From assembly GCA_016234445.1 (NCBI GenBank), contig JACRBT010000004.1, forward strand, positions 186,001-250,000: a stretch of 64,000 bases of DNA, written 5' to 3'. Numbering within the stretch: the stretch's first letter is position 1; the number at the start of each line of letters is the position of its first letter. Shown piece after piece: positions 1 to 64,000 of the stretch. Position numbers and translations under genes: made by a program. This DNA comes from Chloroflexota bacterium. Its GTDB lineage: Bacteria > Chloroflexota > Dehalococcoidia > Tepidiformales > Tepidiformaceae. Under the pieces are notes generated by a model. It saw only the letters and a program-made list of their open reading frames with translations, was not told where the DNA came from and searched no databases.

Positions 1-1827
1 GTCCGGGTCAAGAGCGCTTTCGAGCTCCTGAAGGAGGAGGCCTTCTCCAAGAGCATGGACGAATGGGCTGCCACGTGCGGCATCGCCGCCCGTGAGATCG
101 CGGCCGTCGCCAAGGAGTTCACCAGCCACGGCAAGAAGGCCGGGACCGGCGAATACCGGGGCGTGACCGCGCACTCGAACGGGTTTTCGGCGGCGCAGGC
201 CATCTTCTCCCTGAACCTGCTCATCGGGAACGTCGGCTGGAGGGGCGGGATCAGCGCCGGCGGCGGAGCCTGGGACGACATGGGCGCCAAGAAGGGCCAG
301 CCCTACAACCTCGCCTCGCTTCACCCCGGGAAGGTCGCAGCCTTCGGGCTCATGCTTACCCGGCAGGGGAGCAAGTACGACGAGAGCACCCTCTTCACGA
401 GCTACCCGGCCAAGCGCCCCTGGATCCCTATCCCCGGCGGCGCCATCCGCCACGAGATCTACCCTTCGATGGTGGAAGGCTACCCCTACAAGGCCAAGGC
501 CCTCTTCACCTACAAGGCCAACACCGTCACCCAGGCGCCAGGCGGCCAGGCGTTCATCAACGCCCTCAAGGACCCGGCGGTCCTGCCACTCTTCTTCGCC
601 TGCGACATCGTCATCGGCGAAACCTCCATGTACGCCGACTACATCTTCCCCGACATCTCCGTCTGGGAACGCTGGGGCTTCCCGGGCGCCATTCCCGAGG
701 TCCCGCAGAAGCTGAGCAAAGTCCGCCAGCCAACCATCTCCCCGATTCCTGAAACTGTGAAGGTCTTCGGCGAAGAGATGCCGATCTCGGTGGAGGCCAT
801 CACCCTCGCCATCGCCGAACAGCTCCAACTCCCCGGTTTCGGCGCGAACGGACTCGCGGAAGGAGTGGCCTTCAAGCGGCCGGAGGACTTCTACCTGAAG
901 CGCGTGGCCAACATCGCTTTCGGGGAAGCAGCCGACGGTACGGGCGCGGTCCCGGATGCCACCGCCGAAGAGCTGGCTCTCTTCGCGGAGAGCCGCCGGC
1001 ACCTCTCGCCCGCGGTCTTCGACCTGGCAAAGTGGCAGGCGGCCGTGAAGCCAGAGCTCTGGAAGAAGGTTGTCTACGTCCTCAACCGGGGCGGCCGGTT
1101 CGAAGACTTCGAACGCGCCTGGAAGGGGAACCTGGTGGCGACCGAACCCGGTCACATCATCGCCTCCGAGGAGGAATGGCACGCCGGCGTCGTCGCCAGC
1201 GAACAGCTGACCGCCCAGCCCAAGGGTGTCATGGCCTTCTACGCGGAGAACGTGGCGAAGGCCAAGAACTCGATGACCGGCGCGAACTTCCCCGGCATTG
1301 CCCGCTGGCAGCCGCCAGCAGACCTCCTCGGGAAGGAACTTCCTGCCGAGGACGGCACCTTCAATCTCATCAGCTACAAGGAGGTTGGGGTCGGGCACTC
1401 GCGGACGATGAGCGGGTACTGGATGCTCGCCACCTTCCCGGAAAGCCTGGTCTACATGAACTCGGCCGACGCCGGCCGGCTCCACCTGGAAGACGGCGAC
1501 CGCGTCAAGCTCAGCTCTCGCACCGTGCCCGGGACGATCGACGTCGGCAACGGCGGCAAGATCGACCTCGTCGCCCCCGTGAAAGTGGTCGAAGGCATTC
1601 GCCCTGGCGTCGTCGCGCTGGCCGGCGGGTACGGCCACTGGGCCTGGGGCGCTCGGGACGTCCAGGTCGACGGCGAGACCATCAAGGGCGACGCGCGGCG
1701 TGCGAAGGGGGCTCACCCGAACCTCGTCGTCGCCTCCGACCCGCAGGTCCCAACGGCGATGACGGTGGAGCTGGTCGCCGGGAACATCGCCACCTACGAC
1801 GCGAAGGTGAAGCTCACCCGCGTCTAG
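1..1827 (+). CDS. Molybdopterin oxidoreductase, catalytic subunit (5' truncated by the window edge)
   Basis: The reading frame is open from base 1, so only the C-terminal 608 residues are visible; the ATG at 55 is internal. The text resembles the catalytic subunit of the DMSO-reductase (CISM) superfamily: a GNVGWRGG segment typical of the domain around the bis-MGD cofactor, an NxxxxDYIFPD-like stretch (YADYIFPD), and a C-terminal molydopterin-binding beta-barrel domain (roughly the last 150 residues). The N-terminal Fe-S and first MGD segments lie outside the window. Tetrathionate reductase TtrA or thiosulfate/polysulfide reductase are the closest ideas, but the substrate cannot be fixed from this part. 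It ends at a strong hairpin shared with the convergent gene. Confidence 0.85.
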   Translation, partial: VRVKSAFELLKEEAFSKSMDEWAATCGIAAREIAAVAKEFTSHGKKAGTGEYRGVTAHSNGFSAAQAIFSLNLLIGNVGWRGGISAGGGAWDDMGAKKGQPYNLASLHPGKVAAFGLMLTRQGSKYDESTLFTSYPAKRPWIPIPGGAIRHEIYPSMVEGYPYKAKALFTYKANTVTQAPGGQAFINALKDPAVLPLFFACDIVIGETSMYADYIFPDISVWERWGFPGAIPEVPQKLSKVRQPTISPIPETVKVFGEEMPISVEAITLAIAEQLQLPGFGANGLAEGVAFKRPEDFYLKRVANIAFGEAADGTGAVPDATAEELALFAESRRHLSPAVFDLAKWQAAVKPELWKKVVYVLNRGGRFEDFERAWKGNLVATEPGHIIASEEEWHAGVVASEQLTAQPKGVMAFYAENVAKAKNSMTGANFPGIARWQPPADLLGKELPAEDGTFNLISYKEVGVGHSRTMSGYWMLATFPESLVYMNSADAGRLHLEDGDRVKLSSRTVPGTIDVGNGGKIDLVAPVKVVEGIRPGVVALAGGYGHWAWGARDVQVDGETIKGDARRAKGAHPNLVVASDPQVPTAMTVELVAGNIATYDAKVKLTRV

Positions 1828-1855
1828 GCAGAAGAAGCCTGTCATCCTCCCTTTG

Positions 1856-1884
1856 AGGGCGGGCCGGCACCCCCGGCCCGCCCT
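1856..1884. terminator. Bidirectional intrinsic terminator hairpin
   Basis: Perfect 12-bp inverted repeat: AGGGCGGGCCGG at 1856-1867, loop CACCC, and its complement at 1873-1884. It lies between the convergent oxidoreductase (stop 1827) and the UvrC-like gene (stop 1907). There is no clear T-run, so the GC-rich stem alone supports the call. Confidence 0.75.
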
Positions 1885-1906
1885 CCCTGCGCGTCGGCCG
1901 TTGCCC

Positions 1907-2881
1907 TCACTGCCGCATCGGCTCTGCCGGCGGTGTCCGCCGGCGGCCCCACTGGTAGACGATGTTCGCCCGGTCGAGGAGGAAACAGGGGTCGTCGGGC
2001 AGGGAGTCCAACTCGGGCGGCAGCGGAAGCGGGCTTCCGTCCTTTGTGACGACTCGCGCCAGTCGTCCCCGCTCGAAGGAGTAGCTGAGCCCGCGTGCAG
2101 GCTCGTCCACGGTGAGTGGGCCTCCGCGGAAGGCACCGATGAACCGCTGGCGTGCGGCGAACCGTCGCGCGAAGGCAAGCCGCTCCCGGGCCGTCGCTGC
2201 CTCTTCGAAACGGAGGTCGTCCGCGGCCCGACCCATGCCCGCGGTCAGGTGCTCTGCAAGCCACGAAGCGTCACCTTCGAGGAACGCTCGCACCCGCTCG
2301 ACGATCAGCGAATAGTCGTTCGTCGAGATCGCGCCGCGGCACGGCCCGGGGCAGAAGCCGAGGTCGTAGCGTGCACTCCGCCGGTACGGGTCGCGGTCCT
2401 GGCAAGCGCGAAGTCCGAACTCCTCGCAAATCAGGGCGATGAGTTCCGAGACGAAGAACTGGTCCTTGAACGGCCCGAAGAGCGTGGCCGGCCGGGGCGT
2501 CTCGCCTTCGACGACGAGACAGGTGGGGTAGCTGTCGGCGGTGAGCGCCAGGTAGCGGCGCTCCAGTTCTTCGCGCTGGCGGACGTTGTAGCGAGGGCGA
2601 ATCAGCTTTATCAATGCGTCTTCGAGGAGGAGAGCCCCCAATTCGCCCGGGGTTTCGCGGAACGAATAGGAACGAATCGCGGAGGCGAGATGGCGCACAC
2701 GGCTGTGGGGATCGGTCTTCGCCGGCACGAGGTACGAGAGCATGCGGGCGCGGAGGTTGACCGACTTGCCGACATACAGCGTCTGGCCGTCTTCACCCGC
2801 CCAGAGGTAGACACCCGGCCCACAGGGGACCTCTCGCGAGATGGCCTCGCGGAGTGGGCGCTGGGCGCTATCCGACGGCAT
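1907..2881 (-). CDS. GIY-YIG nuclease, UvrC N-terminal/Cho-like
   Basis: A 324-residue protein with a GIY-YIG nuclease domain near the N-terminus (GPGVYLW, then LYVGKSVNLRARM, about residues 20-48), as in the 3'-incision half of UvrC. A stretch FEEAATARERL in the second half resembles the UvrB-binding UVR motif. The RNase H-like and helix-hairpin-helix parts of full UvrC are absent, so it is closer in architecture to Cho, an alternative excinuclease for bulky adducts. I chose the ATG at 2881 because upstream codons fall inside the preceding gene and lack family resemblance; the two genes overlap by 14 nt. It is probably co-transcribed with the SbcD-like nuclease. Confidence 0.8.
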   Translation of the reverse strand: MPSDSAQRPLREAISREVPCGPGVYLWAGEDGQTLYVGKSVNLRARMLSYLVPAKTDPHSRVRHLASAIRSYSFRETPGELGALLLEDALIKLIRPRYNVRQREELERRYLALTADSYPTCLVVEGETPRPATLFGPFKDQFFVSELIALICEEFGLRACQDRDPYRRSARYDLGFCPGPCRGAISTNDYSLIVERVRAFLEGDASWLAEHLTAGMGRAADDLRFEEAATARERLAFARRFAARQRFIGAFRGGPLTVDEPARGLSYSFERGRLARVVTKDGSPLPLPPELDSLPDDPCFLLDRANIVYQWGRRRTPPAEPMRQ

Positions 2882-3884
2882 TGAAGAGCGAACGGCCGAG
2901 CTGGACGTTGGCTGTCGCTGGAAAGCAGGAGCGCAGGAAGCCGGCCGTGAGCATCGACAGCACGCCAGGGGAAGGGCGGTCGGACGCCGACACCCTGAAG
3001 ACGGAATCGGGACGGCATTCGCGTGCTGCAAGCGCAAGGAGAGGACCGACGTCGTCCGGGTGGATCGCCGATGGCAGCGTCACGTCAACCATCGGCCGCG
3101 TCGGGAGGGTGATGAACTCGGCTTCCGCGACGCTCCCTCTGCCACCTTCGTCGACCGCGAAGGTGAGGTCGAAGTAGCCCTTGGGATCGTCCCGTTCGGC
3201 AAACGATGTGCGCTCGATCGAGCCCGGGTAGAAGACCGGTGGTCCGCGGTCCTCAAGCGTCTGTGCGCGGTGGATGTGGCCGGCCAGCACGGCTGTGAGT
3301 GTACGCGGGAGGGAGGCCGGGTGCACAACGTCGCGCCCGGGTTGGAACACGAAGTCGCCCGGCCCCACCGTGGCCCCGCCGACCGCCTGGTGCATGCAGA
3401 GGAGGCGCACTGCTGCCGGCACGCCTTTCACCCCGGTGCCGTGGAGTAGTCGCGGGAACTCCGTCCGCAGGTCCCCGCGCGCGAACGGGAAGCCGCCGAT
3501 GGCGACCGTGCATCCGCCGGCGTTCAGCACGACGGTCCTCGGCTCCCAGAAGACGTGAATGTTCCGGTGCCCGAGCCACAAGGACGGCGGGAGCCGCGAT
3601 CGGTCGTGGTTACCGGGGACGACGAACACGTCGATGCCCGCCTCGGCCACCTCAGCCAGGGCCTGAAACGCACGCTCTACAATCGCTGGTGCGACCCGGC
3701 TGCGGAAGAAGAAGTCTCCGCCGTGGACGAGCGCGAGCGGACGCGTGAGAACGGCGTGGTCAAGGACGCGCTGGTAGTTGGCGAAGAAGTCGTCGCCGCG
3801 ACGCCGCCGTGCCAGCCTGGGGTGCTCAGGCAGGTCGAACCCGAGATGCGAGTCGGCGACGAGGACGATGCGGAACACGTTCAT
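2868..3884 (-). CDS. Metallophosphoesterase, SbcD/Mre11-type DNA repair nuclease
   Basis: A 338-residue calcineurin-like phosphoesterase with the expected metal-binding signature in order: ADSHLG (near residue 10), HGGDFFF, PGNHDRS and AGHIHRAQ. This is the pattern of SbcD/Mre11 nucleases that process DNA ends. It is shorter than typical SbcD, and no SbcC ATPase partner lies in the window, so it may act alone or with a partner encoded elsewhere. It precedes and overlaps the GIY-YIG gene, which suggests a two-gene DNA-repair operon. Confidence 0.8.
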   Translation of the reverse strand: MNVFRIVLVADSHLGFDLPEHPRLARRRRGDDFFANYQRVLDHAVLTRPLALVHGGDFFFRSRVAPAIVERAFQALAEVAEAGIDVFVVPGNHDRSRLPPSLWLGHRNIHVFWEPRTVVLNAGGCTVAIGGFPFARGDLRTEFPRLLHGTGVKGVPAAVRLLCMHQAVGGATVGPGDFVFQPGRDVVHPASLPRTLTAVLAGHIHRAQTLEDRGPPVFYPGSIERTSFAERDDPKGYFDLTFAVDEGGRGSVAEAEFITLPTRPMVDVTLPSAIHPDDVGPLLALAARECRPDSVFRVSASDRPSPGVLSMLTAGFLRSCFPATANVQLGRSLFNAVG

Positions 3885-3979
3885 GGAAGCGACCCGGCCA
3901 GCATGTGCCGGAGCCTGGCCGAGGGGGCCGCGATCCCCAAGAGGCAGGTGTCACAGTTGCCGCTTGCCTGACGAACACC

Positions 3980-4008
3980 TTGGTCAGATTCGCCGCCGAC
4001 GATACGAT
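3980..4008 (+). promoter_or_regulatory. Promoter for tRNA-Arg
   Basis: TTGGTC (3980-3985), 17-nt spacer, TACGAT (4003-4008). A near-perfect palindrome TTCGGTT-G-AACCGAA (4020-4034) sits between the predicted start site and the tRNA and may mark the processed 5' leader. Confidence 0.55.
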
Positions 4009-4040
4009 GGGAGAGCAGGTTCGGTTGAACCGAAGCTCGT

Positions 4041-4115
4041 GCCCCCGTAGCTCAGCGGATAGAGCAGTGGTTTCCTAAACCATGTGCGCAGGTTCGATTC
4101 CCGCCGGGGGTACCA
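4041..4115 (+). tRNA. tRNA-Arg (anticodon CCT)
   Basis: Full cloverleaf: acceptor GCCCCCG/CGGGGGT (G-U at the first pair), D-arm with GCTCAGCGGATAGAGC, anticodon stem GTGGT/ACCAT around loop TTCCTAA (anticodon CCT, reads AGG), T-loop TTCGATT, discriminator A and an encoded CCA. The T-stem GCAGG/CCCGC has one A-C mismatch in its middle pair. No other tRNA is seen in the window. Confidence 0.95.
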
Positions 4116-4153
4116 CCACTTCCCGACATGCCCGGCCCCAGCCCTCGCCGCCG

Positions 4154-5320
4154 TCAGTACGAGCGCGGCAGGCCGAGTTCGTGCTGGCCCAGGTAGTTGA
4201 GGATCATCTCCTGGGTGATCGGCGCGATCTTCATCACCCGCACCTCACGCCAGTAGCGCTCAACGTCGAACTCGCGGGCGTATCCAAAGCCGCCGTGGAC
4301 CTGGAGGGCGCGGTCGGCAGCCTCGAAGCCCCACTCGGCCGCGAGGTACTTGGCCATGTTCGCCTCGGCGCCGCAGGGCTGGCCGTTGTCGTAGAGCCAG
4401 CCCGCTTTGCGGATCAGGAGTTCGACCGTTTGGAGCTTGGCGTAGCTGTCGGCGAGGGGGAACTGGATGCCCTGGTTCTGGCCGATGGGGCGCCCGAAGA
4501 CGACCCGTTCCTTCGCGTAGGCCACGGCCTTGCGGAGGGCGGCGCGGCCGGTGCCGAGCGCCTCGGCGGCGATGAGGATCCGCTCCGGGTTCAGTCCGTC
4601 GAGGAGATGGTAGAAGCCTCGGCCGACTTCGCCGACCACGTCGCGGGCCTCGACGGGGAGGTCGTCGTAGAAAACCTCGTTCGAATCGACGGCATGGCGG
4701 CCGAGCTTGTCGATTTCGCGGATGGTGACGTGGTTGGGGTCCAGGTTGGCGAGGAAGAGGGTCATTCCCTCCGTGCGGCGGGGTGAATCGGCCAGGGGCG
4801 TCGTCCGGGCGAGAAGGAGGACCTTCGAGCTTTCCTTCGCTTTCGACGTCCAGACTTTCTGGCCACGGATGCGAAAGTTGTCGCCGTCGCGATGGGCGAA
4901 TGTGGTGATGGACGGCGTGTCGGAGCCGGCGGTGGGTTCGGTGACCCCGAATGCGACATGGAGGCGGCCGGCCGCGGCTTCGGGGAGCACCCGGCGCTTG
5001 AGGTCGTCCGAGCCGTGCCGGACGACGGGGTTGAGGCCGAAGATGGTGAGGTGGAGTGCCGTGGCTCCGTTCATGGCGGCGCCCGAGGCGGCGACTTCCT
5101 CGAGGAGAATCGACGCTTCCGTGATCCCGAGACCGGCGCCGCCATGTTCCGGGGGGATGGCGATGCCCAGCCAGCCGGCCTCGGCGAAGGCCTGGTAGAA
5201 ATCCCAGGGGAAGGTGTGGCCTGCGTCGCACTGGCGCCAGTAGGCGTCGTCGAAGCGGGCGGCCAGTGCCCGGGCCTGGAGCCGAAGCTGACGTTGCCCT
5301 TCGGTCGGTTCGAAGTCCAT
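4154..5320 (-). CDS. Acyl-CoA dehydrogenase family protein
   Basis: 388 residues, the usual length, with the ACAD signatures FGVTEPTAGSDT (FAD/substrate loop), VWTSKAK, the C-terminal FAD contact RPIGQNQGIQ, and VHGGFGYAREFDVERYWR. It would oxidise an acyl-CoA to the 2-enoyl-CoA and pass electrons to ETF. Where medium-chain enzymes carry the catalytic Glu (xEGT), this protein reads APITQEM, as in a common bacterial subgroup, so the base may come from another position or the reaction may differ. A strong SD (GGAGGA) precedes the ATG. It lies 41 nt after the CaiB-type gene, in the same operon. Confidence 0.93.
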   Translation of the reverse strand: MDFEPTEGQRQLRLQARALAARFDDAYWRQCDAGHTFPWDFYQAFAEAGWLGIAIPPEHGGAGLGITEASILLEEVAASGAAMNGATALHLTIFGLNPVVRHGSDDLKRRVLPEAAAGRLHVAFGVTEPTAGSDTPSITTFAHRDGDNFRIRGQKVWTSKAKESSKVLLLARTTPLADSPRRTEGMTLFLANLDPNHVTIREIDKLGRHAVDSNEVFYDDLPVEARDVVGEVGRGFYHLLDGLNPERILIAAEALGTGRAALRKAVAYAKERVVFGRPIGQNQGIQFPLADSYAKLQTVELLIRKAGWLYDNGQPCGAEANMAKYLAAEWGFEAADRALQVHGGFGYAREFDVERYWREVRVMKIAPITQEMILNYLGQHELGLPRSY

Positions 5321-5361
5321 GGGTTCCTCCGGCGGGACGTCTCGTGAGGTGGTGGGCGCGG

Positions 5362-6741
5362 CTACAGCCAGGTCGGCTGGCCGCTCCCGAGAGGGGCGGT
5401 GGGGACGGACCAGTGCGGCGGCGTCTCCGACATCCGAAGGGCGGGGCGAAGGTGCTTCATCCGGCCGTAGCCGGTATTGCGTTCTTCCATGAACCGGGAA
5501 ACGTCACCGGGTTGGGGGGCTGCCGCGGCAGCGCGGTCGAGGTCGTGGCCGAGGCGGTAGTACCACATGCTCGTCTGGGAGAGCGAAACCCGGACCGACC
5601 ACGAACCGCCCTCCGTAGCCCGGCGGCGCAGCGCCACCATCGTGCCGAGCGCGGCGAAGTAGCCGGTGGTGTAGTCGTTCATCGCAGCGGGGGCGAGGGT
5701 GGGGCGGTCGATGCCCTGGACAACGGTGACGCCGGTCGTGGCCTGGGCGAGCTGTTCCCAGCCGGGGCGTTCCTGCCAGGGGCCGTCGTGGCCGAAGGCG
5801 TTTTCGGAAACGTAGATGATCCCGGGCCGGACCGCGGCGAGCTGGCCCGCCCCGAACCCGCGGCGTTCGAGCGACTTGTGCTGGAAGCCCTGGGAGAAGA
5901 CGTCTGCGTCGCGGACCAGCTCCTTGAGAGTAGCCGCCTCGCCGGGGTCGTTCAGGTCGAGGTAGGCCTGCCGCTTCCCGTGCCCGGTGTCCATCTCGAA
6001 GCGGTCGATGGTGGGGAGGTTGGGCGAGGCGATGTGGAGCGCGTCGGCGCCGTGTTCGGCAAGCGTCCGGGCGCAGGTAGGCCCGGCGAGCACGCGCGTG
6101 AGGTCGAGGACGCGAATGCCGCTGAGGGGCCGGTCGCCCGGCGGCAGGGGGATGGGCGGGCCATCGCCGATGCGCGTGACCTCGACCACCGGCTTCGTCG
6201 CGAGGAGGGCGCCCTGGGGATGCGCGGCCCACTCCTCGGCGGTGCGGCAGACGGCGCAGCAGAGCCCTTTCGCCGCGAGCGCATCTTCCAGTTCGAAGGC
6301 GCCGCGCTTCCGGCAGGCGGCCGCGAGCGCTTCCGGGGTCGCGCCCACCTCGAGGCCAAGTTCGGCGAGGATGCCGGGGCCGTGGGTGAAGCTGGCGTGG
6401 AGGTGGATGAAGCGGCCGTCGGCGCATTCGAAGATCCCCGTCACCGTCGGCACCGAACGCGGGGGCACGGGCTCGCCTTCGACCAACTCCAGGAAGGCGT
6501 AGCTGCTGAGGGACGCGGCCGCGTGACGGACATCGACGGCGAGCGACTGTGGCCGGCCGCCTCGCAGCTCCCAGAGACGGCTGGCCTCCTGCCCGGCGAG
6601 CGCGAGGGCGACGGCTGCCCCTTCGCCGAGGTAAAAGGGCGTCGGGAGGACCGGGTCTTCGCCGTCGATCGTGACGTCGGTCCCGGGGTTGAGCTCCAGG
6701 CCCGCCAGCTTTGCCGCCCGCTCGATTGCCCGCCGGTCCAT
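5362..6741 (-). CDS. Class III CoA-transferase (CaiB/BaiF family), permuted arrangement
   Basis: 459 residues. The hallmark that normally opens CaiB/BaiF proteins (PLSGIRVLDLTRVLAGP, then LAEHGADALHI) appears only near residue 205. The first 200 residues instead resemble the C-terminal half of a family member (VDVRHAAAS, CADGRFIHLHASF, TAEEWAAHPQG). The halves are therefore in permuted order, or two family pieces are fused. It probably moves CoA between an organic acid and an acyl-CoA. The start ATG at 6741 has SD GGAGGGG. It is co-transcribed with the acyl-CoA dehydrogenase, which suggests a small acyl-CoA catabolic operon. Confidence 0.88.
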   Translation of the reverse strand: MDRRAIERAAKLAGLELNPGTDVTIDGEDPVLPTPFYLGEGAAVALALAGQEASRLWELRGGRPQSLAVDVRHAAASLSSYAFLELVEGEPVPPRSVPTVTGIFECADGRFIHLHASFTHGPGILAELGLEVGATPEALAAACRKRGAFELEDALAAKGLCCAVCRTAEEWAAHPQGALLATKPVVEVTRIGDGPPIPLPPGDRPLSGIRVLDLTRVLAGPTCARTLAEHGADALHIASPNLPTIDRFEMDTGHGKRQAYLDLNDPGEAATLKELVRDADVFSQGFQHKSLERRGFGAGQLAAVRPGIIYVSENAFGHDGPWQERPGWEQLAQATTGVTVVQGIDRPTLAPAAMNDYTTGYFAALGTMVALRRRATEGGSWSVRVSLSQTSMWYYRLGHDLDRAAAAAPQPGDVSRFMEERNTGYGRMKHLRPALRMSETPPHWSVPTAPLGSGQPTWL

Positions 6742-6778
6742 GCGGTCCCCTCCAGTGATGCGATGGGTCGTGCGCAGC

Positions 6779-6784
6779 ATGATA
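6779..6784 (-). promoter_or_regulatory. Putative -10 box of the CoA-transferase/acyl-CoA dehydrogenase operon
   Basis: On the minus strand TATCAT lies about 37 nt before the ATG at 6741, giving a leader of about 30 nt that contains the SD. No -35 match is seen. Confidence 0.35.
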
Positions 6785-6843
6785 AGAAGGCCGAAGCCCG
6801 CAGGCGAACGCCGGCGAGTCGCCCGCCAATTCGCACCCATTGG

Positions 6844-6861
6844 CCCCGTTTGGCGGGCCGG
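6844..6861. repeat. 18-bp repeat copy 1 (possible operator)
   Basis: CCCCGTTTGGCGGGCCGG lies in the divergent gap between the CoA-transferase operon and the universal stress gene. It matches 10867-10884 at 17 of 18 positions. Both copies sit upstream of a minus-strand CoA-metabolism gene. Confidence 0.5.
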
Positions 6862-6927
6862 TCGGCCGGTCACGCGGGTTCGCGGGCAGCGCATCATGAG
6901 AGGGAATACAGCGACAGGGGGTGTGTC

Positions 6928-7428
6928 ATGCGATTCGTGGTGGCGTTGGATGGGAGCGAACCTTCGAGGCACGCGGCGCTGGCGGTCGGCCCGCTCGCGC
7001 GCGCGGCGCGGGCAGAGGTCCTGCTCCTTGAGGTGCTCAACCCGGAAGACATCCGCGAGACTCCATGGGCGCCGGAGCCGGCGACGGCTATCCCGGCGAG
7101 CGCGGTCCCGGGCGGGTTGGTACGGCGGGGCGAGCCGCCCGTGGCGCGGCTGGCGGAGGACCGCACCCAGGCGTTGGAGCGCGCCCGCATGGACGCAGAG
7201 TCTTACCTGAAGTCGGAGGCAGCCCACCTCGAGGGCGTCACCTCGACGGTGCACGTCGTCTGGGCCGAGCATGCCGCCGAAGCGATCGCGGCCTTCGCCG
7301 CACAGCAGGGCGCCGACGTCCTGGTGATCGCCACGCACGGGCGGTCGGGCGTCCGTCACGTCCTCATGGGAAGCGTGGCCGAGGCGGTCATCCGCCAGTC
7401 GACGGTGCCGGTGCTGGTCGTCCGGTAG
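6928..7428 (+). CDS. Universal stress protein, UspA family
   Basis: 166 residues forming a single Usp domain. It begins with the beta-strand and ATP contact VVALDGSEPS. It ends with VIATHGRSGVRHVLMGS and VPVLVV, the HG-(9)-GS nucleotide-binding pattern of ATP-binding Usp proteins. The start at 6928 has an A/G-rich stretch upstream and removes unrelated upstream codons. It is a single gene between two acyl-CoA operons on the other strand and converges on the thiolase with a 6-nt gap. A general stress or energy-sensing role is the family expectation; nothing local specifies it. Confidence 0.92.
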   Translation: MRFVVALDGSEPSRHAALAVGPLARAARAEVLLLEVLNPEDIRETPWAPEPATAIPASAVPGGLVRRGEPPVARLAEDRTQALERARMDAESYLKSEAAHLEGVTSTVHVVWAEHAAEAIAAFAAQQGADVLVIATHGRSGVRHVLMGSVAEAVIRQSTVPVLVVR

Positions 7429-7434
7429 CCGCCG

Positions 7435-8643
7435 TCAGTCGGCCACGAGGACCAGGGTGCCAGTGGTCGAGAGGCTGCCGCCGGTGCCGTTGACGATGCA
7501 GGAGCGAGCCTTCGTCTGCTTGCCGGGGAGGCCGTGGATGCCGTCCTCGGCCGTGCCGGAAAGCTGGCGATAGGCTTCGACCAGCAGCTGCATGCCGTAC
7601 ATGCCCGAGTGGTTGAACGAGAGCCCGCCGCCGTTCGTGTTGATGGGGAACCTGCCACCCGGGGCGGCGTGGCCGTCCTTCCACAGCCGGAAACCTTCGC
7701 CACGGGGGGCGAGGCCGAGCATCTCCATCGTGATCCCGGCGGTGACCGTGAAGGAGTCGTAGACCATCGCCATCTCCATGTCCTCCGGTCCCATGCCGGC
7801 CATGCGGTAGGCGGCGGCGGACGAAGCTGCGGCGGAAGTGGCGGTGAAGTCCTCCATTTCGAGCATGTTCGAATGGCTCATGCTCTCCCCGGCGCCGGCG
7901 ATCCAGACGGGCTTCGTCCGGAGGCTGCGGGCGATCTCGGGCTTCGCGATGAGGACGGCGCCGCCGTGGTCCGTCACCAGGCAGCAGTGGAGGAGCGTCA
8001 GCGGCCAGGAGACCAGGCGCGCGGTCTGGACGTCCTCGATCGTGATCGGCCCGCCCTGGGGGTGGACGTCGCGGGAGTGCATGATCGCCCGGGGGTTGAG
8101 CGTGGCCCACTGGCGGGTGACGACGGCGATGTGGGCGAAGTCCTCGGGGGTCGAGCCCCAGCGGTGGTTGTGGCGCGTCATCGCGTGGGAGTAGTTTGAA
8201 GGCGCGCCCGATATGCCGTAGGGGTTGCTGAAGAGGGAGCCCGGGTCCCAGGGGTCGCCGGAGCCGCGCGGGCGCCCGGTGCCGCGGCCGCCCGTAGCCC
8301 GCGATGACCAGCCGCTCTCCCCGTGCGTGACGAGGGCCACGTCGATGATCCCGGCGTGGATGGCGGCGAGCGCATGGTGGACGTGCATCTCGAACGAGCA
8401 GCCACCGACGGAGGTAGTGTCGATGTAGCGGGGGTGGAGGCCGAGGTGCTCGGCGATCTGCGACGACCAGCCGGCGCTGAAGATGCCGTCGATCCGGGAG
8501 ATCGGGATGCCGGTCTGGTCGCTGACGTTCTTGATCGCCTCGATGTGAAGCTGGAGGGCCGTCTTCGGCGTCTCCGGGTATCCGATTTCGTTCGCTTCGG
8601 CAGCGCCGACGATGGCCGCCGCGCGGGAAAGTTCTCCTGGCAT
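7435..8643 (-). CDS. Thiolase-like acyl-CoA C-C lyase/acyltransferase (SCP2-type)
   Basis: 402 residues with the thiolase fold pattern. The nucleophilic cysteine region reads GGCSFEMHVHHA (about residue 85), and the C-terminal loop reads CIVNGTGGSLSTTGT instead of the usual GHPxGxSG. Thiolases paired with a DUF35 protein, as here, include retro-aldolase (Ltp2-like) and benzoylsuccinyl-CoA thiolase systems, which cleave or form C-C bonds on unusual acyl-CoAs. The ATG at 8643 has SD AGGGGAGG and follows the DUF35 gene by 10 nt, so the two are very likely a complex. Confidence 0.88.
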   Translation of the reverse strand: MPGELSRAAAIVGAAEANEIGYPETPKTALQLHIEAIKNVSDQTGIPISRIDGIFSAGWSSQIAEHLGLHPRYIDTTSVGGCSFEMHVHHALAAIHAGIIDVALVTHGESGWSSRATGGRGTGRPRGSGDPWDPGSLFSNPYGISGAPSNYSHAMTRHNHRWGSTPEDFAHIAVVTRQWATLNPRAIMHSRDVHPQGGPITIEDVQTARLVSWPLTLLHCCLVTDHGGAVLIAKPEIARSLRTKPVWIAGAGESMSHSNMLEMEDFTATSAAASSAAAYRMAGMGPEDMEMAMVYDSFTVTAGITMEMLGLAPRGEGFRLWKDGHAAPGGRFPINTNGGGLSFNHSGMYGMQLLVEAYRQLSGTAEDGIHGLPGKQTKARSCIVNGTGGSLSTTGTLVLVAD

Positions 8644-8653
8644 GCTTCCTCCC

Positions 8654-9070
8654 CTAACCCTGGATGACGCGCCAGAACGCGATGTGGACATCGGCGCTGG
8701 CGGGTTCGAACTCGACGCGGACGCGGGCACCAATCCAGTTGAGGTCGGGCTTGTTGGGGTCGACGCCGCGAAGGACGGTGAACATGCGGTCGCCCTCGTT
8801 CAGGTCGATGTAGGCGGTGACGAAGGGCACTTCCTCGGCCCAGCCGCCGAAGGCGCGGTGCTGGACGGCGAAGGTGTGGACGCGGCCCTCGCCGCTGGCT
8901 TCGAACCACTCGATTTCGCGAGCGTGGCAGTTGGGGCAAATGTGCCGTGGGTACCAGTGGACGCGGTTGCAGCTGGTGCAGCGGGGGAGCATGAGCTTGC
9001 CGGCCCTGGCGCCCTCCCAGAACGGTTTCGAGAGCGGGTCCGGGTCCGGGATGGGCTTGTTGTAGGCCAT
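8654..9070 (-). CDS. DUF35 (OB-fold, zinc-ribbon) thiolase partner
   Basis: 138 residues: an N-terminal helix region, a rubredoxin-like zinc ribbon with CxxC pairs at C31/C34 and C45/C48, then an OB-fold (VHTFAVQHRAF, PFVTAYIDL, VRVEFEP). Such proteins bind acyl-CoA and act as the partner subunit of SCP2-type thiolases and hydroxymethylglutaryl-CoA synthases. The start at 9070 follows SD AGGAGG. It is the first gene of a two-gene operon with the thiolase. Confidence 0.93.
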   Translation of the reverse strand: MAYNKPIPDPDPLSKPFWEGARAGKLMLPRCTSCNRVHWYPRHICPNCHAREIEWFEASGEGRVHTFAVQHRAFGGWAEEVPFVTAYIDLNEGDRMFTVLRGVDPNKPDLNWIGARVRVEFEPASADVHIAFWRVIQG

Positions 9071-9183
9071 GGTTGCCTCCTGGGCGGGACAGCCGCCTGA
9101 GCCCCCGGCCTGCCGGGGCCGAGTACACAGCGGCGGGGTTCTCCGTGGGGGTGGGGCCACCTGCGAGCGGCGGCCACTGTGGG

Positions 9184-9212
9184 ACATTAGGTCGCGCGCA
9201 GTGATGGGTCAA
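9184..9212 (-). promoter_or_regulatory. Promoter of the DUF35-thiolase operon
   Basis: On the minus strand TTGACC (9207-9212), a 17-nt spacer and TAATGT (9184-9189). This is one of the clearest housekeeping promoters in the window. The leader would be about 105 nt and contains a hairpin CCCCGG-CCTG-CCGGGG (9103-9118). Confidence 0.7.
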
Positions 9213-9477
9213 ACGCCGGGGCACGGTGTCTCACGGTCTCAGCCCCCGCGCTCCCCGGCGTCGCACATGCCACGGTTCGCCGTGCCACGACTTGTGAAGG
9301 AGTGGTTGCCCACCTGCCTCCGCCGTCTGTTGCCCGGGCGCAGCTGGCGGAGCACTGCGGAGTCGCGGTCGCGGTACGGATGGGGTCGCGGCGCGAATCC
9401 CCTCGGAACTCGGACCTCGGACCTCGGGCCTTTCTTACCACCCGCGGTACGGATGGCGTGGGGTCGGACGTCGACCG
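9213..9477. other. Intergenic region without a recognisable gene
   Basis: No convincing coding frame. It holds a CACGG-TTCG-CCGTG hairpin (9271-9284), a short tandem GGACCTC repeat near 9411-9425, and a 13-bp direct repeat GCGGTACGGATGG at 9371-9383 and 9444-9456. These could be decay of an old gene or a transcription-end region for the acetyl-CoA hydrolase gene. Confidence 0.5.
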
Positions 9478-10791
9478 TCAGAGCGAGTAGAGGCGCTGGG
9501 CTTCCTTGCGGAGCTCGGCCCGGAAATCGGGGTGAGCCACGGAGATCAGTTCGTCGGCACGCTGCCGAAGCGTCTTCCCCCCGACCCTGGCGATCCCGAA
9601 CTCGGTGACGACGTAGTCCACAAACGTCCGGGGGACCGTGACGATGGAGCCGGGAGGAAGCTGCGGGAGAATGCGCGACTGGCGTTCGCCGTTGACGGTG
9701 GAACTGGACGGGAGGGCGATGACGGAACGCCCCCCTTCGCTGTAGGACGCGGCGACGGCGAAGACGGTCTGGCCACCCGGGCCGCTGTAGACCCGGCCGT
9801 TGAGCGTCTCTGCCGTGATCTGGCCGGTGAGGTCGACCTGGAGGGCGTTGTTGATCGCGACGAAGTTGGTTTCGCGGATGAGCGTGCGCAGGTCGTCGGT
9901 GTTGCAGAAGTCCCAGAGTTCGAACTTCGGGTTGAGGTGGGCGCGGGCGGCTTCTTCCGGCGGGATGACGGCGAATGCCGACCCGATAACCTTGCCGGGG
10001 GCGATGTCCTTGTAGCGGCCGGTGACGACGCCCTGTTCGACCAGGTCGACGACGCCGCCGGGAATGATCTCGGTCTGGATGCCCAGGTCGTGCTTGTCGC
10101 CGAGGTAGACGGCGAGAGCGGCGGTGACGTCTCCGAAGCCAATCTGGAGGGTGTCCCGGTCGCGGACCAGTTCGGTGGCGATCAGCGTGCCGATAACCTC
10201 GGTGGCCGCGATGACCTCGTCGGTGCGCGGGGGTACCGGCATCGCCGTGTCGTGGGACTGGTTGTGCTCCAGCAGCGCGGCCACTTCGGAGATGTGGATG
10301 TAGTTCTCGCCGTACGTCCGGATGAGGCGCTCGTCGACCTCGCAGACGATGGTCTTCGCCACGTCGAGGGCGGTGCGGTTGGCCCAGAGGGCGGTGCCCA
10401 TGCTCAGGTAGCCGTTCTCGTCGGGCGGCGAGGTCTTGACGCAGGCGAAGTCGAAGGGCCCAATCGCGTCCTTGATCCAGGACTGCCTGAAGTTGCCCAG
10501 GGGGAGGTAGTCGCCCATGCCGCCGGCAATCTGCTGGCGGTCGGCGGGCGTGGTGAAACAGGTCGTCAGGTGGAAGGAGCGCGCCGAGTCGGGCGTGGCC
10601 CAGACGAAGGGCGACACGTAGTGATGGATGTTGACCGCTTCGACTTCGCCGTTGCGGGCGAAAAGGGCGCGGGAGAAGGTGTCGGGGTTGCTCGTGAACA
10701 TCCCCATCCAGGCGCGGTCACCCGAACGGACGAGCTTCGCCGCCTCCTCGGGAGTCTTGAGCCGGTCCGCGTAGCGCTGCTTCCAATCCAT
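9478..10791 (-). CDS. Acetyl-CoA hydrolase/4-hydroxybutyrate CoA-transferase family protein
   Basis: 437 residues, with the two-domain pattern of class I CoA-transferases related to acetyl-CoA hydrolase and 4-hydroxybutyrate CoA-transferase: DENGYLSMG in the N-terminal half, IQTEIIPGG, and NNALQVDLTGQI near the active-site region, followed by SGPGGQ and TEFGIARVGGKTLRQRA. It would exchange CoA between acetate or another short acid and an acyl-CoA. The ATG at 10791 follows SD GGAGGGG. It is a single gene, divergent from the pyr operon; an 18-bp repeat shared with the CaiB operon region lies just upstream. Confidence 0.9.
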   Translation of the reverse strand: MDWKQRYADRLKTPEEAAKLVRSGDRAWMGMFTSNPDTFSRALFARNGEVEAVNIHHYVSPFVWATPDSARSFHLTTCFTTPADRQQIAGGMGDYLPLGNFRQSWIKDAIGPFDFACVKTSPPDENGYLSMGTALWANRTALDVAKTIVCEVDERLIRTYGENYIHISEVAALLEHNQSHDTAMPVPPRTDEVIAATEVIGTLIATELVRDRDTLQIGFGDVTAALAVYLGDKHDLGIQTEIIPGGVVDLVEQGVVTGRYKDIAPGKVIGSAFAVIPPEEAARAHLNPKFELWDFCNTDDLRTLIRETNFVAINNALQVDLTGQITAETLNGRVYSGPGGQTVFAVAASYSEGGRSVIALPSSSTVNGERQSRILPQLPPGSIVTVPRTFVDYVVTEFGIARVGGKTLRQRADELISVAHPDFRAELRKEAQRLYSL

Positions 10792-10846
10792 GCTGTCCCC
10801 TCCGGAGTGGGTGACCTCCGCCGTGGCGGCGGGGTCCACGCGGGAG

Positions 10847-10852
10847 ATTCTA
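10847..10852 (-). promoter_or_regulatory. Putative -10 box of the acetyl-CoA hydrolase gene
   Basis: TAGAAT on the minus strand about 55 nt before the ATG at 10791. No good -35 box is present at 17 bp; the 18-bp repeat occupies that region. Confidence 0.4.
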
Positions 10853-10866
10853 ACCGCCCACGCAAG

Positions 10867-10884
10867 CCCCGTTTGGCAGGCCGG
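10867..10884. repeat. 18-bp repeat copy 2 (possible operator)
   Basis: CCCCGTTTGGCAGGCCGG, one base different from the copy at 6844-6861. It lies between the divergent hydrolase and pyr promoters, overlapping the -35 region of the former. Confidence 0.5.
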
Positions 10885-10890
10885 GAGGGA

Positions 10891-10919
10891 TTGATCGGCG
10901 GGCGGCCGGATAGTACATT
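10891..10919 (+). promoter_or_regulatory. Promoter of the pyr operon
   Basis: TTGATC (10891-10896), 17-nt spacer, TACATT (10914-10919). The predicted start, near 10925, is only about 10 nt before the PyrR-binding element. Confidence 0.6.
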
Positions 10920-10934
10920 TGTTTTGCCCTTTAA

Positions 10935-10954
10935 GCCGGTCCCGTGAGGCTGGC
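10935..10954 (+). promoter_or_regulatory. pyrR element: PyrR-binding RNA element in the pyr leader
   Basis: The RNA GGUCCCGUGAGGCU matches the PyrR-binding loop consensus ARUCCNGNGAGGYU. It is closed by a stem GCCGG (10935-10939)/CUGGC (10950-10954). In other bacteria PyrR with UMP binds this loop and stops expression of the downstream pyr genes. The first gene of this operon is pyrR itself, which fits autoregulation. Confidence 0.85.
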
Positions 10955-10971
10955 AAGGGAGGAGGCGCCAG

Positions 10972-11037
10972 ATGGCGCGTGTCTTGCCGCATGGCCTTTC
11001 GAACGCCTGCCCCGACGGGGGGAGGCGTTTTTCATGA
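10972..11037 (+). CDS. Putative 21-codon leader peptide ORF upstream of pyrR
   Basis: ATG at 10972, 21 sense codons, TGA at 11035-11037. A strong SD (GGGAGGAGG, 10957-10965) precedes it at a suitable distance. Its stop overlaps the pyrR start as ATGA. Its second half runs through the terminator hairpin (11002-11029), so ribosomes translating it would melt that hairpin. The start codon lies in a small hairpin GCGCCA/TGGCGC (10965-10978) just after the PyrR element. The encoded peptide begins MARVLPHG and has no pyrimidine-related codon run that I can see. Whether it is translated is unknown. Confidence 0.5.
11002..11032 (+). terminator. Attenuator terminator immediately before pyrR
   Basis: AACGCCT (11002-11008) pairs with AGGCGTT (11023-11029), with CCCC/GGGG pairing inside, followed by a T-run at 11028-11032. 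The 3' arm contains GGGGGGAGG, the only SD for pyrR, so the hairpin could stop transcription and also hide the ribosome site. Confidence 0.8.
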
Positions 11038-11582
11038 GCATCGAGGCAATGCTGGGCCGGGAAGAAGTCGGGCGGACGTTGCGCCGGCTGGCCCACGAGA
11101 TCATCGAAAACAACCGCGGCGCCGAGAACCTCGTCCTCGTCGGGCTGCTCTCTCGCGGCTATCCACTGGCGAAACGACTGGCGGCCGCGATCGAAGACTT
11201 CGAGCACGTCACTGTGCCCGTGGGCCGGCTCGACATCGGCCTCTACCGGGACGACGTGACCCGCCGGGCGGCCCCGCCCCGGATTCGCCCGAGCGAGATC
11301 CCGGCCGACATCGACGGCAAGACGGTCGTCCTCGTCGACGACGTGCTCTACACGGGACGGAGCATCCGGGCGGCGCTGGACGCCCTGCTGGACTTCGGGC
11401 GGCCGGCGCGCGTCCGGCTGGCGGTGCTTATCGACCGGGGCCACCGCGAACTGCCGATTCGCCCCGACTTCGTTGGCAAGAACATCCCCACCGGGGCGTT
11501 CCAGTCCGTCCAGGTCCGCGTGGCGGAAGTAGACGGCGATGACGGCGTCTACGTGTTCGACGAGGAGGCGACCCATGCTTGA
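11034..11582 (+). CDS. pyrR: Bifunctional pyr operon regulator/uracil phosphoribosyltransferase
   Basis: 182 residues with the PRPP-binding motif [15 protein letters not shown] (about residues 99-113) and [11 protein letters not shown], characteristic of PyrR. PyrR binds pyr mRNA leaders with UMP/UTP and can also convert uracil plus PRPP to UMP. It is the first gene of the pyr operon and sits directly behind a leader with the PyrR-binding loop and an attenuator. The ATG at 11034 is the only start compatible with the family N-terminus; its SD lies in the attenuator hairpin. Confidence 0.97.
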
Positions 11583-12570
11583 CGTGCGAGAGGAGTCGAG
11601 GCCGGTTGCCCTCGAGTCCGCCCCTGAGGAAGCCCGCTGGCGCTGGAAGGACCTCCTCGACACCGACGTGCTCGACCCCGCCGACATCCAGCTGGTGATG
11701 GACACGGCGGAGGCGATGAGCGAGGTGCGCTCGCGGCCGATGTCGAAGGTGGCCACGCTCCGGGGCACAACCGTCGTCACGCTGTTCTACGAACAGAGCA
11801 CCCGCACGCGCGCCAGCTTCGAAGTCGCCGCCAAGGCCCTCGGCGCCGATGTGGTGAACCTGACCGCCTCTGGCAGCAGCGTCGAGAAGGGCGAGTCCCT
11901 CATCGACACGGTGCGGACCCTCGAGGCGATCGGCGCCGACCTCGTCGTGATGCGCCACGGCAAGTCCGGGGCGCCGTACCTCGCGGCCCGCCATTCGAAA
12001 GCGGGCATCATCAACGGCGGCGACGGCACCCACGCTCACCCGACGCAGGCCCTGCTCGACCTGTTCACGATGCGGCGCCACCTCGGGGACCTCGCCGGCC
12101 GCAAGGTGCTCATCGTCGGGGACATCCTCCACAGCCGGGTGGCGCGCTCGAACATCTGGACGCTGGTCTCGGCGGGGGCCGAGGTCACCCTCTGCGGGCC
12201 GGCCACGCTCCTGCCCACGAGCCTCGCCGGGCGCTCCGAACGCGGCTCCGTGAAGGTCACCACGAACCTCGACCAGGCCATCGCAGGCGCCGACGTGGTG
12301 ATGGCGCTGCGCATCCAGAAGGAACGCGCCGAACGGGGGCTCATCCCTTCCCTGCGGGAGTACATCCGCGGCTACCAGGTGAACGCACGGCGGCTGGCGC
12401 TGGCCGCCCCCGGCGCGCTCGTGATGCACCCCGGGCCGATGAACGAGGGAATCGAAATCTCACCGGAGATAGCCCACGGGGTCGGTTCGGTCATCGAAGA
12501 GCAGGTGAGCAACGGCGTCGCTGTGCGGATGGCAATCCTCTACCTGATGGCGACAGCGAGGACAGCGTGA
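11575..12570 (+). CDS. pyrB: Aspartate carbamoyltransferase catalytic subunit
   Basis: 331 residues; condenses carbamoyl phosphate with aspartate. Carbamoyl-phosphate motif [13 protein letters not shown] (STRTR, about residues 75-79), KGES loop, [14 protein letters not shown], and the aspartate-domain [11 protein letters not shown]. The ATG at 11575 overlaps the end of pyrR by 8 nt. The N-terminus has a roughly 25-residue extension before the usual fold start. No pyrI regulatory chain is present, as in Gram-positive-type enzymes controlled by PyrR. Confidence 0.97.
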
Positions 12571-13892
12571 GCGAACGAATCCTCATCGTTGGCGGCCGGG
12601 TTGTCGACTCGGCCTCGGGTACAGACGCGCTCCTCGACGTCCTCGTGGAAGGCGGTGTCGTGCGCGCAATCGGGCCCGGCCTGGGCGGCGACGGCGCCCG
12701 CCGGGTGGACGCCTCCGGCTGCATCGTCTCGCCGGGGTTCGTCGACCTCCACGCCCACCTGCGGGAGCCGGGGTTCGAACAGAAGGGGACGATTGCGACA
12801 GAGACCGAGGCGGCCCTGCGGGGCGGGTTCACGACCATCTGCGCGATGCCGAACACGCTCCCGGCCCCGGACTCCGGGAGCATCGTCGAGTCGCTCCTGG
12901 AGCGGATTGCCCGCGACGCCCGCGTCCGCGTGCTGCCGATCGGCTGCACGACCCGCGGCCGCAACGGGAGCGAAGTCGCGGAGATGAGCGAACTGGCGGC
13001 CGCGGGCTGCGTGGCCTTCAGTGACGACGGCAACCCGGTGGCGCACGGGGCGGTGATGCGGAACGCGATGATGCTGGCGGGCTCGCTTGGCCTGCCCGTC
13101 TCCGAACACTGCGACGACCCGGTCCTCAGCGCCGGCGGGGTGATGAACGAAGGCCGGGTGAGCGAGCGCCTCGGGCTCGCCGGGCAGCCCGTGACCGCCG
13201 AGATCTCGGCCATCGCCCGGAACATCGCCCTCTGCGAAGCGACGGGCACGCGCCTCCACATCGCCCACGTGACCACCGCCCGGGGGCTGGAGATGGTCGC
13301 CGATGCGAAGCGGCGGGGCCTGCCGCTCACCTGCGAAGTCACGCCCAGCCACCTCTTCCTGACCGAGGACGCGGTCTTCGGCGGCGGGAAGGAAGCCGCC
13401 TACGACACCAACGCCAAGATCAACCCGCCGCTTCGGACCGAAGCCGACCGCCGGGCTCTCTGCGCGGGGCTGAACGCGGGGATCATCGACGCCATCGCCA
13501 CCGACCACGCCCCCCACGCGATCGAAGACAAGCTCTGCGAGTTCGACAACGCGGCCTTCGGGATCAGCTGCTTCGAGACGGCCCTGGGGACGCTCCTCAC
13601 CCAGGTTGGCCGGGGCGAACTCGACCTCCATGCAGTCCTCCGGGCGCTGACCACCGGCCCGGTGGCGGCGTTCGCGCTGGCGGCGAAGGCGCCCGGCGCC
13701 GGCCGTCTCGCCGAGGGAAGCCGCGCCGACATCACCGTCTTCGACCCGAACCAGTCGTGGGTCGTCGATGTCCAGCGCTTCGCTTCGAAGGGGAAGAACA
13801 GCCCCCTCCATGGTTTGGAACTGACGGGACGGGTGCGCGCGGTGGTGGTCGCCGGGGAACTCGCCTTCGCCGAGGAGGTCGCGCATGCCTGA
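12567..13892 (+). CDS. pyrC: Dihydroorotase (class I)
   Basis: 441 residues. Zinc ligands appear in DLHAHLREPG (HxH), AMPNTLPAPDS marks the class I enzyme, HIAHVTTARG and CEVTPSHLFLTED follow, and IATDHAPHA carries the catalytic Asp. It closes carbamoyl-aspartate to dihydroorotate. GTG start overlaps the pyrB stop (GTGA), implying coupling. Class I dihydroorotases often associate with PyrB, which the gene order fits. Confidence 0.97.
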   Translation: MSERILIVGGRVVDSASGTDALLDVLVEGGVVRAIGPGLGGDGARRVDASGCIVSPGFVDLHAHLREPGFEQKGTIATETEAALRGGFTTICAMPNTLPAPDSGSIVESLLERIARDARVRVLPIGCTTRGRNGSEVAEMSELAAAGCVAFSDDGNPVAHGAVMRNAMMLAGSLGLPVSEHCDDPVLSAGGVMNEGRVSERLGLAGQPVTAEISAIARNIALCEATGTRLHIAHVTTARGLEMVADAKRRGLPLTCEVTPSHLFLTEDAVFGGGKEAAYDTNAKINPPLRTEADRRALCAGLNAGIIDAIATDHAPHAIEDKLCEFDNAAFGISCFETALGTLLTQVGRGELDLHAVLRALTTGPVAAFALAAKAPGAGRLAEGSRADITVFDPNQSWVVDVQRFASKGKNSPLHGLELTGRVRAVVVAGELAFAEEVAHA

Positions 13893-14976
13893 GGCACTGC
13901 TCGTGCTGGCGGACGGCTCGGTCTTCCCGGGGACGGCCTGTGGCGCGCCGGGGCACACCGACGGCGAAGTCGTCTTCAACACGTCGATGACCGGCTACCA
14001 GGAGATGCTGACCGACCCCTCCTACGCGGGCCAGATCCTCGTGCTCACCTACCCGATGATCGGGAATTACGGGGTCGACGCGAAGGTCGAGGAGTCGGAC
14101 CGGATCCAGCCACGCGGGCTTGTCGTGCGGGAGGCAGCGCGTTTCGCCAGCCACCTGCGCTCGGAGGGCGAAATCGAGCCCTACCTGCGGGCGAAGGGCG
14201 TCATCGCCATCAGCGGCGTCGACACGCGGGCCGTGACGCGGCGAATCCGCCGCCACGGGGTGATGCTGGGGACCATCACGACCGACGAGACGGCGGATGG
14301 AGCGCTGCGCCGCGTCCGGGCGCTCCCCGGCTACGACGACACGAACTGGGTCGCCTCGGTCACGACAGACCACGTCTACGACTGGGCCGACGCGGCCGGG
14401 AAGCGCCGGATCGCGCTCCTGGACGGCGGCGTGAAGCGCAACATCATGCGGTCGCTCGCGGCGCGGGATTGCGCGGTGCGGGTCTTCCCGGCCAACGCGA
14501 CCGCTGACGACCTCCTCGGCTTCAAACCGGATGGCGTCGTCCTCTCGCCCGGGCCGGGCGACCCGCGGCTGTTGGAGACGATGGTGGCCGAAGCCGGGCG
14601 GCTGATCGGGAGGGTGCCGATCCTGGGGATCTGCCTCGGGCACCAGGTCGCCGCCCAAGCGCTGGGGGCAGGCACCTTCAAGCTGCCCTTCGGCCACCGG
14701 GGAGGCAACCACCCCGTGCAGGAAGTGCTCACCGGGAAGGTGACGATCACCGCCCAGAACCACGGCTACGCAGTCGACCCGGGCGGGCTTTCGAGCGCCG
14801 CCTATATCAGCCATGTGAACCTGAACGACCAGACGGTGGAAGGGATCGCGATGCGCTCTGAGCCGCTCCTCACTATCCAGTATCATTCGGAAGCATGCCC
14901 GGGCCCGCTTGATAACACGGCTATCTTCGACCGTTTTGTGGAGATGCTCGCCGCGGTGCAAGGAGGAGTGAAATGA
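13885..14976 (+). CDS. carA: Carbamoyl-phosphate synthase small subunit
   Basis: 363 residues. N-terminal CPSase small-chain domain (FNTSMTGYQEMLTDPSY), then a class I glutamine amidotransferase: ILGICLGHQ (nucleophilic Cys), HRGGNHPV, and a C-terminal HSEACPGP carrying the catalytic His/Glu. It supplies ammonia from glutamine to CarB. ATG overlaps pyrC by 8 nt. The large subunit lies about 1 kb downstream, after two unrelated genes, instead of directly following. Confidence 0.97.
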   Translation: MPEALLVLADGSVFPGTACGAPGHTDGEVVFNTSMTGYQEMLTDPSYAGQILVLTYPMIGNYGVDAKVEESDRIQPRGLVVREAARFASHLRSEGEIEPYLRAKGVIAISGVDTRAVTRRIRRHGVMLGTITTDETADGALRRVRALPGYDDTNWVASVTTDHVYDWADAAGKRRIALLDGGVKRNIMRSLAARDCAVRVFPANATADDLLGFKPDGVVLSPGPGDPRLLETMVAEAGRLIGRVPILGICLGHQVAAQALGAGTFKLPFGHRGGNHPVQEVLTGKVTITAQNHGYAVDPGGLSSAAYISHVNLNDQTVEGIAMRSEPLLTIQYHSEACPGPLDNTAIFDRFVEMLAAVQGGVK

Positions 14977-15419
14977 CGAGGGCAACCGAACGCCGTCGCG
15001 CGACGGAACACGACGCCGAGGGGATCGCCGACATCGTCCGCAGCCTTGGCGCGAACACCGGGCTTGCCGGGGAGTTCAACCCGGAAAGGGCGCGGGAGTG
15101 GATCCGCCGCCTCGGGGACCAGGGCACCATGGTGGTCGCGCTCGACGGGAGCATCCCCGTGGCCTTCGGGACGATCGACTACAGCACGACCGAGCCCGAG
15201 ACTGGCCTCCTCGGCGTCTGGGTGCACCCGGACTACCGCCGGCGCGGCCTCGCAACCGAGCTGGCGGAGGACCTCCTGGAGTTCGCCCGCGAACGCGGCT
15301 ACCGCCGCATCCGGGGACGCCTGCCGGAAGGCAACGAACCGGCCTTGAGCTTCCTTTCGTCCATCGGCGCAATGGTGCCGCTGCGCAACCCCGAAATGAC
15401 CTTCGAGCTACCGCTCTAG
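14973..15419 (+). CDS. GNAT-family N-acetyltransferase
   Basis: 148 residues with the GNAT fold; the acetyl-CoA pyrophosphate loop reads VWVHPDYRRRGLATELAE (about residues 82-99). Its ATG overlaps the carA stop (ATGA), so it is translated with the pyr operon. The substrate is unknown; a protein or small amine is possible. An acetyltransferase between carA and carB is unusual and might either be a passenger or modify a pathway protein. Confidence 0.85.
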   Translation: MTRATERRRATEHDAEGIADIVRSLGANTGLAGEFNPERAREWIRRLGDQGTMVVALDGSIPVAFGTIDYSTTEPETGLLGVWVHPDYRRRGLATELAEDLLEFARERGYRRIRGRLPEGNEPALSFLSSIGAMVPLRNPEMTFELPL

Positions 15420-15420
15420 C

Positions 15421-15912
15421 GTGGAGACAGCCATTTCTGACCACCGACGCGATACCGTGGGCGACGCCCGGAGGCCGGGGCGCAGGAACAACGCGCCAAT
15501 CCGCCCCCGCCGGCGGCCGGCGACGAGCGTGCCCGACCTCTTGTTCGCGCTTGCGACCGCGGCCTGGACGATGGCGCTCGCCTTTTTCGTGGCGTCGTAC
15601 ACGGATGAGAACGTGACCGCGGGCGACGCCGGCCCGGTGCTGGCACGGATCTTCGCGGGTGCGCTCGCGATCAGCGGCCTGTTCCTGGGCCTGCTCGGGT
15701 ACGGCCTCTTGCGGGACGAAACCCGAAACGTCGACCACTACCTCTTCCCGGTCTTCCTCGGGCTGGTGGTGGGAGGGCTGGAGGCCGCCATCTTCCTCTG
15801 GCCCGCCGACCAGCTCCTCCTGGCGCCCTTCGCGCTCCTGATTCTCACCTTCCGGCCGGTGCGGCGGGGATTCGCCCGGCTGCTCCATCTGCCACGGGCG
15901 GGGATGGCGTAA
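15421..15912 (+). CDS. Four-helix membrane protein of unknown function
   Basis: 163 residues from a GTG one base after the GNAT stop. A basic, disordered N-terminus (about 35 residues) is followed by four hydrophobic segments (about residues 40-60, 75-97, 105-126 and 128-142) and a basic tail. I recognise no family. It is transcribed within the pyr operon between carA and carB. The start is uncertain because there is no clear SD and the N-terminal 30 residues are low in information. Confidence 0.6.
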
Positions 15913-15994
15913 CGATGACGACAGGCAAGTTCCACGGCCGGGGCGAGGACACCCGGGTTGTCCCTTCGCGGGCCGCCGGTCAAGGGGATCGGCC

Positions 15995-18900
15995 ATGAAG
16001 CCCGCAAGCGTGCTCATCATCGGCTCCGGTCCCATCGTCATCGGGCAGGCTGCCGAGTTCGACTACGCCGGAACCCAGGCCTGCAAGGCCATGCGGGAAG
16101 AGGGCGTCCGCAGCATCCTCGTGAACTCGAACCCGGCGACGATCATGACCGACCTCGGTGTCGCCGATGCCGTCTACATCGAACCGCTGACGGTGCCGGT
16201 GCTGGAGCGGATCATCGCCCGGGAGCGGCCGGAGGGGCTCTTGCCGACGCTCGGCGGCCAGACCGGGCTCAACCTGGCGGTCGAACTTGCCGCCGCGGGA
16301 ATCCTGGAGAAGTACAACGTCCGGCTGCTCGGCACGCCGCTCGAAACCATCCGCCGGGCGGAGGACAGGGAGCTCTTCCGGGACATGCTGGCGAAGCTTG
16401 GCGAACCCGTCCTGGAGAGCCACATCTGCCACACGCTGGCGGAATGCGAGGCGGCGGCGGAGTCGATCGGGCTCCCGGTCGTGATTCGCCCGGCCTACAC
16501 GCTCGGCGGTACCGGCGGCGGCATGGCCTTCACCACGGAACAACTGCGGACGGTCGCCGAGAGCGGCCTGGCCGCCAGCCCGATCACGCAGGTACTCGTC
16601 GAAAAGAACCTCCTAGGCTGGAAGGAAGTCGAATACGAGGTGATGCGCGACGGCGCCGGGAACTGCATCACCATCTGCAACATGGAGAACCTGGACCCGA
16701 TGGGCGTCCACACGGGCGACTCTATCGTCGTCGCGCCGTCGCAGACCCTGAGCGACAAGGACTACCAGATGCTCCGGTCGGCGAGCCTACGGATCATCAG
16801 CGAGCTTGGCATCGAAGGCGGCTGCAACGTCCAGTTCTCGCTCGCGCCCCGCAAGGACGTCCGCGACTGGGAGGGCGACGCCGACCGCCCGCTGCCCTAC
16901 TACGTGATCGAAGTGAACCCGCGCGTGTCGCGCTCCTCGGCGCTGGCATCGAAGGCAACCGGCTACCCGATCGCCCGCGTGGCCACGAAGATCGCCTGCG
17001 GGAAGACACTGGACCAGATCCCGAACGCCGTCACCGGGAAAACCACCGCGGCCTTCGAGCCGGCGCTGGACTACTGCGTCGTCAAGATCCCTCGCTGGCC
17101 GTTCGACAAGTTCGCCCTCGGCGACCGGACCCTCGGCACCCAGATGAAGGCGACAGGCGAGGTCATGGCGATCGAGCGCTCGTTCGAGGCCGCGCTCAAC
17201 AAGGCGGTGCGGTCGCTGGAAATCGGCCGCCGAAGCCTCCTCTGGGAGCGGCCGGAATGGCGCGCCGGCGGCGAGTTCCCGCTCCACGCGACGGACGAAC
17301 GGCTCTGGGCGCTGATGGCGGTACTACGCCGTGGCGCCGCAGTGATGGACGTTGCCCGGCAGACGGGCGTCGACCCCTGGTTCCTCGAACGCCTCCAGTC
17401 GATCATCGCGATGGAGAAGCGGCTGCTGGCCGAGCCGCTGCACCCGGAGCTGCTGCGGGCGGCCAAGCGGCTGGCCTTCAGCGACGAAATGGTGGCGCAG
17501 CTGGCCGACCTCCTCCCCGACCAGGTACGGGAGCGCCGCCACCAGTGGGGCATCACGCCCGTCTACAAGATGGTGGACACCTGCGCCGCCGAGTTCGACG
17601 CGGAAACCGCCTACTTCTACAGCACCTACGAATCGGAGAACGAGGCCGAGGCTGTCCCCGGGCCGGCGGCGGTTGTCATCGGCAGCGGGCCGATCCGGAT
17701 CGGCCAGGGAATCGAGTTCGACTACGCGAGCGTGCACGCGGCCTGGGCGCTCCAGGCGGCAGGTCTGCGGGCCGTGATGGTGAACTCGAACCCGGAGACC
17801 GTGTCCACCGACTTCGACACCAGCGACCGTCTCTACTTCGAGCCGCTCGACGAAGAGGCTGTCCGCGACATCATCGAGAACGAGCAGGGCAACGAAGCGG
17901 AACCGCCAGCGAGCATCGTCCAGTTCGGCGGGCAGACGGCCATCAGCCTGGCGGAGCCGCTACGGCGGGCATCGCTGCCAATCATCGGGTCGAGTGCGGA
18001 AGCCATCGACACGGCCGAGGACCGCCACCTCTTCGAGCGCTTCCTCCAGGACAGGGGGATCCCCCAGCCACCAGGAGCCGCTGTCACAACCCTGGAAGCG
18101 GCGATGAAGATCGCTCAGCAGATCGGCTACCCGGTCCTCGTGCGGCCGTCCTACGTGCTCGGGGGCCGGGCGATGGAGATCGTCCAGAACGCGAACGAGC
18201 TGGTTACCTTCGTCGCCCAGGCGGCGGAGGTGGCGCAGGGCAAGCCCATCCTCATCGACAAGTATCTCGAAGGGCGGGAAGTGGAGGTCGACGCCATCTG
18301 CGACGGCGAGACCGTCCTCATCCCCGGGATCATGGAGCACATCGAGCGCGCCGGCGTCCATTCCGGGGACTCGATGGCGGTCTACCCGCCGCCACACCTC
18401 GACCCGGCCGAACGCGAAGTCCTTCGGGACTACACGGAGCGGATCGTCCTGGGGATGGGCGCCATTGGGCTGACGAACATCCAGTACGTCGTCCTGCCCC
18501 ACGAGCCCGGAGGGGAGCCGCAGGTCTACGTGCTGGAGGTGAACCCGCGGGCGAGCCGGACCGTGCCCTTCCTCTCGAAGGTAACCGGCGTCCCGATGGT
18601 GCAACTCGCCGTGAACGCGATGCTCGGGAAGAAGCTGAAGGACCAGGGCTACGAAGGCGGGCTCTGGCCTGAGCGGAACCTGGTGGCGATCAAGGCCCCG
18701 GTCTTTTCGATGTCGAAGCTGGTGGACGTGGACACCCACCTCGGCCCGGAGATGAAGAGCACGGGCGAGGTGATGGGCATCGACCGGAACTTCGAAGGGG
18801 CGCTGGCAAAGGCCCTGCTCGCGTCGGACATGGCCCTGAAACCGAACGCGGCCATCCTCCTCAGCCTGAGCGACAAAGACAAGGCGGACGCACCGGCGCT

Positions 18901-19246
18901 CATCCGCCAGCTTGCGGGCGCGGGCTACCGGTTGTACGCCACCGAGGGAACCAGCCGGATGATCCAGGCCCTCGGGCTGCCGGTCACTTCGGTGACGAAG
19001 GTGCTGACCGGCGACCACCCGAACGTCGTCGACGTCATCCGCGACGGGACGGTCCAGTGCGTCATCAACACACCCGAGGGGCGCCTGACGGGCACGCTGA
19101 GGGACGGGTTCTACATTCGCCGGGCGGCGGCCGAGAAGCGCATCCCCTGTTTCACCTCGATCGACACGGCAAGGGCAGCCGTCGAAGCCCTGAGCCGCCA
19201 GGCCGAGTACGACATTGCCACCCTCGCGGAGTACGTGAACGGGTGA
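15995..19246 (+). CDS. carB: Carbamoyl-phosphate synthase large subunit
   Basis: 1083 residues, normal length. Two homologous ATP-grasp halves begin with [17 protein letters not shown] and, about 550 residues on, [17 protein letters not shown]. Each half has the EVNPRxSRSS/T ATP site, and an MGS-like allosteric domain ends the chain ([18 protein letters not shown]). It forms carbamoyl phosphate from bicarbonate, ammonia from CarA and two ATP. It feeds PyrB, and arginine synthesis if present. It is separated from the preceding membrane gene by 82 nt. Confidence 0.98.
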
Positions 19247-20004
19247 ACATCGAGACTGCGACGCTGCTTTCGAACGAACCGGCCTATGAGGGGGCGCGGA
19301 TCGCCTGGTTACATGCCCCCGGGGTCAGCGCGAACGTCCAGCCTGGGCAGTTCGTCATGGTCCATTGCAGCCACGACGGCCTCGACCCGATGTTCGCGCG
19401 CGCCTTCAGCTACTACCGGGTGGACGGCGACCGCTTCGCCATCCTCTACAACGTTGTCGGCAAGGGGACCGGCTGGCTGGCCGAGCGGGGCCGGGGGGAC
19501 CAGGTTCGAGTCTACGGCCCCCTCGGGAACGGCCTGCGCCTGCCGGATCAAGCGGGAAACCTCCTGCTGATCGGCGGGGGCGTGGGGATCGCGCCGCTGG
19601 TGGACACGGCCGAGCGGGCGATCGCCGCCGGGCATCAGGTGGTGGCGATGATGGGCGCGCGGACGGCGGCGCATCTCCTCCCTGCGTCGGCGTGGCCGAA
19701 GGAAGTGGAGTACGTCGTGGTCACCGAAGACGGCTCGGCCCGGCCGAAGGGGTTCGTGACCGAACACCTGGGGCAGTACCAGGAGTGGGCGAGCCGGGTG
19801 TACGCCTGTGGCCCGAGCGCGATGTTCGAAAGCCTCGCGAACGTCCTGCGCCAGAACGGGCGGCGCCAGCGGCCCGAGATCCTGATGGAAGAGAACATGC
19901 CCTGCGGCTGGGGGATGTGCTACGGGTGCGCCATCTTCACGAAGCACGGCGTCAGGCTCTGCTGCAAAGACGGTCCGAGGTTCAACCTGTTCGACGTGTT
20001 CTGA
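19243..20004 (+). CDS. pyrK: Dihydroorotate dehydrogenase B electron-transfer subunit
   Basis: 253 residues of the ferredoxin-NADP reductase type. FAD site RAFSYYR, NAD site [18 protein letters not shown] near the end of the NAD domain, and a C-terminal [2Fe-2S] cluster with cysteines spaced C-x4-C-x2-C-x11-C ([11 protein letters not shown] to LCC), followed by KDGPRF, as in PyrK. It would pass electrons from PyrD to NAD. GTG start overlaps the carB stop (GTGA). pyrD is not adjacent, so the catalytic subunit must lie elsewhere. Confidence 0.93.
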
Positions 20005-20037
20005 CAGGCGAAGCACCCGGTCCCTCGGGCGCGGGCG

Positions 20038-20043
20038 TATAGT
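20038..20043 (+). promoter_or_regulatory. -10 box of a probable leaderless transcript (20050 gene)
   Basis: TATAGT, then AAGGGC and the ATG at 20050. The 6-nt gap puts the transcription start on the start codon. No -35 match. Confidence 0.6.
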
Positions 20044-20049
20044 AAGGGC

Positions 20050-20529
20050 ATGACAACTCCGGTCATCTCGCGGCAAGAAGGACGGAAACGGCGCGTGGGG
20101 AAGGTCGTGACGACGCTGACGGTGACCAACCGTGGGGACGAAGTCGTCGCTCAGCGAGGCCTTGGGCCGGCTTCGGGCGTGCGATCGGTCACCCTTCAGG
20201 ATGTCCTCGTTGACACCGGCGCGACCACGCTCTGTCTGCCCCAGTCGATGATCGACCAGTTGGGGCTGCACCCGGTGAGCGAAGTGACGGTCTCGACGGC
20301 CGCCGGGCTCCGGACCGCCCGGATCTACGAGGACGCGAAGATCACGATCGAAGGCCGCACCGGCACCTTCGAATGCGTCGCGCTGCCGGAAGGGACGGAA
20401 CCGCTGCTCGGCGTGATCCCGCTGGAGCGGCTCGGCCTCGAGTTGGACCTCCAGAACCAGCGCCTGGTCGTCCTCCCCGACCGCGGCCGGAGCACGTACT
20501 TCCTCGCGCCGTCGCCGACTATCGTCTGA
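20050..20529 (+). CDS. Retropepsin-like aspartic protease family protein
   Basis: 159 residues. The central VLVDTGATTLCLP is the retropepsin active-site loop (hydrophobic-DTGA), and EPLLGVIPLERLGLELD matches the second conserved loop of clan AA single-domain proteases. With one DTG per chain it would work as a dimer. There is no signal peptide. Its role is unknown; bacterial relatives are poorly characterised. It stands behind its own -10 box and overlaps the convergent pncC by 11 nt. Confidence 0.8.
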   Translation: MTTPVISRQEGRKRRVGKVVTTLTVTNRGDEVVAQRGLGPASGVRSVTLQDVLVDTGATTLCLPQSMIDQLGLHPVSEVTVSTAAGLRTARIYEDAKITIEGRTGTFECVALPEGTEPLLGVIPLERLGLELDLQNQRLVVLPDRGRSTYFLAPSPTIV

Positions 20530-21013
20530 CGCCCAGGCTTTCGGCGAGCAGCTCGAGCGCCCGCTGGGTGATCTGTTCCATCACCTGGACCCGGGTACCG
20601 GGGAAGACGTGCTCCTCAGCGCGCGAACCATCGGGCCCGGCAACGGCGATGGCGACCGCCCCCACGGGTTTCGGTGAACGGCGGCTGCCCTGGGGCCCGG
20701 CGATGCCGCTTTCTGCCACGCCCCAGGCGGCGCCCGTGGCGCGGCGCATGGCCTCGGCGGTGGCGGTCACCCAGATGGGGCTGACGGCGCCGTGTTCGCG
20801 GGCGATCTCGCGGTCCATGCCGAGGACATCCCACTTCGTCGGGCTGGAATAGGGCACGAGCGCGCTCTCGAACCAGCGGGAGGCGCCGGGGACGCTCAGC
20901 ATGCGGGCACTTATCAGCCCGCCGGCGGTCGTTTCGGAAACGGCGACCTTCTCGCCGCGGGCGACGAGGGCTTCGCCGATGGCGGCGGCAAGGGTGTCGT
21001 CTTCAAGAAGCAT
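20519..21013 (-). CDS. pncC: Nicotinamide-nucleotide amidase (CinA C-terminal domain)
   Basis: 164 residues matching the stand-alone CinA C-terminal domain: VAVSETTAGGLISARML (catalytic Ser/Thr region), VPYSSPTKWDVLGM, ATGAAWGVAESGIAGPQG, PKPVGAVAIAV. It deamidates NMN to NaMN in pyridine nucleotide salvage. The N-terminal CinA domain is absent, as in PncC. Its start is 6 nt after a TAGGAT -10 box, indicating a leaderless mRNA. Confidence 0.93.
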   Translation of the reverse strand: MLLEDDTLAAAIGEALVARGEKVAVSETTAGGLISARMLSVPGASRWFESALVPYSSPTKWDVLGMDREIAREHGAVSPIWVTATAEAMRRATGAAWGVAESGIAGPQGSRRSPKPVGAVAIAVAGPDGSRAEEHVFPGTRVQVMEQITQRALELLAESLGVRR

Positions 21014-21019
21014 GCCCGC

Positions 21020-21025
21020 ATCCTA
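21020..21025 (-). promoter_or_regulatory. -10 box of a probable leaderless transcript (pncC)
   Basis: Minus-strand TAGGAT, then GCGGGC and the ATG at 21013 (6-nt gap). No -35 box. Confidence 0.6.
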
Positions 21026-21045
21026 CGCGCGGACGCAGCGGCGGA

Positions 21046-22209
21046 CTACCGGGAGACGACGGGCTTCTTCACCGCGATGAGGGCGTCGAGTTCGACTTTG
21101 AGCCGGTCGAGGACGGTGTCGTAGGGGAAGGCGCCGAGTTCGTGTTCGCCCTTCTTCAGGTTGACGAAGTTGGGCGCACACCAGAGACCGAGGTCGGCGT
21201 CGTCAGTTTCGCCGGGGCCGTTCACGCGGCAGCCCATCACGGCGATGGTGATGTCGTAGTCCCGGGCATAGGCGGCTATCTCCTTCACCTTAAAGGCGAG
21301 GTCGACGAAGGCCTCGTTCTCGACCCGGCTGCAGCTCGGGCAGCTGATGATGTTGAGGCCGTGGCCAAAGTCCTTCGGGACCGAACGGAAGCGGCCCGCT
21401 TCAATGTCCGCGAGGATCTGCTTGCCGACTTCCACTTCCCGCCACTTCTCGGCGAAAGGCAAGGTGAGGGAGACGCGTAACGTGTCGCCGATGCCCGCGG
21501 AGAGCAGCTGTTCGAACGCGATCCGGGTCTTGATGGCGCCGTCGGGGAGCATCCCGGCCTCGGTCACGCCAAGGTGGAGGGGCACGTCCGGGCGGGCGGC
21601 AGCGAAGCGACGGTTGCCCTCGACCACCTTCTTCGGGTCGCTGTCCTTGAGCGAGACCACGAAGCGCGTGAAGCCGAGGTCGTCCAGGTAGCGGCAGTGT
21701 TCGAGGGCGCTTTCGACCATCGCCGTGACCCCGTCCAGGCCGGGAGCGTCTGCACCTTCGAATTTGGCGGCCACGGCCGGGTCGACGGAGCCGCAGTTCA
21801 CGCCAACGCGGAGGGCGATGTCGTGCCGGGCGGCGGCCTCAGCGATGAAGGCGACCTTGTCGCGGACAGGCTTGCGCTTCTCATGGTGGTAGAGGTGGCC
21901 GGGGTTGTAGCGGACCTTGGCAACGTAGGGCGCAACTTCGGTGACCAGACGATAGCTCTCCTGGAGGTCGATGACGAGGTTTGCCTCCGGGACACGGGCA
22001 CGCACTTCGGCCAGGGCCTCGACATCCCTGGTGCTGTCGATGGCGACGCGGACCAGGCCGGCGCCGGCTTCGTGCAGCATCTTCGCCTGTGCGGCCGTAG
22101 CCTCGACGTCCTGGGTGCGGGTGGCGCACATGGACTGGACGACGATGGGGTTGCCGCCGCCGATGGTGACAGAGCCGGCCCGGACTGCCAGCGTTGCTGC
22201 TCGCTTCAT
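21046..22209 (-). CDS. ispG: 4-hydroxy-3-methylbut-2-enyl diphosphate synthase (flavodoxin)
   Basis: 387 residues of GcpE. N-terminal TIM-barrel part ([28 protein letters not shown]) and a C-terminal reductase-like domain with the [4Fe-4S] ligands in ISCPSCSR and [11 protein letters not shown]. It converts MEcPP to HMBPP in the MEP pathway, which also uses Dxs from this window. It starts 6 nt after an extended -10 box and ends 32 nt before the pncC start on the same strand. Confidence 0.98.
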
Positions 22210-22215
22210 GGATCG

Positions 22216-22224
22216 AGTCTAGCA
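22216..22224 (-). promoter_or_regulatory. Extended -10 box of a probable leaderless transcript (ispG)
   Basis: Minus-strand TGC-TAGACT, then CGATCC and the ATG at 22209. Confidence 0.6.
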
Positions 22225-22429
22225 GCGGCCGCGGAATCGGTCGTCAGGCAGCCTCACCCCACCGCCGCGCGGACTGTCCACCTTATGTCCTCCCATGTCA
22301 CGGAAGGACCACTGAGCGGTCACTTCGCATGCGTTGTTCTGTCACCGGCCCCCCCTGAACAATCGAGGCATCGGAGCGACAACCAACACACAAGGTTGCG
22401 CCCGGGGTCCAAAGCGGGGGGAAACGTCC

Positions 22430-23194
22430 ATGGAACTGTCGTCGATAGACAACACACCTGACTCCGAGCCAGGCATGCGCCTGTCCCTGGAGGAGCAGCA
22501 GCAGCTCGTTATGCAATACGCGCCCCTGGTCCGGCGCGTGGCGCGATCGTTGCCCCTCGAGATCCCCGGGCTGCTGGAGTTTGAAGACGCCGTCGGCTAC
22601 GGCACCTGCGGCCTGGTCGAAGCAGTGCGCCGCTATGACCCAACGAAGGGCACGAACTTCCACGCCTACGCCGTCCGCCGGATCCGCGGCTCGATGATTG
22701 ACGCGTTCCGCCGGATGGACCGCTTGAGCCGCACCATGCGCCAGAAGGCCCGCGACGTGCAGCGCGCCCAGAGCGAACTGGAGATGTCGCTCGGGCGGAC
22801 GCCGACGGAATCAGAGTCCGCCGACCACCTCGGGCTGAGCGTCCCCCAGTTTCGCGAAGCCGCCTCGAACGCTCGCTGGGTGACCGTGTCGCTAGACCGC
22901 ATGCTGGAGAAGGACGACGACGGCGACTCGTTCCCCGCCGCCGAGATGCCCACCGCCGACGACGACATCGACTTCACGAAGGGACTCGACGAACGCGAGC
23001 TGCACGAAGAGCTGGCGAAGGCCGTCCAGACTCTGCCGGAACGCGAGCGCCTCGTCGTCGCGCTCTACTACGTCGAACACCTGACGATGAAGGACATCGC
23101 CAACGTCCTTTCCGTCTCGGAGACGCGAGTGAGCCAGCTCCACGCCCAGGCGGTGAAACGGCTGCGCCGGACCCTCCTTCGCGAAGTCGCCTGA
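22430..23194 (+). CDS. RNA polymerase sigma factor, FliA/WhiG (sigma-28) type
   Basis: 254 residues. Region 2 (FEDAVGYGTCGLVEAVRRYDP, then FHAYAVRRIRGSMIDAFRR), region 3 (MRQKARDVQRAQSELEMSLGRTPTE split over the helices) and region 4 (LPERERLVVALYY, then TMKDIANVLSVSETRVSQLHAQAV) are all present, as in FliA/WhiG group 3 factors. No flagellar genes are nearby, so a developmental, stress or surface role like WhiG/SigF is more likely. I chose the ATG at 22430 behind a purine-rich GGGGGGAAA. It precedes the degenerate response regulator. Confidence 0.9.
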   Translation: MELSSIDNTPDSEPGMRLSLEEQQQLVMQYAPLVRRVARSLPLEIPGLLEFEDAVGYGTCGLVEAVRRYDPTKGTNFHAYAVRRIRGSMIDAFRRMDRLSRTMRQKARDVQRAQSELEMSLGRTPTESESADHLGLSVPQFREAASNARWVTVSLDRMLEKDDDGDSFPAAEMPTADDDIDFTKGLDERELHEELAKAVQTLPERERLVVALYYVEHLTMKDIANVLSVSETRVSQLHAQAVKRLRRTLLREVA

Positions 23195-23221
23195 CCCTTC
23201 TCCTGGCACCCTCCCCTTTTT

Positions 23222-23267
23222 CCGGCCGCGTTGGCGCGCATCATCCCGAGCGCAGCCCCGCGGCCGG
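23222..23267 (+). terminator. Long-loop inverted repeat after the sigma factor gene
   Basis: CCGGCCGCG (23222-23230) and its exact complement at 23259-23267 enclose 28 nt. It lies 28 nt after the sigma factor stop and may end its transcript, though the long loop weakens this. Confidence 0.3.
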
Positions 23268-23336
23268 ACTGCTTACCGGCGGGCGACGTGGCCGGGCAGT
23301 GACAGGGAAAGAGCGAAAAGAGTGAACCGGCACCCT

Positions 23337-23424
23337 ATTAGGGCGGCACTTCCTGCCGAAGATCCCTAATGAACACCAGTAGTCCACAGGGGCCCAGCGC
23401 GATGGCGTGCGGGTCCCGCCATCG
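23337..23424 (+). promoter_or_regulatory. Structured 5' leader before the atypical response regulator
   Basis: Two stable hairpins. ATTAGGG+CGGCA (23337-23348) pairs with TGCCG (23354-23358) and CCCTAAT (23364-23370), with an AAGAT internal bulge. CGATGGCG (23400-23407) pairs with CGCCATCG (23417-23424). No known riboswitch core was recognised. Confidence 0.4.
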
Positions 23425-23466
23425 GCAGCAGCCGAACCCAGACGCAATCAATGGGGGTCCCCACCG

Positions 23467-24225
23467 ATGACAGACCGTTCCGACCAGGGCTATCGATCCG
23501 CGGTCGCCTTTGTTACGCACACCCGCGAGTACCGATCGTCGGACGTGCTGCCCGCGCTGGCGCGCCACGGCTTCACGACGACTGAGCGGCCACATGACCG
23601 CGAGACCGAGCGCCTCCTGGCGCAGTTCGAGCCAGACCTGGTGGTCCTGGCCATCGACCCCCGCCACGAAGCCGACCTCGCCCTCGTGCGGTCTGTGGCA
23701 CGCAGTTCCGACGCGGCCCTCATGGTTATCGCGCCCGGGCCGCACGCCCACGGCCTGACCGGGGCGCTCGAAGCGGGGGCGGACATCTGCCTTCGCGACA
23801 CCGACGGCGTGGAGATGCTGGCGGCCCAGCTGGGCGCGCTCGCCCGCCGCAAGGCGCCGGCACCGGTGGTCGAAGACGGCCCCGCCTCGATCACCGTTCG
23901 AGACCTCGTCCTCGACTTCGATCGCTGCCAGGCGATCCGGGAGAACGAGACGATCCCGCTGACCCCGACCGAGTTCAAGATCCTCGCCTACCTGGCGCGG
24001 AACGCCGGCAAAGTCGTCAGCCCGGTCGAAATCCTCCGGGCGGTCCAGGACTACACGTACTCCGACCGCGAGGCCCAGGAGATCGTCAAGGTATACATCC
24101 GGCGGATCCGGCGGAAGATTGAAATGGACCCCTCGGAACCGAGCTACATCCTCAACGTCCGGGGCTTCGGCTACATGCTTGAGCGCCGCGGCGACCGCCG
24201 GGGAGTCATCCAGCAGGCAGCCTGA
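23467..24225 (+). CDS. Atypical OmpR-type response regulator with degenerate receiver
   Basis: 252 residues. The C-terminal half is a clear OmpR/PhoB winged helix (LTPTEFKILAYLARNAGKVV, then VKVYIRRIRRKIE and NVRGFGYML). The N-terminal half has the receiver fold outline but lacks its chemistry. In FEPDLVVLAIDP the phosphoacceptor position is A62, the acidic pair after the first strand is absent, and no KP pair ends strand 5 (LRDTDGVEML). It is probably controlled by something other than phosphorylation, perhaps ligand, partner or expression level. No kinase is adjacent. The ATG at 23467 follows GGGGGTCC. Confidence 0.85.
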   Translation: MTDRSDQGYRSAVAFVTHTREYRSSDVLPALARHGFTTTERPHDRETERLLAQFEPDLVVLAIDPRHEADLALVRSVARSSDAALMVIAPGPHAHGLTGALEAGADICLRDTDGVEMLAAQLGALARRKAPAPVVEDGPASITVRDLVLDFDRCQAIRENETIPLTPTEFKILAYLARNAGKVVSPVEILRAVQDYTYSDREAQEIVKVYIRRIRRKIEMDPSEPSYILNVRGFGYMLERRGDRRGVIQQAA

Positions 24226-24252
24226 CCGCTGCCTCGATGCAGAGTCACCTCC

Positions 24253-24276
24253 GGGGCGGCGCGACGGCGCCGCCCC
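24253..24276 (+). terminator. Intrinsic terminator after the atypical response regulator
   Basis: GGGGCGGCGC, loop GACG, and its exact 10-nt complement; 27 nt after the stop codon. T-poor tail (GTCCTGTT). Confidence 0.7.
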
Positions 24277-24322
24277 GTCCTGTTGCCCGCCACCGAAGCT
24301 ATCTCGCCCTTCCCGGCCGCCG

Positions 24323-24328
24323 TACAAT
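24323..24328 (+). promoter_or_regulatory. -10 box of a probable leaderless transcript (24336 gene)
   Basis: TACAAT, then GGGCGGC and the ATG at 24336 (7-nt gap). No -35 match. Confidence 0.6.
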
Positions 24329-24335
24329 GGGCGGC

Positions 24336-25688
24336 ATGAACACGTTGCTCTCCTCGGTCCTCACCCTCACTGGTGGCCGGCCCTCGCTGCGTGATGCCGC
24401 CGCGGTCCGCGCCTCCATCGACGACGTCGTCCGGCTTGCCGTCTTCGGCGACCCGGAGGAGCAGCTGCTGGCCCGGTATGCGATCCATGCCGCCGCGCCC
24501 CAGCTTGGGGCCGTGCCGTCGTCTATCGCCGCGCTCTACGAGGCGCGCGGCCGGGGCGAGGTGAGCGGGTTCACCGTGCCCGCGGTGAACATCCGGGGGA
24601 TGGCCTACGACATGTCGCGAGCGCTCTTCCGGGCCATGCAGGAGACCGGCGGCGCGGCGACCGTCTTCGAACTGGCGCGCTCGGAGATGGGATACACCTT
24701 CCAGGAACCGGCCGAGATTGCGGCCGTGGTCCTGGCCGCGGCAATTGCCGAAGGCTACCAGGGGCCCGTGTTCATCCAGGGCGACCACTTCCAGGCCAAC
24801 GCCAAGAAGTTCGCGACCGACCCTGAGGGCGAGACAAAGGCGCTGGAGGACCTCATCCGGAAGGCGGTCGCGGCCCAGTTCTATTGCATCGACATCGACT
24901 CGTCGACGCTTGTGGACCTCAGCTACGAGAAGGTGAGCGACCAGCAGGCGCCCAACGCGAAGCTCACGGCGCGGCTGGCGAAACTCGTGCGGGAGCTCGA
25001 ACCCAAGGGCGTCCGCATCTCCGTCGGCGGCGAAATCGGCGAAGTGGGCAAGCACAACAGCACCGTCGAAGAATTGATGGCCTACGTCGACGGTTTCAAC
25101 GCGATCGTCAACGCCAGGGGGCCCGAGCTCGCCAAGGTGAGCGTCCAGACCGGCACGAGCCACGGCGGCATCCCCCTGCCCGACGGCACAATCGCGAAAG
25201 TCGCCATCGACTTCGACACGCTCCGCGAAATGTCGCGGGTAGGACGCGAAAGCTACGGGATGGCGGGCGCGGTCCAGCACGGTGCGAGCACGCTTCCCGA
25301 CGAGCTCTTCCATCGCTTCCCCGAAGTGGAGACGGCGGAGATCCACCTGGCAACGGGCTTCCAGAACCAGGTGATGGACCACCCTCACTTCCCGGCCGGC
25401 CTCCTCGCCGAGATGCGGGCGTATTCGGACACGAAGCTGGCGGACGAGCGGAGCCCGGGCGAAACCGACCTTCAGTTCTTCTACAAGACGCGGAAGAAGG
25501 CCTGGGGACCGTTCAAGCGCCAGACGTGGGACATCCCCGAGGGAATCCGGGCCGAGCTCGGGAAGGAGCTGCAGGCCAAGTTCACCTTCCTCATCCGCCA
25601 GCTCAAAGCGGACAACCTGAAGGAGATGACCCTGAAGCACGTGACCCACGCCCCCGTGGAGGTTGTCCCGCCGAAGGTGGGCAGCTGA
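24336..25688 (+). CDS. Class II fructose-bisphosphate aldolase-like protein
   Basis: 450 residues, longer than the usual 300-350. The C-terminal two-thirds follow the class II aldolase TIM barrel: PAVNIRGMAYD, FIQGDHFQ (zinc-site His), CIDIDSSTLVDLSYE, GGEIGEVG and VQTGTSHGG. The N-terminal 65 residues and the C-terminal tail (FKRQTWDIPEGIRAELGK) are extra. It may act on fructose bisphosphate or another phosphorylated sugar. The ATG at 24336 lies 7 nt after a -10 box; an in-frame ATG at 24327 overlaps that box and is less likely. Confidence 0.8.
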   Translation: MNTLLSSVLTLTGGRPSLRDAAAVRASIDDVVRLAVFGDPEEQLLARYAIHAAAPQLGAVPSSIAALYEARGRGEVSGFTVPAVNIRGMAYDMSRALFRAMQETGGAATVFELARSEMGYTFQEPAEIAAVVLAAAIAEGYQGPVFIQGDHFQANAKKFATDPEGETKALEDLIRKAVAAQFYCIDIDSSTLVDLSYEKVSDQQAPNAKLTARLAKLVRELEPKGVRISVGGEIGEVGKHNSTVEELMAYVDGFNAIVNARGPELAKVSVQTGTSHGGIPLPDGTIAKVAIDFDTLREMSRVGRESYGMAGAVQHGASTLPDELFHRFPEVETAEIHLATGFQNQVMDHPHFPAGLLAEMRAYSDTKLADERSPGETDLQFFYKTRKKAWGPFKRQTWDIPEGIRAELGKELQAKFTFLIRQLKADNLKEMTLKHVTHAPVEVVPPKVGS

Positions 25689-25700
25689 GGCGAAAAGGGT

Positions 25701-25726
25701 GTCTTTACGTTCGGTCTTTACCTTCG
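25701..25726 (+). promoter_or_regulatory. Tandem 13-bp direct repeats before the two-component genes
   Basis: GTCTTTACGTTCG (25701-25713) is followed directly by GTCTTTACCTTCG (25714-25726). The repeats cover the -35 region of a -10 box TAGGGT at 25744-25749. OmpR-family regulators bind direct repeats in this position, so autoregulation by the downstream regulator is likely. Confidence 0.5.
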
Positions 25727-25779
25727 TTTGGGGGGGCAGGGTCTAGGGTGGAGAGGAGACCGTTGGAGGTGGACCGCCC

Positions 25780-26442
25780 ATGCGAGTCCTCGTAGTGGAA
25801 GACGAAGAAACGATCGCCAGCGCCATCGAGCGCGGGCTGGTGAAAAAAGGCTACGCCGTCGACGTGGCCCTGGACGGCGCCCAGGCGCTGGAGAAGGCAA
25901 GCGTCAACTCGTACGACGTCGTCTGCCTGGACCTCAACCTTCCCCGGGTCGACGGGATCGAAGTCTGCCGGCGGCTGCGGGAAGACCGCTTCGCCGGCGG
26001 GATCATCATGCTCACGGCGCGCAGCTCCATCCGGGAACGGATTGAAGGGCTCGATCACGGCGCCGACGACTACCTGGTGAAGCCCTTCGCGTTCAGCGAA
26101 CTCGAAGCCCGGATCCGGGCGGTGGCACGCCGCGAAGGCGGCCTCCGCGAGCCCGTGCTCAACACCCGCGGCCTGGAGCTGGACCCCAACACGAACCGCG
26201 CCCGCCGGGACGGCAAGGAGATCCACCTCACCCCCAAGGAGTTCGCGCTCCTCTACTACCTGGCGCGCAACGAAGGCCGGGCGGTGCCGCAGGAAGAGCT
26301 CCTCGAACACATCTGGGACGAGCACGCGAACCCCTTCACCCAGACCGTGAAGGTGCACATGAACAACCTGCGCCGCAAGCTGAATGAGGACTTTGGCGAA
26401 CAACTGATCGAAACCATCCGGGGGAAGGGTTACGTCCTCTAG
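25780..26442 (+). CDS. OmpR-family response regulator
   Basis: 220 residues. A full receiver domain with acidic pair VVEDEE, phosphoacceptor D51 (CLDLNLP), T in MLTARSS and K in YLVKPF, then a winged helix (LTPKEFALLYYLARNEGRAV, VKVHMNNLRRKL, IRGKGYVL). SD GGAGGT precedes the ATG. It forms a two-component pair with the histidine kinase that starts 28 nt downstream. Unlike the regulator at 23467 it keeps all phosphorylation residues. Confidence 0.96.
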   Translation: MRVLVVEDEETIASAIERGLVKKGYAVDVALDGAQALEKASVNSYDVVCLDLNLPRVDGIEVCRRLREDRFAGGIIMLTARSSIRERIEGLDHGADDYLVKPFAFSELEARIRAVARREGGLREPVLNTRGLELDPNTNRARRDGKEIHLTPKEFALLYYLARNEGRAVPQEELLEHIWDEHANPFTQTVKVHMNNLRRKLNEDFGEQLIETIRGKGYVL

Positions 26443-26470
26443 GCTTCGCGTCCCGGCATTCGCGCGGACG

Positions 26471-27676
26471 GTGCGATTCAAGCTGTCGGTCTGGTATTCC
26501 AGCCTGCTGCTGGTTTTTGGCATCGCCTTCGTGATCGCGTTGAACGTCGCCGCCCGGGTCGACCACCCGAACAACTACGAGATCAGCGGCGTCCGCTGGG
26601 AGGCGGTGCGGGAGGGACCTGGCCGGGCGATGAACGGCGACCCGTCCGTCACCGTGACCGTGAAATACTTCGAAGACCAGATCTACGCCGATAACATCCA
26701 GCGTCTCCAGACCTGGTCGTTGGTCGCCATCGTCGGGCTGGCCCTGGCTTCCGGGGTTGGGGGCTACCTCTTCTCGGGGATGATGCTGCGGCCCGTCCGC
26801 GACATCACCGAGGCGGCCTCGGAGATCAGCGCCTCCAACCTCAGCCGCCGGATCAACCACCTCGGGCCGGACGACGAATTGAAGGCGCTCGCCGACACCT
26901 TCGACTCGATGATCGGGCGGCTAGAGGTGTCCTTCGAACAACAGCGGCAGTTCGTCCAGGATGCCTCCCACGAGCTCCGCACCCCGCTGGCGGCGATCCG
27001 GACGAACATCGAAGTCACCGAAATGGACGAGGACGCCACCAAAGAGGAGTACCGGGGCCTCGTCGAGATGATCAAAGGCCAAACCGAGCGGCTGGCGAGG
27101 CTCAGCGACGACCTCCTCTTGCTCTCGGTAAACGAGCGTGACGCCCCCGCGCCGGAGCCCGTCGAGGTGTCCCGGCTGGTGCGGGAGGTCTTCCGCGAGC
27201 TCGACTCCGTCGCCGGGCTCAAAGGGGTCGAACTCCTCACCGAAGGGGACCCCGCCCTGGAAGCTCAGGCCGCCCCGGACCTGCTCTACCGCGCGGTCCT
27301 CAACCTGGTCGACAACGCCATCAAGTATTCGGGCGAAGGCGCAACGGTCACGGTGCGATCGAGGCGCGATGGCGCCTCGGCGGTGATCGCGGTGGCGGAC
27401 AATGGGCCAGGGATCGCACCGGGCGACCTCGAGCGCGTGTTCGACCGGTTCTACCGCGTGGACCGCGGCCGCAGCCGCCGCGACGGGGGCACGGGCCTCG
27501 GCCTCGCAATCGTCCGCGAGCTGGTCCAGAGCATGGGCGGGACCGTGGGCGTGGAATCCGCGCCCGGGGTGGGGACAACGTTCACCGTGCGCCTCCCGGC
27601 CGCCGAGGAGCCCGCCGCCGAGGTCCACCGCCAGGCATTCGGGGGCCCGCGCGTCGGAGCGGTCACCCCGTCCTGA
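26471..27676 (+). CDS. Sensor histidine kinase (HAMP-HisKA-HATPase)
   Basis: 401 residues. One membrane helix near the N-terminus (about 7-27), a short outside domain of about 55 residues, a second helix (about 83-105), HAMP (LRPVRDITEAASEIS), HisKA with H167 in DASHELRTPLAAI, and an ATPase domain with DNAIKYS (281-287), ADNGPGIA (309-316) and GGTGLGLAI (339-347). GTG start; no ATG fits before the first membrane helix. The signal is unknown. Partner regulator is immediately upstream. Confidence 0.95.
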   Translation: MRFKLSVWYSSLLLVFGIAFVIALNVAARVDHPNNYEISGVRWEAVREGPGRAMNGDPSVTVTVKYFEDQIYADNIQRLQTWSLVAIVGLALASGVGGYLFSGMMLRPVRDITEAASEISASNLSRRINHLGPDDELKALADTFDSMIGRLEVSFEQQRQFVQDASHELRTPLAAIRTNIEVTEMDEDATKEEYRGLVEMIKGQTERLARLSDDLLLLSVNERDAPAPEPVEVSRLVREVFRELDSVAGLKGVELLTEGDPALEAQAAPDLLYRAVLNLVDNAIKYSGEGATVTVRSRRDGASAVIAVADNGPGIAPGDLERVFDRFYRVDRGRSRRDGGTGLGLAIVRELVQSMGGTVGVESAPGVGTTFTVRLPAAEEPAAEVHRQAFGGPRVGAVTPS

Positions 27677-27685
27677 ACGGCGTCC

Positions 27686-27714
27686 TTGACCCTCTCGCGG
27701 CGCCCCCGTACGTT
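27686..27714 (+). promoter_or_regulatory. Promoter of dxs
   Basis: TTGACC (27686-27691), 17-nt spacer, TACGTT (27709-27714). The leader to the dxs start is about 110 nt. Confidence 0.7.
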
Positions 27715-27830
27715 GACTTTTCAGGGCGATCGCGCAGGTTCGCCACTGCCTTCGCAGCGAGCCGTAAGCTGCCCGACTGCGCCCCCGCGAAGGATGTGCT
27801 TTGCTGGGAAGCGCCTCCAAGGAGTTGCCG

Positions 27831-29762
27831 TTGACTCGCATCCTCGACCGCGTTGACTCCCCCGCCGACCTCCGTTCCCTCTCCCACGGCGAACTCCAGG
27901 AACTTGCGGGGGAAGTCCGCGACTTCCTGGTAGAGACGGTGCATTGCATTGGCGACGGCGGGCACCTCGCGTCGAACCTCGGCGTGGTGGAGCTTTCGAT
28001 CGCCCTCCACCGGCTGTTCGACTCGCCCCACGACAAGATCCTCTGGGACGTGAGTCACCAGATTTATGTCCACAAGATCCTCACGGGCCGCAAAGGGCAG
28101 ATGGACACCATCCGCCAGTACCAGGGCCTTTCGGGATTCGCCGACCGCAACGAGAGCGAGCACGACGCCTTCGGGGCCGGCCACGCAGGCACCGCCATCT
28201 CCGCCGCGGTCGGCATGGCCGTCGCCCGCGACCTCAAAGGCGAGCACAACTACGTCGTCGCGGTGGTGGGCGACGGCGCCATGACCGCCGGGATGTCGCT
28301 CGAAGCGATGAACCACGCCGGCCACCTGCAGGAAGACGTCATCGTCATCCTGAACGACAACGCCATGTCGATTTCGCCGAACGTCGGCGCCATGAGCCGC
28401 AACGTGAACAAGCTGCGGATCGACCCCCTCTACCGGAACGCCAAGCGTGAGATCGGCAGCATGGTGGAGCACCTCCCGCTCGGCCGCCAGATGTGGGAAG
28501 GCGCCAAGCGCGTGAAGGCGAGCATGCGCGACCTGCTCGTCCCTGCCCGGTTCTGGGAACAGTTCGGGTTCGAGTATTACGGCCCGATCGACGGCCACGA
28601 CATCGGCGAACTCGAGGCGGTGCTGGCCGCGATCAAGAAGGTGCGGACGAAGCCGGTGCTGCTCCATATCCTCACGGAGAAGGGCCACGGCATCCCTGAG
28701 GCCGCGGCGGACCCGATCAAGAGCCACAGCGGGACGTACTGGATGAAGAAGCCGGCCGACCCGGCCGCGCCGAGCCCGAAGCCGACGTACAGCCAGGTCT
28801 TCGCCCAGGCGACGCAGGAGCTGATCGAACAGGACCCCCGCGTCGTGGCGGTGACTGCGGCGATGCTGGAAGGCACCGGCCTCGCGCCCGTCCATCGGAA
28901 GCACCCGGACCGGGTCTTCGACGTCGGTATCGCCGAGCAGCACGCGGTGACCTTCGCCGCCGGGATGGCGACGCAGGGCATGCGGCCGATCGCGGCGATC
29001 TACTCGACCTTCCTCCAGCGCGGATTCGACTCCATCGTCCACGACGTCGTCGTGCAGAACCTCCCGGTGGTCTTCGCCATGGACCGCGCCGGCTACGTTG
29101 GCGACGACGGGAAGACGCACCAGGGGTTCATCGACATCAGCTACCTCCGCTGCCTGCCGAACATGGTGATCGCGGCACCCAAAGACGAAACCGAGATGCG
29201 CGACCTGCTCTACACGGGCGTGAATCACGCCGGGCCGTTCGCGCTGCGCTTCCCCCGGGGCACCGGCGCCGGCGCGCCCACGGACCTCCCGATGAAGGCG
29301 CTCCCCATCGGCCAGGCCGAGGTCCTGCGCGAAGGGCGTGACATCACGCTGCTCGCCTTCGGGACGCCCGTCCCAGAATGCCTGCAGGCGGCCCGCATCC
29401 TCGAAGACACGGGGATCGAGGCGACCGTCGTGAACGCGCGGTTCGCGAAGCCGCTGGACGAGGAACTCATCCTTCGGCTCGCCCGGGAGACCGGCGGGAT
29501 CGTGACCGCCGAAGAGAACGTCCGGGCCGGCGGCTTCGGGGAAGGAGTCCTCGCGCTCCTGGCCGAGCACGGGCTGGGCGACCGCCTGCTCGGCATCCTT
29601 GCCATGCCCGACGCCATCGTCGACCACGGCCCCCAGGCGACCTTCCGCCACCTCCACGGGCTCGACGCGGCCGGGATCGCCGGACGCTCGCGGGAAGTGC
29701 TTGGCGAAGCGCCGGCGGCTGCCCCGTCGTTCACGGCGCCGGTCGAACTGGCGCCCGCCTGA
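27831..29762 (+). CDS. dxs: 1-deoxy-D-xylulose-5-phosphate synthase
   Basis: 643 residues with thiamine-diphosphate and transketolase signatures: GDGGHLASNLGVVEL, the TPP motif GDGAMTAGMSLEAMN to LNDNAMSIS, the catalytic Glu in IAEQHAVTFAAG, and FALRFPRG. It joins pyruvate and glyceraldehyde-3-phosphate in the first MEP-pathway step. I chose the TTG at 27831 because AAGGAG lies 6 nt before it and the sequence from there (TRILDRVDSPADLR) matches family N-termini. The next gene, 4 nt downstream, is a prenyl diphosphate synthase. Confidence 0.97.
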   Translation: MTRILDRVDSPADLRSLSHGELQELAGEVRDFLVETVHCIGDGGHLASNLGVVELSIALHRLFDSPHDKILWDVSHQIYVHKILTGRKGQMDTIRQYQGLSGFADRNESEHDAFGAGHAGTAISAAVGMAVARDLKGEHNYVVAVVGDGAMTAGMSLEAMNHAGHLQEDVIVILNDNAMSISPNVGAMSRNVNKLRIDPLYRNAKREIGSMVEHLPLGRQMWEGAKRVKASMRDLLVPARFWEQFGFEYYGPIDGHDIGELEAVLAAIKKVRTKPVLLHILTEKGHGIPEAAADPIKSHSGTYWMKKPADPAAPSPKPTYSQVFAQATQELIEQDPRVVAVTAAMLEGTGLAPVHRKHPDRVFDVGIAEQHAVTFAAGMATQGMRPIAAIYSTFLQRGFDSIVHDVVVQNLPVVFAMDRAGYVGDDGKTHQGFIDISYLRCLPNMVIAAPKDETEMRDLLYTGVNHAGPFALRFPRGTGAGAPTDLPMKALPIGQAEVLREGRDITLLAFGTPVPECLQAARILEDTGIEATVVNARFAKPLDEELILRLARETGGIVTAEENVRAGGFGEGVLALLAEHGLGDRLLGILAMPDAIVDHGPQATFRHLHGLDAAGIAGRSREVLGEAPAAAPSFTAPVELAPA

Positions 29763-29766
29763 GCTG

Positions 29767-30768
29767 ATGGCGTCGCCGCCCGCATCACTGCTTCGCCACC
29801 GGGCTGAACTCGAAGCGGCGCTGAAGGCCGCGGTCGGCACGGACCCCGGCGGCCTGGCTGCCTCCGCTCGCTACGCCATGGGGTGGGAGGACCGCGACGG
29901 CCGGCCCACCGCCGCCGGGGGCAAGCGCATCCGGCCCTCGCTCTGCCTGATGGCTGCGGAGGCGGTGGGGGGCACGGCCATGGATGCGCTGCCCGGGGCG
30001 GTGGCAGTGGAACTGATCCACAACTTCTCGCTGGTGCACGACGACATCCAGGACCGCGACCGTGAACGCCATGGCCGCCCGACGCTCTGGTCGTTCATCG
30101 GAGAAGGCCAGGCGATCAACGTCGGCGACTTCCTCTACACCCTTGCGATCACCGCCCTCGCGGGGTCGGCAGCGCCGGCGCAACAGCGCCTGGCTGCTCT
30201 GGCCGTCCTGAACCGCGCGATAGCTTCGATGATCGGCGGGCAGTGGGACGACCTGAGCTTCGAAGACCGTGGCGAGGTGACCCCGGACGACTACCTGGCG
30301 ATGGTCGCGGGGAAGACGGCGGCGATGCTGGCGGCCCCACTGGAGATCGGGGCCATCCTTGCCGGCGCCCCGGACGAGGTCTCGACGCCCCTTGGCCGCT
30401 GGGGTCTCCAGGTGGGCCTCGCCTTCCAGGTGCAGGACGACGTCCTTGGGATCTGGGGTGACAGCGCCCTCACCGGCAAGTCCAACACCAGCGACATCGC
30501 CCGCCGCAAGAAGACGCTGCCGATCATCCACGGGCTGGCCCACCCGGCGGCCGGGGGCGCCATCCGCGAGGCATATGCGGGCGCTACGCCAGACGTGGCG
30601 GCCGTAGTCGGGGCACTCGAAGCGGCGGGTTCCGATGCGTACTGTCGAGAGCGCGCGGCGGAGTTCGTCGCCGCGGCCGCAGTCGAACTGGAGCGAGTGG
30701 CGCTGCCCGCATCGATGAAGGACGAACTGCGCGCGGTTGGCGAATACCTGATTTCCCGGGAGGCTTGA
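29767..30768 (+). CDS. Polyprenyl (geranylgeranyl-type) diphosphate synthase
   Basis: 333 residues. First aspartate-rich motif in LVHDDIQDRD (DDxxD), KRIRPSL near the N-terminus for IPP binding, and second motif QVQDDVLGIWGD, where the final Asp is Gly as in several IdsA-like bacterial enzymes. It elongates DMAPP with IPP; the chain length is not decidable by eye, C15-C20 likely. It starts 4 nt after dxs and shares its promoter, linking precursor supply to chain elongation. Confidence 0.92.
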   Translation: MASPPASLLRHRAELEAALKAAVGTDPGGLAASARYAMGWEDRDGRPTAAGGKRIRPSLCLMAAEAVGGTAMDALPGAVAVELIHNFSLVHDDIQDRDRERHGRPTLWSFIGEGQAINVGDFLYTLAITALAGSAAPAQQRLAALAVLNRAIASMIGGQWDDLSFEDRGEVTPDDYLAMVAGKTAAMLAAPLEIGAILAGAPDEVSTPLGRWGLQVGLAFQVQDDVLGIWGDSALTGKSNTSDIARRKKTLPIIHGLAHPAAGGAIREAYAGATPDVAAVVGALEAAGSDAYCRERAAEFVAAAAVELERVALPASMKDELRAVGEYLISREA

Positions 30769-30802
30769 GGGGGTCCGGCCCGAACCGCTTCGCCGCGGAG
30801 TA

Positions 30803-32243
<1,441 letters not shown>

Positions 32244-32251
<8 letters not shown>

Positions 32252-35200
32252 GGGCCGCTCCCACCGGGTTGGCGGGCGATGCCTGCGGCGATGCGGTGGC
32301 GGCACGGCGGCGCTCCTCCAGGACACGACGGTATTCGATGGGCATGACCTTCACGAAGCGGGCAGCGGCGGCCGGCCAATCCTGCAGGAGACCGCCGGCG
32401 ACCGTGCTTCCCGTGTACTGGCGATGGCGCTCCATGAGGCCGTGGACCAGTTCGAGGTCTTCCTCTTCCGTGAGCGGTTCCAGGCTGACCATCTCGAGGT
32501 TGCAGCGCGCGGGGAAGCTGCCGTCGGCGTCGTAGACGTAGGCGATGCCGCCACTCATGCCGGCCCCGAAGTTGCGCCCGGTCGGCCCGATGATGACCGC
32601 GCGGCCGCCGGTCATGTATTCGCAGCAGTGGTCGCCGGTGCCTTCGACGACAGCGACCGCGCCGCTATTACGGACACAGAAGCGTTCGCCGGCGACTCCC
32701 CGGATGAAGGCGGAGCCGCTGGTGGCGCCGTAGAGGGCGACATTGCCGATGACGATGTTCTCTTCGGGGATGAAGGTGGCCGTCTTGGGCGGATAGACGA
32801 CGAGGCGCCCTCCGGAGAGGCCCTTGCCGAAGTAGTCGTTCGAGTCACCTTCGAGTTCGAGCGTGATCCCTGAGGGGACGAAGGCGCCGAAACTCTGGCC
32901 GGCGGAGCCGCTGAACTTGATGTGGATCGTGTCGTCCGGGAGGCCGTTGAAGCCGTACTTGCGGGTGAGTTCGCTGCCGATGATGGTGCCGACGGTCCGG
33001 TTGGTGTTGCGGATCGGCAGATCCAGGGCGACCTTTTCGCCCCGTTCGAGGGCGGGAGCCACGAGTGGCAGGATCTCCTGGTCCAGGGCGTGGGCGAGGC
33101 CGTGGTCCTGGGCGGTGACGCAGCGGGTTGCGACTTCCGGCCCGACCTCGGGGCGATAGAGGATCGCCGAGAAGTCGAGGCCCTGGGCCTTCCAGTGGTT
33201 GACGGCGCGGCGCATGTCGAGGAGGTCGCTGCGGCCGATCATCTCGTCGAGGCTGCGGAAGCCGAGCTGGGCCAGCAGTTCGCGCACTTCCTCCGCAACG
33301 AAGCGGAAGAAGTTGACGACATGTTCGGCCCGGCCGGTGAACTTCTCCCGGAGCTGCGGGTTCTGGGTGGCGACGCCGACCGGGCACGTGTCGAGGTGGC
33401 AGACGCGCATCATGACGCAGCCCATGACCACGAGCGGGGCGGTGGCGAAGCCGTACTCCTCTGCGCCGAGCAGGGCCGCGATGATCACGTCGCGGCCGGT
33501 CTTCATCTGGCCGTCGGTCTGGACGATGACGCGGTCGCGAAGCTTGTTGATGACGAGCGTCTGCTGGGTCTCGGCGAGGCCGAGCTCCCACGGCCCACCG
33601 GCGTGCTTCAGGGAGGTGAGGGGGCTGGCGCCGGTGCCGCCGTCGTGTCCGCTGATGAGGATCACGTCGGACTTGGCTTTGGCGACCCCGGCCGCGACGG
33701 TGCCGACGCCCATCTCGGCCACGAGCTTCACGCTGATCCGGGCGAGGGGGTTGGCATTCTTCAGGTCATGGATGAGCTGGGCGAGGTCCTCGATGGAGTA
33801 GATGTCGTGGTGGGGCGGCGGGCTGATGAGGCCGACGCCGGGGATGGCGTGCCGCACTTCGGCGATCCACGGGTACACCTTGGTCCCCGGGAGCTGACCA
33901 CCCTCGCCGGGCTTGGCGCCCTGGGCCATCTTGATCTGGATCTCGTCGGAGTTGACCAGGTATTCGCTGGTGACACCGAAACGGCCGGATGCGACCTGCT
34001 TGATCGAGCTGCGGCGGCTGTCGCCGTTGGCGTCAGGGACGTAGCGGCGGCGGTCTTCGCCGCCCTCGCCGGTGTTGCTGCGGCCGCCGATGCGGTTCAT
34101 AGCGATCGCGAGGGTCTCGTGGGCTTCGGCGCTGATAGAACCGAACGACATCGCTCCGGTGGCGAAACGCCGGAAGATGTTCTCAGCCGGTTCGACTTCC
34201 TCGATCGGGACCGGTGGGCGGTCCGGCTTGAGTTCGAAAAGGCCGCGAAGCGTGGCCATGTTCTCGCTCTGGTCGTTCACCATGCGGGAGTAATCCCGGA
34301 AGATCTCGTACTGGCCGGTGCGGGTGGCGTGCTGGAGACGGAAGACCGTGTCGGGGTTGAAGAGGTGGTACTCGCCGTCGCGGCGCCACTGGTACTGCCC
34401 GCCCCATTCGAGTTCGTGGAGGCCGCCTTCGCGCGAAGGGAAGGCGCGGTGGTGGTGGGCGAGCGCTTCCATCGCCACCTCTTCGATGCCGATGCCCCCG
34501 ATGCGCGAGACCGTCTTCGTGAAGTAGGTGTCGACGAGCGGCTCGGAGAGGCCGATGGCTTCGAAGATCTGGGCGCCGCGGTAGCTGTGGACCGTCGAGA
34601 TGCCCATCTTCGACATGACCTTGACGACGCCCTTCTTGATCGCCTTGAGGTAGTGCTTGGCTGCTTCCTCGGACGAAATGCCGCTGTCGATGTAGCCCTC
34701 TTCGCGCATCTGTTCGAGGGTGTCGAGGGCGAGGTAGGGGTTGATAGCGCCCGCCCCATAGCCGATGAGAAGGGCGAAGTGGTGGACTTCACGGGCGTCG
34801 CCCGTTTCGACGACGAGGCCCACCTGGGTGCGCTTCTTCTCGCGGACGAGGTGGTTGTGGAGCCCGGCGACCGCCAGCAGTGTGGGGATGGCTGCGTTGT
34901 CGGCGTCGACGCCGCGGTCGGAGAGGATGAGGACCTTGGCGCCGTGGCCGATGGCGGCGTCGGCCTGTTCGCAGAGCGCGGCCATCGCGGGGGCGAGCCC
35001 GGCGGGGCCGGCCTTTGCAGGGAAGTGCATCGGCAGGACGGTGGCGCGGAGGGCATGGTCGCGCAGCGTCTTTATCTTCGCGAGGTCCTCGTTCGAGAGG
35101 ATGGGGGTCTCCAGCGCGATCAGGTGGCAGCTCTCCGGCTCGGGGTCGAGGAGGTTGCCTTCGGGGCCGATCACCGTCTTCACGGAGGTCACGATCTCTT

Positions 35201-36809
35201 CGCGGATCGCGTCCAGCGGCGGGTTCGTGACCTGGGCGAAGAGTTGCTGGAAGTAGTTGTAGAGCGGCTGGGGCCGGTTCGAAAGGACCGCGAGCGGCGT
35301 GTCCGTACCCATCGACCCGATGGCCTCTTCGCTGTTCCTGGCCATGGGGCCGAGGATGTACTTCAGGTCTTCGAGGGAGTAGCCGAACGCCATCTGCTGC
35401 TTGAGGAGGGTGTCGCCTTCCATCCGGGCCGGCGGTTCGGCGGGCGCCACCTGGTCCAGCGGGAGCAGGTCGCGTTTCAGCCACTCGGCATAGGGCTTCT
35501 CGGTGGCGAGGCGGTTCTTCAGCTCGGCGTCGTCGATGATCCGGCCCTCTTCGAGGCTGACCAGGAACATCTTGCCCGGCTGCAGGCGGCCCTTGTGGAG
35601 CACGCGCTCGGGCTCGATCGGGAGGACGCCGACTTCCGAGGCCATGACGACGATGTCGTCCTTCGTCACGTAGAAACGGGAGGGGCGGAGGCCGTTGCGG
35701 TCGAGGACGGCGCCGATCGACTTGCCGTCGGTGAAGGCCACGGAGGCAGGGCCGTCCCATGGCTCCATGAGGCAGCCGTGGTATTCGTAGAACGCCTTCT
35801 TCTCGGGGCTCATGGATTCGTGGCCGCTCCACGCCTCGGGGATGAGCATCATCATCGCGTGGGGGAGCGAACGGCCGGTGAGCACCAGCATTTCGAGGGC
35901 GTTGTCGAGGCAGGCGGTGTCGCTGCCGTGCTCGTCGATGATGGGGAGGATCTTGTGGATGTCAGGGATGAGCGGCGTTTCGAAGAGCGACTCGCGGGCC
36001 GTCATCCAGTTGACGTTGCCGCGAAGCGTGTTGATTTCGCCGTTGTGGGAAACGTAGCGGTAGGGGTGGGCGAGTTCCCAGCTCGGGAAGGTGTTGGTGC
36101 TGAACCGCGAATGGAACATCGCGAGGGCGCCGATCATCCGCTGGTCGGAGAGGTCGGGGAAGTAGCCGCGCACCTGGCGGGCCGTGAGCATGCCCTTGTA
36201 GACGAGCGTGCGGCAGGAAAGGCTGGCGAAGTAGAAGTACTCGTGGTCCTTGATGCCCCAGCGGCTGACGGCCTTTTCGAAGCGCTTGCGGATGACGTAG
36301 AGGCGGCGTTCGAACGCATCGTCGTCGGCAACGTCGGCGCCGCGGCCGACGAACGCCTGGAACATGGCCGGTTCGCTGGCGAGGGCGGTCGCGCCCACGG
36401 CGGCGTTGTTGGTGGGGACTTCGCGCCAGCCGAGAAGGTGCTGGCCTTCTTCTTCGACGATCGCGCTGAAGAGGGCCTGCCCCTGGGCGCGGGCGCGGGC
36501 GTCGTGGGGGCAGAAGAGCGTCCCGGCGGCGTAGTGGCCGTCCTCCGGGAGGCGAATCCCCAGGGCGGCGCATTCGCGGCGGAAGAACTCGTGCGGGAGT
36601 TGGATGAGGATGCCGGCGCCGTCGCCGGTGTTGACCTCGGAGCCACTGGCGCCGCGGTGGTGGAGATTCTCGAGGGCGGTGAGGCCGTCGTCGATGATCT
36701 GGTGGGAACGGTTGCCCTTGAGATGGACGACGAAGCCCACTCCGCAGCTGTCGTGTTCGTGCTGCGGGGTATAGAGACCCTGTGCGGCAGGTAGACCCGG
36801 ACGAGCCAT
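32244..36809 (-). CDS. gltB: Glutamate synthase large subunit
   Basis: 1521 residues, full length. A 21-residue propeptide precedes the catalytic Cys of the Ntn glutaminase ([11 protein letters not shown]). The central domain, the FMN-binding synthase barrel ([19 protein letters not shown]) with the 3Fe-4S cysteines in [20 protein letters not shown], and the C-terminal beta-helix with GGxxVxxG repeats follow. It makes two glutamates from glutamine and 2-oxoglutarate. I chose the ATG at 36809, with GGGGA upstream; an in-frame ATG at 36821 is an alternative. Confidence 0.98.
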
Positions 36810-36936
36810 CGCAGTCCCCATCGGTGTCCCGGGAGCCGCTGAGCGGGGAATGTGCGGAGCCACTGCGCGTCCGGCCGGGACCGGGCCGCTTTGTGAAAAC
36901 ATTCCCAAACTCAAGGGCGCGGGTTGGTGAAAGCTC

Positions 36937-36945
36937 AGTATAGCA
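36937..36945 (-). promoter_or_regulatory. Extended -10 box of gltBD
   Basis: Minus-strand TGC-TATACT, about 128 nt before the gltB start, giving a leader of about 120 nt. No TTGACA-like box at 17 bp. Confidence 0.5.
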
Positions 36946-37049
36946 GTCACGTCAAGAACCTCGTCGAGTCCCCCGGGCCGCCGCCCGGCAGATCCGATGG
37001 CAGCGATTCCCGCGCCCTATTCCCTGCGCGCCGCTATTCCCCCGGCGCC

Positions 37050-37055
37050 TATACT
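37050..37055 (+). promoter_or_regulatory. -10 box of the aminotransferase gene
   Basis: TATACT 30 nt before the ATG at 37086; the short leader contains a GGAG ribosome site at 37075-37078. Confidence 0.45.
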
Positions 37056-37085
37056 GGAAGGCATCGCAATTCCCGGAGCCGTGCC

Positions 37086-38321
37086 ATGACCGAACAGCCA
37101 TATTGGGACGCCGACCACCTGGAAGAGGTCGTCAGCCAGCGCGCGAAGATCCTCGGCCCGTCCGTCTGGGCAGCGGCGACGCCGGACCCGCGCCCGGTCA
37201 TCTCCTTCGCCGGCGGGCTCCCCGACATCCCGTCGCTGCCCGGCGAGATCCTCCTCAAGGCGGCCCGCACGGTGGTCGACCGCGAACAGAAAGAGGCGCT
37301 CGAATACAACGGCACCTTCGGCCCCCGGCCCCTCCGCGAAGCCCTCGCCGAGCGGTCCTCGCGGCTCGAGGGCATCCCCGTGAGCGTCGACCAGGTCATG
37401 ATTGTCTCCGGGTCGGCCCACGGGATCGGGTTGATGTGCGAGACCCTCCTGGACCCCGGCGACGTCGTCCTCGTCGAAAGCCCCAACTTCCCCGGCAGCA
37501 TGCGGACGATCCGCTCGTTCGGGGCACGGCAGGTGGCGGTTCCGATGGACGAACTGGGCCTGCGCGTCGACCTCCTCGAAGAGGAACTGAAGAAGCTGGC
37601 GGACGCAGGGCAGCGCGCCAAGTTCATCTACTGCATCCCCACCCACCAGAACCCGGCCGGGATCACCCTCCAGGTTTCGCGGCGAGAGAAGATGGTGGAG
37701 CTGGCGCGCCAGTACAAGACCTTCATCCTCGAAGACGACGCCTACGGGGAACTCTGGTTCGACCAGCCGCCCCCGCCGTCGCTCTTCGCCCTCAGCGGCG
37801 GCGACCACGCGGTCAAGGTTTCGAGCTTTTCGAAGATCCTCGCGACCGGCCTCCGGATGGGCTGGACGATGGGCCCGGCCTCGCTCACGAGCCGGATGTC
37901 GGCGGTGCGCTTCGACATGGGGTCGAGCGCCTTCCTCGGGCGGGTGATCGCCGAGACGATCCGCAACGGCGACCTCGACCGCCACATCGGCAATCTCCGG
38001 GGGATCTACCGCCGCAAGCTCGAACGCGTGGAAGACGGCCTTCGCCGCTACTGCGCCCCCTACTGCACCTACAGCCGGCCCGAGGGCGGGTTCTTCCTCT
38101 GGCTGCTCCTTCGCCCGGGGATGAGCTCGCGCGACGTCGCGGCGGCGGCGAACGAAAAGGGCGTGCTCGTCGGCCAGGGACCCCAGTTCTTCGCCGACGG
38201 CAAGGCGACCCAACATATCCGGGTGGCCTTCAGCTACGTGCCGATGGAAGAGATCGAAGAGGGCATGCACCGCCTCGGCGAAGCGATGGCGGAAGTGGCG
38301 GCGAAGAGCGGCGCGAAGTAG
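37086..38321 (+). CDS. PLP-dependent aminotransferase (class I/II, 2-aminoadipate/LysN-like)
   Basis: 411 residues. [12 protein letters not shown] near the start, [37 protein letters not shown], and the PLP-lysine K250 in [15 protein letters not shown]. These features match the LysN/MocR-type fold without the MocR DNA-binding domain. Substrates could be 2-aminoadipate, branched-chain or aromatic amino acids. Proximity to gltBD (glutamate supply) and ilvD suggests amino-acid synthesis, but this is inference. SD GGAG 7 nt before the ATG. Confidence 0.9.
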
Positions 38322-38351
38322 GGCCGGTTCGTCCGCGGGCGGGACAGGCGG

Positions 38352-38357
38352 TAAGCT
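38352..38357 (+). promoter_or_regulatory. Putative -10 box of ilvD
   Basis: TAAGCT 28 nt before the ilvD ATG; the leader carries GGAG 7 nt before the start. Confidence 0.35.
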
Positions 38358-38385
38358 TCGGGGACAGCCTTTCCCGGAGACTCAC

Positions 38386-40059
38386 ATGCCCTACGACACC
38401 CGCCAGCACAGCCGCGTCATGCTCGACGGCCCCGGGCGCGCCCCGGCCCGCTCCTACCTCTACGCCATCGGGCTGGAGGCGGAGGAAATCCGCCGGCCCC
38501 TCGTGATGGTCGCCCACAGCTGGATTGGGACCATGCCCTGCAACTTCAACCAGCGCGAACTCGCGGCGAAGGTGATGGACGGCGTCCGCGCGGCAGGCGG
38601 AACCCCCCTCGAAGTGAACACCGTCTCAATCAGCGACGGCATGTCGATGGGCACCGAGGGCATGAAGGCCTCGCTCATCAGCCGCGAACTCATCGCCGAC
38701 TCGATCGAACTCGTGGGCGTGGGCTACTCCTTCGACGCTGCCGTGATCATCGTCGGCTGCGACAAGACCATCCCGGCGGGGGCCATGGCGGCGGCGCGGC
38801 TGAACATCCCGGCGGTGATGCTCTACGGCGGTTCGATCGCACCCGGGTCGTACCGGGGGCACGACGTCACCGTGCAGGACGTCTTCGAGGCCGTCGGGCA
38901 GCACGCCGCCGGGAAGATGACGGACGCGGAGCTGGACGCGCTCGAACGGGTCGCCTGCCCGGGGGCGGGGGCCTGCGGCGCCCAGTACACCGCGAACACG
39001 ATGGCGACCGTGATCGAATTCATCGGGCTGGCAGCGATGGGAAGCGGCACCGTCGGCGCCACGGACCCCCGCAAGGAGAAAGTCGCCTTCCGCACCGGCG
39101 AACTCGTGATGGACGTGCTCAAGCGCGGCGTGAGGCCCTCCGACATCCTCACCCGCGAGGCGTTCGAAAACGGGATCGCCTGCGCCGCCGCGACCGGGGG
39201 TTCGACGAACGTCGTCCTCCACCTGACCGCGATGGCGGCGGAGGTCGGGATCAAGCTCGAAGTCGACGACTACGACCGGGTGAGCAACGCGACGCCCCTG
39301 ATCGGTGACCTTCGACCCGGCGGCCGTTACGTCGCTCTGGACATGGACCGCGCCGGCGGCACGCCCCTCCTGGCCAAGCGCCTCGTGGACGCCGGCAAGC
39401 TCCACGGCGGCGCCATGACCGTCACCGGCAAGACCATCGCCGAGGAAGCGGCGGCCGCGGTCGAGACGCCGGGCCAGGACGTCATCGTGCCGGTGGAGTC
39501 GCCCCTGAAGCCGACCGGCGGCCTCGTCATCCTGAAGGGGAACCTGGCGCCGGAAGGGTGCGTCATCAAGGTCGCCGGGCACGAACGGCTCGAACATCGG
39601 GGCCCGGCGCGGGTGTTCGAACGGGAAGAGGACGCCTTCGCCGCAGTCTCCGAACGGACGATCAGGGCCGGCGACGTGATGGTCATCCGGAACGAGGGTC
39701 CGAAGGGCGGCCCCGGCATGCGCGAGATGCTCGGGGTGACGGCGGCGCTCGTCGGCGAGGGCCTGGGCGAAACCGTCGCGTTGCTCACCGACGGGCGCTT
39801 CAGCGGCGCAACCCGTGGGCTCATGGCCGGGCACGTCGCCCCCGAGGCGGCGGTCGGCGGGCCGATCGCGCTCGTCCGCGAGGGCGACATCATCAACATC
39901 GACATCCCCAACCGGCGCCTCGACCTGGAGGTAGGGCAGGCTGAGTTGGACCGCCGGAAGGCCACCTGGAAGGCCCCGGAGCCAAAGTACAAGCGCGGCG
40001 TGTTCGCGAAGTACGCGCGGGGCGTATCGAGCGCCTCGGAGGGCGCGGTCACGCGGTAG
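38386..40059 (+). CDS. ilvD: Dihydroxy-acid dehydratase
   Basis: 557 residues. Fe-S ligands in [23 protein letters not shown] and [16 protein letters not shown], and C-terminal [21 protein letters not shown] carrying the catalytic Ser. It dehydrates dihydroxyacids to 2-oxo acids in valine, isoleucine and leucine synthesis. Three cysteines in the expected places favour IlvD over sugar-acid dehydratases. Followed 5 nt later by the TfoX-N gene. Confidence 0.97.
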
Positions 40060-40064
40060 CCCCC

Positions 40065-40394
40065 ATGGCCTATTCGACGACCCTTCGCGACGCCCTCGAC
40101 CCGGCGGTGATGACCCTGCCAGGGGTGAGCGCGCGGGCGATGTTCGGGGCACACTGCTACATGGTCGACGGCAAGATGTTCCTGATCCTCCTGGGCGACT
40201 CGCTCATCCTCAAGCCGGCAGCGGCGGACGAGGACACGCTCCGGGACGGGTTCGGGGCGGTCGCCTGGTCGCACCGGCCCGGGCAAACCTTTGGGCGCTT
40301 CATGGAAGTTGGGGCTGGCGCCTGCGCGGACACCGGGCGCATGATCCCCTTCATCCAGGACGCGTGCGAGGCACGACGAAGGGAGCGCAAGTGA
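40065..40394 (+). CDS. TfoX N-terminal domain protein
   Basis: 109 residues; ARAMFGAHCYMVDGKMFLIL and LILKPAAADE fit the TfoX-N domain (small alpha/beta fold), present alone in many bacteria without competence systems. Function unknown. It follows ilvD by 5 nt and its stop overlaps the GTG of the PH-domain gene, so it belongs to this transcript. Confidence 0.8.
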   Translation: MAYSTTLRDALDPAVMTLPGVSARAMFGAHCYMVDGKMFLILLGDSLILKPAAADEDTLRDGFGAVAWSHRPGQTFGRFMEVGAGACADTGRMIPFIQDACEARRRERK

Positions 40395-40960
40395 CACAGC
40401 CGCCAGCCGAAGCGCCGAAACCCGCGAAGCCCCCCCGGCTCCCGTTCGAACTGCAGGACGGCGAATACGTCCTCGTCTTCTGCCGCCGCCACTGGCTCTA
40501 CGTCTACCCGAAGCTGGTGGGGATGGCGCTCGTGGCCGTGCTGGGGCCGGTGCTGCTGGCGCTGGTCGTGTCGAAGACGGCGGGGATGGACGGGACAGCC
40601 GCGAAGGTGGTCTGGGTGATCATCGCGGCGTGGGCGGTCTACTGGGCGGTCCGGATGTACTTCACCTGGTTCCGCTACCACTACGACATCTGGGTCGTGA
40701 CGAACCAGCGCATCGTCGACTCGATCAGGCGGCACTGGTTCCACCACCAGATGGCGTCGGCCGACCTCGTCGACGTCGAGGACATCCGCGTCCACAAGGA
40801 AGGCGTGCTGCCGACCATGTTCAACTTCGGCGATGTACGCTGCCAGACGGCGGCGGAACAGCCCAACTTCATCCTCGCGGGGATACCGCGGCCCGCCGAC
40901 GTGCTCGGAGTCGTCGACCGCCACCGCGACGCGGCGCGGCGGGCGCTCCGCGGGGTGTGA
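40391..40960 (+). CDS. PH-domain membrane protein
   Basis: 189 residues. A proline-rich N-terminus, two membrane helices (about residues 40-62 and 71-90) and then a bacterial PH domain (HYDIWVVTNQRIVDS, DLVDVEDIRVHKEG, NFGDVRCQT). The start GTG overlaps the TfoX-N stop. Bacterial PH-domain membrane proteins are mostly of unknown role, possibly membrane stress. It overlaps the M23 gene start by one base (TGATG). Confidence 0.8.
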   Translation: MTQPPAEAPKPAKPPRLPFELQDGEYVLVFCRRHWLYVYPKLVGMALVAVLGPVLLALVVSKTAGMDGTAAKVVWVIIAAWAVYWAVRMYFTWFRYHYDIWVVTNQRIVDSIRRHWFHHQMASADLVDVEDIRVHKEGVLPTMFNFGDVRCQTAAEQPNFILAGIPRPADVLGVVDRHRDAARRALRGV

Positions 40961-41937
40961 TGGCAGCGCGGCGGACCGGCCGATGGGTCTTCCCGGTGCT
41001 GGCCGCGTTCTTCGCTCTTTCGAGTTTCGGTCTCCCGGCGGTAGATAGCCACGGCGAGGTCGGGGCAGCGGCAACCGATACCCCGGGGACGGCGGTGCTG
41101 GCGGGACTGGCGCTCGACGGGTTGCCGGCGCACCCGTCCGTCTCGACGACGCAGGTCTACCAGGGCGGCGCTGTCCGCATTTCCGTCGCGGCCGCGGCCA
41201 CGGGTTCGGTGACGATGCTCGGCCGGACCGCGGCCTTGCTGGACGGCGGCCAGGGCACGCTCGTGGCGATCCTGGGCGTGGGGACGGAGGACGCCGTCGG
41301 CCCAACGCCGCTGAGGGTGGACATCGTCGACCGCTGGGGGGAAGCCGCCCGCTTCGACGTGGCGGTCGAGGTCTTGCAGACGCAGTGGACCGTAGACTAC
41401 ATCGTGCTGCCACCGGGAGTGGGGGGTGGCCTGACCGCGGAGATCATCCAGGCGGAAGAGGACCGGCTGCGGGCGATCTACTCCGGCGTCACGGCGGTGC
41501 GGTGGGAAGGGATCTGGGTTGCGCCGGTGGACCTCGGCCTCTTCCCCATCAGCGGCTATTTCGGGGAGCAGCGGTCGTTCAACGGGGGACCGGTGTCCGG
41601 CCACCACGGCGGCACCGACATCGGCTCCCGTGCGGCGGGCCCCTCGATCGAAGGCGCCGCCGTGGCCGCGACGAACGCCGGCGTCGTCGTCCTCGCCGAG
41701 GAGATGGCCGTGCGCGGGAACATGGTCATCGTCGACCACGGCGGGGGCGTGTTTTCGGGCTACGCCCATCTCCAGCAGCTTGCCGTGGTCGCCGGCCAGC
41801 CGGTCGGGAAGGGCCAGGTGCTGGGCCACGCCGGGACTACGGGGCTTTCGACTGGGCCGCACCTCCACTGGGAACTCGCCGCCGGGGGCGTGCTGGTGGA
41901 CGGGTTGCGCTGGCTGGACGGGACGCAGGGGTTCTAG
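40960..41937 (+). CDS. Secreted M23 (LytM-type) metallopeptidase
   Basis: 325 residues. A signal peptide or N-terminal anchor (residues 1-35), a beta-rich middle part (VYQGGAVRISVAA, a chaperone-like fold), and a C-terminal M23 domain with HHGGTDIG (HxxxD zinc ligands) and TGPHLHWEL (HxH). It probably cuts cell-envelope peptides or organises a hydrolase. The ATG at 40960 overlaps the upstream stop; a GTG one codon earlier is possible. Confidence 0.9.
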   Translation: MAARRTGRWVFPVLAAFFALSSFGLPAVDSHGEVGAAATDTPGTAVLAGLALDGLPAHPSVSTTQVYQGGAVRISVAAAATGSVTMLGRTAALLDGGQGTLVAILGVGTEDAVGPTPLRVDIVDRWGEAARFDVAVEVLQTQWTVDYIVLPPGVGGGLTAEIIQAEEDRLRAIYSGVTAVRWEGIWVAPVDLGLFPISGYFGEQRSFNGGPVSGHHGGTDIGSRAAGPSIEGAAVAATNAGVVVLAEEMAVRGNMVIVDHGGGVFSGYAHLQQLAVVAGQPVGKGQVLGHAGTTGLSTGPHLHWELAAGGVLVDGLRWLDGTQGF

Positions 41938-41963
41938 TCCCTCCGGGCTTCCGTCGCGAAGAG

Positions 41964-42974
41964 TCAGCGGGCGAGGGCGAACTCCCCTGCGAGCAGTTCG
42001 TAGGAGCGCACCCGGGCGGCGAAGTCGTGGGTGATGGTCACGACGATGAATTCGTCGACCCCGCCGAATTCCGCCCCGAGTTCGAGCATGCGGTCGCGGC
42101 AGTGGCCGGGCGAGCCGTGAATCGACCGGCGGCGCGTGTAGCCGATGTAGTCGAGCTCGGCCTCGGTGTAGGCGAACGCCTTCGCTTCTTCGGGTGAAGG
42201 GATGCCGCCGCGCTGACCGTGGTTGTTGGCGATGCGCCACGACCAGCGGCTCCAGGAGAGGTGCTCGGCTTCTTCGTCCGTCTCTGCGCATGTGGCGGAT
42301 ATGGCGAGCGCGGCGCGCGGTTCGCTCAAGAACGGCGACGGCTCGAAGCGCTCACGGTAGCGGCGGATGACGTCCTCGCCGCCTTCGGGGCTGATGAAGT
42401 GGGCGAAACAGAAGCTCCAGCCGAGTTCGGCGGCGTAGTCGGCACTGGTCTGCGTCGAACCGAGCAGCCAGAGTTCCGGCATGGTCTCGCCTTCGGGCAT
42501 GGCGCGAATCCCGTGAAAGGGATGTTCCGGCGGGATGGTGCCCGAGAGGAACCCGTAGAGGTCGAGCAACTGGCCCGGGTAGTGTTCGACACCGAGCCTG
42601 CCGGGGCCGGTGGCCAGCGCGTCGGCGGTCCGGCGGTCGCTGCCGGGGGCGCGCCCGACGCCGAGGTCGATGCGGCCGGGATAGAGCGCTTCCAGCATCC
42701 GGAACTGTTCGGCGACCTTGAGCGGGCTGTAGTGCGGGAGCATGACGCCGCCGGAACCCACGCGGATGCGCTCCGTCCGGGCCGCGACCTGCCCGATGAG
42801 CACCTCCGGGGAGGCCGAGGCGAGCCCGCCGGAGCTGTGATGTTCGGCCAGCCAGTAGCGGCTGTAGCCGAGGCGGTCGCAGGCCTCGGCCAGGGCGATC
42901 GTCTCGCGGATGGCGCTGGTGGCGCTGCCGCCCTTGCTGATGGGTGACTGGTCGAGGACGCCGAGTGTGGTCAT
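41964..42974 (-). CDS. LLM-class flavin-dependent oxidoreductase (luciferase-like)
   Basis: 336 residues with the bacterial-luciferase TIM barrel of the MsnO8/YvbT-like subgroup: GVLDQSPISKGG, YWLAEHH, VGSGGVMLPHYSPLKVAEQF, and RIDLGVGRAPGSD. It uses FMN or F420, with an unknown substrate. Single gene, convergent with the M23 peptidase. The start follows GGCGGAAC. Confidence 0.9.
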   Translation of the reverse strand: MTTLGVLDQSPISKGGSATSAIRETIALAEACDRLGYSRYWLAEHHSSGGLASASPEVLIGQVAARTERIRVGSGGVMLPHYSPLKVAEQFRMLEALYPGRIDLGVGRAPGSDRRTADALATGPGRLGVEHYPGQLLDLYGFLSGTIPPEHPFHGIRAMPEGETMPELWLLGSTQTSADYAAELGWSFCFAHFISPEGGEDVIRRYRERFEPSPFLSEPRAALAISATCAETDEEAEHLSWSRWSWRIANNHGQRGGIPSPEEAKAFAYTEAELDYIGYTRRRSIHGSPGHCRDRMLELGAEFGGVDEFIVVTITHDFAARVRSYELLAGEFALAR

Positions 42975-43002
42975 GTTCCGCCAGGACGGGTGGGGTCAGG
43001 CG

Positions 43003-43011
43003 AGCATAGCA
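43003..43011 (-). promoter_or_regulatory. Extended -10 box of the LLM oxidoreductase gene
   Basis: Minus-strand TGC-TATGCT, 28 nt before the ATG at 42974. Confidence 0.45.
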
Positions 43012-43054
43012 GCCGGTCAGGGCAAACGCTGATGCCGCGCTGGGCCGGGGGCCG

Positions 43055-43060
43055 TAGAAT
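43055..43060 (+). promoter_or_regulatory. -10 box of a probable leaderless transcript (43068 gene)
   Basis: TAGAAT, then CCGGGCA and the ATG at 43068 (7-nt gap). No -35 match. Confidence 0.6.
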
Positions 43061-43067
43061 CCGGGCA

Positions 43068-44153
43068 ATGCCGGGTCCGACACGGGCTTCCATCACGCGG
43101 CTCCTGTTGCCGCTCGCCGCGAGCGTGATCGTGCTCGCCGGGGTGAAGCAGGCGGCCGGCATCCTCAACCCGCTTCTGCTCGCGCTCTTCATCCTCCTCG
43201 TGCTGGTGCCGATGTTGCGCTGGCTGCGCGAGCGGGGGCTGCCGGGCTGGCTGGCGGTGACAACGGTCGCCAGCTTCGTTCTCCTCGTCGGGGCGGTGGG
43301 GGTCACCTACACCGTCGTCACCGCGAAGGAGATCTCCGACAAGCTGCCGGAATACAAGGACCAGCTCGCGGAACGGCAGGAGACGGTCGAGAACTGGCTG
43401 GAAGAGCAGGGCGTGGACGTCGCCGCCCTCAAAGAGGACAACAACCTCGACGGTAACGACGCCCTCCAGTTCGCCGTGGACTTCGCGCTCGGGATGGCAT
43501 CGACGTTGACGAGCACGGTGCTGATGGGCGTGGTGCTCGTGTACCTCCTCGCGGAGTCGGCGGGGTACTCGAAACGGTTCCACCGGGCCATCGGTGAGCA
43601 GGCCCCGTTCCACCGGGCGCTGGAAGACTTCGCCCGCGACCTGGGGAAGTTCATGAACCTCCGGGCGTGGCTGGGCCTGATCGCCGCGATCTTCGACGCG
43701 ATCCTGCTGTGGGCGCTGGGGGTGGACTTCGCCGTCTTCTGGGGGGTCCTGTCCTTCGCGATGAGCTTCATCCCGAACGTTGGGTTCATCATCGCCCTGG
43801 TGCCCCCGACGGTCCTCGCCTTCATCGAATTCGGCGTGGTGAAGTCGCTGGTGGTGCTGGGCGGATACATCGCCATCAACTCTGGGATCGACTACATCGT
43901 CGCCCCCCGCATGCTGGGCCGGGGGCTGAACCTGTCGCCGCTCGTGACCTTCCTCGCGGTCGTCTTCTGGGCATGGATCCTCGGGGCGCCGGGGGCGTTC
44001 CTGGCGCTGCCGCTCACCCTCGCGATCAAGAAGCTGGTGTTGGAACAGTTCGAAGAGACGCGCTGGATCGCAGCGGTCATCGGCACCGACGACGGGGCCC
44101 GGCCTGCCGCCCTCGAACCAGCCGGCGAGGCCCCGGCGGACGCGGCGGGCTGA
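43068..44153 (+). CDS. AI-2E family transporter (PerM/YdiK-like)
   Basis: 361 residues with the family layout: two or three N-terminal membrane helices, a soluble helical segment (about residues 90-135), then five or more helices with VDFAVFWGVLSFAMSFIPNVG and the C-terminal LSPLVTFLAVVFWAWILG-type signature. Members export signals or ions; for relatives the substrate is often unknown. The start ATG is 7 nt after a -10 box. Convergent with the NUDIX gene. Confidence 0.9.
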   Translation: MPGPTRASITRLLLPLAASVIVLAGVKQAAGILNPLLLALFILLVLVPMLRWLRERGLPGWLAVTTVASFVLLVGAVGVTYTVVTAKEISDKLPEYKDQLAERQETVENWLEEQGVDVAALKEDNNLDGNDALQFAVDFALGMASTLTSTVLMGVVLVYLLAESAGYSKRFHRAIGEQAPFHRALEDFARDLGKFMNLRAWLGLIAAIFDAILLWALGVDFAVFWGVLSFAMSFIPNVGFIIALVPPTVLAFIEFGVVKSLVVLGGYIAINSGIDYIVAPRMLGRGLNLSPLVTFLAVVFWAWILGAPGAFLALPLTLAIKKLVLEQFEETRWIAAVIGTDDGARPAALEPAGEAPADAAG

Positions 44154-44171
44154 CCTGCCCCGGCCTGGAGC

Positions 44172-44741
44172 TCAGGGCGCGGCCGAGTTCCAGACGTCGA
44201 GGAAGTTGGTGAGCATCCGCGCCGTCGCGCCCCAGATCAGGTCCTCCTGCCACTGGTAAGAGGGGAAGACGTACTCGCGGCCATTGACGAGCCGCCGGTC
44301 GGGGATGAGCGTCGCCGGCTGCAGGAGGTGAGGGATGGGCACTTCCAGCAGGTAGGCGACCTCGTCGTCGCTGAAGCGCCAGTCGTAGGGGTACTGCTGG
44401 AGCCAGCCGACGAACGGCGTCACCCGGAAGTTGCTGACGGTCACCATGTCGTCGAGGCGGCCGAGGATCTCCACGTGCCCGGGGAGGACGCCGATCTCCT
44501 CGTGGGTTTCGCGCAGCGCCGTGAAGACAAGGTCGGGGTCGCCGGGGTCCCTGCCACCGCCGGGGAAGCTGATCTGGCCCTTGTGATCCTGGACGCGGTC
44601 CGTGCGCTTCTGAAAGACGATGTGCTGCTCGCCGGCGTGGTCGTAGATAAGGACAAGGACGGCGGCGGCCATCTTCCCGGGGTCGACTTCGATGACCTGG
44701 GGTTCGTAGGCCTCAAGTGCCCGGCGGAGCGAGTCTTTCAC
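44172..44741 (-). CDS. NUDIX hydrolase (CoA pyrophosphatase-like)
   Basis: 189 residues. NUDIX box in FPGGGRDPGDPDLVFTALRE followed by THEEIGV (REx2EE present). The YDHAGEQHIVFQKRT and FVGWLQQYPYDW stretches resemble CoaX-type YeaB/NUDT7 CoA diphosphatases. It likely hydrolyses CoA or acyl-CoA to phosphopantetheine and 3',5'-ADP. GTG at 44741 overlaps the upstream stop (GTGA), implying coupling. Confidence 0.88.
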   Translation of the reverse strand: MKDSLRRALEAYEPQVIEVDPGKMAAAVLVLIYDHAGEQHIVFQKRTDRVQDHKGQISFPGGGRDPGDPDLVFTALRETHEEIGVLPGHVEILGRLDDMVTVSNFRVTPFVGWLQQYPYDWRFSDDEVAYLLEVPIPHLLQPATLIPDRRLVNGREYVFPSYQWQEDLIWGATARMLTNFLDVWNSAAP

Positions 44742-45181
44742 CCAAACATGATATGACGGCGGCGGGTGGATTCGCGCAGTTCGTCCCAGATTTCCTCGTT
44801 GATGGCGGCCGCTTCCTCGCCGGGGAGAGTCTCGACGAGCGCCTGGACCTCGACAAGCATGCGGCGGAGCCGGTCGTTCTCGGCCTGGAGCTTCGAAACG
44901 TGGAGGTCGGCGTTCGGATTGGCGGCGATCTCCTGGAGCATCTTGCTGCGAATGGCGCCGGTGGGCATCGCCCGGGAGGCGCGGCGAAAGAGCGCGACCA
45001 TGGCGTCGTTCTCTTCGGCGAAGCGAGCGGCGGCGCGGTCGTACTCCTGGGCGAGCATGCTCAGGATGCCGGCGACGCTGCCGATGTTCTGCTGGGCGAA
45101 GGGCGTCTGGAGCTCCGGCGCGAGCTTGAGCATCAGGACGCCGGCCATGCCCATCATCACCTGCGGCGGTTGCGGCCTCAT
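44738..45181 (-). CDS. Helical hypothetical protein of the phosphotransferase operon
   Basis: 147 residues, entirely helical-looking, with a probable coiled coil in the C-terminal half (KLQAENDRLRRMLVEVQALVE). No family recognised. Its ATG overlaps the phosphotransferase stop (ATGA) and its stop overlaps the NUDIX start (GTGA), giving a tight three-gene unit of phosphotransferase, this protein and NUDIX. It may be a regulatory or scaffolding partner of the phosphotransferase. Confidence 0.7.
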   Translation of the reverse strand: MRPQPPQVMMGMAGVLMLKLAPELQTPFAQQNIGSVAGILSMLAQEYDRAAARFAEENDAMVALFRRASRAMPTGAIRSKMLQEIAANPNADLHVSKLQAENDRLRRMLVEVQALVETLPGEEAAAINEEIWDELRESTRRRHIMFG

Positions 45182-46197
45182 GCGCCCCTCCCGAGGCTCC
45201 GCAGGATGACCTCTTCCTGGAAGTTGAGGAGCCAGTAGGAGGTGGTGACCATGATCAGCTCCTGGGTGCGCCCGTCGGCATAGGACCGCGCGCCGGTCAG
45301 CCAGATTCCCTGCCCCTTGACCCCGCTGAAGACGTCCCACCAGCGGAGGGCCTTGCGATCGACCTTCATCCCGCTGGCCTTTTCGTAGACAGCGATGGCT
45401 TCGTCCTGGGCGACGATCCCGCCCTTCTTGCCGTCGCGCCCCCATTCCCAGACTTCGTGGCAGGACCAGGCGAGGTCCTCCATTGGGTCACCGAGGTGCG
45501 CCATCTCCCAGTCCAGGACTCCGTGGATGCCTTCGTCTGTATAGAGGAAGTTGCCGACGCGGTAGTCCCCATGGACGACCACCACCTTCTTTGCCGGCGG
45601 AGGCGGGTTCGCCCGAAGCCAGCGGATGGCGGCCCGGGTGATGGGGTTGGGGCTCTGCTCGTTCTTGTCGATCATGCCTTCCCAGTAGGCGAGCTCGCGC
45701 TTCCAGCATTCGTTGGCCGCGGGCACGGGGACGGCGGACTCGATCGGCGAGCCGCGCCAGTCGAAGCGCTGGATCTCGCCGAGGATCTCGTAGAAGCGCC
45801 GGGCGAGCATCGGCCGGGCGGCGTCGTAGCGGGGTTCGAGGATGACCCGCGGGTTGGAGTCGCAGCCGACGATGCGGTCCATGATGAAAAAGGCCGCGCC
45901 GAGGTGTTGCGGGTCCTGTTCGAGCCAGCGCATGCCGGGGACCGGGACACTGGTGCCGGCGTAGGCACGATAGAAGGCGTACTCAACTTCCCGTTCGGAT
46001 TCCACCAGCGACGCGGGCGGGTCGATGCGGACGATGAACGGGGATGTCTTCGGCTGCCCGGCTTCCGTCCACTCGGCGTCGTACATCCAGGTCTCCCGGG
46101 AAGCGCCGCCGGGGATGCGAAGGAGGTTCGTGACCTTGAGTCCGCTTGCCCCGGGGAGCCGGGGTTCCATGTAGCGTTCGAGGGCTGTCGCATCCAC
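45178..46197 (-). CDS. Phosphotransferase family protein (APH/choline kinase fold, ACAD10-like)
   Basis: 339 residues with the APH kinase fold: GGASRETWMYDAEW, the catalytic VVHGDYRVGNFL (HxDxxxxN) and GVLDWEMAHLGDPMEDLAW. This subgroup is commonly found beside acyl-CoA dehydrogenases and is thought to phosphorylate a hydroxyacyl-CoA-type intermediate rather than antibiotics. Nearby genes here are a helical protein and a CoA NUDIX hydrolase, which agrees with a CoA-linked role (inference). Confidence 0.87.
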   Translation of the reverse strand: MDATALERYMEPRLPGASGLKVTNLLRIPGGASRETWMYDAEWTEAGQPKTSPFIVRIDPPASLVESEREVEYAFYRAYAGTSVPVPGMRWLEQDPQHLGAAFFIMDRIVGCDSNPRVILEPRYDAARPMLARRFYEILGEIQRFDWRGSPIESAVPVPAANECWKRELAYWEGMIDKNEQSPNPITRAAIRWLRANPPPPAKKVVVVHGDYRVGNFLYTDEGIHGVLDWEMAHLGDPMEDLAWSCHEVWEWGRDGKKGGIVAQDEAIAVYEKASGMKVDRKALRWWDVFSGVKGQGIWLTGARSYADGRTQELIMVTTSYWLLNFQEEVILRSLGRGA

Positions 46198-46245
46198 CGA
46201 GCGGCATCGTGTCGTAGCCCGGACGGAGTGTCAAACGACGGCCGG

Positions 46246-47766
46246 TTATTCCAGCGCCGCGACCAGCGCAAGCGTGAGGAGGTCATAGCCAATTGCGAGG
46301 GGGTGGACGTCCGGGGTGGCGTCCAGCATGTGGGTGACGGCCCCCGCGCGGCCCTGGATCACCCCGAATCCGTCGGCGTAGCGGGCGCCGTTCTCCGCGG
46401 CGATCCCCCTCGCAAGGGCGTTGACCCGTTGGACCACCGCGTCGGTCTCCGCTTCGAGGCCAACGTCCGCCCCGAAGCCGATGCTGAAGGGGTTGTACAT
46501 GCCCAGGAAGACCACGGTCGCGCCCGGGGCGGCCTCCTTGACGCGCCGGAAGATGACCCGGAGGTTCCCCTCGTAGCCGGCGAGCGTCAGTTCGAGGCGC
46601 TCCTGGCAGGCAGGGGTGGTGACGGTCTCGCTGCAATCGGGGGAGTAGAGGTGGCCGAGAAGGTCGTTCGCCCCGATGTCGATGGTGACGTAGGCGACCC
46701 CGGTGGCCTTCATAAAGGCGATGGCGTCGGAGAGCTGACCGTCGCGGATGAGCCCACCCGAGGTCTGCCCGGAGACGCCGAAGTTGCGAAGGCCGTACTC
46801 CTTCCCGTCGCGAAGCTGGAGCTGGTTGTGGAAGCGGGAAACGTACCCATCGCGGGCGGCATCGACGCCCACGTTGGCCGCGAGCGAGTCCCCGAGGGCG
46901 ACGTAGTAGGGCGCGCTGCCGTGTTCGAGCGCATCGACGACGCCGGGGGGCACCCTTGCGGCCGGTGGCTTGAGCCGGTCCCCGAGCGCGGCGACATTCT
47001 CCGAGACGGCGGTCATCAGTGTGCCGAGGGTGACGAGTTCGCCGCCGCCCGTGAGCCCGACCACCACCACCCGGCCTTCACCGATGGCCACGGACTGGAC
47101 CTCGGCGCCGTGGGCAGCCAGCGTCTTGTTTACGTCGGTAGCCGATTCGATGAGGGTTTCGACGGCGCTGCGGGCGAACCCGGGGAGGGTGAAGTTCCCC
47201 ATGTGCACCCGGTCGACGCGGAAGTCGACCTCACCCGCGTTCACGCTCGCGCTGATGGCGCCGTCGGCCGTGACCCCTCCCTTCTTGAACAGCGCCCTGA
47301 ACTTGATCGTCCCCTGCCCGCCATCCTTGCCGTCGACAACCTCCAGGTCGACCCGGCGGAAGGGGTTGCTGTCGCTGCCGGCGAGCGTGTCCTGGAGGAC
47401 GGCGCCGAGTTCTGCGACGGTCATTTCGACGCGGAAGCCACCGGAGCCGTCGGCGGCGTCGAGCTTCGCCGTCGCGGATTCGAGGGCGACCGGGTCGGCG
47501 GCGTCGACGGGGCCGTCGTTGTTCGCGAGGGCGCTGAGGAGGCTGAGCGTGCTGTAGCCGCCGTAGAGGATGGAGCCGACGATGAGGACGCCGAAGGCCG
47601 CGGTGATCCACGTGAGGAACCGGCGGCCCCAGATGAACCCATACACGACGGCCGCGACCACAAGGAGGAAGAGGAACAGCGTCGGGATTTCGCCGACGGT
47701 GAAGAGCCCGAGGGGCATCACGGTGATGACGACCAGGATGCCAAGGACGATGACGAGGGCTCTCAT
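46246..47766 (-). CDS. Membrane-anchored SGNH/GDSL hydrolase with a lipid-binding-like middle domain
   Basis: 506 residues. Three membrane helices at the N-terminus (about 1-20, 28-46 and 52-78), then residues 110-240, which resemble DUF2993/LmeA-type (TULIP-like) lipid-binding proteins (TLPGFARSAVETLIESATDVNK, split here for length: the conserved helix is near 192-213). A C-terminal SGNH esterase follows, with GDS at 292-294, GAND at 365-368 and DVHP near the end. It probably deacylates or binds an envelope lipid or glycan. SD GGAGG before the ATG. Confidence 0.85.
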   Translation of the reverse strand: MRALVIVLGILVVITVMPLGLFTVGEIPTLFLFLLVVAAVVYGFIWGRRFLTWITAAFGVLIVGSILYGGYSTLSLLSALANNDGPVDAADPVALESATAKLDAADGSGGFRVEMTVAELGAVLQDTLAGSDSNPFRRVDLEVVDGKDGGQGTIKFRALFKKGGVTADGAISASVNAGEVDFRVDRVHMGNFTLPGFARSAVETLIESATDVNKTLAAHGAEVQSVAIGEGRVVVVGLTGGGELVTLGTLMTAVSENVAALGDRLKPPAARVPPGVVDALEHGSAPYYVALGDSLAANVGVDAARDGYVSRFHNQLQLRDGKEYGLRNFGVSGQTSGGLIRDGQLSDAIAFMKATGVAYVTIDIGANDLLGHLYSPDCSETVTTPACQERLELTLAGYEGNLRVIFRRVKEAAPGATVVFLGMYNPFSIGFGADVGLEAETDAVVQRVNALARGIAAENGARYADGFGVIQGRAGAVTHMLDATPDVHPLAIGYDLLTLALVAALE

Positions 47767-47800
47767 GGGCAGCCTCCGGGTTCCGGATGGGCACGGCGTC

Positions 47801-47841
47801 CCGGGCGCATTGTACGGGCGCGGTAGCCAGGCGCGCATGCG
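47801..47841. repeat. 41-bp direct repeat, copy A
   Basis: Matches 50437-50477 at 34 of 41 positions without gaps. The conserved blocks are CCGGGCGCATT, TACG, CGCGGT and GGCGCGCATGCG. On the minus strand it carries TACAAT (47809-47814), which is probably the -10 box of the SGNH hydrolase gene, 42 nt before its ATG. Confidence 0.6.
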
Positions 47842-48082
47842 CGGGGGGCGGGAGAGCGTCAGCGGACCTCCGCGTTCGTCACCCCAGGAACCGAGCCTGA
47901 TTCGACACGATGTCTCTTTACCTTGGCTGTCTTTTGCGGGGCGATCCCGCTGTAACGGGTGAGCGCCCCGGCACACAGAAGGTGCAGTGATGGCCATCAC
48001 CCTCCAAAGCCCCGTCGCGAAACACAGCCGCGGGGAACGCACCGGGTGGAGCTTCTCCATTCCCCAACTCTCAGGAGACTTC
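47842..48082. other. Leader region of the beta-propeller gene
   Basis: No gene. It includes TCTTTACCTTGG (about 47912-47923), close to the repeats at 25701-25726, and a hairpin GCGGG-GCGAT-CCCGC near 47938-47952. The promoter of the propeller gene should lie here, but no housekeeping match is clear. Confidence 0.4.
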
Positions 48083-49189
48083 ATGTTCACGGCACTCTCA
48101 ATTCGCCGCCGGACCTTCGCGGGGCTACTGCTTCTCGCCGGGGCCCTCGCGGTCCTCACCTCCCAGGCCGGGAGCGCCTCGGCGAAACCCCTCGCCTCCG
48201 GGGCGGTCTACACCCTTAGCAACGCCGCTACCGGGAACCAGGTCATCGCTTTCCAGCGTGCCGACGACGGGACACTCACCCCGGCCGGATCCTTCGACAC
48301 CGGCGGAACCGGTAACGGGGGGAACCTGGGCTCGCAGGGCGCGCTTGCATTGAGCCGGAACGGCCGCTACATCGTTGCGGTGAACGCGGGAAGCGACAGT
48401 GTCTCGCTCCTGGCGGTCCGGCCGTCAGGGCTCGAACTGCTCGACACCGCCGCAGCGCAGGGCACAACCCCCATCAGCGTGACGATTCACGGTGACATCG
48501 TCTACGTGGTCAACGACGGCTCGGACAACATCGCCGGCTTCCGCATCGACGACGACAGCCTTCACGCCATTCCCGGCTCCGTGCAGACGCTCGGCGCGGG
48601 GGCAGCACCGGGCCAGATCAGCTTCGATAGCCGTGGCCGCACGTTGGTCGTCAGCGTGAAGAACACCAACCAGCTCGTCACCTTCCAGGTCGACGACGAA
48701 GGGCGAGCCGGCGCCGGTCAAGCGACCGCAAGCGCGGCTCCGGTGCCGTTCGGATTCGCGATCGACCACAAGAACCACGCCATCGTTTCGGAAGCGCCCG
48801 GTAGCGACCTCTCTTCCTACCAGCTGGCGAAAGACGGCACCGTGACCCTGATCGATGGCCCGGTGGGGAACGGACAGGCCGCAGCCTGCTGGGTCGCGCT
48901 CAGCAAGGACGACCGCTACGCCTTCTCGGCCAACGCCGGTAACTCCACGATCTCGACCTACCGGGTCGAAGGCGACGGCAGCCTCACGCTGCTGTTCCCG
49001 GTCGCGGGCAATACCATCGGTGGCCCGCTGGACCTCGCGGTCAGCAACGACGGCCACTTCCTCTACGCGATCAGCCGCGCGTCGCACACGATCAGCGAAT
49101 TCGCTATCGGCGACGACGGCTCTCTTGCCTTCATTGGTTCGACTTCCGACCTCCCGACGGCCTCGGCTTCCGGCCTCGTCGCGAAGTAG
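48083..49189 (+). CDS. Secreted lactonase-family beta-propeller (probable Tat substrate)
   Basis: 368 residues. The signal peptide has RRRTF before a hydrophobic core (residues 8-28) and ASA at 32-34, which fits Tat export. The rest is a seven-bladed propeller of the 6-phosphogluconolactonase/YVTN type with repeats ending in ISTYRVEGDGSLT and FAIGDDGSLAFIG. The start ATG has AGGAG 5 nt upstream. It ends at a strong terminator and is followed by an ECF sigma/anti-sigma pair, which may control it. Confidence 0.85.
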   Translation: MFTALSIRRRTFAGLLLLAGALAVLTSQAGSASAKPLASGAVYTLSNAATGNQVIAFQRADDGTLTPAGSFDTGGTGNGGNLGSQGALALSRNGRYIVAVNAGSDSVSLLAVRPSGLELLDTAAAQGTTPISVTIHGDIVYVVNDGSDNIAGFRIDDDSLHAIPGSVQTLGAGAAPGQISFDSRGRTLVVSVKNTNQLVTFQVDDEGRAGAGQATASAAPVPFGFAIDHKNHAIVSEAPGSDLSSYQLAKDGTVTLIDGPVGNGQAAACWVALSKDDRYAFSANAGNSTISTYRVEGDGSLTLLFPVAGNTIGGPLDLAVSNDGHFLYAISRASHTISEFAIGDDGSLAFIGSTSDLPTASASGLVAK

Positions 49190-49211
49190 ATCCGGGACCA
49201 TCAACCACCTG

Positions 49212-49244
49212 GAAGGGAGGAGGGCGAGTCGCCTTCCTCCCTTC
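49212..49244 (+). terminator. Intrinsic terminator after the beta-propeller gene
   Basis: GAAGGGAGGA (49212-49221) pairs with TCCTCCCTTC (49235-49244); GGCGA/TCGCC pairs inside (49223-49233). It is 23 nt after the stop. Confidence 0.75.
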
Positions 49245-49432
49245 TGGCACGCCACTCAGAGGCGAAGGGGACTGTTGCAGCCACCGCTCCTCGCTGCAAG
49301 CAACCACAGGAGGGACGTCACGGACGTCCTCAACCGGCTCAATTTGCTGCGCCGCGGGAGCGCGCGGTCTCGCCGTCGCCGCGAGACGGTCCTCGCGCCC
49401 CCCGCTTTCGACGTTCATGATTGCGAGAGGCC

Positions 49433-50095
49433 ATGACCTTTTCACACTCTCCGGGGTCGAAGTTAGAAACCGACGATGCGGGGCTGCTGGCTCGCCTGCG
49501 GCGGCGTGACGAGGCGGCCTTCGCCGAGCTTGTGGACCGCTACCACGGCCAGATGGTCCGCGTTGCGATGTCGTTCGTTCGCGACCGGCAGGTGGCCGAG
49601 GAGGTGGTCCAGGACGCATGGCTTGGTCTCCTCAAGGGCCTCGACCGGTTCGAAGGGCGCTCTTCGATCAGGACGTGGCTCTTTGCCATTCTCACAAACG
49701 TTGCCAGGACCCGCGGCCGCCGCGAAAACCGGTCGGTGAGCTTGTCGTCGCTTGCCCCCGGCCCAGACGAAGATCCCTCATCCGTGGATCCCTCGCGGTT
49801 CTTCCCGAGCGGTCACGATCATGCCGGTCACTGGACGTCGGTCCCCAACGACTGGGAGGCGGTTCCGGAAGAGCGTCTGCTCTCGGCTGAGACTCGCGCC
49901 TGTATCGACTCGGCAATCGCATCGTTGCCGGAAATGCAGCGCGCCGCCATCGAATTGCGCGACGTTCTTGGCTGGTCCGCCGGCGACGTCTGTAACACAC
50001 TCCAGATCACGGAGACTAACCAACGTGTCCTTCTTCACCGCGCTCGCTCGAAAGTTCGCCGAAGCCTGGAAGCGTACCTCGCCGCTGGAGAGTGA
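49433..50095 (+). CDS. ECF sigma factor
   Basis: 220 residues. Region 2: DRYHGQMVRVAMSFV, AEEVVQDAWLGLLKG and RTWLFAILTNVARTRGRR. Region 4: LPEMQRAAIELRDVLGWS, then VCNTLQITETNQRVLLHRAR. The linker between them is long (about 65 residues). It would direct RNA polymerase to promoters of an envelope or stress response. The ATG at 49433 has GAGAGG close by; a TTG at 49421 is an alternative. The coding region looks less GC-rich by eye than its neighbours, which may mark transfer. Confidence 0.93.
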   Translation: MTFSHSPGSKLETDDAGLLARLRRRDEAAFAELVDRYHGQMVRVAMSFVRDRQVAEEVVQDAWLGLLKGLDRFEGRSSIRTWLFAILTNVARTRGRRENRSVSLSSLAPGPDEDPSSVDPSRFFPSGHDHAGHWTSVPNDWEAVPEERLLSAETRACIDSAIASLPEMQRAAIELRDVLGWSAGDVCNTLQITETNQRVLLHRARSKVRRSLEAYLAAGE

Positions 50096-50366
50096 CGGAT
50101 CCGCCGAACCGGCGCTGACCTGCCATGAACTTGTCGAACTCGTCACCGCGTACATCGAAGGTGCGCTCCCGGATGGCGACCGCCAGCGGTTCGAGGCGCA
50201 CGTCGATGTCTGCCCGGGCTGCGACGCCTACCTTCACCAGATGCGCCAGACAATTCAGCTCGCCGGCACGCTGCGGGAAGAAGATGTTGCGAGCGATGCG
50301 AAGGAGACGCTGCTGGCCGCTTTCCGCGATTGGAAGGCGTCCGAATCGGCGGAAACGTCCGACTGA
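50025..50366 (+). CDS. Zinc-finger anti-sigma factor (soluble)
   Basis: 113 residues. ZAS domain: C33-H34 in TCHELVEL, then H59-x3-C63-x2-C66 (AHVDVCPGC). No membrane helix follows, so it is a cytoplasmic anti-sigma. The GTG at 50025 lies 71 nt inside the sigma factor gene and is preceded by GGAGA at 50011. The long overlap implies tight co-expression. A redox or zinc signal that releases the ECF factor is the family expectation. Confidence 0.85.
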   Translation: MSFFTALARKFAEAWKRTSPLESDGSAEPALTCHELVELVTAYIEGALPDGDRQRFEAHVDVCPGCDAYLHQMRQTIQLAGTLREEDVASDAKETLLAAFRDWKASESAETSD

Positions 50367-50408
50367 TCCGCCTTTACGGGTCCGTCGCGAACTTCCGGGT
50401 GCGGCCGC

Positions 50409-50431
50409 GGAAACTGCGCTCGGCGGTTTCC
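50409..50431. terminator. Hairpin between anti-sigma and hisB (convergent)
   Basis: GGAAAC (50409-50414) and GTTTCC (50426-50431) around 11 nt. Weak 6-bp stem; possible bidirectional terminator between convergent genes. Confidence 0.35.
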
Positions 50432-50436
50432 CCGTA

Positions 50437-50477
50437 CCGGGCGCATTCTACGTTCGCGGTCAACCGGCGCGCATGCG
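50437..50477. repeat. 41-bp direct repeat, copy B
   Basis: Partner of the copy at 47801. The two lie in the same orientation on either side of the propeller/ECF module. On the minus strand it carries TAGAAT (50445-50450), which faces into the anti-sigma gene. Confidence 0.6.
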
Positions 50478-50511
50478 GGGTGAGGCCCGGGAGACGGGGC
50501 AGAGAAACGCC

Positions 50512-51105
50512 CTACAACGTGCCCTTGGTGCTTGGGATTTCGCCGCCGCGGCGGGGGTCGATGCGGCAGGCGGCGTCGAGGGCGCGGGCAAGGGCCTTGA
50601 AGCAGGCCTCGGCCTTGTGGTGGTCGTTCGTCCCCGAGAGTGAGCGCACGTGGACGGCGGCCTTGAGCGTGAACGCGAACGACTCCAGGAAGTGGTCCAG
50701 GAGGTCCGGGGGCATGCCGCCGACTTCGCGGCCGAGCAGGCGCAGGTCCAGCTGCGCATAAGGCCGGCCGCTGAGGTCGACGGCGGCGAAGGCGAGGGCT
50801 TCGTCCAGCGGCATATAAGCGGAGCCGGCGCGGACGATGCCCGCCTTGTCCCCGAGGGCGCGCGCGAACGCCTCGCCCAGCGCGATGCCACAGTCCTCGA
50901 CCGTGTGATGCTGGTCGATGTGGAGATCACCGGTGGCGCGGATCTCGATGTCGAAGACGCCGTGCTTGGCGATGTGGCTGAGCATGTGGTCGAAGAAGCC
51001 GATTCCGGTCTCGGTCACGAACTTCCCGGTGCCGTCCAGGTTCACGGTGACGGAGATCTTCGTCTCGGCGGTGTTGCGTTCGACGGTGGCGATGCGAGCG
51101 GTCAT
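50512..51105 (-). CDS. hisB: Imidazoleglycerol-phosphate dehydratase
   Basis: 197 residues, monofunctional. The two manganese-binding motifs are present: FFDHMLSHIAKH and QHHTVEDCGIALG in the first half, and NDHHKAEACFKALARAL in the second. ATG overlaps the hisC stop (ATGA). It is the last gene of the his operon in the window. Confidence 0.97.
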   Translation of the reverse strand: MTARIATVERNTAETKISVTVNLDGTGKFVTETGIGFFDHMLSHIAKHGVFDIEIRATGDLHIDQHHTVEDCGIALGEAFARALGDKAGIVRAGSAYMPLDEALAFAAVDLSGRPYAQLDLRLLGREVGGMPPDLLDHFLESFAFTLKAAVHVRSLSGTNDHHKAEACFKALARALDAACRIDPRRGGEIPSTKGTL

Positions 51106-52181
51106 GCGTCCTCCAGGTTGCGAAGCGCGGCCAGCAGCCGGTCCGTGTCCTCCGGGCGGCCGGCGCTGATCCGGATGTAGTTGGCGAGGTCGGGCCTATC
51201 GTAGTAGCGGACGAGGACACCCTGCTTGCGGAGGGCGTCGCGGACGTCCTTCGCCCGGCGGCCGAGCACCCGGAAGAGGACGAAGTTCGCCTCCGAGGGG
51301 ACCGGTTCGAGCCAGCCGAGTTCGGCGATCAGGCGCACCATCCGCTCGCGTTCGGCGACGATGGCGGCGACCGTCTCCCGGATGACGCCGCGGTGGGCGA
51401 TGGCCGTCCGGGCGGCAACGTCGGCGGCGACGTTGACGTTGTATGGCTGCTTGATCGCCATCATCCGCGTGGCGAGTTCGGGGTCGCTGAGCGAATAGCC
51501 GACGCGCAGGCCCGCGAGGCCCGCCCACTTGCTGAACGTCCGGAGGATGACGAGGTTGCGGTAGCGGGCCAACAGCGGCGTGAGGCTGTGGCCGGAGAAC
51601 TCGACGTAGGCCTCGTCGATGACGACGAGCGCGGGCAGCTCGCAGACGGCCGCGGCCTCGGCTTCGGAGAGCGAGGTGCCCGTCGGGTTGTTCGGCGAAG
51701 TGAGGAAAACGACGCGCGCGCCCGCTTCCACCGCCTTACGGATGCCCGGGATGTCCGGGGCGAACCCCTCGAGCCGGGGCACGTCGATCACCCGGGCGCC
51801 GCAGATCTTCGCGAGGAAGCCGTACATCCCGAAGGTGGGGGTCACGTTCACCACCGCCTTCGGCATGACGAGGCGAAGGACGATGTCGATGAGGTCGTCC
51901 GCGCCCGTGCCGCCGACCACCTGCTCCGGCCTTACACCGGCATACCCGGCGATCGCCTCGCGGAGTGCGGCCTGGCCCGGGTCGGGGTAGATGTGGAGGT
52001 CGGCGTGGGTGATCGCTTCGACGACTTCCGGGATGGGGCCGTAAAGGTTCTCGTTCGCGTCGAGCTTCACCAGCCGCTCGACGGGCAGGCCGATCTCGCG
52101 CGCGAGCACGTCAAGGGGCTGGACCGGCACATATTCCTCGAGCTGGTCGAGGTCCGGGCGAAGGAGCGTCAGCGGGTCCAT
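51102..52181 (-). CDS. hisC: Histidinol-phosphate aminotransferase
   Basis: 359 residues with KLDANENLYGP, GGTGADDLIDIVLRL, FLTSPNNPTG, VVIDEAYVEFSG and the PLP-lysine in LRTFSKWAGLAGLRVGY. It transfers the amino group from glutamate to imidazole-acetol phosphate. The start at 52181 is 6 nt after a TAAAGT -10 box inside the his operon; the AGGGAG gap could also serve as SD. Confidence 0.95.
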   Translation of the reverse strand: MDPLTLLRPDLDQLEEYVPVQPLDVLAREIGLPVERLVKLDANENLYGPIPEVVEAITHADLHIYPDPGQAALREAIAGYAGVRPEQVVGGTGADDLIDIVLRLVMPKAVVNVTPTFGMYGFLAKICGARVIDVPRLEGFAPDIPGIRKAVEAGARVVFLTSPNNPTGTSLSEAEAAAVCELPALVVIDEAYVEFSGHSLTPLLARYRNLVILRTFSKWAGLAGLRVGYSLSDPELATRMMAIKQPYNVNVAADVAARTAIAHRGVIRETVAAIVAERERMVRLIAELGWLEPVPSEANFVLFRVLGRRAKDVRDALRKQGVLVRYYDRPDLANYIRISAGRPEDTDRLLAALRNLEDA

Positions 52182-52187
52182 CTCCCT

Positions 52188-52193
52188 ACTTTA
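52188..52193 (-). promoter_or_regulatory. -10 box before hisC (possible leaderless internal start)
   Basis: Minus-strand TAAAGT, then AGGGAG and the ATG at 52181. It lies in the 43-nt gap after hisD. Confidence 0.45.
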
Positions 52194-52224
52194 CCGTAGG
52201 AGCGCGGTACGGCCCGGCGGGACC

Positions 52225-53550
52225 TCAGCGGCCCTGGATGCGGCGCTCGACCGAGGCTGCGTGGGCGGTGAGCCCTTCCGCCCGGGCGATGATGCTGGCG
52301 GCGCGGGCGAGCTCCTCCGTGATCTCGTCCGGCAGGTTGACCACGCTCGTCGTCTTGATGAAGTCGCTCACCCCAAGCGGCGAACTCCAGCGGGCGCTGC
52401 CTCCGGTCGGCATCGTGTGACTGGGGCCGGCCGTGTAGTCGCCGACAGCTTCGGGCGAACCCTCGCCGAGAAAGAGGCCGCCGGCGTTGCGCACCTTCGC
52501 CGCGTAGGCCATGGGCTGTTCCACGACCAGGCAGAGGTGCTCGGGCGCGTAGTAATTCGCGAGTTCGATGGCGTGGTCGATGTCGTTGACGAGGATACAG
52601 CCGCCGCGGTTGTCCAGGGCTGCCCGCGCGATCTTCGCCCGTTCGAGCTTTCCCAGCTGGCGTTCGATGCAGCGGCTGACCTCGTCCGCGAGGAAGTGCG
52701 ACGGCGTCAGGAGGATGGGGCTCGCCAGGGCGTCGTGCTCCGCCTGGGCGAGGAGGTCGGCGGCGACCAGTTCCGGGTTCGCGCTTTCGTCGGCGATGAT
52801 CACCGTCTCCGTGGGGCCAAAGATGGAGTCGATGCCGACGTCGCCGAAGACCTGCTTCTTGGCGATGGTCACGAAGAGGCCGCCAGGCCCGCAGATCTTG
52901 TCGACGCGGGGGATGGATTCGGTGCCGTAGGCGAAGGCGGCCACGCCTTGGGCGCCGCCCGCCCGGAAGACGCCGTCAACGCCGGCAATGTCGGCCGCGA
53001 CCAGCTTCACCGGCGGCACCGAGCCGTCGGGGAGGATCGGGCTCGTCATGTAGAGTTCGTCGACGCCGGCGACCCGCGCGGGGATGGCGCACATGAGGAC
53101 CGTGCTCGGGAGCGGGGCGCGCGTGCCCGGGATGTAGAGGCCAACCCGCTGGATGGCGCGCGTGAGCTGGCCGAGGCCGCTCTGGTTGAAGTCGAACCAG
53201 GCGCCGCGCATCTGCTGTTCGTGATAGCGGCGGATGCGCCCGGCGGCGAACTTGAGGGCGTCGACGATCTCGCCGTCCACGGAGTTGTAGGCGGCGCGGA
53301 TCTCTGCTTCGGAGACACGCAGGTCGCCGGCCTGGGCGTTGTCGAACCGCGTGTTGTAGAAACGGACCGCGTTGTCGCCGTCTTCGCGGATGTCGCGGAT
53401 GACCCGGCGGACGACCTCTTCAGGCGCGAGTTCCTGCCCGAAGGCGCGGAAGATCGTCTCCCGTACGTCCATCGGGAGCTCGTCGGTTTCGAGTGGTTTG
53501 CGCGAAAGGAGGAGGCGGCGGCCCTCCTCGGCGTTCCTGATTATCCGCAT
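52225..53550 (-). CDS. hisD: Histidinol dehydrogenase
   Basis: 441 residues; full family pattern with [50 protein letters not shown] (Zn/His site) and [16 protein letters not shown]. It oxidises histidinol to histidine with two NAD. It overlaps the upstream phospholipase-like gene by 10 nt and is separated from hisC by 43 nt. Confidence 0.97.
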
Positions 53551-54299
53551 GCCAGGTACCTTTCCACCGCTTTGCGGGCGGCATCCGTCGATCGCTGGAC
53601 GAACGCGTTAACCTCGGCGCTGGTCACATGGGCGATCGTCTCGTCGAGCAGTTCGGGGAGGTTGTCGAGGAAGGAAGTCAGCGTCTCGCCCTCTTCGAGG
53701 CCGCCGTAGCGCAGGTGATTCGAAATCATCCCGCGCATGCGGTCCCAGTCCATCGTGCGGGCGGCGACGTCGACGGTCACCTTCCGCCAGCGTTCGAGCG
53801 TCTCACATTCGACGAACCCCGCTTCGATGTTCTCGACCGTGCAGGCCAGTGCCCCGAGCAGGTCCTGCTTCAGTTCCGGGTCGTTGCCATAGGCGCGGTC
53901 GAGGTCGAACTGGAGGAGGCGGTCCATGACGTTGGCGCGGATGGCCCCACCGAGCGCATCGTGGCGGGCGAAGAAGGGGCGGTAGATTCCCGTTATGTAC
54001 TGCTCGTCCATCACCAGGTGGCTGATGTAGCCGGCGACGAAGGCGCGGGTCGCCGGGTTCAGGTCCTCAGGCCGCCCGAGGCCGGCGTGCTCGGCCAGGA
54101 ACGTGCTCACCGAGTCCTGGTGCCCGGGTTCGTTCAAGTCGAAAAAGTGGGTGCTGAAGCGGTCCTGGCGCGTGAGCACGCGGATGTCCGGGGTGGTGGC
54201 GCCGAGCAGGTACGTGCCCGGGCAGTCCCCGAGCGACGCTTCGGCCACGCCGCGGGCAATGTCGCGGGCGAGCACCATGTGGAGCGTTATTGGAGGCAT
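53541..54299 (-). CDS. Zinc-dependent phospholipase C-like protein inside the his operon
   Basis: 252 residues, mostly helical. LGATTPDIR, THFFDLNEPG and FVAGYISHLVMDEQY (HxxxD pair) fit the zinc-dependent phospholipase C/S1-P1-like metal site found in uncharacterised bacterial proteins. No signal peptide is seen, so it would be cytoplasmic. The ATG overlaps the hisG stop (TGATG) and the stop overlaps hisD, so it is fully embedded in the operon. A role in histidine synthesis (for example a phosphatase) is possible because no histidinol-phosphatase is recognisable here, but this is speculation. Confidence 0.75.
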   Translation of the reverse strand: MPPITLHMVLARDIARGVAEASLGDCPGTYLLGATTPDIRVLTRQDRFSTHFFDLNEPGHQDSVSTFLAEHAGLGRPEDLNPATRAFVAGYISHLVMDEQYITGIYRPFFARHDALGGAIRANVMDRLLQFDLDRAYGNDPELKQDLLGALACTVENIEAGFVECETLERWRKVTVDVAARTMDWDRMRGMISNHLRYGGLEEGETLTSFLDNLPELLDETIAHVTSAEVNAFVQRSTDAARKAVERYLACG

Positions 54300-55711
54300 C
54301 AGACGGCGGGGACGGCGGCAGCCGCGCGCTGGAACCGCCGGATGAGGTCGGCGAGGAGGGCGGTCTGCTTCGTCACCGGGTCCCGGCGGACGATGACGCA
54401 GGCCGTCGACTCCATGAACGGGTCGAGCATCTTGAGCCCGTTGGCGCGGATGCTCGTGCCGGTTTCGGTGCCTTCGACGAGGAAGTCGGCATCTTCGGGG
54501 ACAAAGCCCTCGCTGGCGCCGGCGACGGGGATGATCGTGGTGTCCTGGAGATGGTGGTCGCGGGCGAAGCGTTCGGCCGTCGCGGGGAATTCGCTGGCGA
54601 TGCGCACTCGGCGGCCCAGGTGGTTCCAGATCGTGACTGCTTCCGCGGTCGTCTCCGCGGGGAAGGCGGCGTCGACGACGGGGCCGATGCGGTAGCGGTT
54701 GGTGCCCAGGTCGACCGCCATCTCCACGGGCGAGCCGGGGAACTTGCTGAGATGCTCGTGGAGGAGGTCGCGCCCGCTGATGGCGATGTCGAACATGCCC
54801 ATCGCGACGAGCTGGGGCATGTCCTGGGGGCGGACGACCTTGACCGCGAGCCCCGGGATGCCGCTGATCGGGCGGCGGACGTAGGACTGCTCGTTGTAAC
54901 CCTCGAATTCGAGCCCGGCCTCGCGAAGGGCCGACGGGGTGTGGCGCTGGGCGTGGCCATCGGGCAGTGCGAGCCGGAGCGTCGCCGGGTCCGGGCGGCT
55001 CGTGGTGAGCGCGACTCCCTCCTGGGAGGCCGGGAACGAAAGCACGGGCTGGTCGGGGATGAACAGCGGTGCGAGGTTGCCGAGGATGGGCGCGAGGTCG
55101 CGAGCGGCGAGGGCGTCGGCGTTGGCGATGAGGGCGATGCCGCCGGAAAAGACGCGATGGAGGGGGACGAGCCCCTTCGCCCGGACGGCGTCCGCGTCCC
55201 GGGCCGGCATCAGGACGAGGTCGGCGTCTTCGGGCGGGTAGGCGTCGGCCGAGCCGTAGACGGTGATGAGCCTGTACGCCTGGATACGGAGGTGGACGGA
55301 GGCGAGGTCCGCGAGGTTCGGGAGCTCCGAGACGATTCGGGCGCCGGCGAGCGCCCGCCGCGCCGGGACCTGGCCCTCGGCGAGCCCGGATTCGGGCGCG
55401 GCACAGAGCCAGACTTCGTGGCGCGGGCCTGGCAGCGAGCCGATCCGGACGACGCGCTGGAGCGGGAAGCGGACCTGGAGCTCGCTGAGCCAGATGTCGC
55501 CGCAGATCCCGAGGTCGTAGTTCCCGAGCGCCACCTGGATCGGGATGTCCTTTTCGCGGAAGACACGGAGGGTGAGTCCGGCGTCGTCGAGGACCGAGCG
55601 GAGCTGACGGGAGGACGGCTCATAGCCGCTGGTGGCGATCCCGGCGCCTTCGAGCATGGCCCCGACCGCCGGGCGCGGATCGCCGGTTGGGAGCGCGAAC
55701 TTGACGGTCAT
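54299..55711 (-). CDS. hisG: ATP phosphoribosyltransferase, tandem two-copy HisG
   Basis: 470 residues, where short-form HisG has about 210 and long-form about 290. Copy 1 covers residues 1-240 (KFALPTGDP, YDLGICGDIW, PEDADLVLMPARDADAVRAKGL at 160-181). Copy 2 covers 243-470 (LRLALPDGH, FDIAISGRD, PEDADFLVEGTETGTSI at 405-421). The two C-terminal loops align without gaps, but copy 1 has RDADA where copy 2 has the PRPP-loop ETGTS. Copy 1 therefore looks catalytically dead. The reaction is ATP plus PRPP to phosphoribosyl-ATP, with HisZ from the upstream overlapping gene. The ATG at 55711 overlaps the hisZ stop (ATGA). Confidence 0.9.
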   Translation of the reverse strand: MTVKFALPTGDPRPAVGAMLEGAGIATSGYEPSSRQLRSVLDDAGLTLRVFREKDIPIQVALGNYDLGICGDIWLSELQVRFPLQRVVRIGSLPGPRHEVWLCAAPESGLAEGQVPARRALAGARIVSELPNLADLASVHLRIQAYRLITVYGSADAYPPEDADLVLMPARDADAVRAKGLVPLHRVFSGGIALIANADALAARDLAPILGNLAPLFIPDQPVLSFPASQEGVALTTSRPDPATLRLALPDGHAQRHTPSALREAGLEFEGYNEQSYVRRPISGIPGLAVKVVRPQDMPQLVAMGMFDIAISGRDLLHEHLSKFPGSPVEMAVDLGTNRYRIGPVVDAAFPAETTAEAVTIWNHLGRRVRIASEFPATAERFARDHHLQDTTIIPVAGASEGFVPEDADFLVEGTETGTSIRANGLKMLDPFMESTACVIVRRDPVTKQTALLADLIRRFQRAAAAVPAV

Positions 55712-56892
55712 TTGTACTGGATGAGGAGCCCAACGACGTCGTCGAGGGCTGACATGGCCCGTTCGCCATCCGGCGTCCGGGCGACGAGCGACGAACCGCT
55801 GACCGTAACCCCGAGCTTGCTCGAACCGGGCTCGCCGGAGAGGGCGGCCGCAATCCCGCCGCGGTGGAGGGCGCGGGCGACGGCGATCGCGCGGCCCATG
55901 TCGTCGGGCGCGGCGGGTGTGACCGCGACGACCATCCGTTCGCGCGTGGTCGGCGCCAGGTGAGAGGCGAGCATCCCGGCTTCGAGGCCAAGCCCGCAGG
56001 CCGTCGATGCCGTGCCCGGGCCGCCGGGGGAGTAACGCCCGCCACCACCCCACGACTCGCCGTGCGATTCGAATTCGAACACGACGCCGGTGTAGTAGTC
56101 GAAGTCGCGCGGCATGCCGAGGTCGATCACGACCGCGCGGCCGGAGCCGGCAAGGGCCTTCGCCACCCCGGCGAGTTCGGCGATGGCCGGGAGGGAGGCG
56201 GGGACGCTGGAGTGCGCGAGGGCGGCGAGATTGTCGAGGAGGGCGAGCCCGCCGGCCGGCTGCAGCGCCACTTCGAGGAACGCCGCCACCTGGGGGTCGG
56301 CGATGCTGCCGCGGAGGGCGGCGAGACCGTGGGTGGCGACGCCGTTGCGGGACGACGCCTGCACCGAGTCCGCGACGGCACGGGCAATACCGACGTGCGA
56401 GAGCCGGACCTGTGCCTTCAGGCCGAGGGCGTCAAGGGTCTCGGCGGCGACGGCGGCAACTTCGAGGTCGCCGATGGCGTCGGGCGCGCCAAGGTACTCG
56501 ATCCCGCACTGCCAGTCCTCGCGGTCGTCGGCTTCGCTGAAACGGAAGACGTTCTGGACGTAGAAGAGGCGGGCCGGGAGGCCGAGGCTTCCTTCGGCGG
56601 CGGCGCGGGCGACGGGGATGGTGGAGTCAGGGCGGAGGACGACCCTTTCGCCGCTCCAGCCGTCCCAGTCGAGGAACGAGTAGACGCGCGAAAGCATCTC
56701 CGGCGTGAGGGCGCCGGCAGCCGTGAACAGGCTGTAGGTCTCGATCGTGGGGGTGCGGACCTCTTCGTAGCCCCAGCGGGTGGCGGCGGCGCGGAAGGCG
56801 TCTTCGACACGGCGAAACGCCCGCATGTCAGCAGGAAGAAGGTCACGCATGCCGCGGCTGCGCTGGACGGGCAGGGGAGGGACGGAGGACAT
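55708..56892 (-). CDS. hisZ: ATP phosphoribosyltransferase regulatory subunit (HisRS paralogue)
   Basis: 394 residues. Class II synthetase-like core: GMRDLLPADM, VLRPDSTIPVAR, FYVQNVFRFSEADDREDW and RDFDYYTGVVFEF. HisRS motif-2 and histidine-site residues are altered, and the gene opens a his operon directly before hisG, so HisZ is preferred over HisRS. Unlike typical HisZ it keeps about 80 residues after the core (MVVAVTPAAPDDM onward) that resemble an anticodon-binding-type domain. Confidence 0.85.
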   Translation of the reverse strand: MSSVPPLPVQRSRGMRDLLPADMRAFRRVEDAFRAAATRWGYEEVRTPTIETYSLFTAAGALTPEMLSRVYSFLDWDGWSGERVVLRPDSTIPVARAAAEGSLGLPARLFYVQNVFRFSEADDREDWQCGIEYLGAPDAIGDLEVAAVAAETLDALGLKAQVRLSHVGIARAVADSVQASSRNGVATHGLAALRGSIADPQVAAFLEVALQPAGGLALLDNLAALAHSSVPASLPAIAELAGVAKALAGSGRAVVIDLGMPRDFDYYTGVVFEFESHGESWGGGGRYSPGGPGTASTACGLGLEAGMLASHLAPTTRERMVVAVTPAAPDDMGRAIAVARALHRGGIAAALSGEPGSSKLGVTVSGSSLVARTPDGERAMSALDDVVGLLIQYK

Positions 56893-56906
56893 AGTGCTTG
56901 GTTGTC

Positions 56907-56912
56907 ATGATA
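56907..56912 (-). promoter_or_regulatory. -10 box of the his operon
   Basis: Minus-strand TATCAT, 14 nt before the hisZ ATG; the leader would be only about 8 nt. Confidence 0.45.
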
Positions 56913-56961
56913 GGGGATGAAGCCGGTCGGGGCGAAGGCGGGATGCGCGAACCGGGGCGTC

Positions 56962-56970
56962 TGCTATTCT
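56962..56970 (+). promoter_or_regulatory. Extended -10 box of the rpsB operon
   Basis: TGC-TATTCT. The leader of about 70 nt holds a hairpin GGCCCC-TCC-GGGGTC (57001-57015), possibly an S2 autoregulatory site. Confidence 0.55.
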
Positions 56971-57048
56971 GGGAACGTTGTGCACGCATCGGCGGCGCGT
57001 GGCCCCTCCGGGGTCAAATCTATGCGCCGCAGTGGCGGAGGATCCCCT

Positions 57049-57924
57049 TTGGTTACCCCGGTTAGCATGAAACAACTCCTGGAGGCCGGCGTCCACTTCG
57101 GCCACCAGACCCGGCGCTGGAACCCGAAGATGCGACAGTTCATCTTCACCGAGCGCAACGGCATCCACATCATCGACCTCCAGCAGACCGTCACCCGGCT
57201 CGACGACGCTATCAATTTCATCCGCGACACGGTCGCCGCCGGCGGCGAGGTCCTCGTCATCGGCACCAAGAAGCAGGCGCGCGAGACGGTCGAGATCGAA
57301 GCGCGGCGGGCCGCCATCCCCTTCGTCAACAACCGCTGGCTGGGCGGCACCCTGACCAACTTCCGGACCATCCAGGGACGGCTTCGCCACATGGCGAACC
57401 TCGAAACCTCGATGGCCCGGGGCGACTACACGCGCCTGACGAAGAAGGAACAGCTCGACATCTCCAACGAGATCGAGCGCCTGAACCGCTACTTCGGCGG
57501 CATCAAGAAGCTGGACAGGCTCCCGGCGGCCGTCTTCATCATCGACACGGTGAAGGAGAACATCGCCGTCGCCGAATGCCAGCGCCTGAACATCCCGATC
57601 GTCTCGCTGGTGGACACGAACTGCGACCCTGACCCCGTGTCGTACCCCATCCCCAGCAACGACGACGCCATCCGGGCGATCAAGCTGATCCTGGGCAAGG
57701 TCGCAGACGCGGCGATCGAAGGCCGGGCGGCGCGCGAGTCCGGGGCTGGCGTTGGCGTCCACGGGGACGACATGGCCGCCGCCGCAGCTCGCGCCGAAGA
57801 AGGCATGGAGACCGGCTCGTACTCGGCTTCGCCCGAGGAAGAGACTGCCGGTTCCGCCCAGGCTTCGGTCACCATCATTTCCGCTGCAGCACAGGCGGCC
57901 GCTGCCGCCGGCGACGAGGAGTAG
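57049..57924 (+). CDS. rpsB: 30S ribosomal protein S2
   Basis: 291 residues. [44 protein letters not shown] and [12 protein letters not shown] are standard S2 landmarks. I chose the TTG at 57049 because S2 proteins begin three to six residues before VSMKQLL and GGAGG lies 7 nt upstream; the upstream open frame lacks similarity. The C-terminus has an acidic, alanine-rich tail of about 60 residues. First gene of rpsB-tsf-pyrH-frr-uppS-cdsA. Confidence 0.97.
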
Positions 57925-57932
57925 GAACGCCC

Positions 57933-58442
57933 GTGGCAGAAGTAACCACCGCAATGATCAAGGAACTCCGGGAGAAGACCGGCGCCGGCGTCATGGACGC
58001 CAAGCGCGCCCTGGAAGAGGCCGCCGGGAACACCCAGCGCGCCGTCGAGATCCTCCGCGAGAAGGGCATGGCAGCCGCGGCAAAGCGGGCCGACCGCGAA
58101 ACCCGCAACGGCGTCGTCGACAGCTACATCCACGCGGGCGGCCGCATCGGCGTCCTCGTCGAACTCAACTGCGAAACGGACTTCGTCGCCAACACGGACG
58201 ACTTCCGGACGCTGGCGCGGAACATCTCGATGCAGGTGGCCGCGATGAACCCGCTCGTGACTTCCGTCGCCGACCGCACCGCCGACCACGCCGGGATGCC
58301 GGACGCCGAGATCTGCCTCTTGAGCCAGCCGTTCATCAAGGATGGCTCGCGGACGATCGGCGACCTCGTCAACGACACCATCGCCAAGACGGGCGAGAAC
58401 ATCCGCGTCAGCCGCTTCGTTCGCTTCGAACTCGGGCGCTAG
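57933..58442 (+). CDS. tsf: Elongation factor Ts (short form)
   Basis: 169 residues: UBA-like start (VTTAMIKELREKTGAGVMDAKRALE) and one dimerisation-type core domain with ELNCETDFVAN. E. coli EF-Ts has 283 residues. The short, single-core form is seen in Thermus and Dehalococcoides, which supports a Chloroflexota origin. It recycles EF-Tu. GTG start 8 nt after rpsB. Confidence 0.96.
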   Translation: MAEVTTAMIKELREKTGAGVMDAKRALEEAAGNTQRAVEILREKGMAAAAKRADRETRNGVVDSYIHAGGRIGVLVELNCETDFVANTDDFRTLARNISMQVAAMNPLVTSVADRTADHAGMPDAEICLLSQPFIKDGSRTIGDLVNDTIAKTGENIRVSRFVRFELGR

Positions 58443-58455
58443 CCTGCGGAGGTAG

Positions 58456-59205
<750 letters not shown>

Positions 59206-59229
59206 ACTCGCGGAGGAGGACTCGCGGCC

Positions 59230-59793
59230 ATGGTTGACCCGGAAGAAACGCTGCTCACCGCCGACGAGAAGATGGACGGCGCGGTCCAGGCGTTGAAGCG
59301 TGAACTGAACGGTGTCCGCACGGGGCGGGCGCATCCCAGCCTGATCGAGACGTTGCCCGTCGACTACTACGGCGCGATCACGCCGCTTCGCCAGCTCGGT
59401 TCCATCAACGCCCCCGAGCCGCGGCTGCTCTCCATCCAGGTGTGGGACCGCGGCGCCGTGCGGGCCATCGAAAAGGCGATCCAGTCTTCCGACCTCGGGC
59501 TAAACCCCGCCATCGACGGCCAGACCATCCGCCTCCCCATCCCGCCCCTCACCGAGGCCCGGCGGAAGGAGATGGTGAAGATGGTCCACCACAAGAGCGA
59601 GGACGCGCGGGTGGCCGTGCGAAACGTCCGCCGCCACGCCCACGATGAATTGCGGAAGGCCGAGAAAGACGGCCACATCTCCCAGGACGACATCAAGCGC
59701 CACGAAGAAGAATTGCAGAAGATCACCGACCAGCACATCAGCGTGATTGACGCAGAGGGCAAGAAGAAGGAGACGGAACTCCTTGAAGTTTAG
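59230..59793 (+). CDS. frr: Ribosome recycling factor
   Basis: 187 residues, standard length: VRTGRAHPSLIE, PLRQLGSINAPEPRLLSIQ, the loop LNPAIDGQTIRLPIPPLTEARRK (split over the conserved hinge) and VRNVRRHAHDELRK. SD GGAGGAGG before the ATG. It frees ribosomes after termination, together with EF-G. Confidence 0.97.
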   Translation: MVDPEETLLTADEKMDGAVQALKRELNGVRTGRAHPSLIETLPVDYYGAITPLRQLGSINAPEPRLLSIQVWDRGAVRAIEKAIQSSDLGLNPAIDGQTIRLPIPPLTEARRKEMVKMVHHKSEDARVAVRNVRRHAHDELRKAEKDGHISQDDIKRHEEELQKITDQHISVIDAEGKKKETELLEV

Positions 59794-60610
59794 GCGGGGG
59801 ACCCGGACCGAAGAGCCCGAAGGGGCGTCCGCGCGGCCGGTGACACCGGCGGCCGAACACCTCGGCGACCTGATCTCCCCGATTTCCGGGGGGCGGGTGC
59901 CCCGGCACGTCGCGATCATCATGGACGGGAACGGGCGCTGGGCCACGCAGCGGGGGCTTCCCCGGGCGGCCGGCCATCGCGCCGGGACGGAGAACATCCG
60001 CCGGATCATCGAACGCTTCGGCGACCACGGCGTCCAGTACCTGACCCTCTATGCGTTCAGCACCGAGAACTGGAACCGGCCCCAGCCGGAAGTCCAGGCG
60101 CTGATCCGCCTGCTGAGCCGCTTCATCAAGCGCGAACTCGACAACTTCCAGAAGAACAACGTCCGCCTGCGGCTGCTCGGGCACCTCGAATCCCTCCCGG
60201 CGGCCCTCCAGCGCCAGGTCTCCGAGGCGATCGAACTGACCGCCGGGAACACCGCCCTGAACCTCAACATCTGCTTCAGCTACGGCGGCCGCGATGACGT
60301 CGTGGTGGCGGTCCGGAAGCTGATCGACGAGGGCGTCCCCGCCGAGGACGTCACCGAGGAGGCGATCGCCGCCCGGCTCTACACGGGCGGGATGCCCGAC
60401 CCGGACATGGTCATCCGCACCGCCGGGGACCAGCGCGTCTCCAACTTCATGCTCTGGCAGTGCGCCTATTCCGAGCTGTACTTCACCGACACCTACTGGC
60501 CCGACTTCGGCCGCGAGGACATCGACATCGCCCTGGCGGAATACGGCCGCCGGAAGCGCAAGTTCGGCGGGCTGTTGCAGGAAGACCTCGATGCCTTCCG
60601 CACCCACTAA
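59783..60610 (+). CDS. uppS: Isoprenyl transferase (undecaprenyl diphosphate synthase type)
   Basis: 275 residues. Catalytic HVAIIMDGNGRWA (Asp of DGNGRWA), YAFSTENWNRP, and the C-terminal IRTAGDQRVSNFMLWQ and AYSELYFTD of cis-prenyltransferases. It makes the lipid carrier for the cell envelope from precursors made by Dxs, IspG and the prenyl synthase. I chose the TTG at 59783 with GGAG 10 nt upstream; it overlaps frr by 11 nt. Confidence 0.95.
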   Translation: MKFRRGTRTEEPEGASARPVTPAAEHLGDLISPISGGRVPRHVAIIMDGNGRWATQRGLPRAAGHRAGTENIRRIIERFGDHGVQYLTLYAFSTENWNRPQPEVQALIRLLSRFIKRELDNFQKNNVRLRLLGHLESLPAALQRQVSEAIELTAGNTALNLNICFSYGGRDDVVVAVRKLIDEGVPAEDVTEEAIAARLYTGGMPDPDMVIRTAGDQRVSNFMLWQCAYSELYFTDTYWPDFGREDIDIALAEYGRRKRKFGGLLQEDLDAFRTH

Positions 60611-60619
60611 CCGCCGCTG

Positions 60620-61432
60620 ATGTCCGCCTCCAACCTCCAGTTGCGGCTGGCGACCGCTGCCGTCGGCCTGCCCGCGGTCGTCGCGCTCATCTACGTCGGC
60701 GGCTGGCCCTTCGCGCTCGTCGCCGGGGTGATCGCGCTGCTCGCCTCGGCCGAATTCGTCCACGGCTGGCTGATCCCGTCACGGCCGATCCCGGAAGTGG
60801 CGCCGCAGGTCACGGTCTTCGCCGCTTCGGCGATGGTCGTCGTGGGGGTGCACGTGGACGCGCGGTTCGCGTGGGCGGGGCTGGCGCTGGCGGCGGTCCT
60901 CCTGGCCGCCGGCTACTTCCCCACGAACGCCTTTGGGCCGCGGCGGCCGCTCCGGGTCCACGGCTGGTGCATCCTCTATATCGGCATCCTCTTTTCGACG
61001 CTGGTCCTGACACGCGACCTGGAGCAGGGCCGGAAGTGGGTGTTCCTCGGCATCCTCGGGACGTTCGCCGTCGACACCGGCGCATATGCGGTCGGGAGGC
61101 TGTTCGGCCGCCACCTGATGGCGCCGAAGATCAGCCCGAAGAAGACGTGGGAAGGCGCGGTTGGCGGATACGTCGCCGGCGTGGCGGCCGTCTTCGGGAT
61201 GAACGCGCTCTTCGACACCGGGGTCAGCGCGATGACCATCAGCCACTATGCGATCGCGATGCCGGTGTTCGCCGAAGTTGGCGACCTCTTCGAAAGCAAG
61301 CTGAAGCGCCTGATGGGGGTGAAGGACGCCTCCGGGCTGCTCCCCGGGCACGGCGGATTCCTCGACCGGATGGACTCCGTCCTCTTCGTGATGCCGCTGC
61401 TCTGGGTGTTCCTCCAGTTGCGGGTCCTCTAG
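60620..61432 (+). CDS. cdsA: Phosphatidate cytidylyltransferase
   Basis: 270 residues with about seven membrane helices and the CdsA signature near the C-terminus (KLKRLMGVKDASGLLPGHGG, followed by LDRMDS). It makes CDP-diacylglycerol. In many genomes dxr and rseP follow; here they do not. Confidence 0.95.
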   Translation: MSASNLQLRLATAAVGLPAVVALIYVGGWPFALVAGVIALLASAEFVHGWLIPSRPIPEVAPQVTVFAASAMVVVGVHVDARFAWAGLALAAVLLAAGYFPTNAFGPRRPLRVHGWCILYIGILFSTLVLTRDLEQGRKWVFLGILGTFAVDTGAYAVGRLFGRHLMAPKISPKKTWEGAVGGYVAGVAAVFGMNALFDTGVSAMTISHYAIAMPVFAEVGDLFESKLKRLMGVKDASGLLPGHGGFLDRMDSVLFVMPLLWVFLQLRVL

Positions 61433-61463
61433 ACGTTGCCCAAGCCCGAACCCCCGGCTGCCC

Positions 61464-61508
61464 TAAGATAAGGACATGGCTTTCCCCCGGTCCGCAGCCC
61501 TTGCCTGA
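61464..61508 (+). promoter_or_regulatory. -10 box and leaderless 10-codon ORF before the TVP38-like gene
   Basis: TAAGAT (61464-61469), 6 nt, then an ATG at 61476 opening a 10-codon ORF (MAFPRSAALA) that stops at 61506-61508. A TTG of the next gene at 61501 overlaps its end. Confidence 0.45.
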
Positions 61509-61533
61509 ACCGCACCACCTCGGCCGTCCCACC

Positions 61534-62292
61534 ATGGACGACTTCATCTACGAAGGCGAAGAGACGCCGCTGCTGATGCGGAAGCGGGTGGTCGCCGGGA
61601 TCGTCGTCGCGTTCGTGGCGATCGTCGCCAGCTACCTCGCCATCTCGGAGTATTACGGGCTCTCGTACAGCGTGGACGCGCAGCCGTTGAGAGACTGGGT
61701 CGAGGACCAGGGCGCCCTCGGGCCTATCGGGTTCATCCTCCTCATGGCGGTGTCGGTGCTCTTCGCCCCGATCCCGAACGCGCCAATCTTCATCGCGGCG
61801 GGGCTGATCTGGGGTCCGTTCCTGGGGACCGCGTATTCGATGGCCGGGATGATGCTCGGCTCCATCATGGCCTTCTACGTCTCCCGGTGGTTCGGCCGCC
61901 GCCACATCCACCGGCTGATAGGGCGAAAGGCCGCCGACCGCCTGGACGTGCTCGTGGAGACGATGGGTGGCCGCGTGATCTTCTGGGCACGGATGCTGCC
62001 GGTGGTGAACTTCGACTGGATCAGCTTCGTCGCGGGCCTCACGACGATTCGCTTCTGGCCGTTCTTCGCCGCGAGCCTCCTCGGCATGCTCCTCCCGACG
62101 ACCGTGGCGGTGGTTGCCGGGGACGCCCTGGGGAAGGACGTCCGGGTGACGCTGGCGATGGCCGGGCTCTGGGTAGGTGGGATCGCCGGGAGCGCCATCT
62201 TCTTCTACGAACGGCGGCGGCGCCAGCAGAAGCGGCGAGCGATCGCGCTGGCGACCTCGGCGGCCCCGCCGGGCGAATTCAGGAGTTCCTGA
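61534..62292 (+). CDS. TVP38/TMEM64 (VTT-domain) membrane protein
   Basis: 252 residues from the ATG at 61534 (the frame is open to a TTG at 61501, 263 residues). One N-terminal helix, then the VTT core: VLFAPIPNAPIFIAAG, WGPFLGTAYSMAG, FYVSRWFGRR, ARMLPVVNFDWISFVAGL and a C-terminal helix. The family is linked to membrane lipid or undecaprenyl-phosphate movement, which fits the neighbouring uppS and cdsA. Confidence 0.88.
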   Translation: MDDFIYEGEETPLLMRKRVVAGIVVAFVAIVASYLAISEYYGLSYSVDAQPLRDWVEDQGALGPIGFILLMAVSVLFAPIPNAPIFIAAGLIWGPFLGTAYSMAGMMLGSIMAFYVSRWFGRRHIHRLIGRKAADRLDVLVETMGGRVIFWARMLPVVNFDWISFVAGLTTIRFWPFFAASLLGMLLPTTVAVVAGDALGKDVRVTLAMAGLWVGGIAGSAIFFYERRRRQQKRRAIALATSAAPPGEFRSS

Positions 62293-62373
62293 CAGGGCCG
62301 TGGGGGAAGCACCTATCTCCGTGAGGGCCCGCCGATAGGACAATCCGCACCAGCCGTCCCGTGGAGCCCTCGC

Positions 62374-62919
62374 ATGACTCTCGCCCAGCTGCCCGCCCAC
62401 CTGCGCCTGATCGTCCCCACGAAGAGCAAGGCGGGCGCGCCCTCGCCTGACACGCGGACGCGCGCTGAACGCCTCTTCGGGGCCTTCGAACGCGACCCTC
62501 TCTGCCAGGTGGCGACTCGCCGGGCCTTGTTCGAACACCTCGAACGGGTGGGCACGATGGCCCCGTCCGCGCCCCTCTCCCTTGTGGTCGTGAAAGTGAA
62601 CGGGCTGGCGGCGGTGAACCGTGACGAAGGCTGGCGGCGGGGCGACGAGCTGCTCCAGGAGATCGCCGGGCGAATCCGCTCCTTCACGCGGACCACGGAC
62701 GTGGTCGGGCGCCTCACCGGCTCGTCGTTCGGGCTGGTGCTCCAGGGCGCGGGACCGACGGCCGCGGGTGCGGTCGCGTCGCGGCTGGCGTTCCAGCTTC
62801 ACCGGCCGTCCATCGTGCCGCCGCCCACGGGGGTGCTGGTTTCGGTGGCGACGGGCACCGGGATCAACGCCGAAACGCTGCCGATGGCGGCGCTCGATTC
62901 GCTCGGGGAGTGCAGCTGA
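62374..62919 (+). CDS. Degenerate GGDEF-domain protein
   Basis: 181 residues. The second half aligns with the diguanylate cyclase fold (LSLVVVKVNGLAAVNRDEGW, GDELLQEIAGRIRSFTR, TDVVGRLTGSSFGLVLQ), but the GGDEF signature is TGSSF at 115-119 and the metal-binding Asp of the first strand is replaced (VKVNG). It cannot be an active cyclase; it may bind a nucleotide or protein partner. No EAL partner is nearby. GGAG precedes the ATG. Confidence 0.7.
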   Translation: MTLAQLPAHLRLIVPTKSKAGAPSPDTRTRAERLFGAFERDPLCQVATRRALFEHLERVGTMAPSAPLSLVVVKVNGLAAVNRDEGWRRGDELLQEIAGRIRSFTRTTDVVGRLTGSSFGLVLQGAGPTAAGAVASRLAFQLHRPSIVPPPTGVLVSVATGTGINAETLPMAALDSLGECS

Positions 62920-62925
62920 ACCCGG

Positions 62926-63423
62926 TTAGCCTCCCCGCGCCACGGGCACGGAGAGGTCCCCGCGCGGGTTGAGGTCGAGCACAACCGCCACTTCCTTGCA
63001 GTTGGTGAAAAACGGGCAGCGGACGCATTCGTTCCAGACTTTCTGGGGGAACTCCATCACGTTCGCGACGCGGAACCCCTGCTTTTCGAAGAAGCCCGGG
63101 CGGTAGGTGAGGGCGAAGACGCGCTCGAGGCCGAAGCTGCGCGCGTCGTCGATGCAGGCGGCGACGATGGCCGCGCCGATGCCCTTGACCTGGAGGTCTT
63201 CGCGGACGGCAAGGGACCGCACCTCGGCGAGATCCGAACCCATGATGTGGAGGGAGCCGCAGCCGGCGAGGGCGCCGTCGACGCGGGCGACCTTGAAGTC
63301 GCGGATCGCTTCGAATATTTCGCCGACGGGCCGGTGGAGCATGTCGCCGCGGTCGGCCCAGAACGTGACGAGTTGATGGATGGCTTCGGCGTCAGAGATC
63401 CGCGCCGCCTCGATGGATAGCAA
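62926..63423 (-). CDS. GNAT N-acetyltransferase, ArgA-like
   Basis: 165 residues. Acetyl-CoA motif EVRSLAVREDLQVKGIG, plus the C-terminal VWNECVRCPFFTNCKEVAVV with three cysteines typical of the stand-alone amino-acid N-acetyltransferase (ArgA) group. It probably starts arginine synthesis from glutamate. The TTG at 63423 follows AGGAG at 7 nt. It converges on the GGDEF-like gene. Confidence 0.75.
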   Translation of the reverse strand: MLSIEAARISDAEAIHQLVTFWADRGDMLHRPVGEIFEAIRDFKVARVDGALAGCGSLHIMGSDLAEVRSLAVREDLQVKGIGAAIVAACIDDARSFGLERVFALTYRPGFFEKQGFRVANVMEFPQKVWNECVRCPFFTNCKEVAVVLDLNPRGDLSVPVARGG

Positions 63424-63641
63424 AGGGGTACTCCTGGGGGACAGAGAAGGATGCGCCCGCTGGGGGCAGGGCCGGGTGGGGGCGCTATCGGCGGGCAGGG
63501 GCGACGTGCGTTGCGTCGCCCCGGGGACCTCTTCTGCTCTGAGCCATACCCATGATCCTTCGAGTGTACGCGACCGGGGGATGTGGTGCAGCGGGGATCC
63601 AAAGCGCCGTGGGCGGTCGGCGCGGAGGTGGGGGGACGGCG

Positions 63642-63686
63642 TAGACTGTGGGCATGCTGTGGGCGGCCGAAGTGTTCACGGCGTAG
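63642..63686 (+). promoter_or_regulatory. -10 box and leaderless 10-codon ORF before the lipoprotein gene
   Basis: TAGACT (63642-63647), 6 nt, then an ATG at 63654 opening a 10-codon ORF (MLWAAEVFTA) ending at 63684-63686. The lipoprotein GTG follows 12 nt later. Confidence 0.45.
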
Positions 63687-63698
63687 GCGAGGCCTGCC

Positions 63699-64000
63699 GT
63701 GCGGATTTCGAAGTGGACGGTTGTGGCTGTCGCAACCGTGGCAGGGCTGCTGCTGGCGCTCATCGTTGCCGGCTGCGGCGGCGACGATTCCCAGGACACG
63801 CTGCCGACTGGCCCCCTGGCGATCTACGCGGGCGAGTGGAATGGGGATGACGCGCTGGCGGAAGGCATCCTCGTCCTGGAGGGGAAGTGCCTGTACCTGG
63901 AGTCGTCCACCGCGGGGACGCTCACGCGCTTCCTTGTCGCGTTCGCTGCCGACGGCACCTCGTGGAGCGAGGCGGAGCGGGCCGTGACGATCCCTGGCGC
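63699..64000 (+). CDS. Putative lipoprotein (3' truncated by the window edge)
   Basis: The frame is open from a GTG at 63699 to the last base (100 residues visible). The signal RISKWTVVAVATVAGLLL ends in a lipobox LIVAGC followed by GGDDS, so it would be lipid-anchored outside the membrane. The mature part (IYAGEWNGDD, ILVLEGKCLYLES) resembles small beta-rich domains of unknown function. The ribosome site is weak (GGCGAGG). Confidence 0.75.
   Translation, partial: MRISKWTVVAVATVAGLLLALIVAGCGGDDSQDTLPTGPLAIYAGEWNGDDALAEGILVLEGKCLYLESSTAGTLTRFLVAFAADGTSWSEAERAVTIPG

Follow-up and report, generated by a model that had tools for sequence, protein, structure and literature searches.

A promoter-like direct repeat around a beta-propeller/ECF sigma/anti-sigma group beside hisB: possibly a neighbour's duplicated promoter segment

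What does it mean when two similar segments of intergenic DNA lie, in the same orientation, on either side of a group of bacterial genes? The question is raised by a locus within a 64,000-nucleotide stretch of DNA from a Chloroflexota bacterium (the window), where such a repeat flanks genes for a beta-propeller protein, an ECF sigma factor and an anti-sigma factor, between an SGNH hydrolase gene and hisB. The first-pass annotation had read the arrangement as insertion of a cassette that left duplicated or att-like ends, with duplicated promoters as an alternative. In our best reading, the repeat is a promoter-like segment that would be in use for the SGNH gene and orphaned beside hisB. The features of the locus are listed here, the edges being those of a segment that appears to be extra in comparison with relatives.

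46198-46245, minus strand: spacer before the APH gene, with TTTGACA, read by eye; putative far edge of the extra segment
46246-47766, minus strand: SGNH/GDSL hydrolase with N-terminal extension, 506 aa (Pfam PF13472, E 3.1e-23)
47797-47844, minus strand: repeat copy 1, with a -10-like TACAAT at 47809-47814, some 50 nt ahead of the SGNH start codon
48083-49189, plus strand: seven-bladed beta-propeller, lactonase family (PF10282, E 1.5e-28)
49212-49244, no strand assigned: strong hairpin 3' of the propeller gene, near-perfect, 16 bp (shuffle z -3.4)
49433-50095, plus strand: ECF sigma factor (PF04542, E 1.4e-16; PF08281, E 1.2e-10)
50025-50366, plus strand: zf-HC2 (zinc-finger) anti-sigma factor (PF13490, E 1.9e-11), start codon uncertain
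50433-50480, minus strand: repeat copy 2, in the spacer that separates anti-sigma from hisB (convergent genes), with a -10-like TAGAAT that no evident gene follows
50512-51105, minus strand: hisB (PF00475); near edge of the extra segment

Aligned without gaps and in the same orientation, positions 47801-47841 and 50437-50477 are identical at 34 of 41 positions, just as the first-pass annotation had it, and the match extends to 39 of 48 (81%) at 47797-47844 and 50433-50480. A 12-bp block, GGCGCGCATGCG, is intact in both copies. When the 64-kb window was compared with itself, the pair ranked third among same-strand ungapped matches at E 7e-6, the best match in eight shuffled control windows having E 0.014. 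Two pairs score above it: one (16017/17676) sits inside the frame 15995-19246, which we take to be carB (carbamoyl phosphate synthase large subunit), a gene whose known internal duplication makes an internal direct repeat expected, and the other is 23937/26205. Both repeat-bearing spacers have a GC content of about 69-70%, which is what speaks for chance similarity of GC-rich spacers as the origin of the pair. That explanation is refuted, its probability being practically negligible, by the self-comparison and by dinucleotide shuffles, of which 0 of 500 reach the observed spacer-against-spacer score (30, with a shuffle maximum of 15; 21 and 13, respectively, under a harsher mismatch penalty). 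A duplication longer than 48 bp was considered and rejected. A gapped alignment of the spacers looks colinear and scores 73, against a maximum of 40 in 500 shuffles; the score of each flank alone is reached in 89 and 158 of 500 shuffles, and that of anchored extension beyond the 48 bp in 5 of 150 upstream and 52 of 150 downstream, which is weak or at chance level.

The pair is also confined to this locus. A sequence model derived from it scores the two copies at E 5e-14 and 2e-13, the next match in the 3.54-Mb genome having E 0.18; model and pattern searches of the whole genome gave no third copy, so that in the model search neither the sigma gene nor the propeller gene is preceded by one. Where the first-pass annotation had named many copies genome-wide as the outcome that would speak against an insertion, the genome thus holds two only. 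The right part of the repeat, with up to three mismatches, has five extra places in the genome, each with three mismatches, compared with four for the reversed control. Under stricter filters, eight of 60 relatives have one model match each at E 0.02-0.1 per genome, which is chance level, and no copy was found at relatives' sigma genes. The 16-base core of the repeat occurs in 16 stretches of viral contigs, which we put down to chance, the pattern being short and the collection very large. An equally strong repeat pair bracketing genes was found at none of five same-family sigma loci, three SGNH loci and four propeller-sigma loci; weaker pairs flank the G016 sigma gene (L085; 29-38 nt, 71-76%, five of 11 families shown) and one surrounds the propeller gene at L145 (31 nt, 71%), all of which are taken for chance.

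What kind of element, then, is the repeat? The left part of both copies carries, on the minus strand, the -10-like motif CGTA(C/G)AATGCG (CGTASAATGCG), which includes the TA(C/G)AAT that had been noticed at first pass. It occurs seven times in the genome, against once for the reversed control, and the wider GGGCGCATTNTACG, with at most one mismatch, nine times against once. Of the five CGTASAATGCG sites that fall outside the window, four are followed after 24-39 nt by an ATG or GTG with a same-direction frame of 108-254 aa (frames clipped at locus ends). At two of the four, another register has a longer frame that starts further downstream, and the assignments are therefore not all certain; the fifth site (L126) has no start codon within the 260 nt scanned. 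Variant CGTASAATCCG sites are followed by an ATG at 49 nt (L004, 374 aa) and a GTG at 71 nt (L006, 136 aa). In the window, the motif of copy 1 stands 50 nt upstream of the SGNH ATG, and no frame longer than 73 aa begins within 260 nt of copy 2. It is this -10-like element before start codons, also at unrelated genes, that characterises the repeat as promoter-like, as a pattern of sequence. A -35 element at 16-18 bp was recognised in neither copy, and by eye the other CGTASAATGCG sites share none. Two further candidates were rejected: a sigma-70 promoter by consensus, of which no site was found in 45900-50700, and a folded RNA element, both copies folding no better than shuffles on either strand and 44000-54500 containing no Rfam match.

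The hisB loci of relatives bear on what has been inserted. A hisB match was found in 53 of 60 relatives, and 2.9-7.7 kb after hisB were read in 18 (17 of the same family, one of the same class). The order hisB, APH, NUDIX is present in 11 of these loci, hisB followed by NUDIX in two and something else in five; APH is missing after hisB in seven, including relative G022, whose hisB is the most similar (86%). Within the stretches read, none of the 18 has an SGNH, sigma, anti-sigma or propeller gene after hisB. Judged by the majority of the loci, hisB-APH would be the ancestral order. With hisB-APH as the empty site, and since the APH gene follows SGNH in the window, the extra segment would span 46246-50511 (4.27 kb) and include SGNH. 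Its far edge is suggested by a TTGAC element, seen by eye in nine of the 11 hisB-APH gaps (61-190 bp between match ends), to which the TTTGACA at 46198-46245 before the window's APH gene is similar. The repeats bracket only the hisB-side 2.7 kb of this segment, and no repeat copy was seen in the 11 gaps.

Composition points in the same direction for part of the segment. GC content is 63.8% for the sigma gene, 63.5% for the anti-sigma gene and 64.0% for both together, compared with 68.3% for the window, and sigma alone and the two together fall into the lowest 0.8% and 0.2% of equal-sized windows, respectively. Their GC at third codon positions (GC3) is 0.74-0.75; the values for six genes on the flanks (APH, NUDIX, Zn-PLC-like, hisB, hisC and hisD) are 0.87-0.92. 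The by-eye impression that these two genes are less GC-rich than their neighbours is thus borne out by computation. The propeller gene (66.9%) and SGNH (68.6%) are near the window mean and not unusual, SGNH resembling the host genome in both GC and GC3. The proposed insertion therefore stands as an event, because the bracketed genes are absent from the 18 relatives' loci and the sigma and anti-sigma genes are GC-poor, but its boundaries were drawn wrongly: SGNH is extra as well.

The sigma gene product has regions 2 and 4 and an adjacent zf-HC2 protein, all with Pfam scores above cut-offs, as is typical of an ECF sigma factor with a zinc-finger anti-sigma factor; the NCBIfam superfamily sigma70-ECF is also above its cut-off for the sigma factor, whereas no NCBIfam model exceeds its cut-off for the propeller or the anti-sigma factor, and SGNH matches none at all. 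By eye, the propeller N-terminus is signal-peptide-like, and a membrane segment was not seen in the anti-sigma factor. A comparison with phage families gave nothing for SGNH or the anti-sigma factor, two families of sigma factors for the sigma factor and, for the propeller, a single family whose function is unknown (E 2.7e-10). The N-terminal part of SGNH, about 280 aa, is without a Pfam match. The hairpin at 49212-49244, which lacks a T run, is possibly a terminator or a stabilising stem. Upstream of the propeller gene, at 47887-47914 on the plus strand, GGAACC is followed 16 bases later by GATGTC, an arrangement that looks ECF-promoter-like by eye.

Where else do these genes occur? In a search whose reach is confined to close relatives, full-length SGNH relatives are limited to a Dehalococcoidia MAG (50%) and a pair of MAGs from Acidimicrobiia (44% and 45%); the 60 relatives have none, their four partial matches lying on contigs that do not carry hisB. 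The three SGNH loci (5.4-11 kb) contain no sigma, anti-sigma or propeller gene and no repeat pair bracketing SGNH. Just after the Dehalococcoidia SGNH relative (L082:4832-4969) lies a 30-bp tandem unit, with three good copies and then decayed ones. The sigma factor has matches at E 1e-15 or better in seven same-family genomes, and the five best loci (45-67%) were read, G008 (31%) and G012 (34%) being left out. All five have an anti-sigma gene next to sigma; none has a propeller gene beside it in the stretch read, including the closest sigmas (67% and 58%), and the group may thus have been put together locally instead of arriving as a unit. A tree of 10 sequences, made to trace the source of the sigma gene, has three of seven inner branches well supported, with deep forks unresolved.

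The propeller has one short partial match in the 60 relatives, whereas a phylum-wide sample of 300 other genomes contains 24 that carry one (34-45%). Reading one place each in 20 of these 24, we found a sigma/anti-sigma pair adjacent to the propeller gene in four (L144-L146 and L158), in two families and two gene orders, a count that comes without a control for chance adjacency. Three of the four have the order sigma, anti-sigma, propeller and belong to one genus; the fourth is divergent and from another family. The pair was not found in the other 16 stretches, four of them under 7 kb, and two other genomes of the three-locus genus are without it in the 12 kb read. From these neighbourhoods, the propeller and the sigma/anti-sigma pair can plausibly travel together.

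How might a repeat pair have come to bracket such a group? If the repeats were attachment sites, or target duplications, of a mobile element that brought the module, their direct orientation, their size and their placement at both module ends would be explained. We find this quite unlikely, and the att-like ends proposed at first pass found no support in the comparison: the bracket is smaller than the extra segment, the empty site hisB-APH shows no repeat copy (none in the 11 gaps, chance-level matches in the 60 relatives), the two copies are not identical, and the genome has no further copies. The 11 genes in 44.2-54.3 kb that were scanned by Pfam (44738-45445 being without a family match) include neither an integrase nor a transposase, and the sole tRNA in the window, at 4041-4115, is not near the module. 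Conceivably, the SGNH, propeller, sigma and anti-sigma genes came in together from a donor that already had the repeat pair. The absence of the whole 4.27 kb from the 18 hisB loci and the restriction of full-length SGNH relatives to three MAGs in the close-relative search would fit; yet those three SGNH loci lack both the companion genes and a bracketing pair, and the composition of SGNH is host-like whereas that of sigma is not, which leaves a single arrival unlikely.

Alternatively, both copies might be kept for a regulator, possibly the encoded ECF sigma factor, one driving SGNH and the other running antisense into the anti-sigma gene. The -10-like elements and the 12-bp block are intact in both copies, and the -10 begins with CGTA, a start common to many ECF promoters. 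We give this little credence, since mismatches in the repeat show no significant clustering (24% of random placements cluster as much), no copy stands before the sigma or propeller gene or at relatives' sigma genes, and the other CGTASAATGCG sites lack a common -35 by eye. Its more specific form, in which copies 1 and 2 would be matched promoters of this sigma factor, copy 1 coupling SGNH to it and copy 2 serving as an antisense feedback brake through the anti-sigma and sigma genes, is very improbable. Copy 2 could also be the promoter remnant of a lost gene, for example a second SGNH, that the module replaced, and it is indeed promoter-like, without an evident gene and right after hisB. The sequence after copy 2 shows no sign of homology to the SGNH start, however, and downstream extension is at chance level, which makes this a slim prospect.

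The reading that we favour, believed and doubted in about equal measure, is that a promoter segment was duplicated when the module entered between hisB and SGNH, copy 1 being the SGNH promoter and copy 2 an orphan. The duplicated promoters of the first-pass annotation fit better than att-like ends, given the -10-like motif and the position of copy 1 before SGNH. We envision a scenario in which hisB-APH was the ancestral state and the 4.27-kb segment 46246-50511 was gained between the two genes, probably not all at once. SGNH, together with its promoter, would have come to lie after hisB; the propeller/ECF sigma/anti-sigma group would then have entered between them, leaving one promoter copy on each side, and copy 2 would be the diverged orphan beside hisB. 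Divergence of the copies to 81% suggests that the event is probably old. Because no other genome of this genus was among the relatives returned, we infer the order of events and the mechanism; promoter activity is likewise predicted from sequence. A repair-type or replicative process would account for the duplication, rather than site-specific integration. The intermediate order hisB, repeat, SGNH was seen in no genome searched.

A gene group that, on entering a conserved locus, leaves its neighbour's promoter behind as a stranded copy would be an ordinary event, of which this locus is a modest example. The more useful lead is the grouping of propeller, sigma and anti-sigma, which recurs in two other families of the phylum and suggests a secreted beta-propeller that may be controlled by, or signal to, an ECF sigma factor with a zinc-finger anti-sigma factor.

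Among known systems, attachment sites and target-site duplications share with the locus an inserted group that is flanked by direct repeats, and differ from it in that here there is no integrase, tRNA or empty-site copy and the copies are non-identical. Promoter duplication, or insertion with flanking duplication, in an intergenic region is a general kind of event; here, too, promoter-like direct copies surround genes missing from relatives, although the mechanism is not visible and the copies have diverged. ECF sigma factors with zf-HC2 anti-sigma factors are encoded by adjacent, overlapping genes, as they are here, and such pairs are also present in five same-family relatives; what sets this one apart is the adjoining lactonase-type propeller, an arrangement absent from those five loci and shared with four of the 20 loci read across the phylum.
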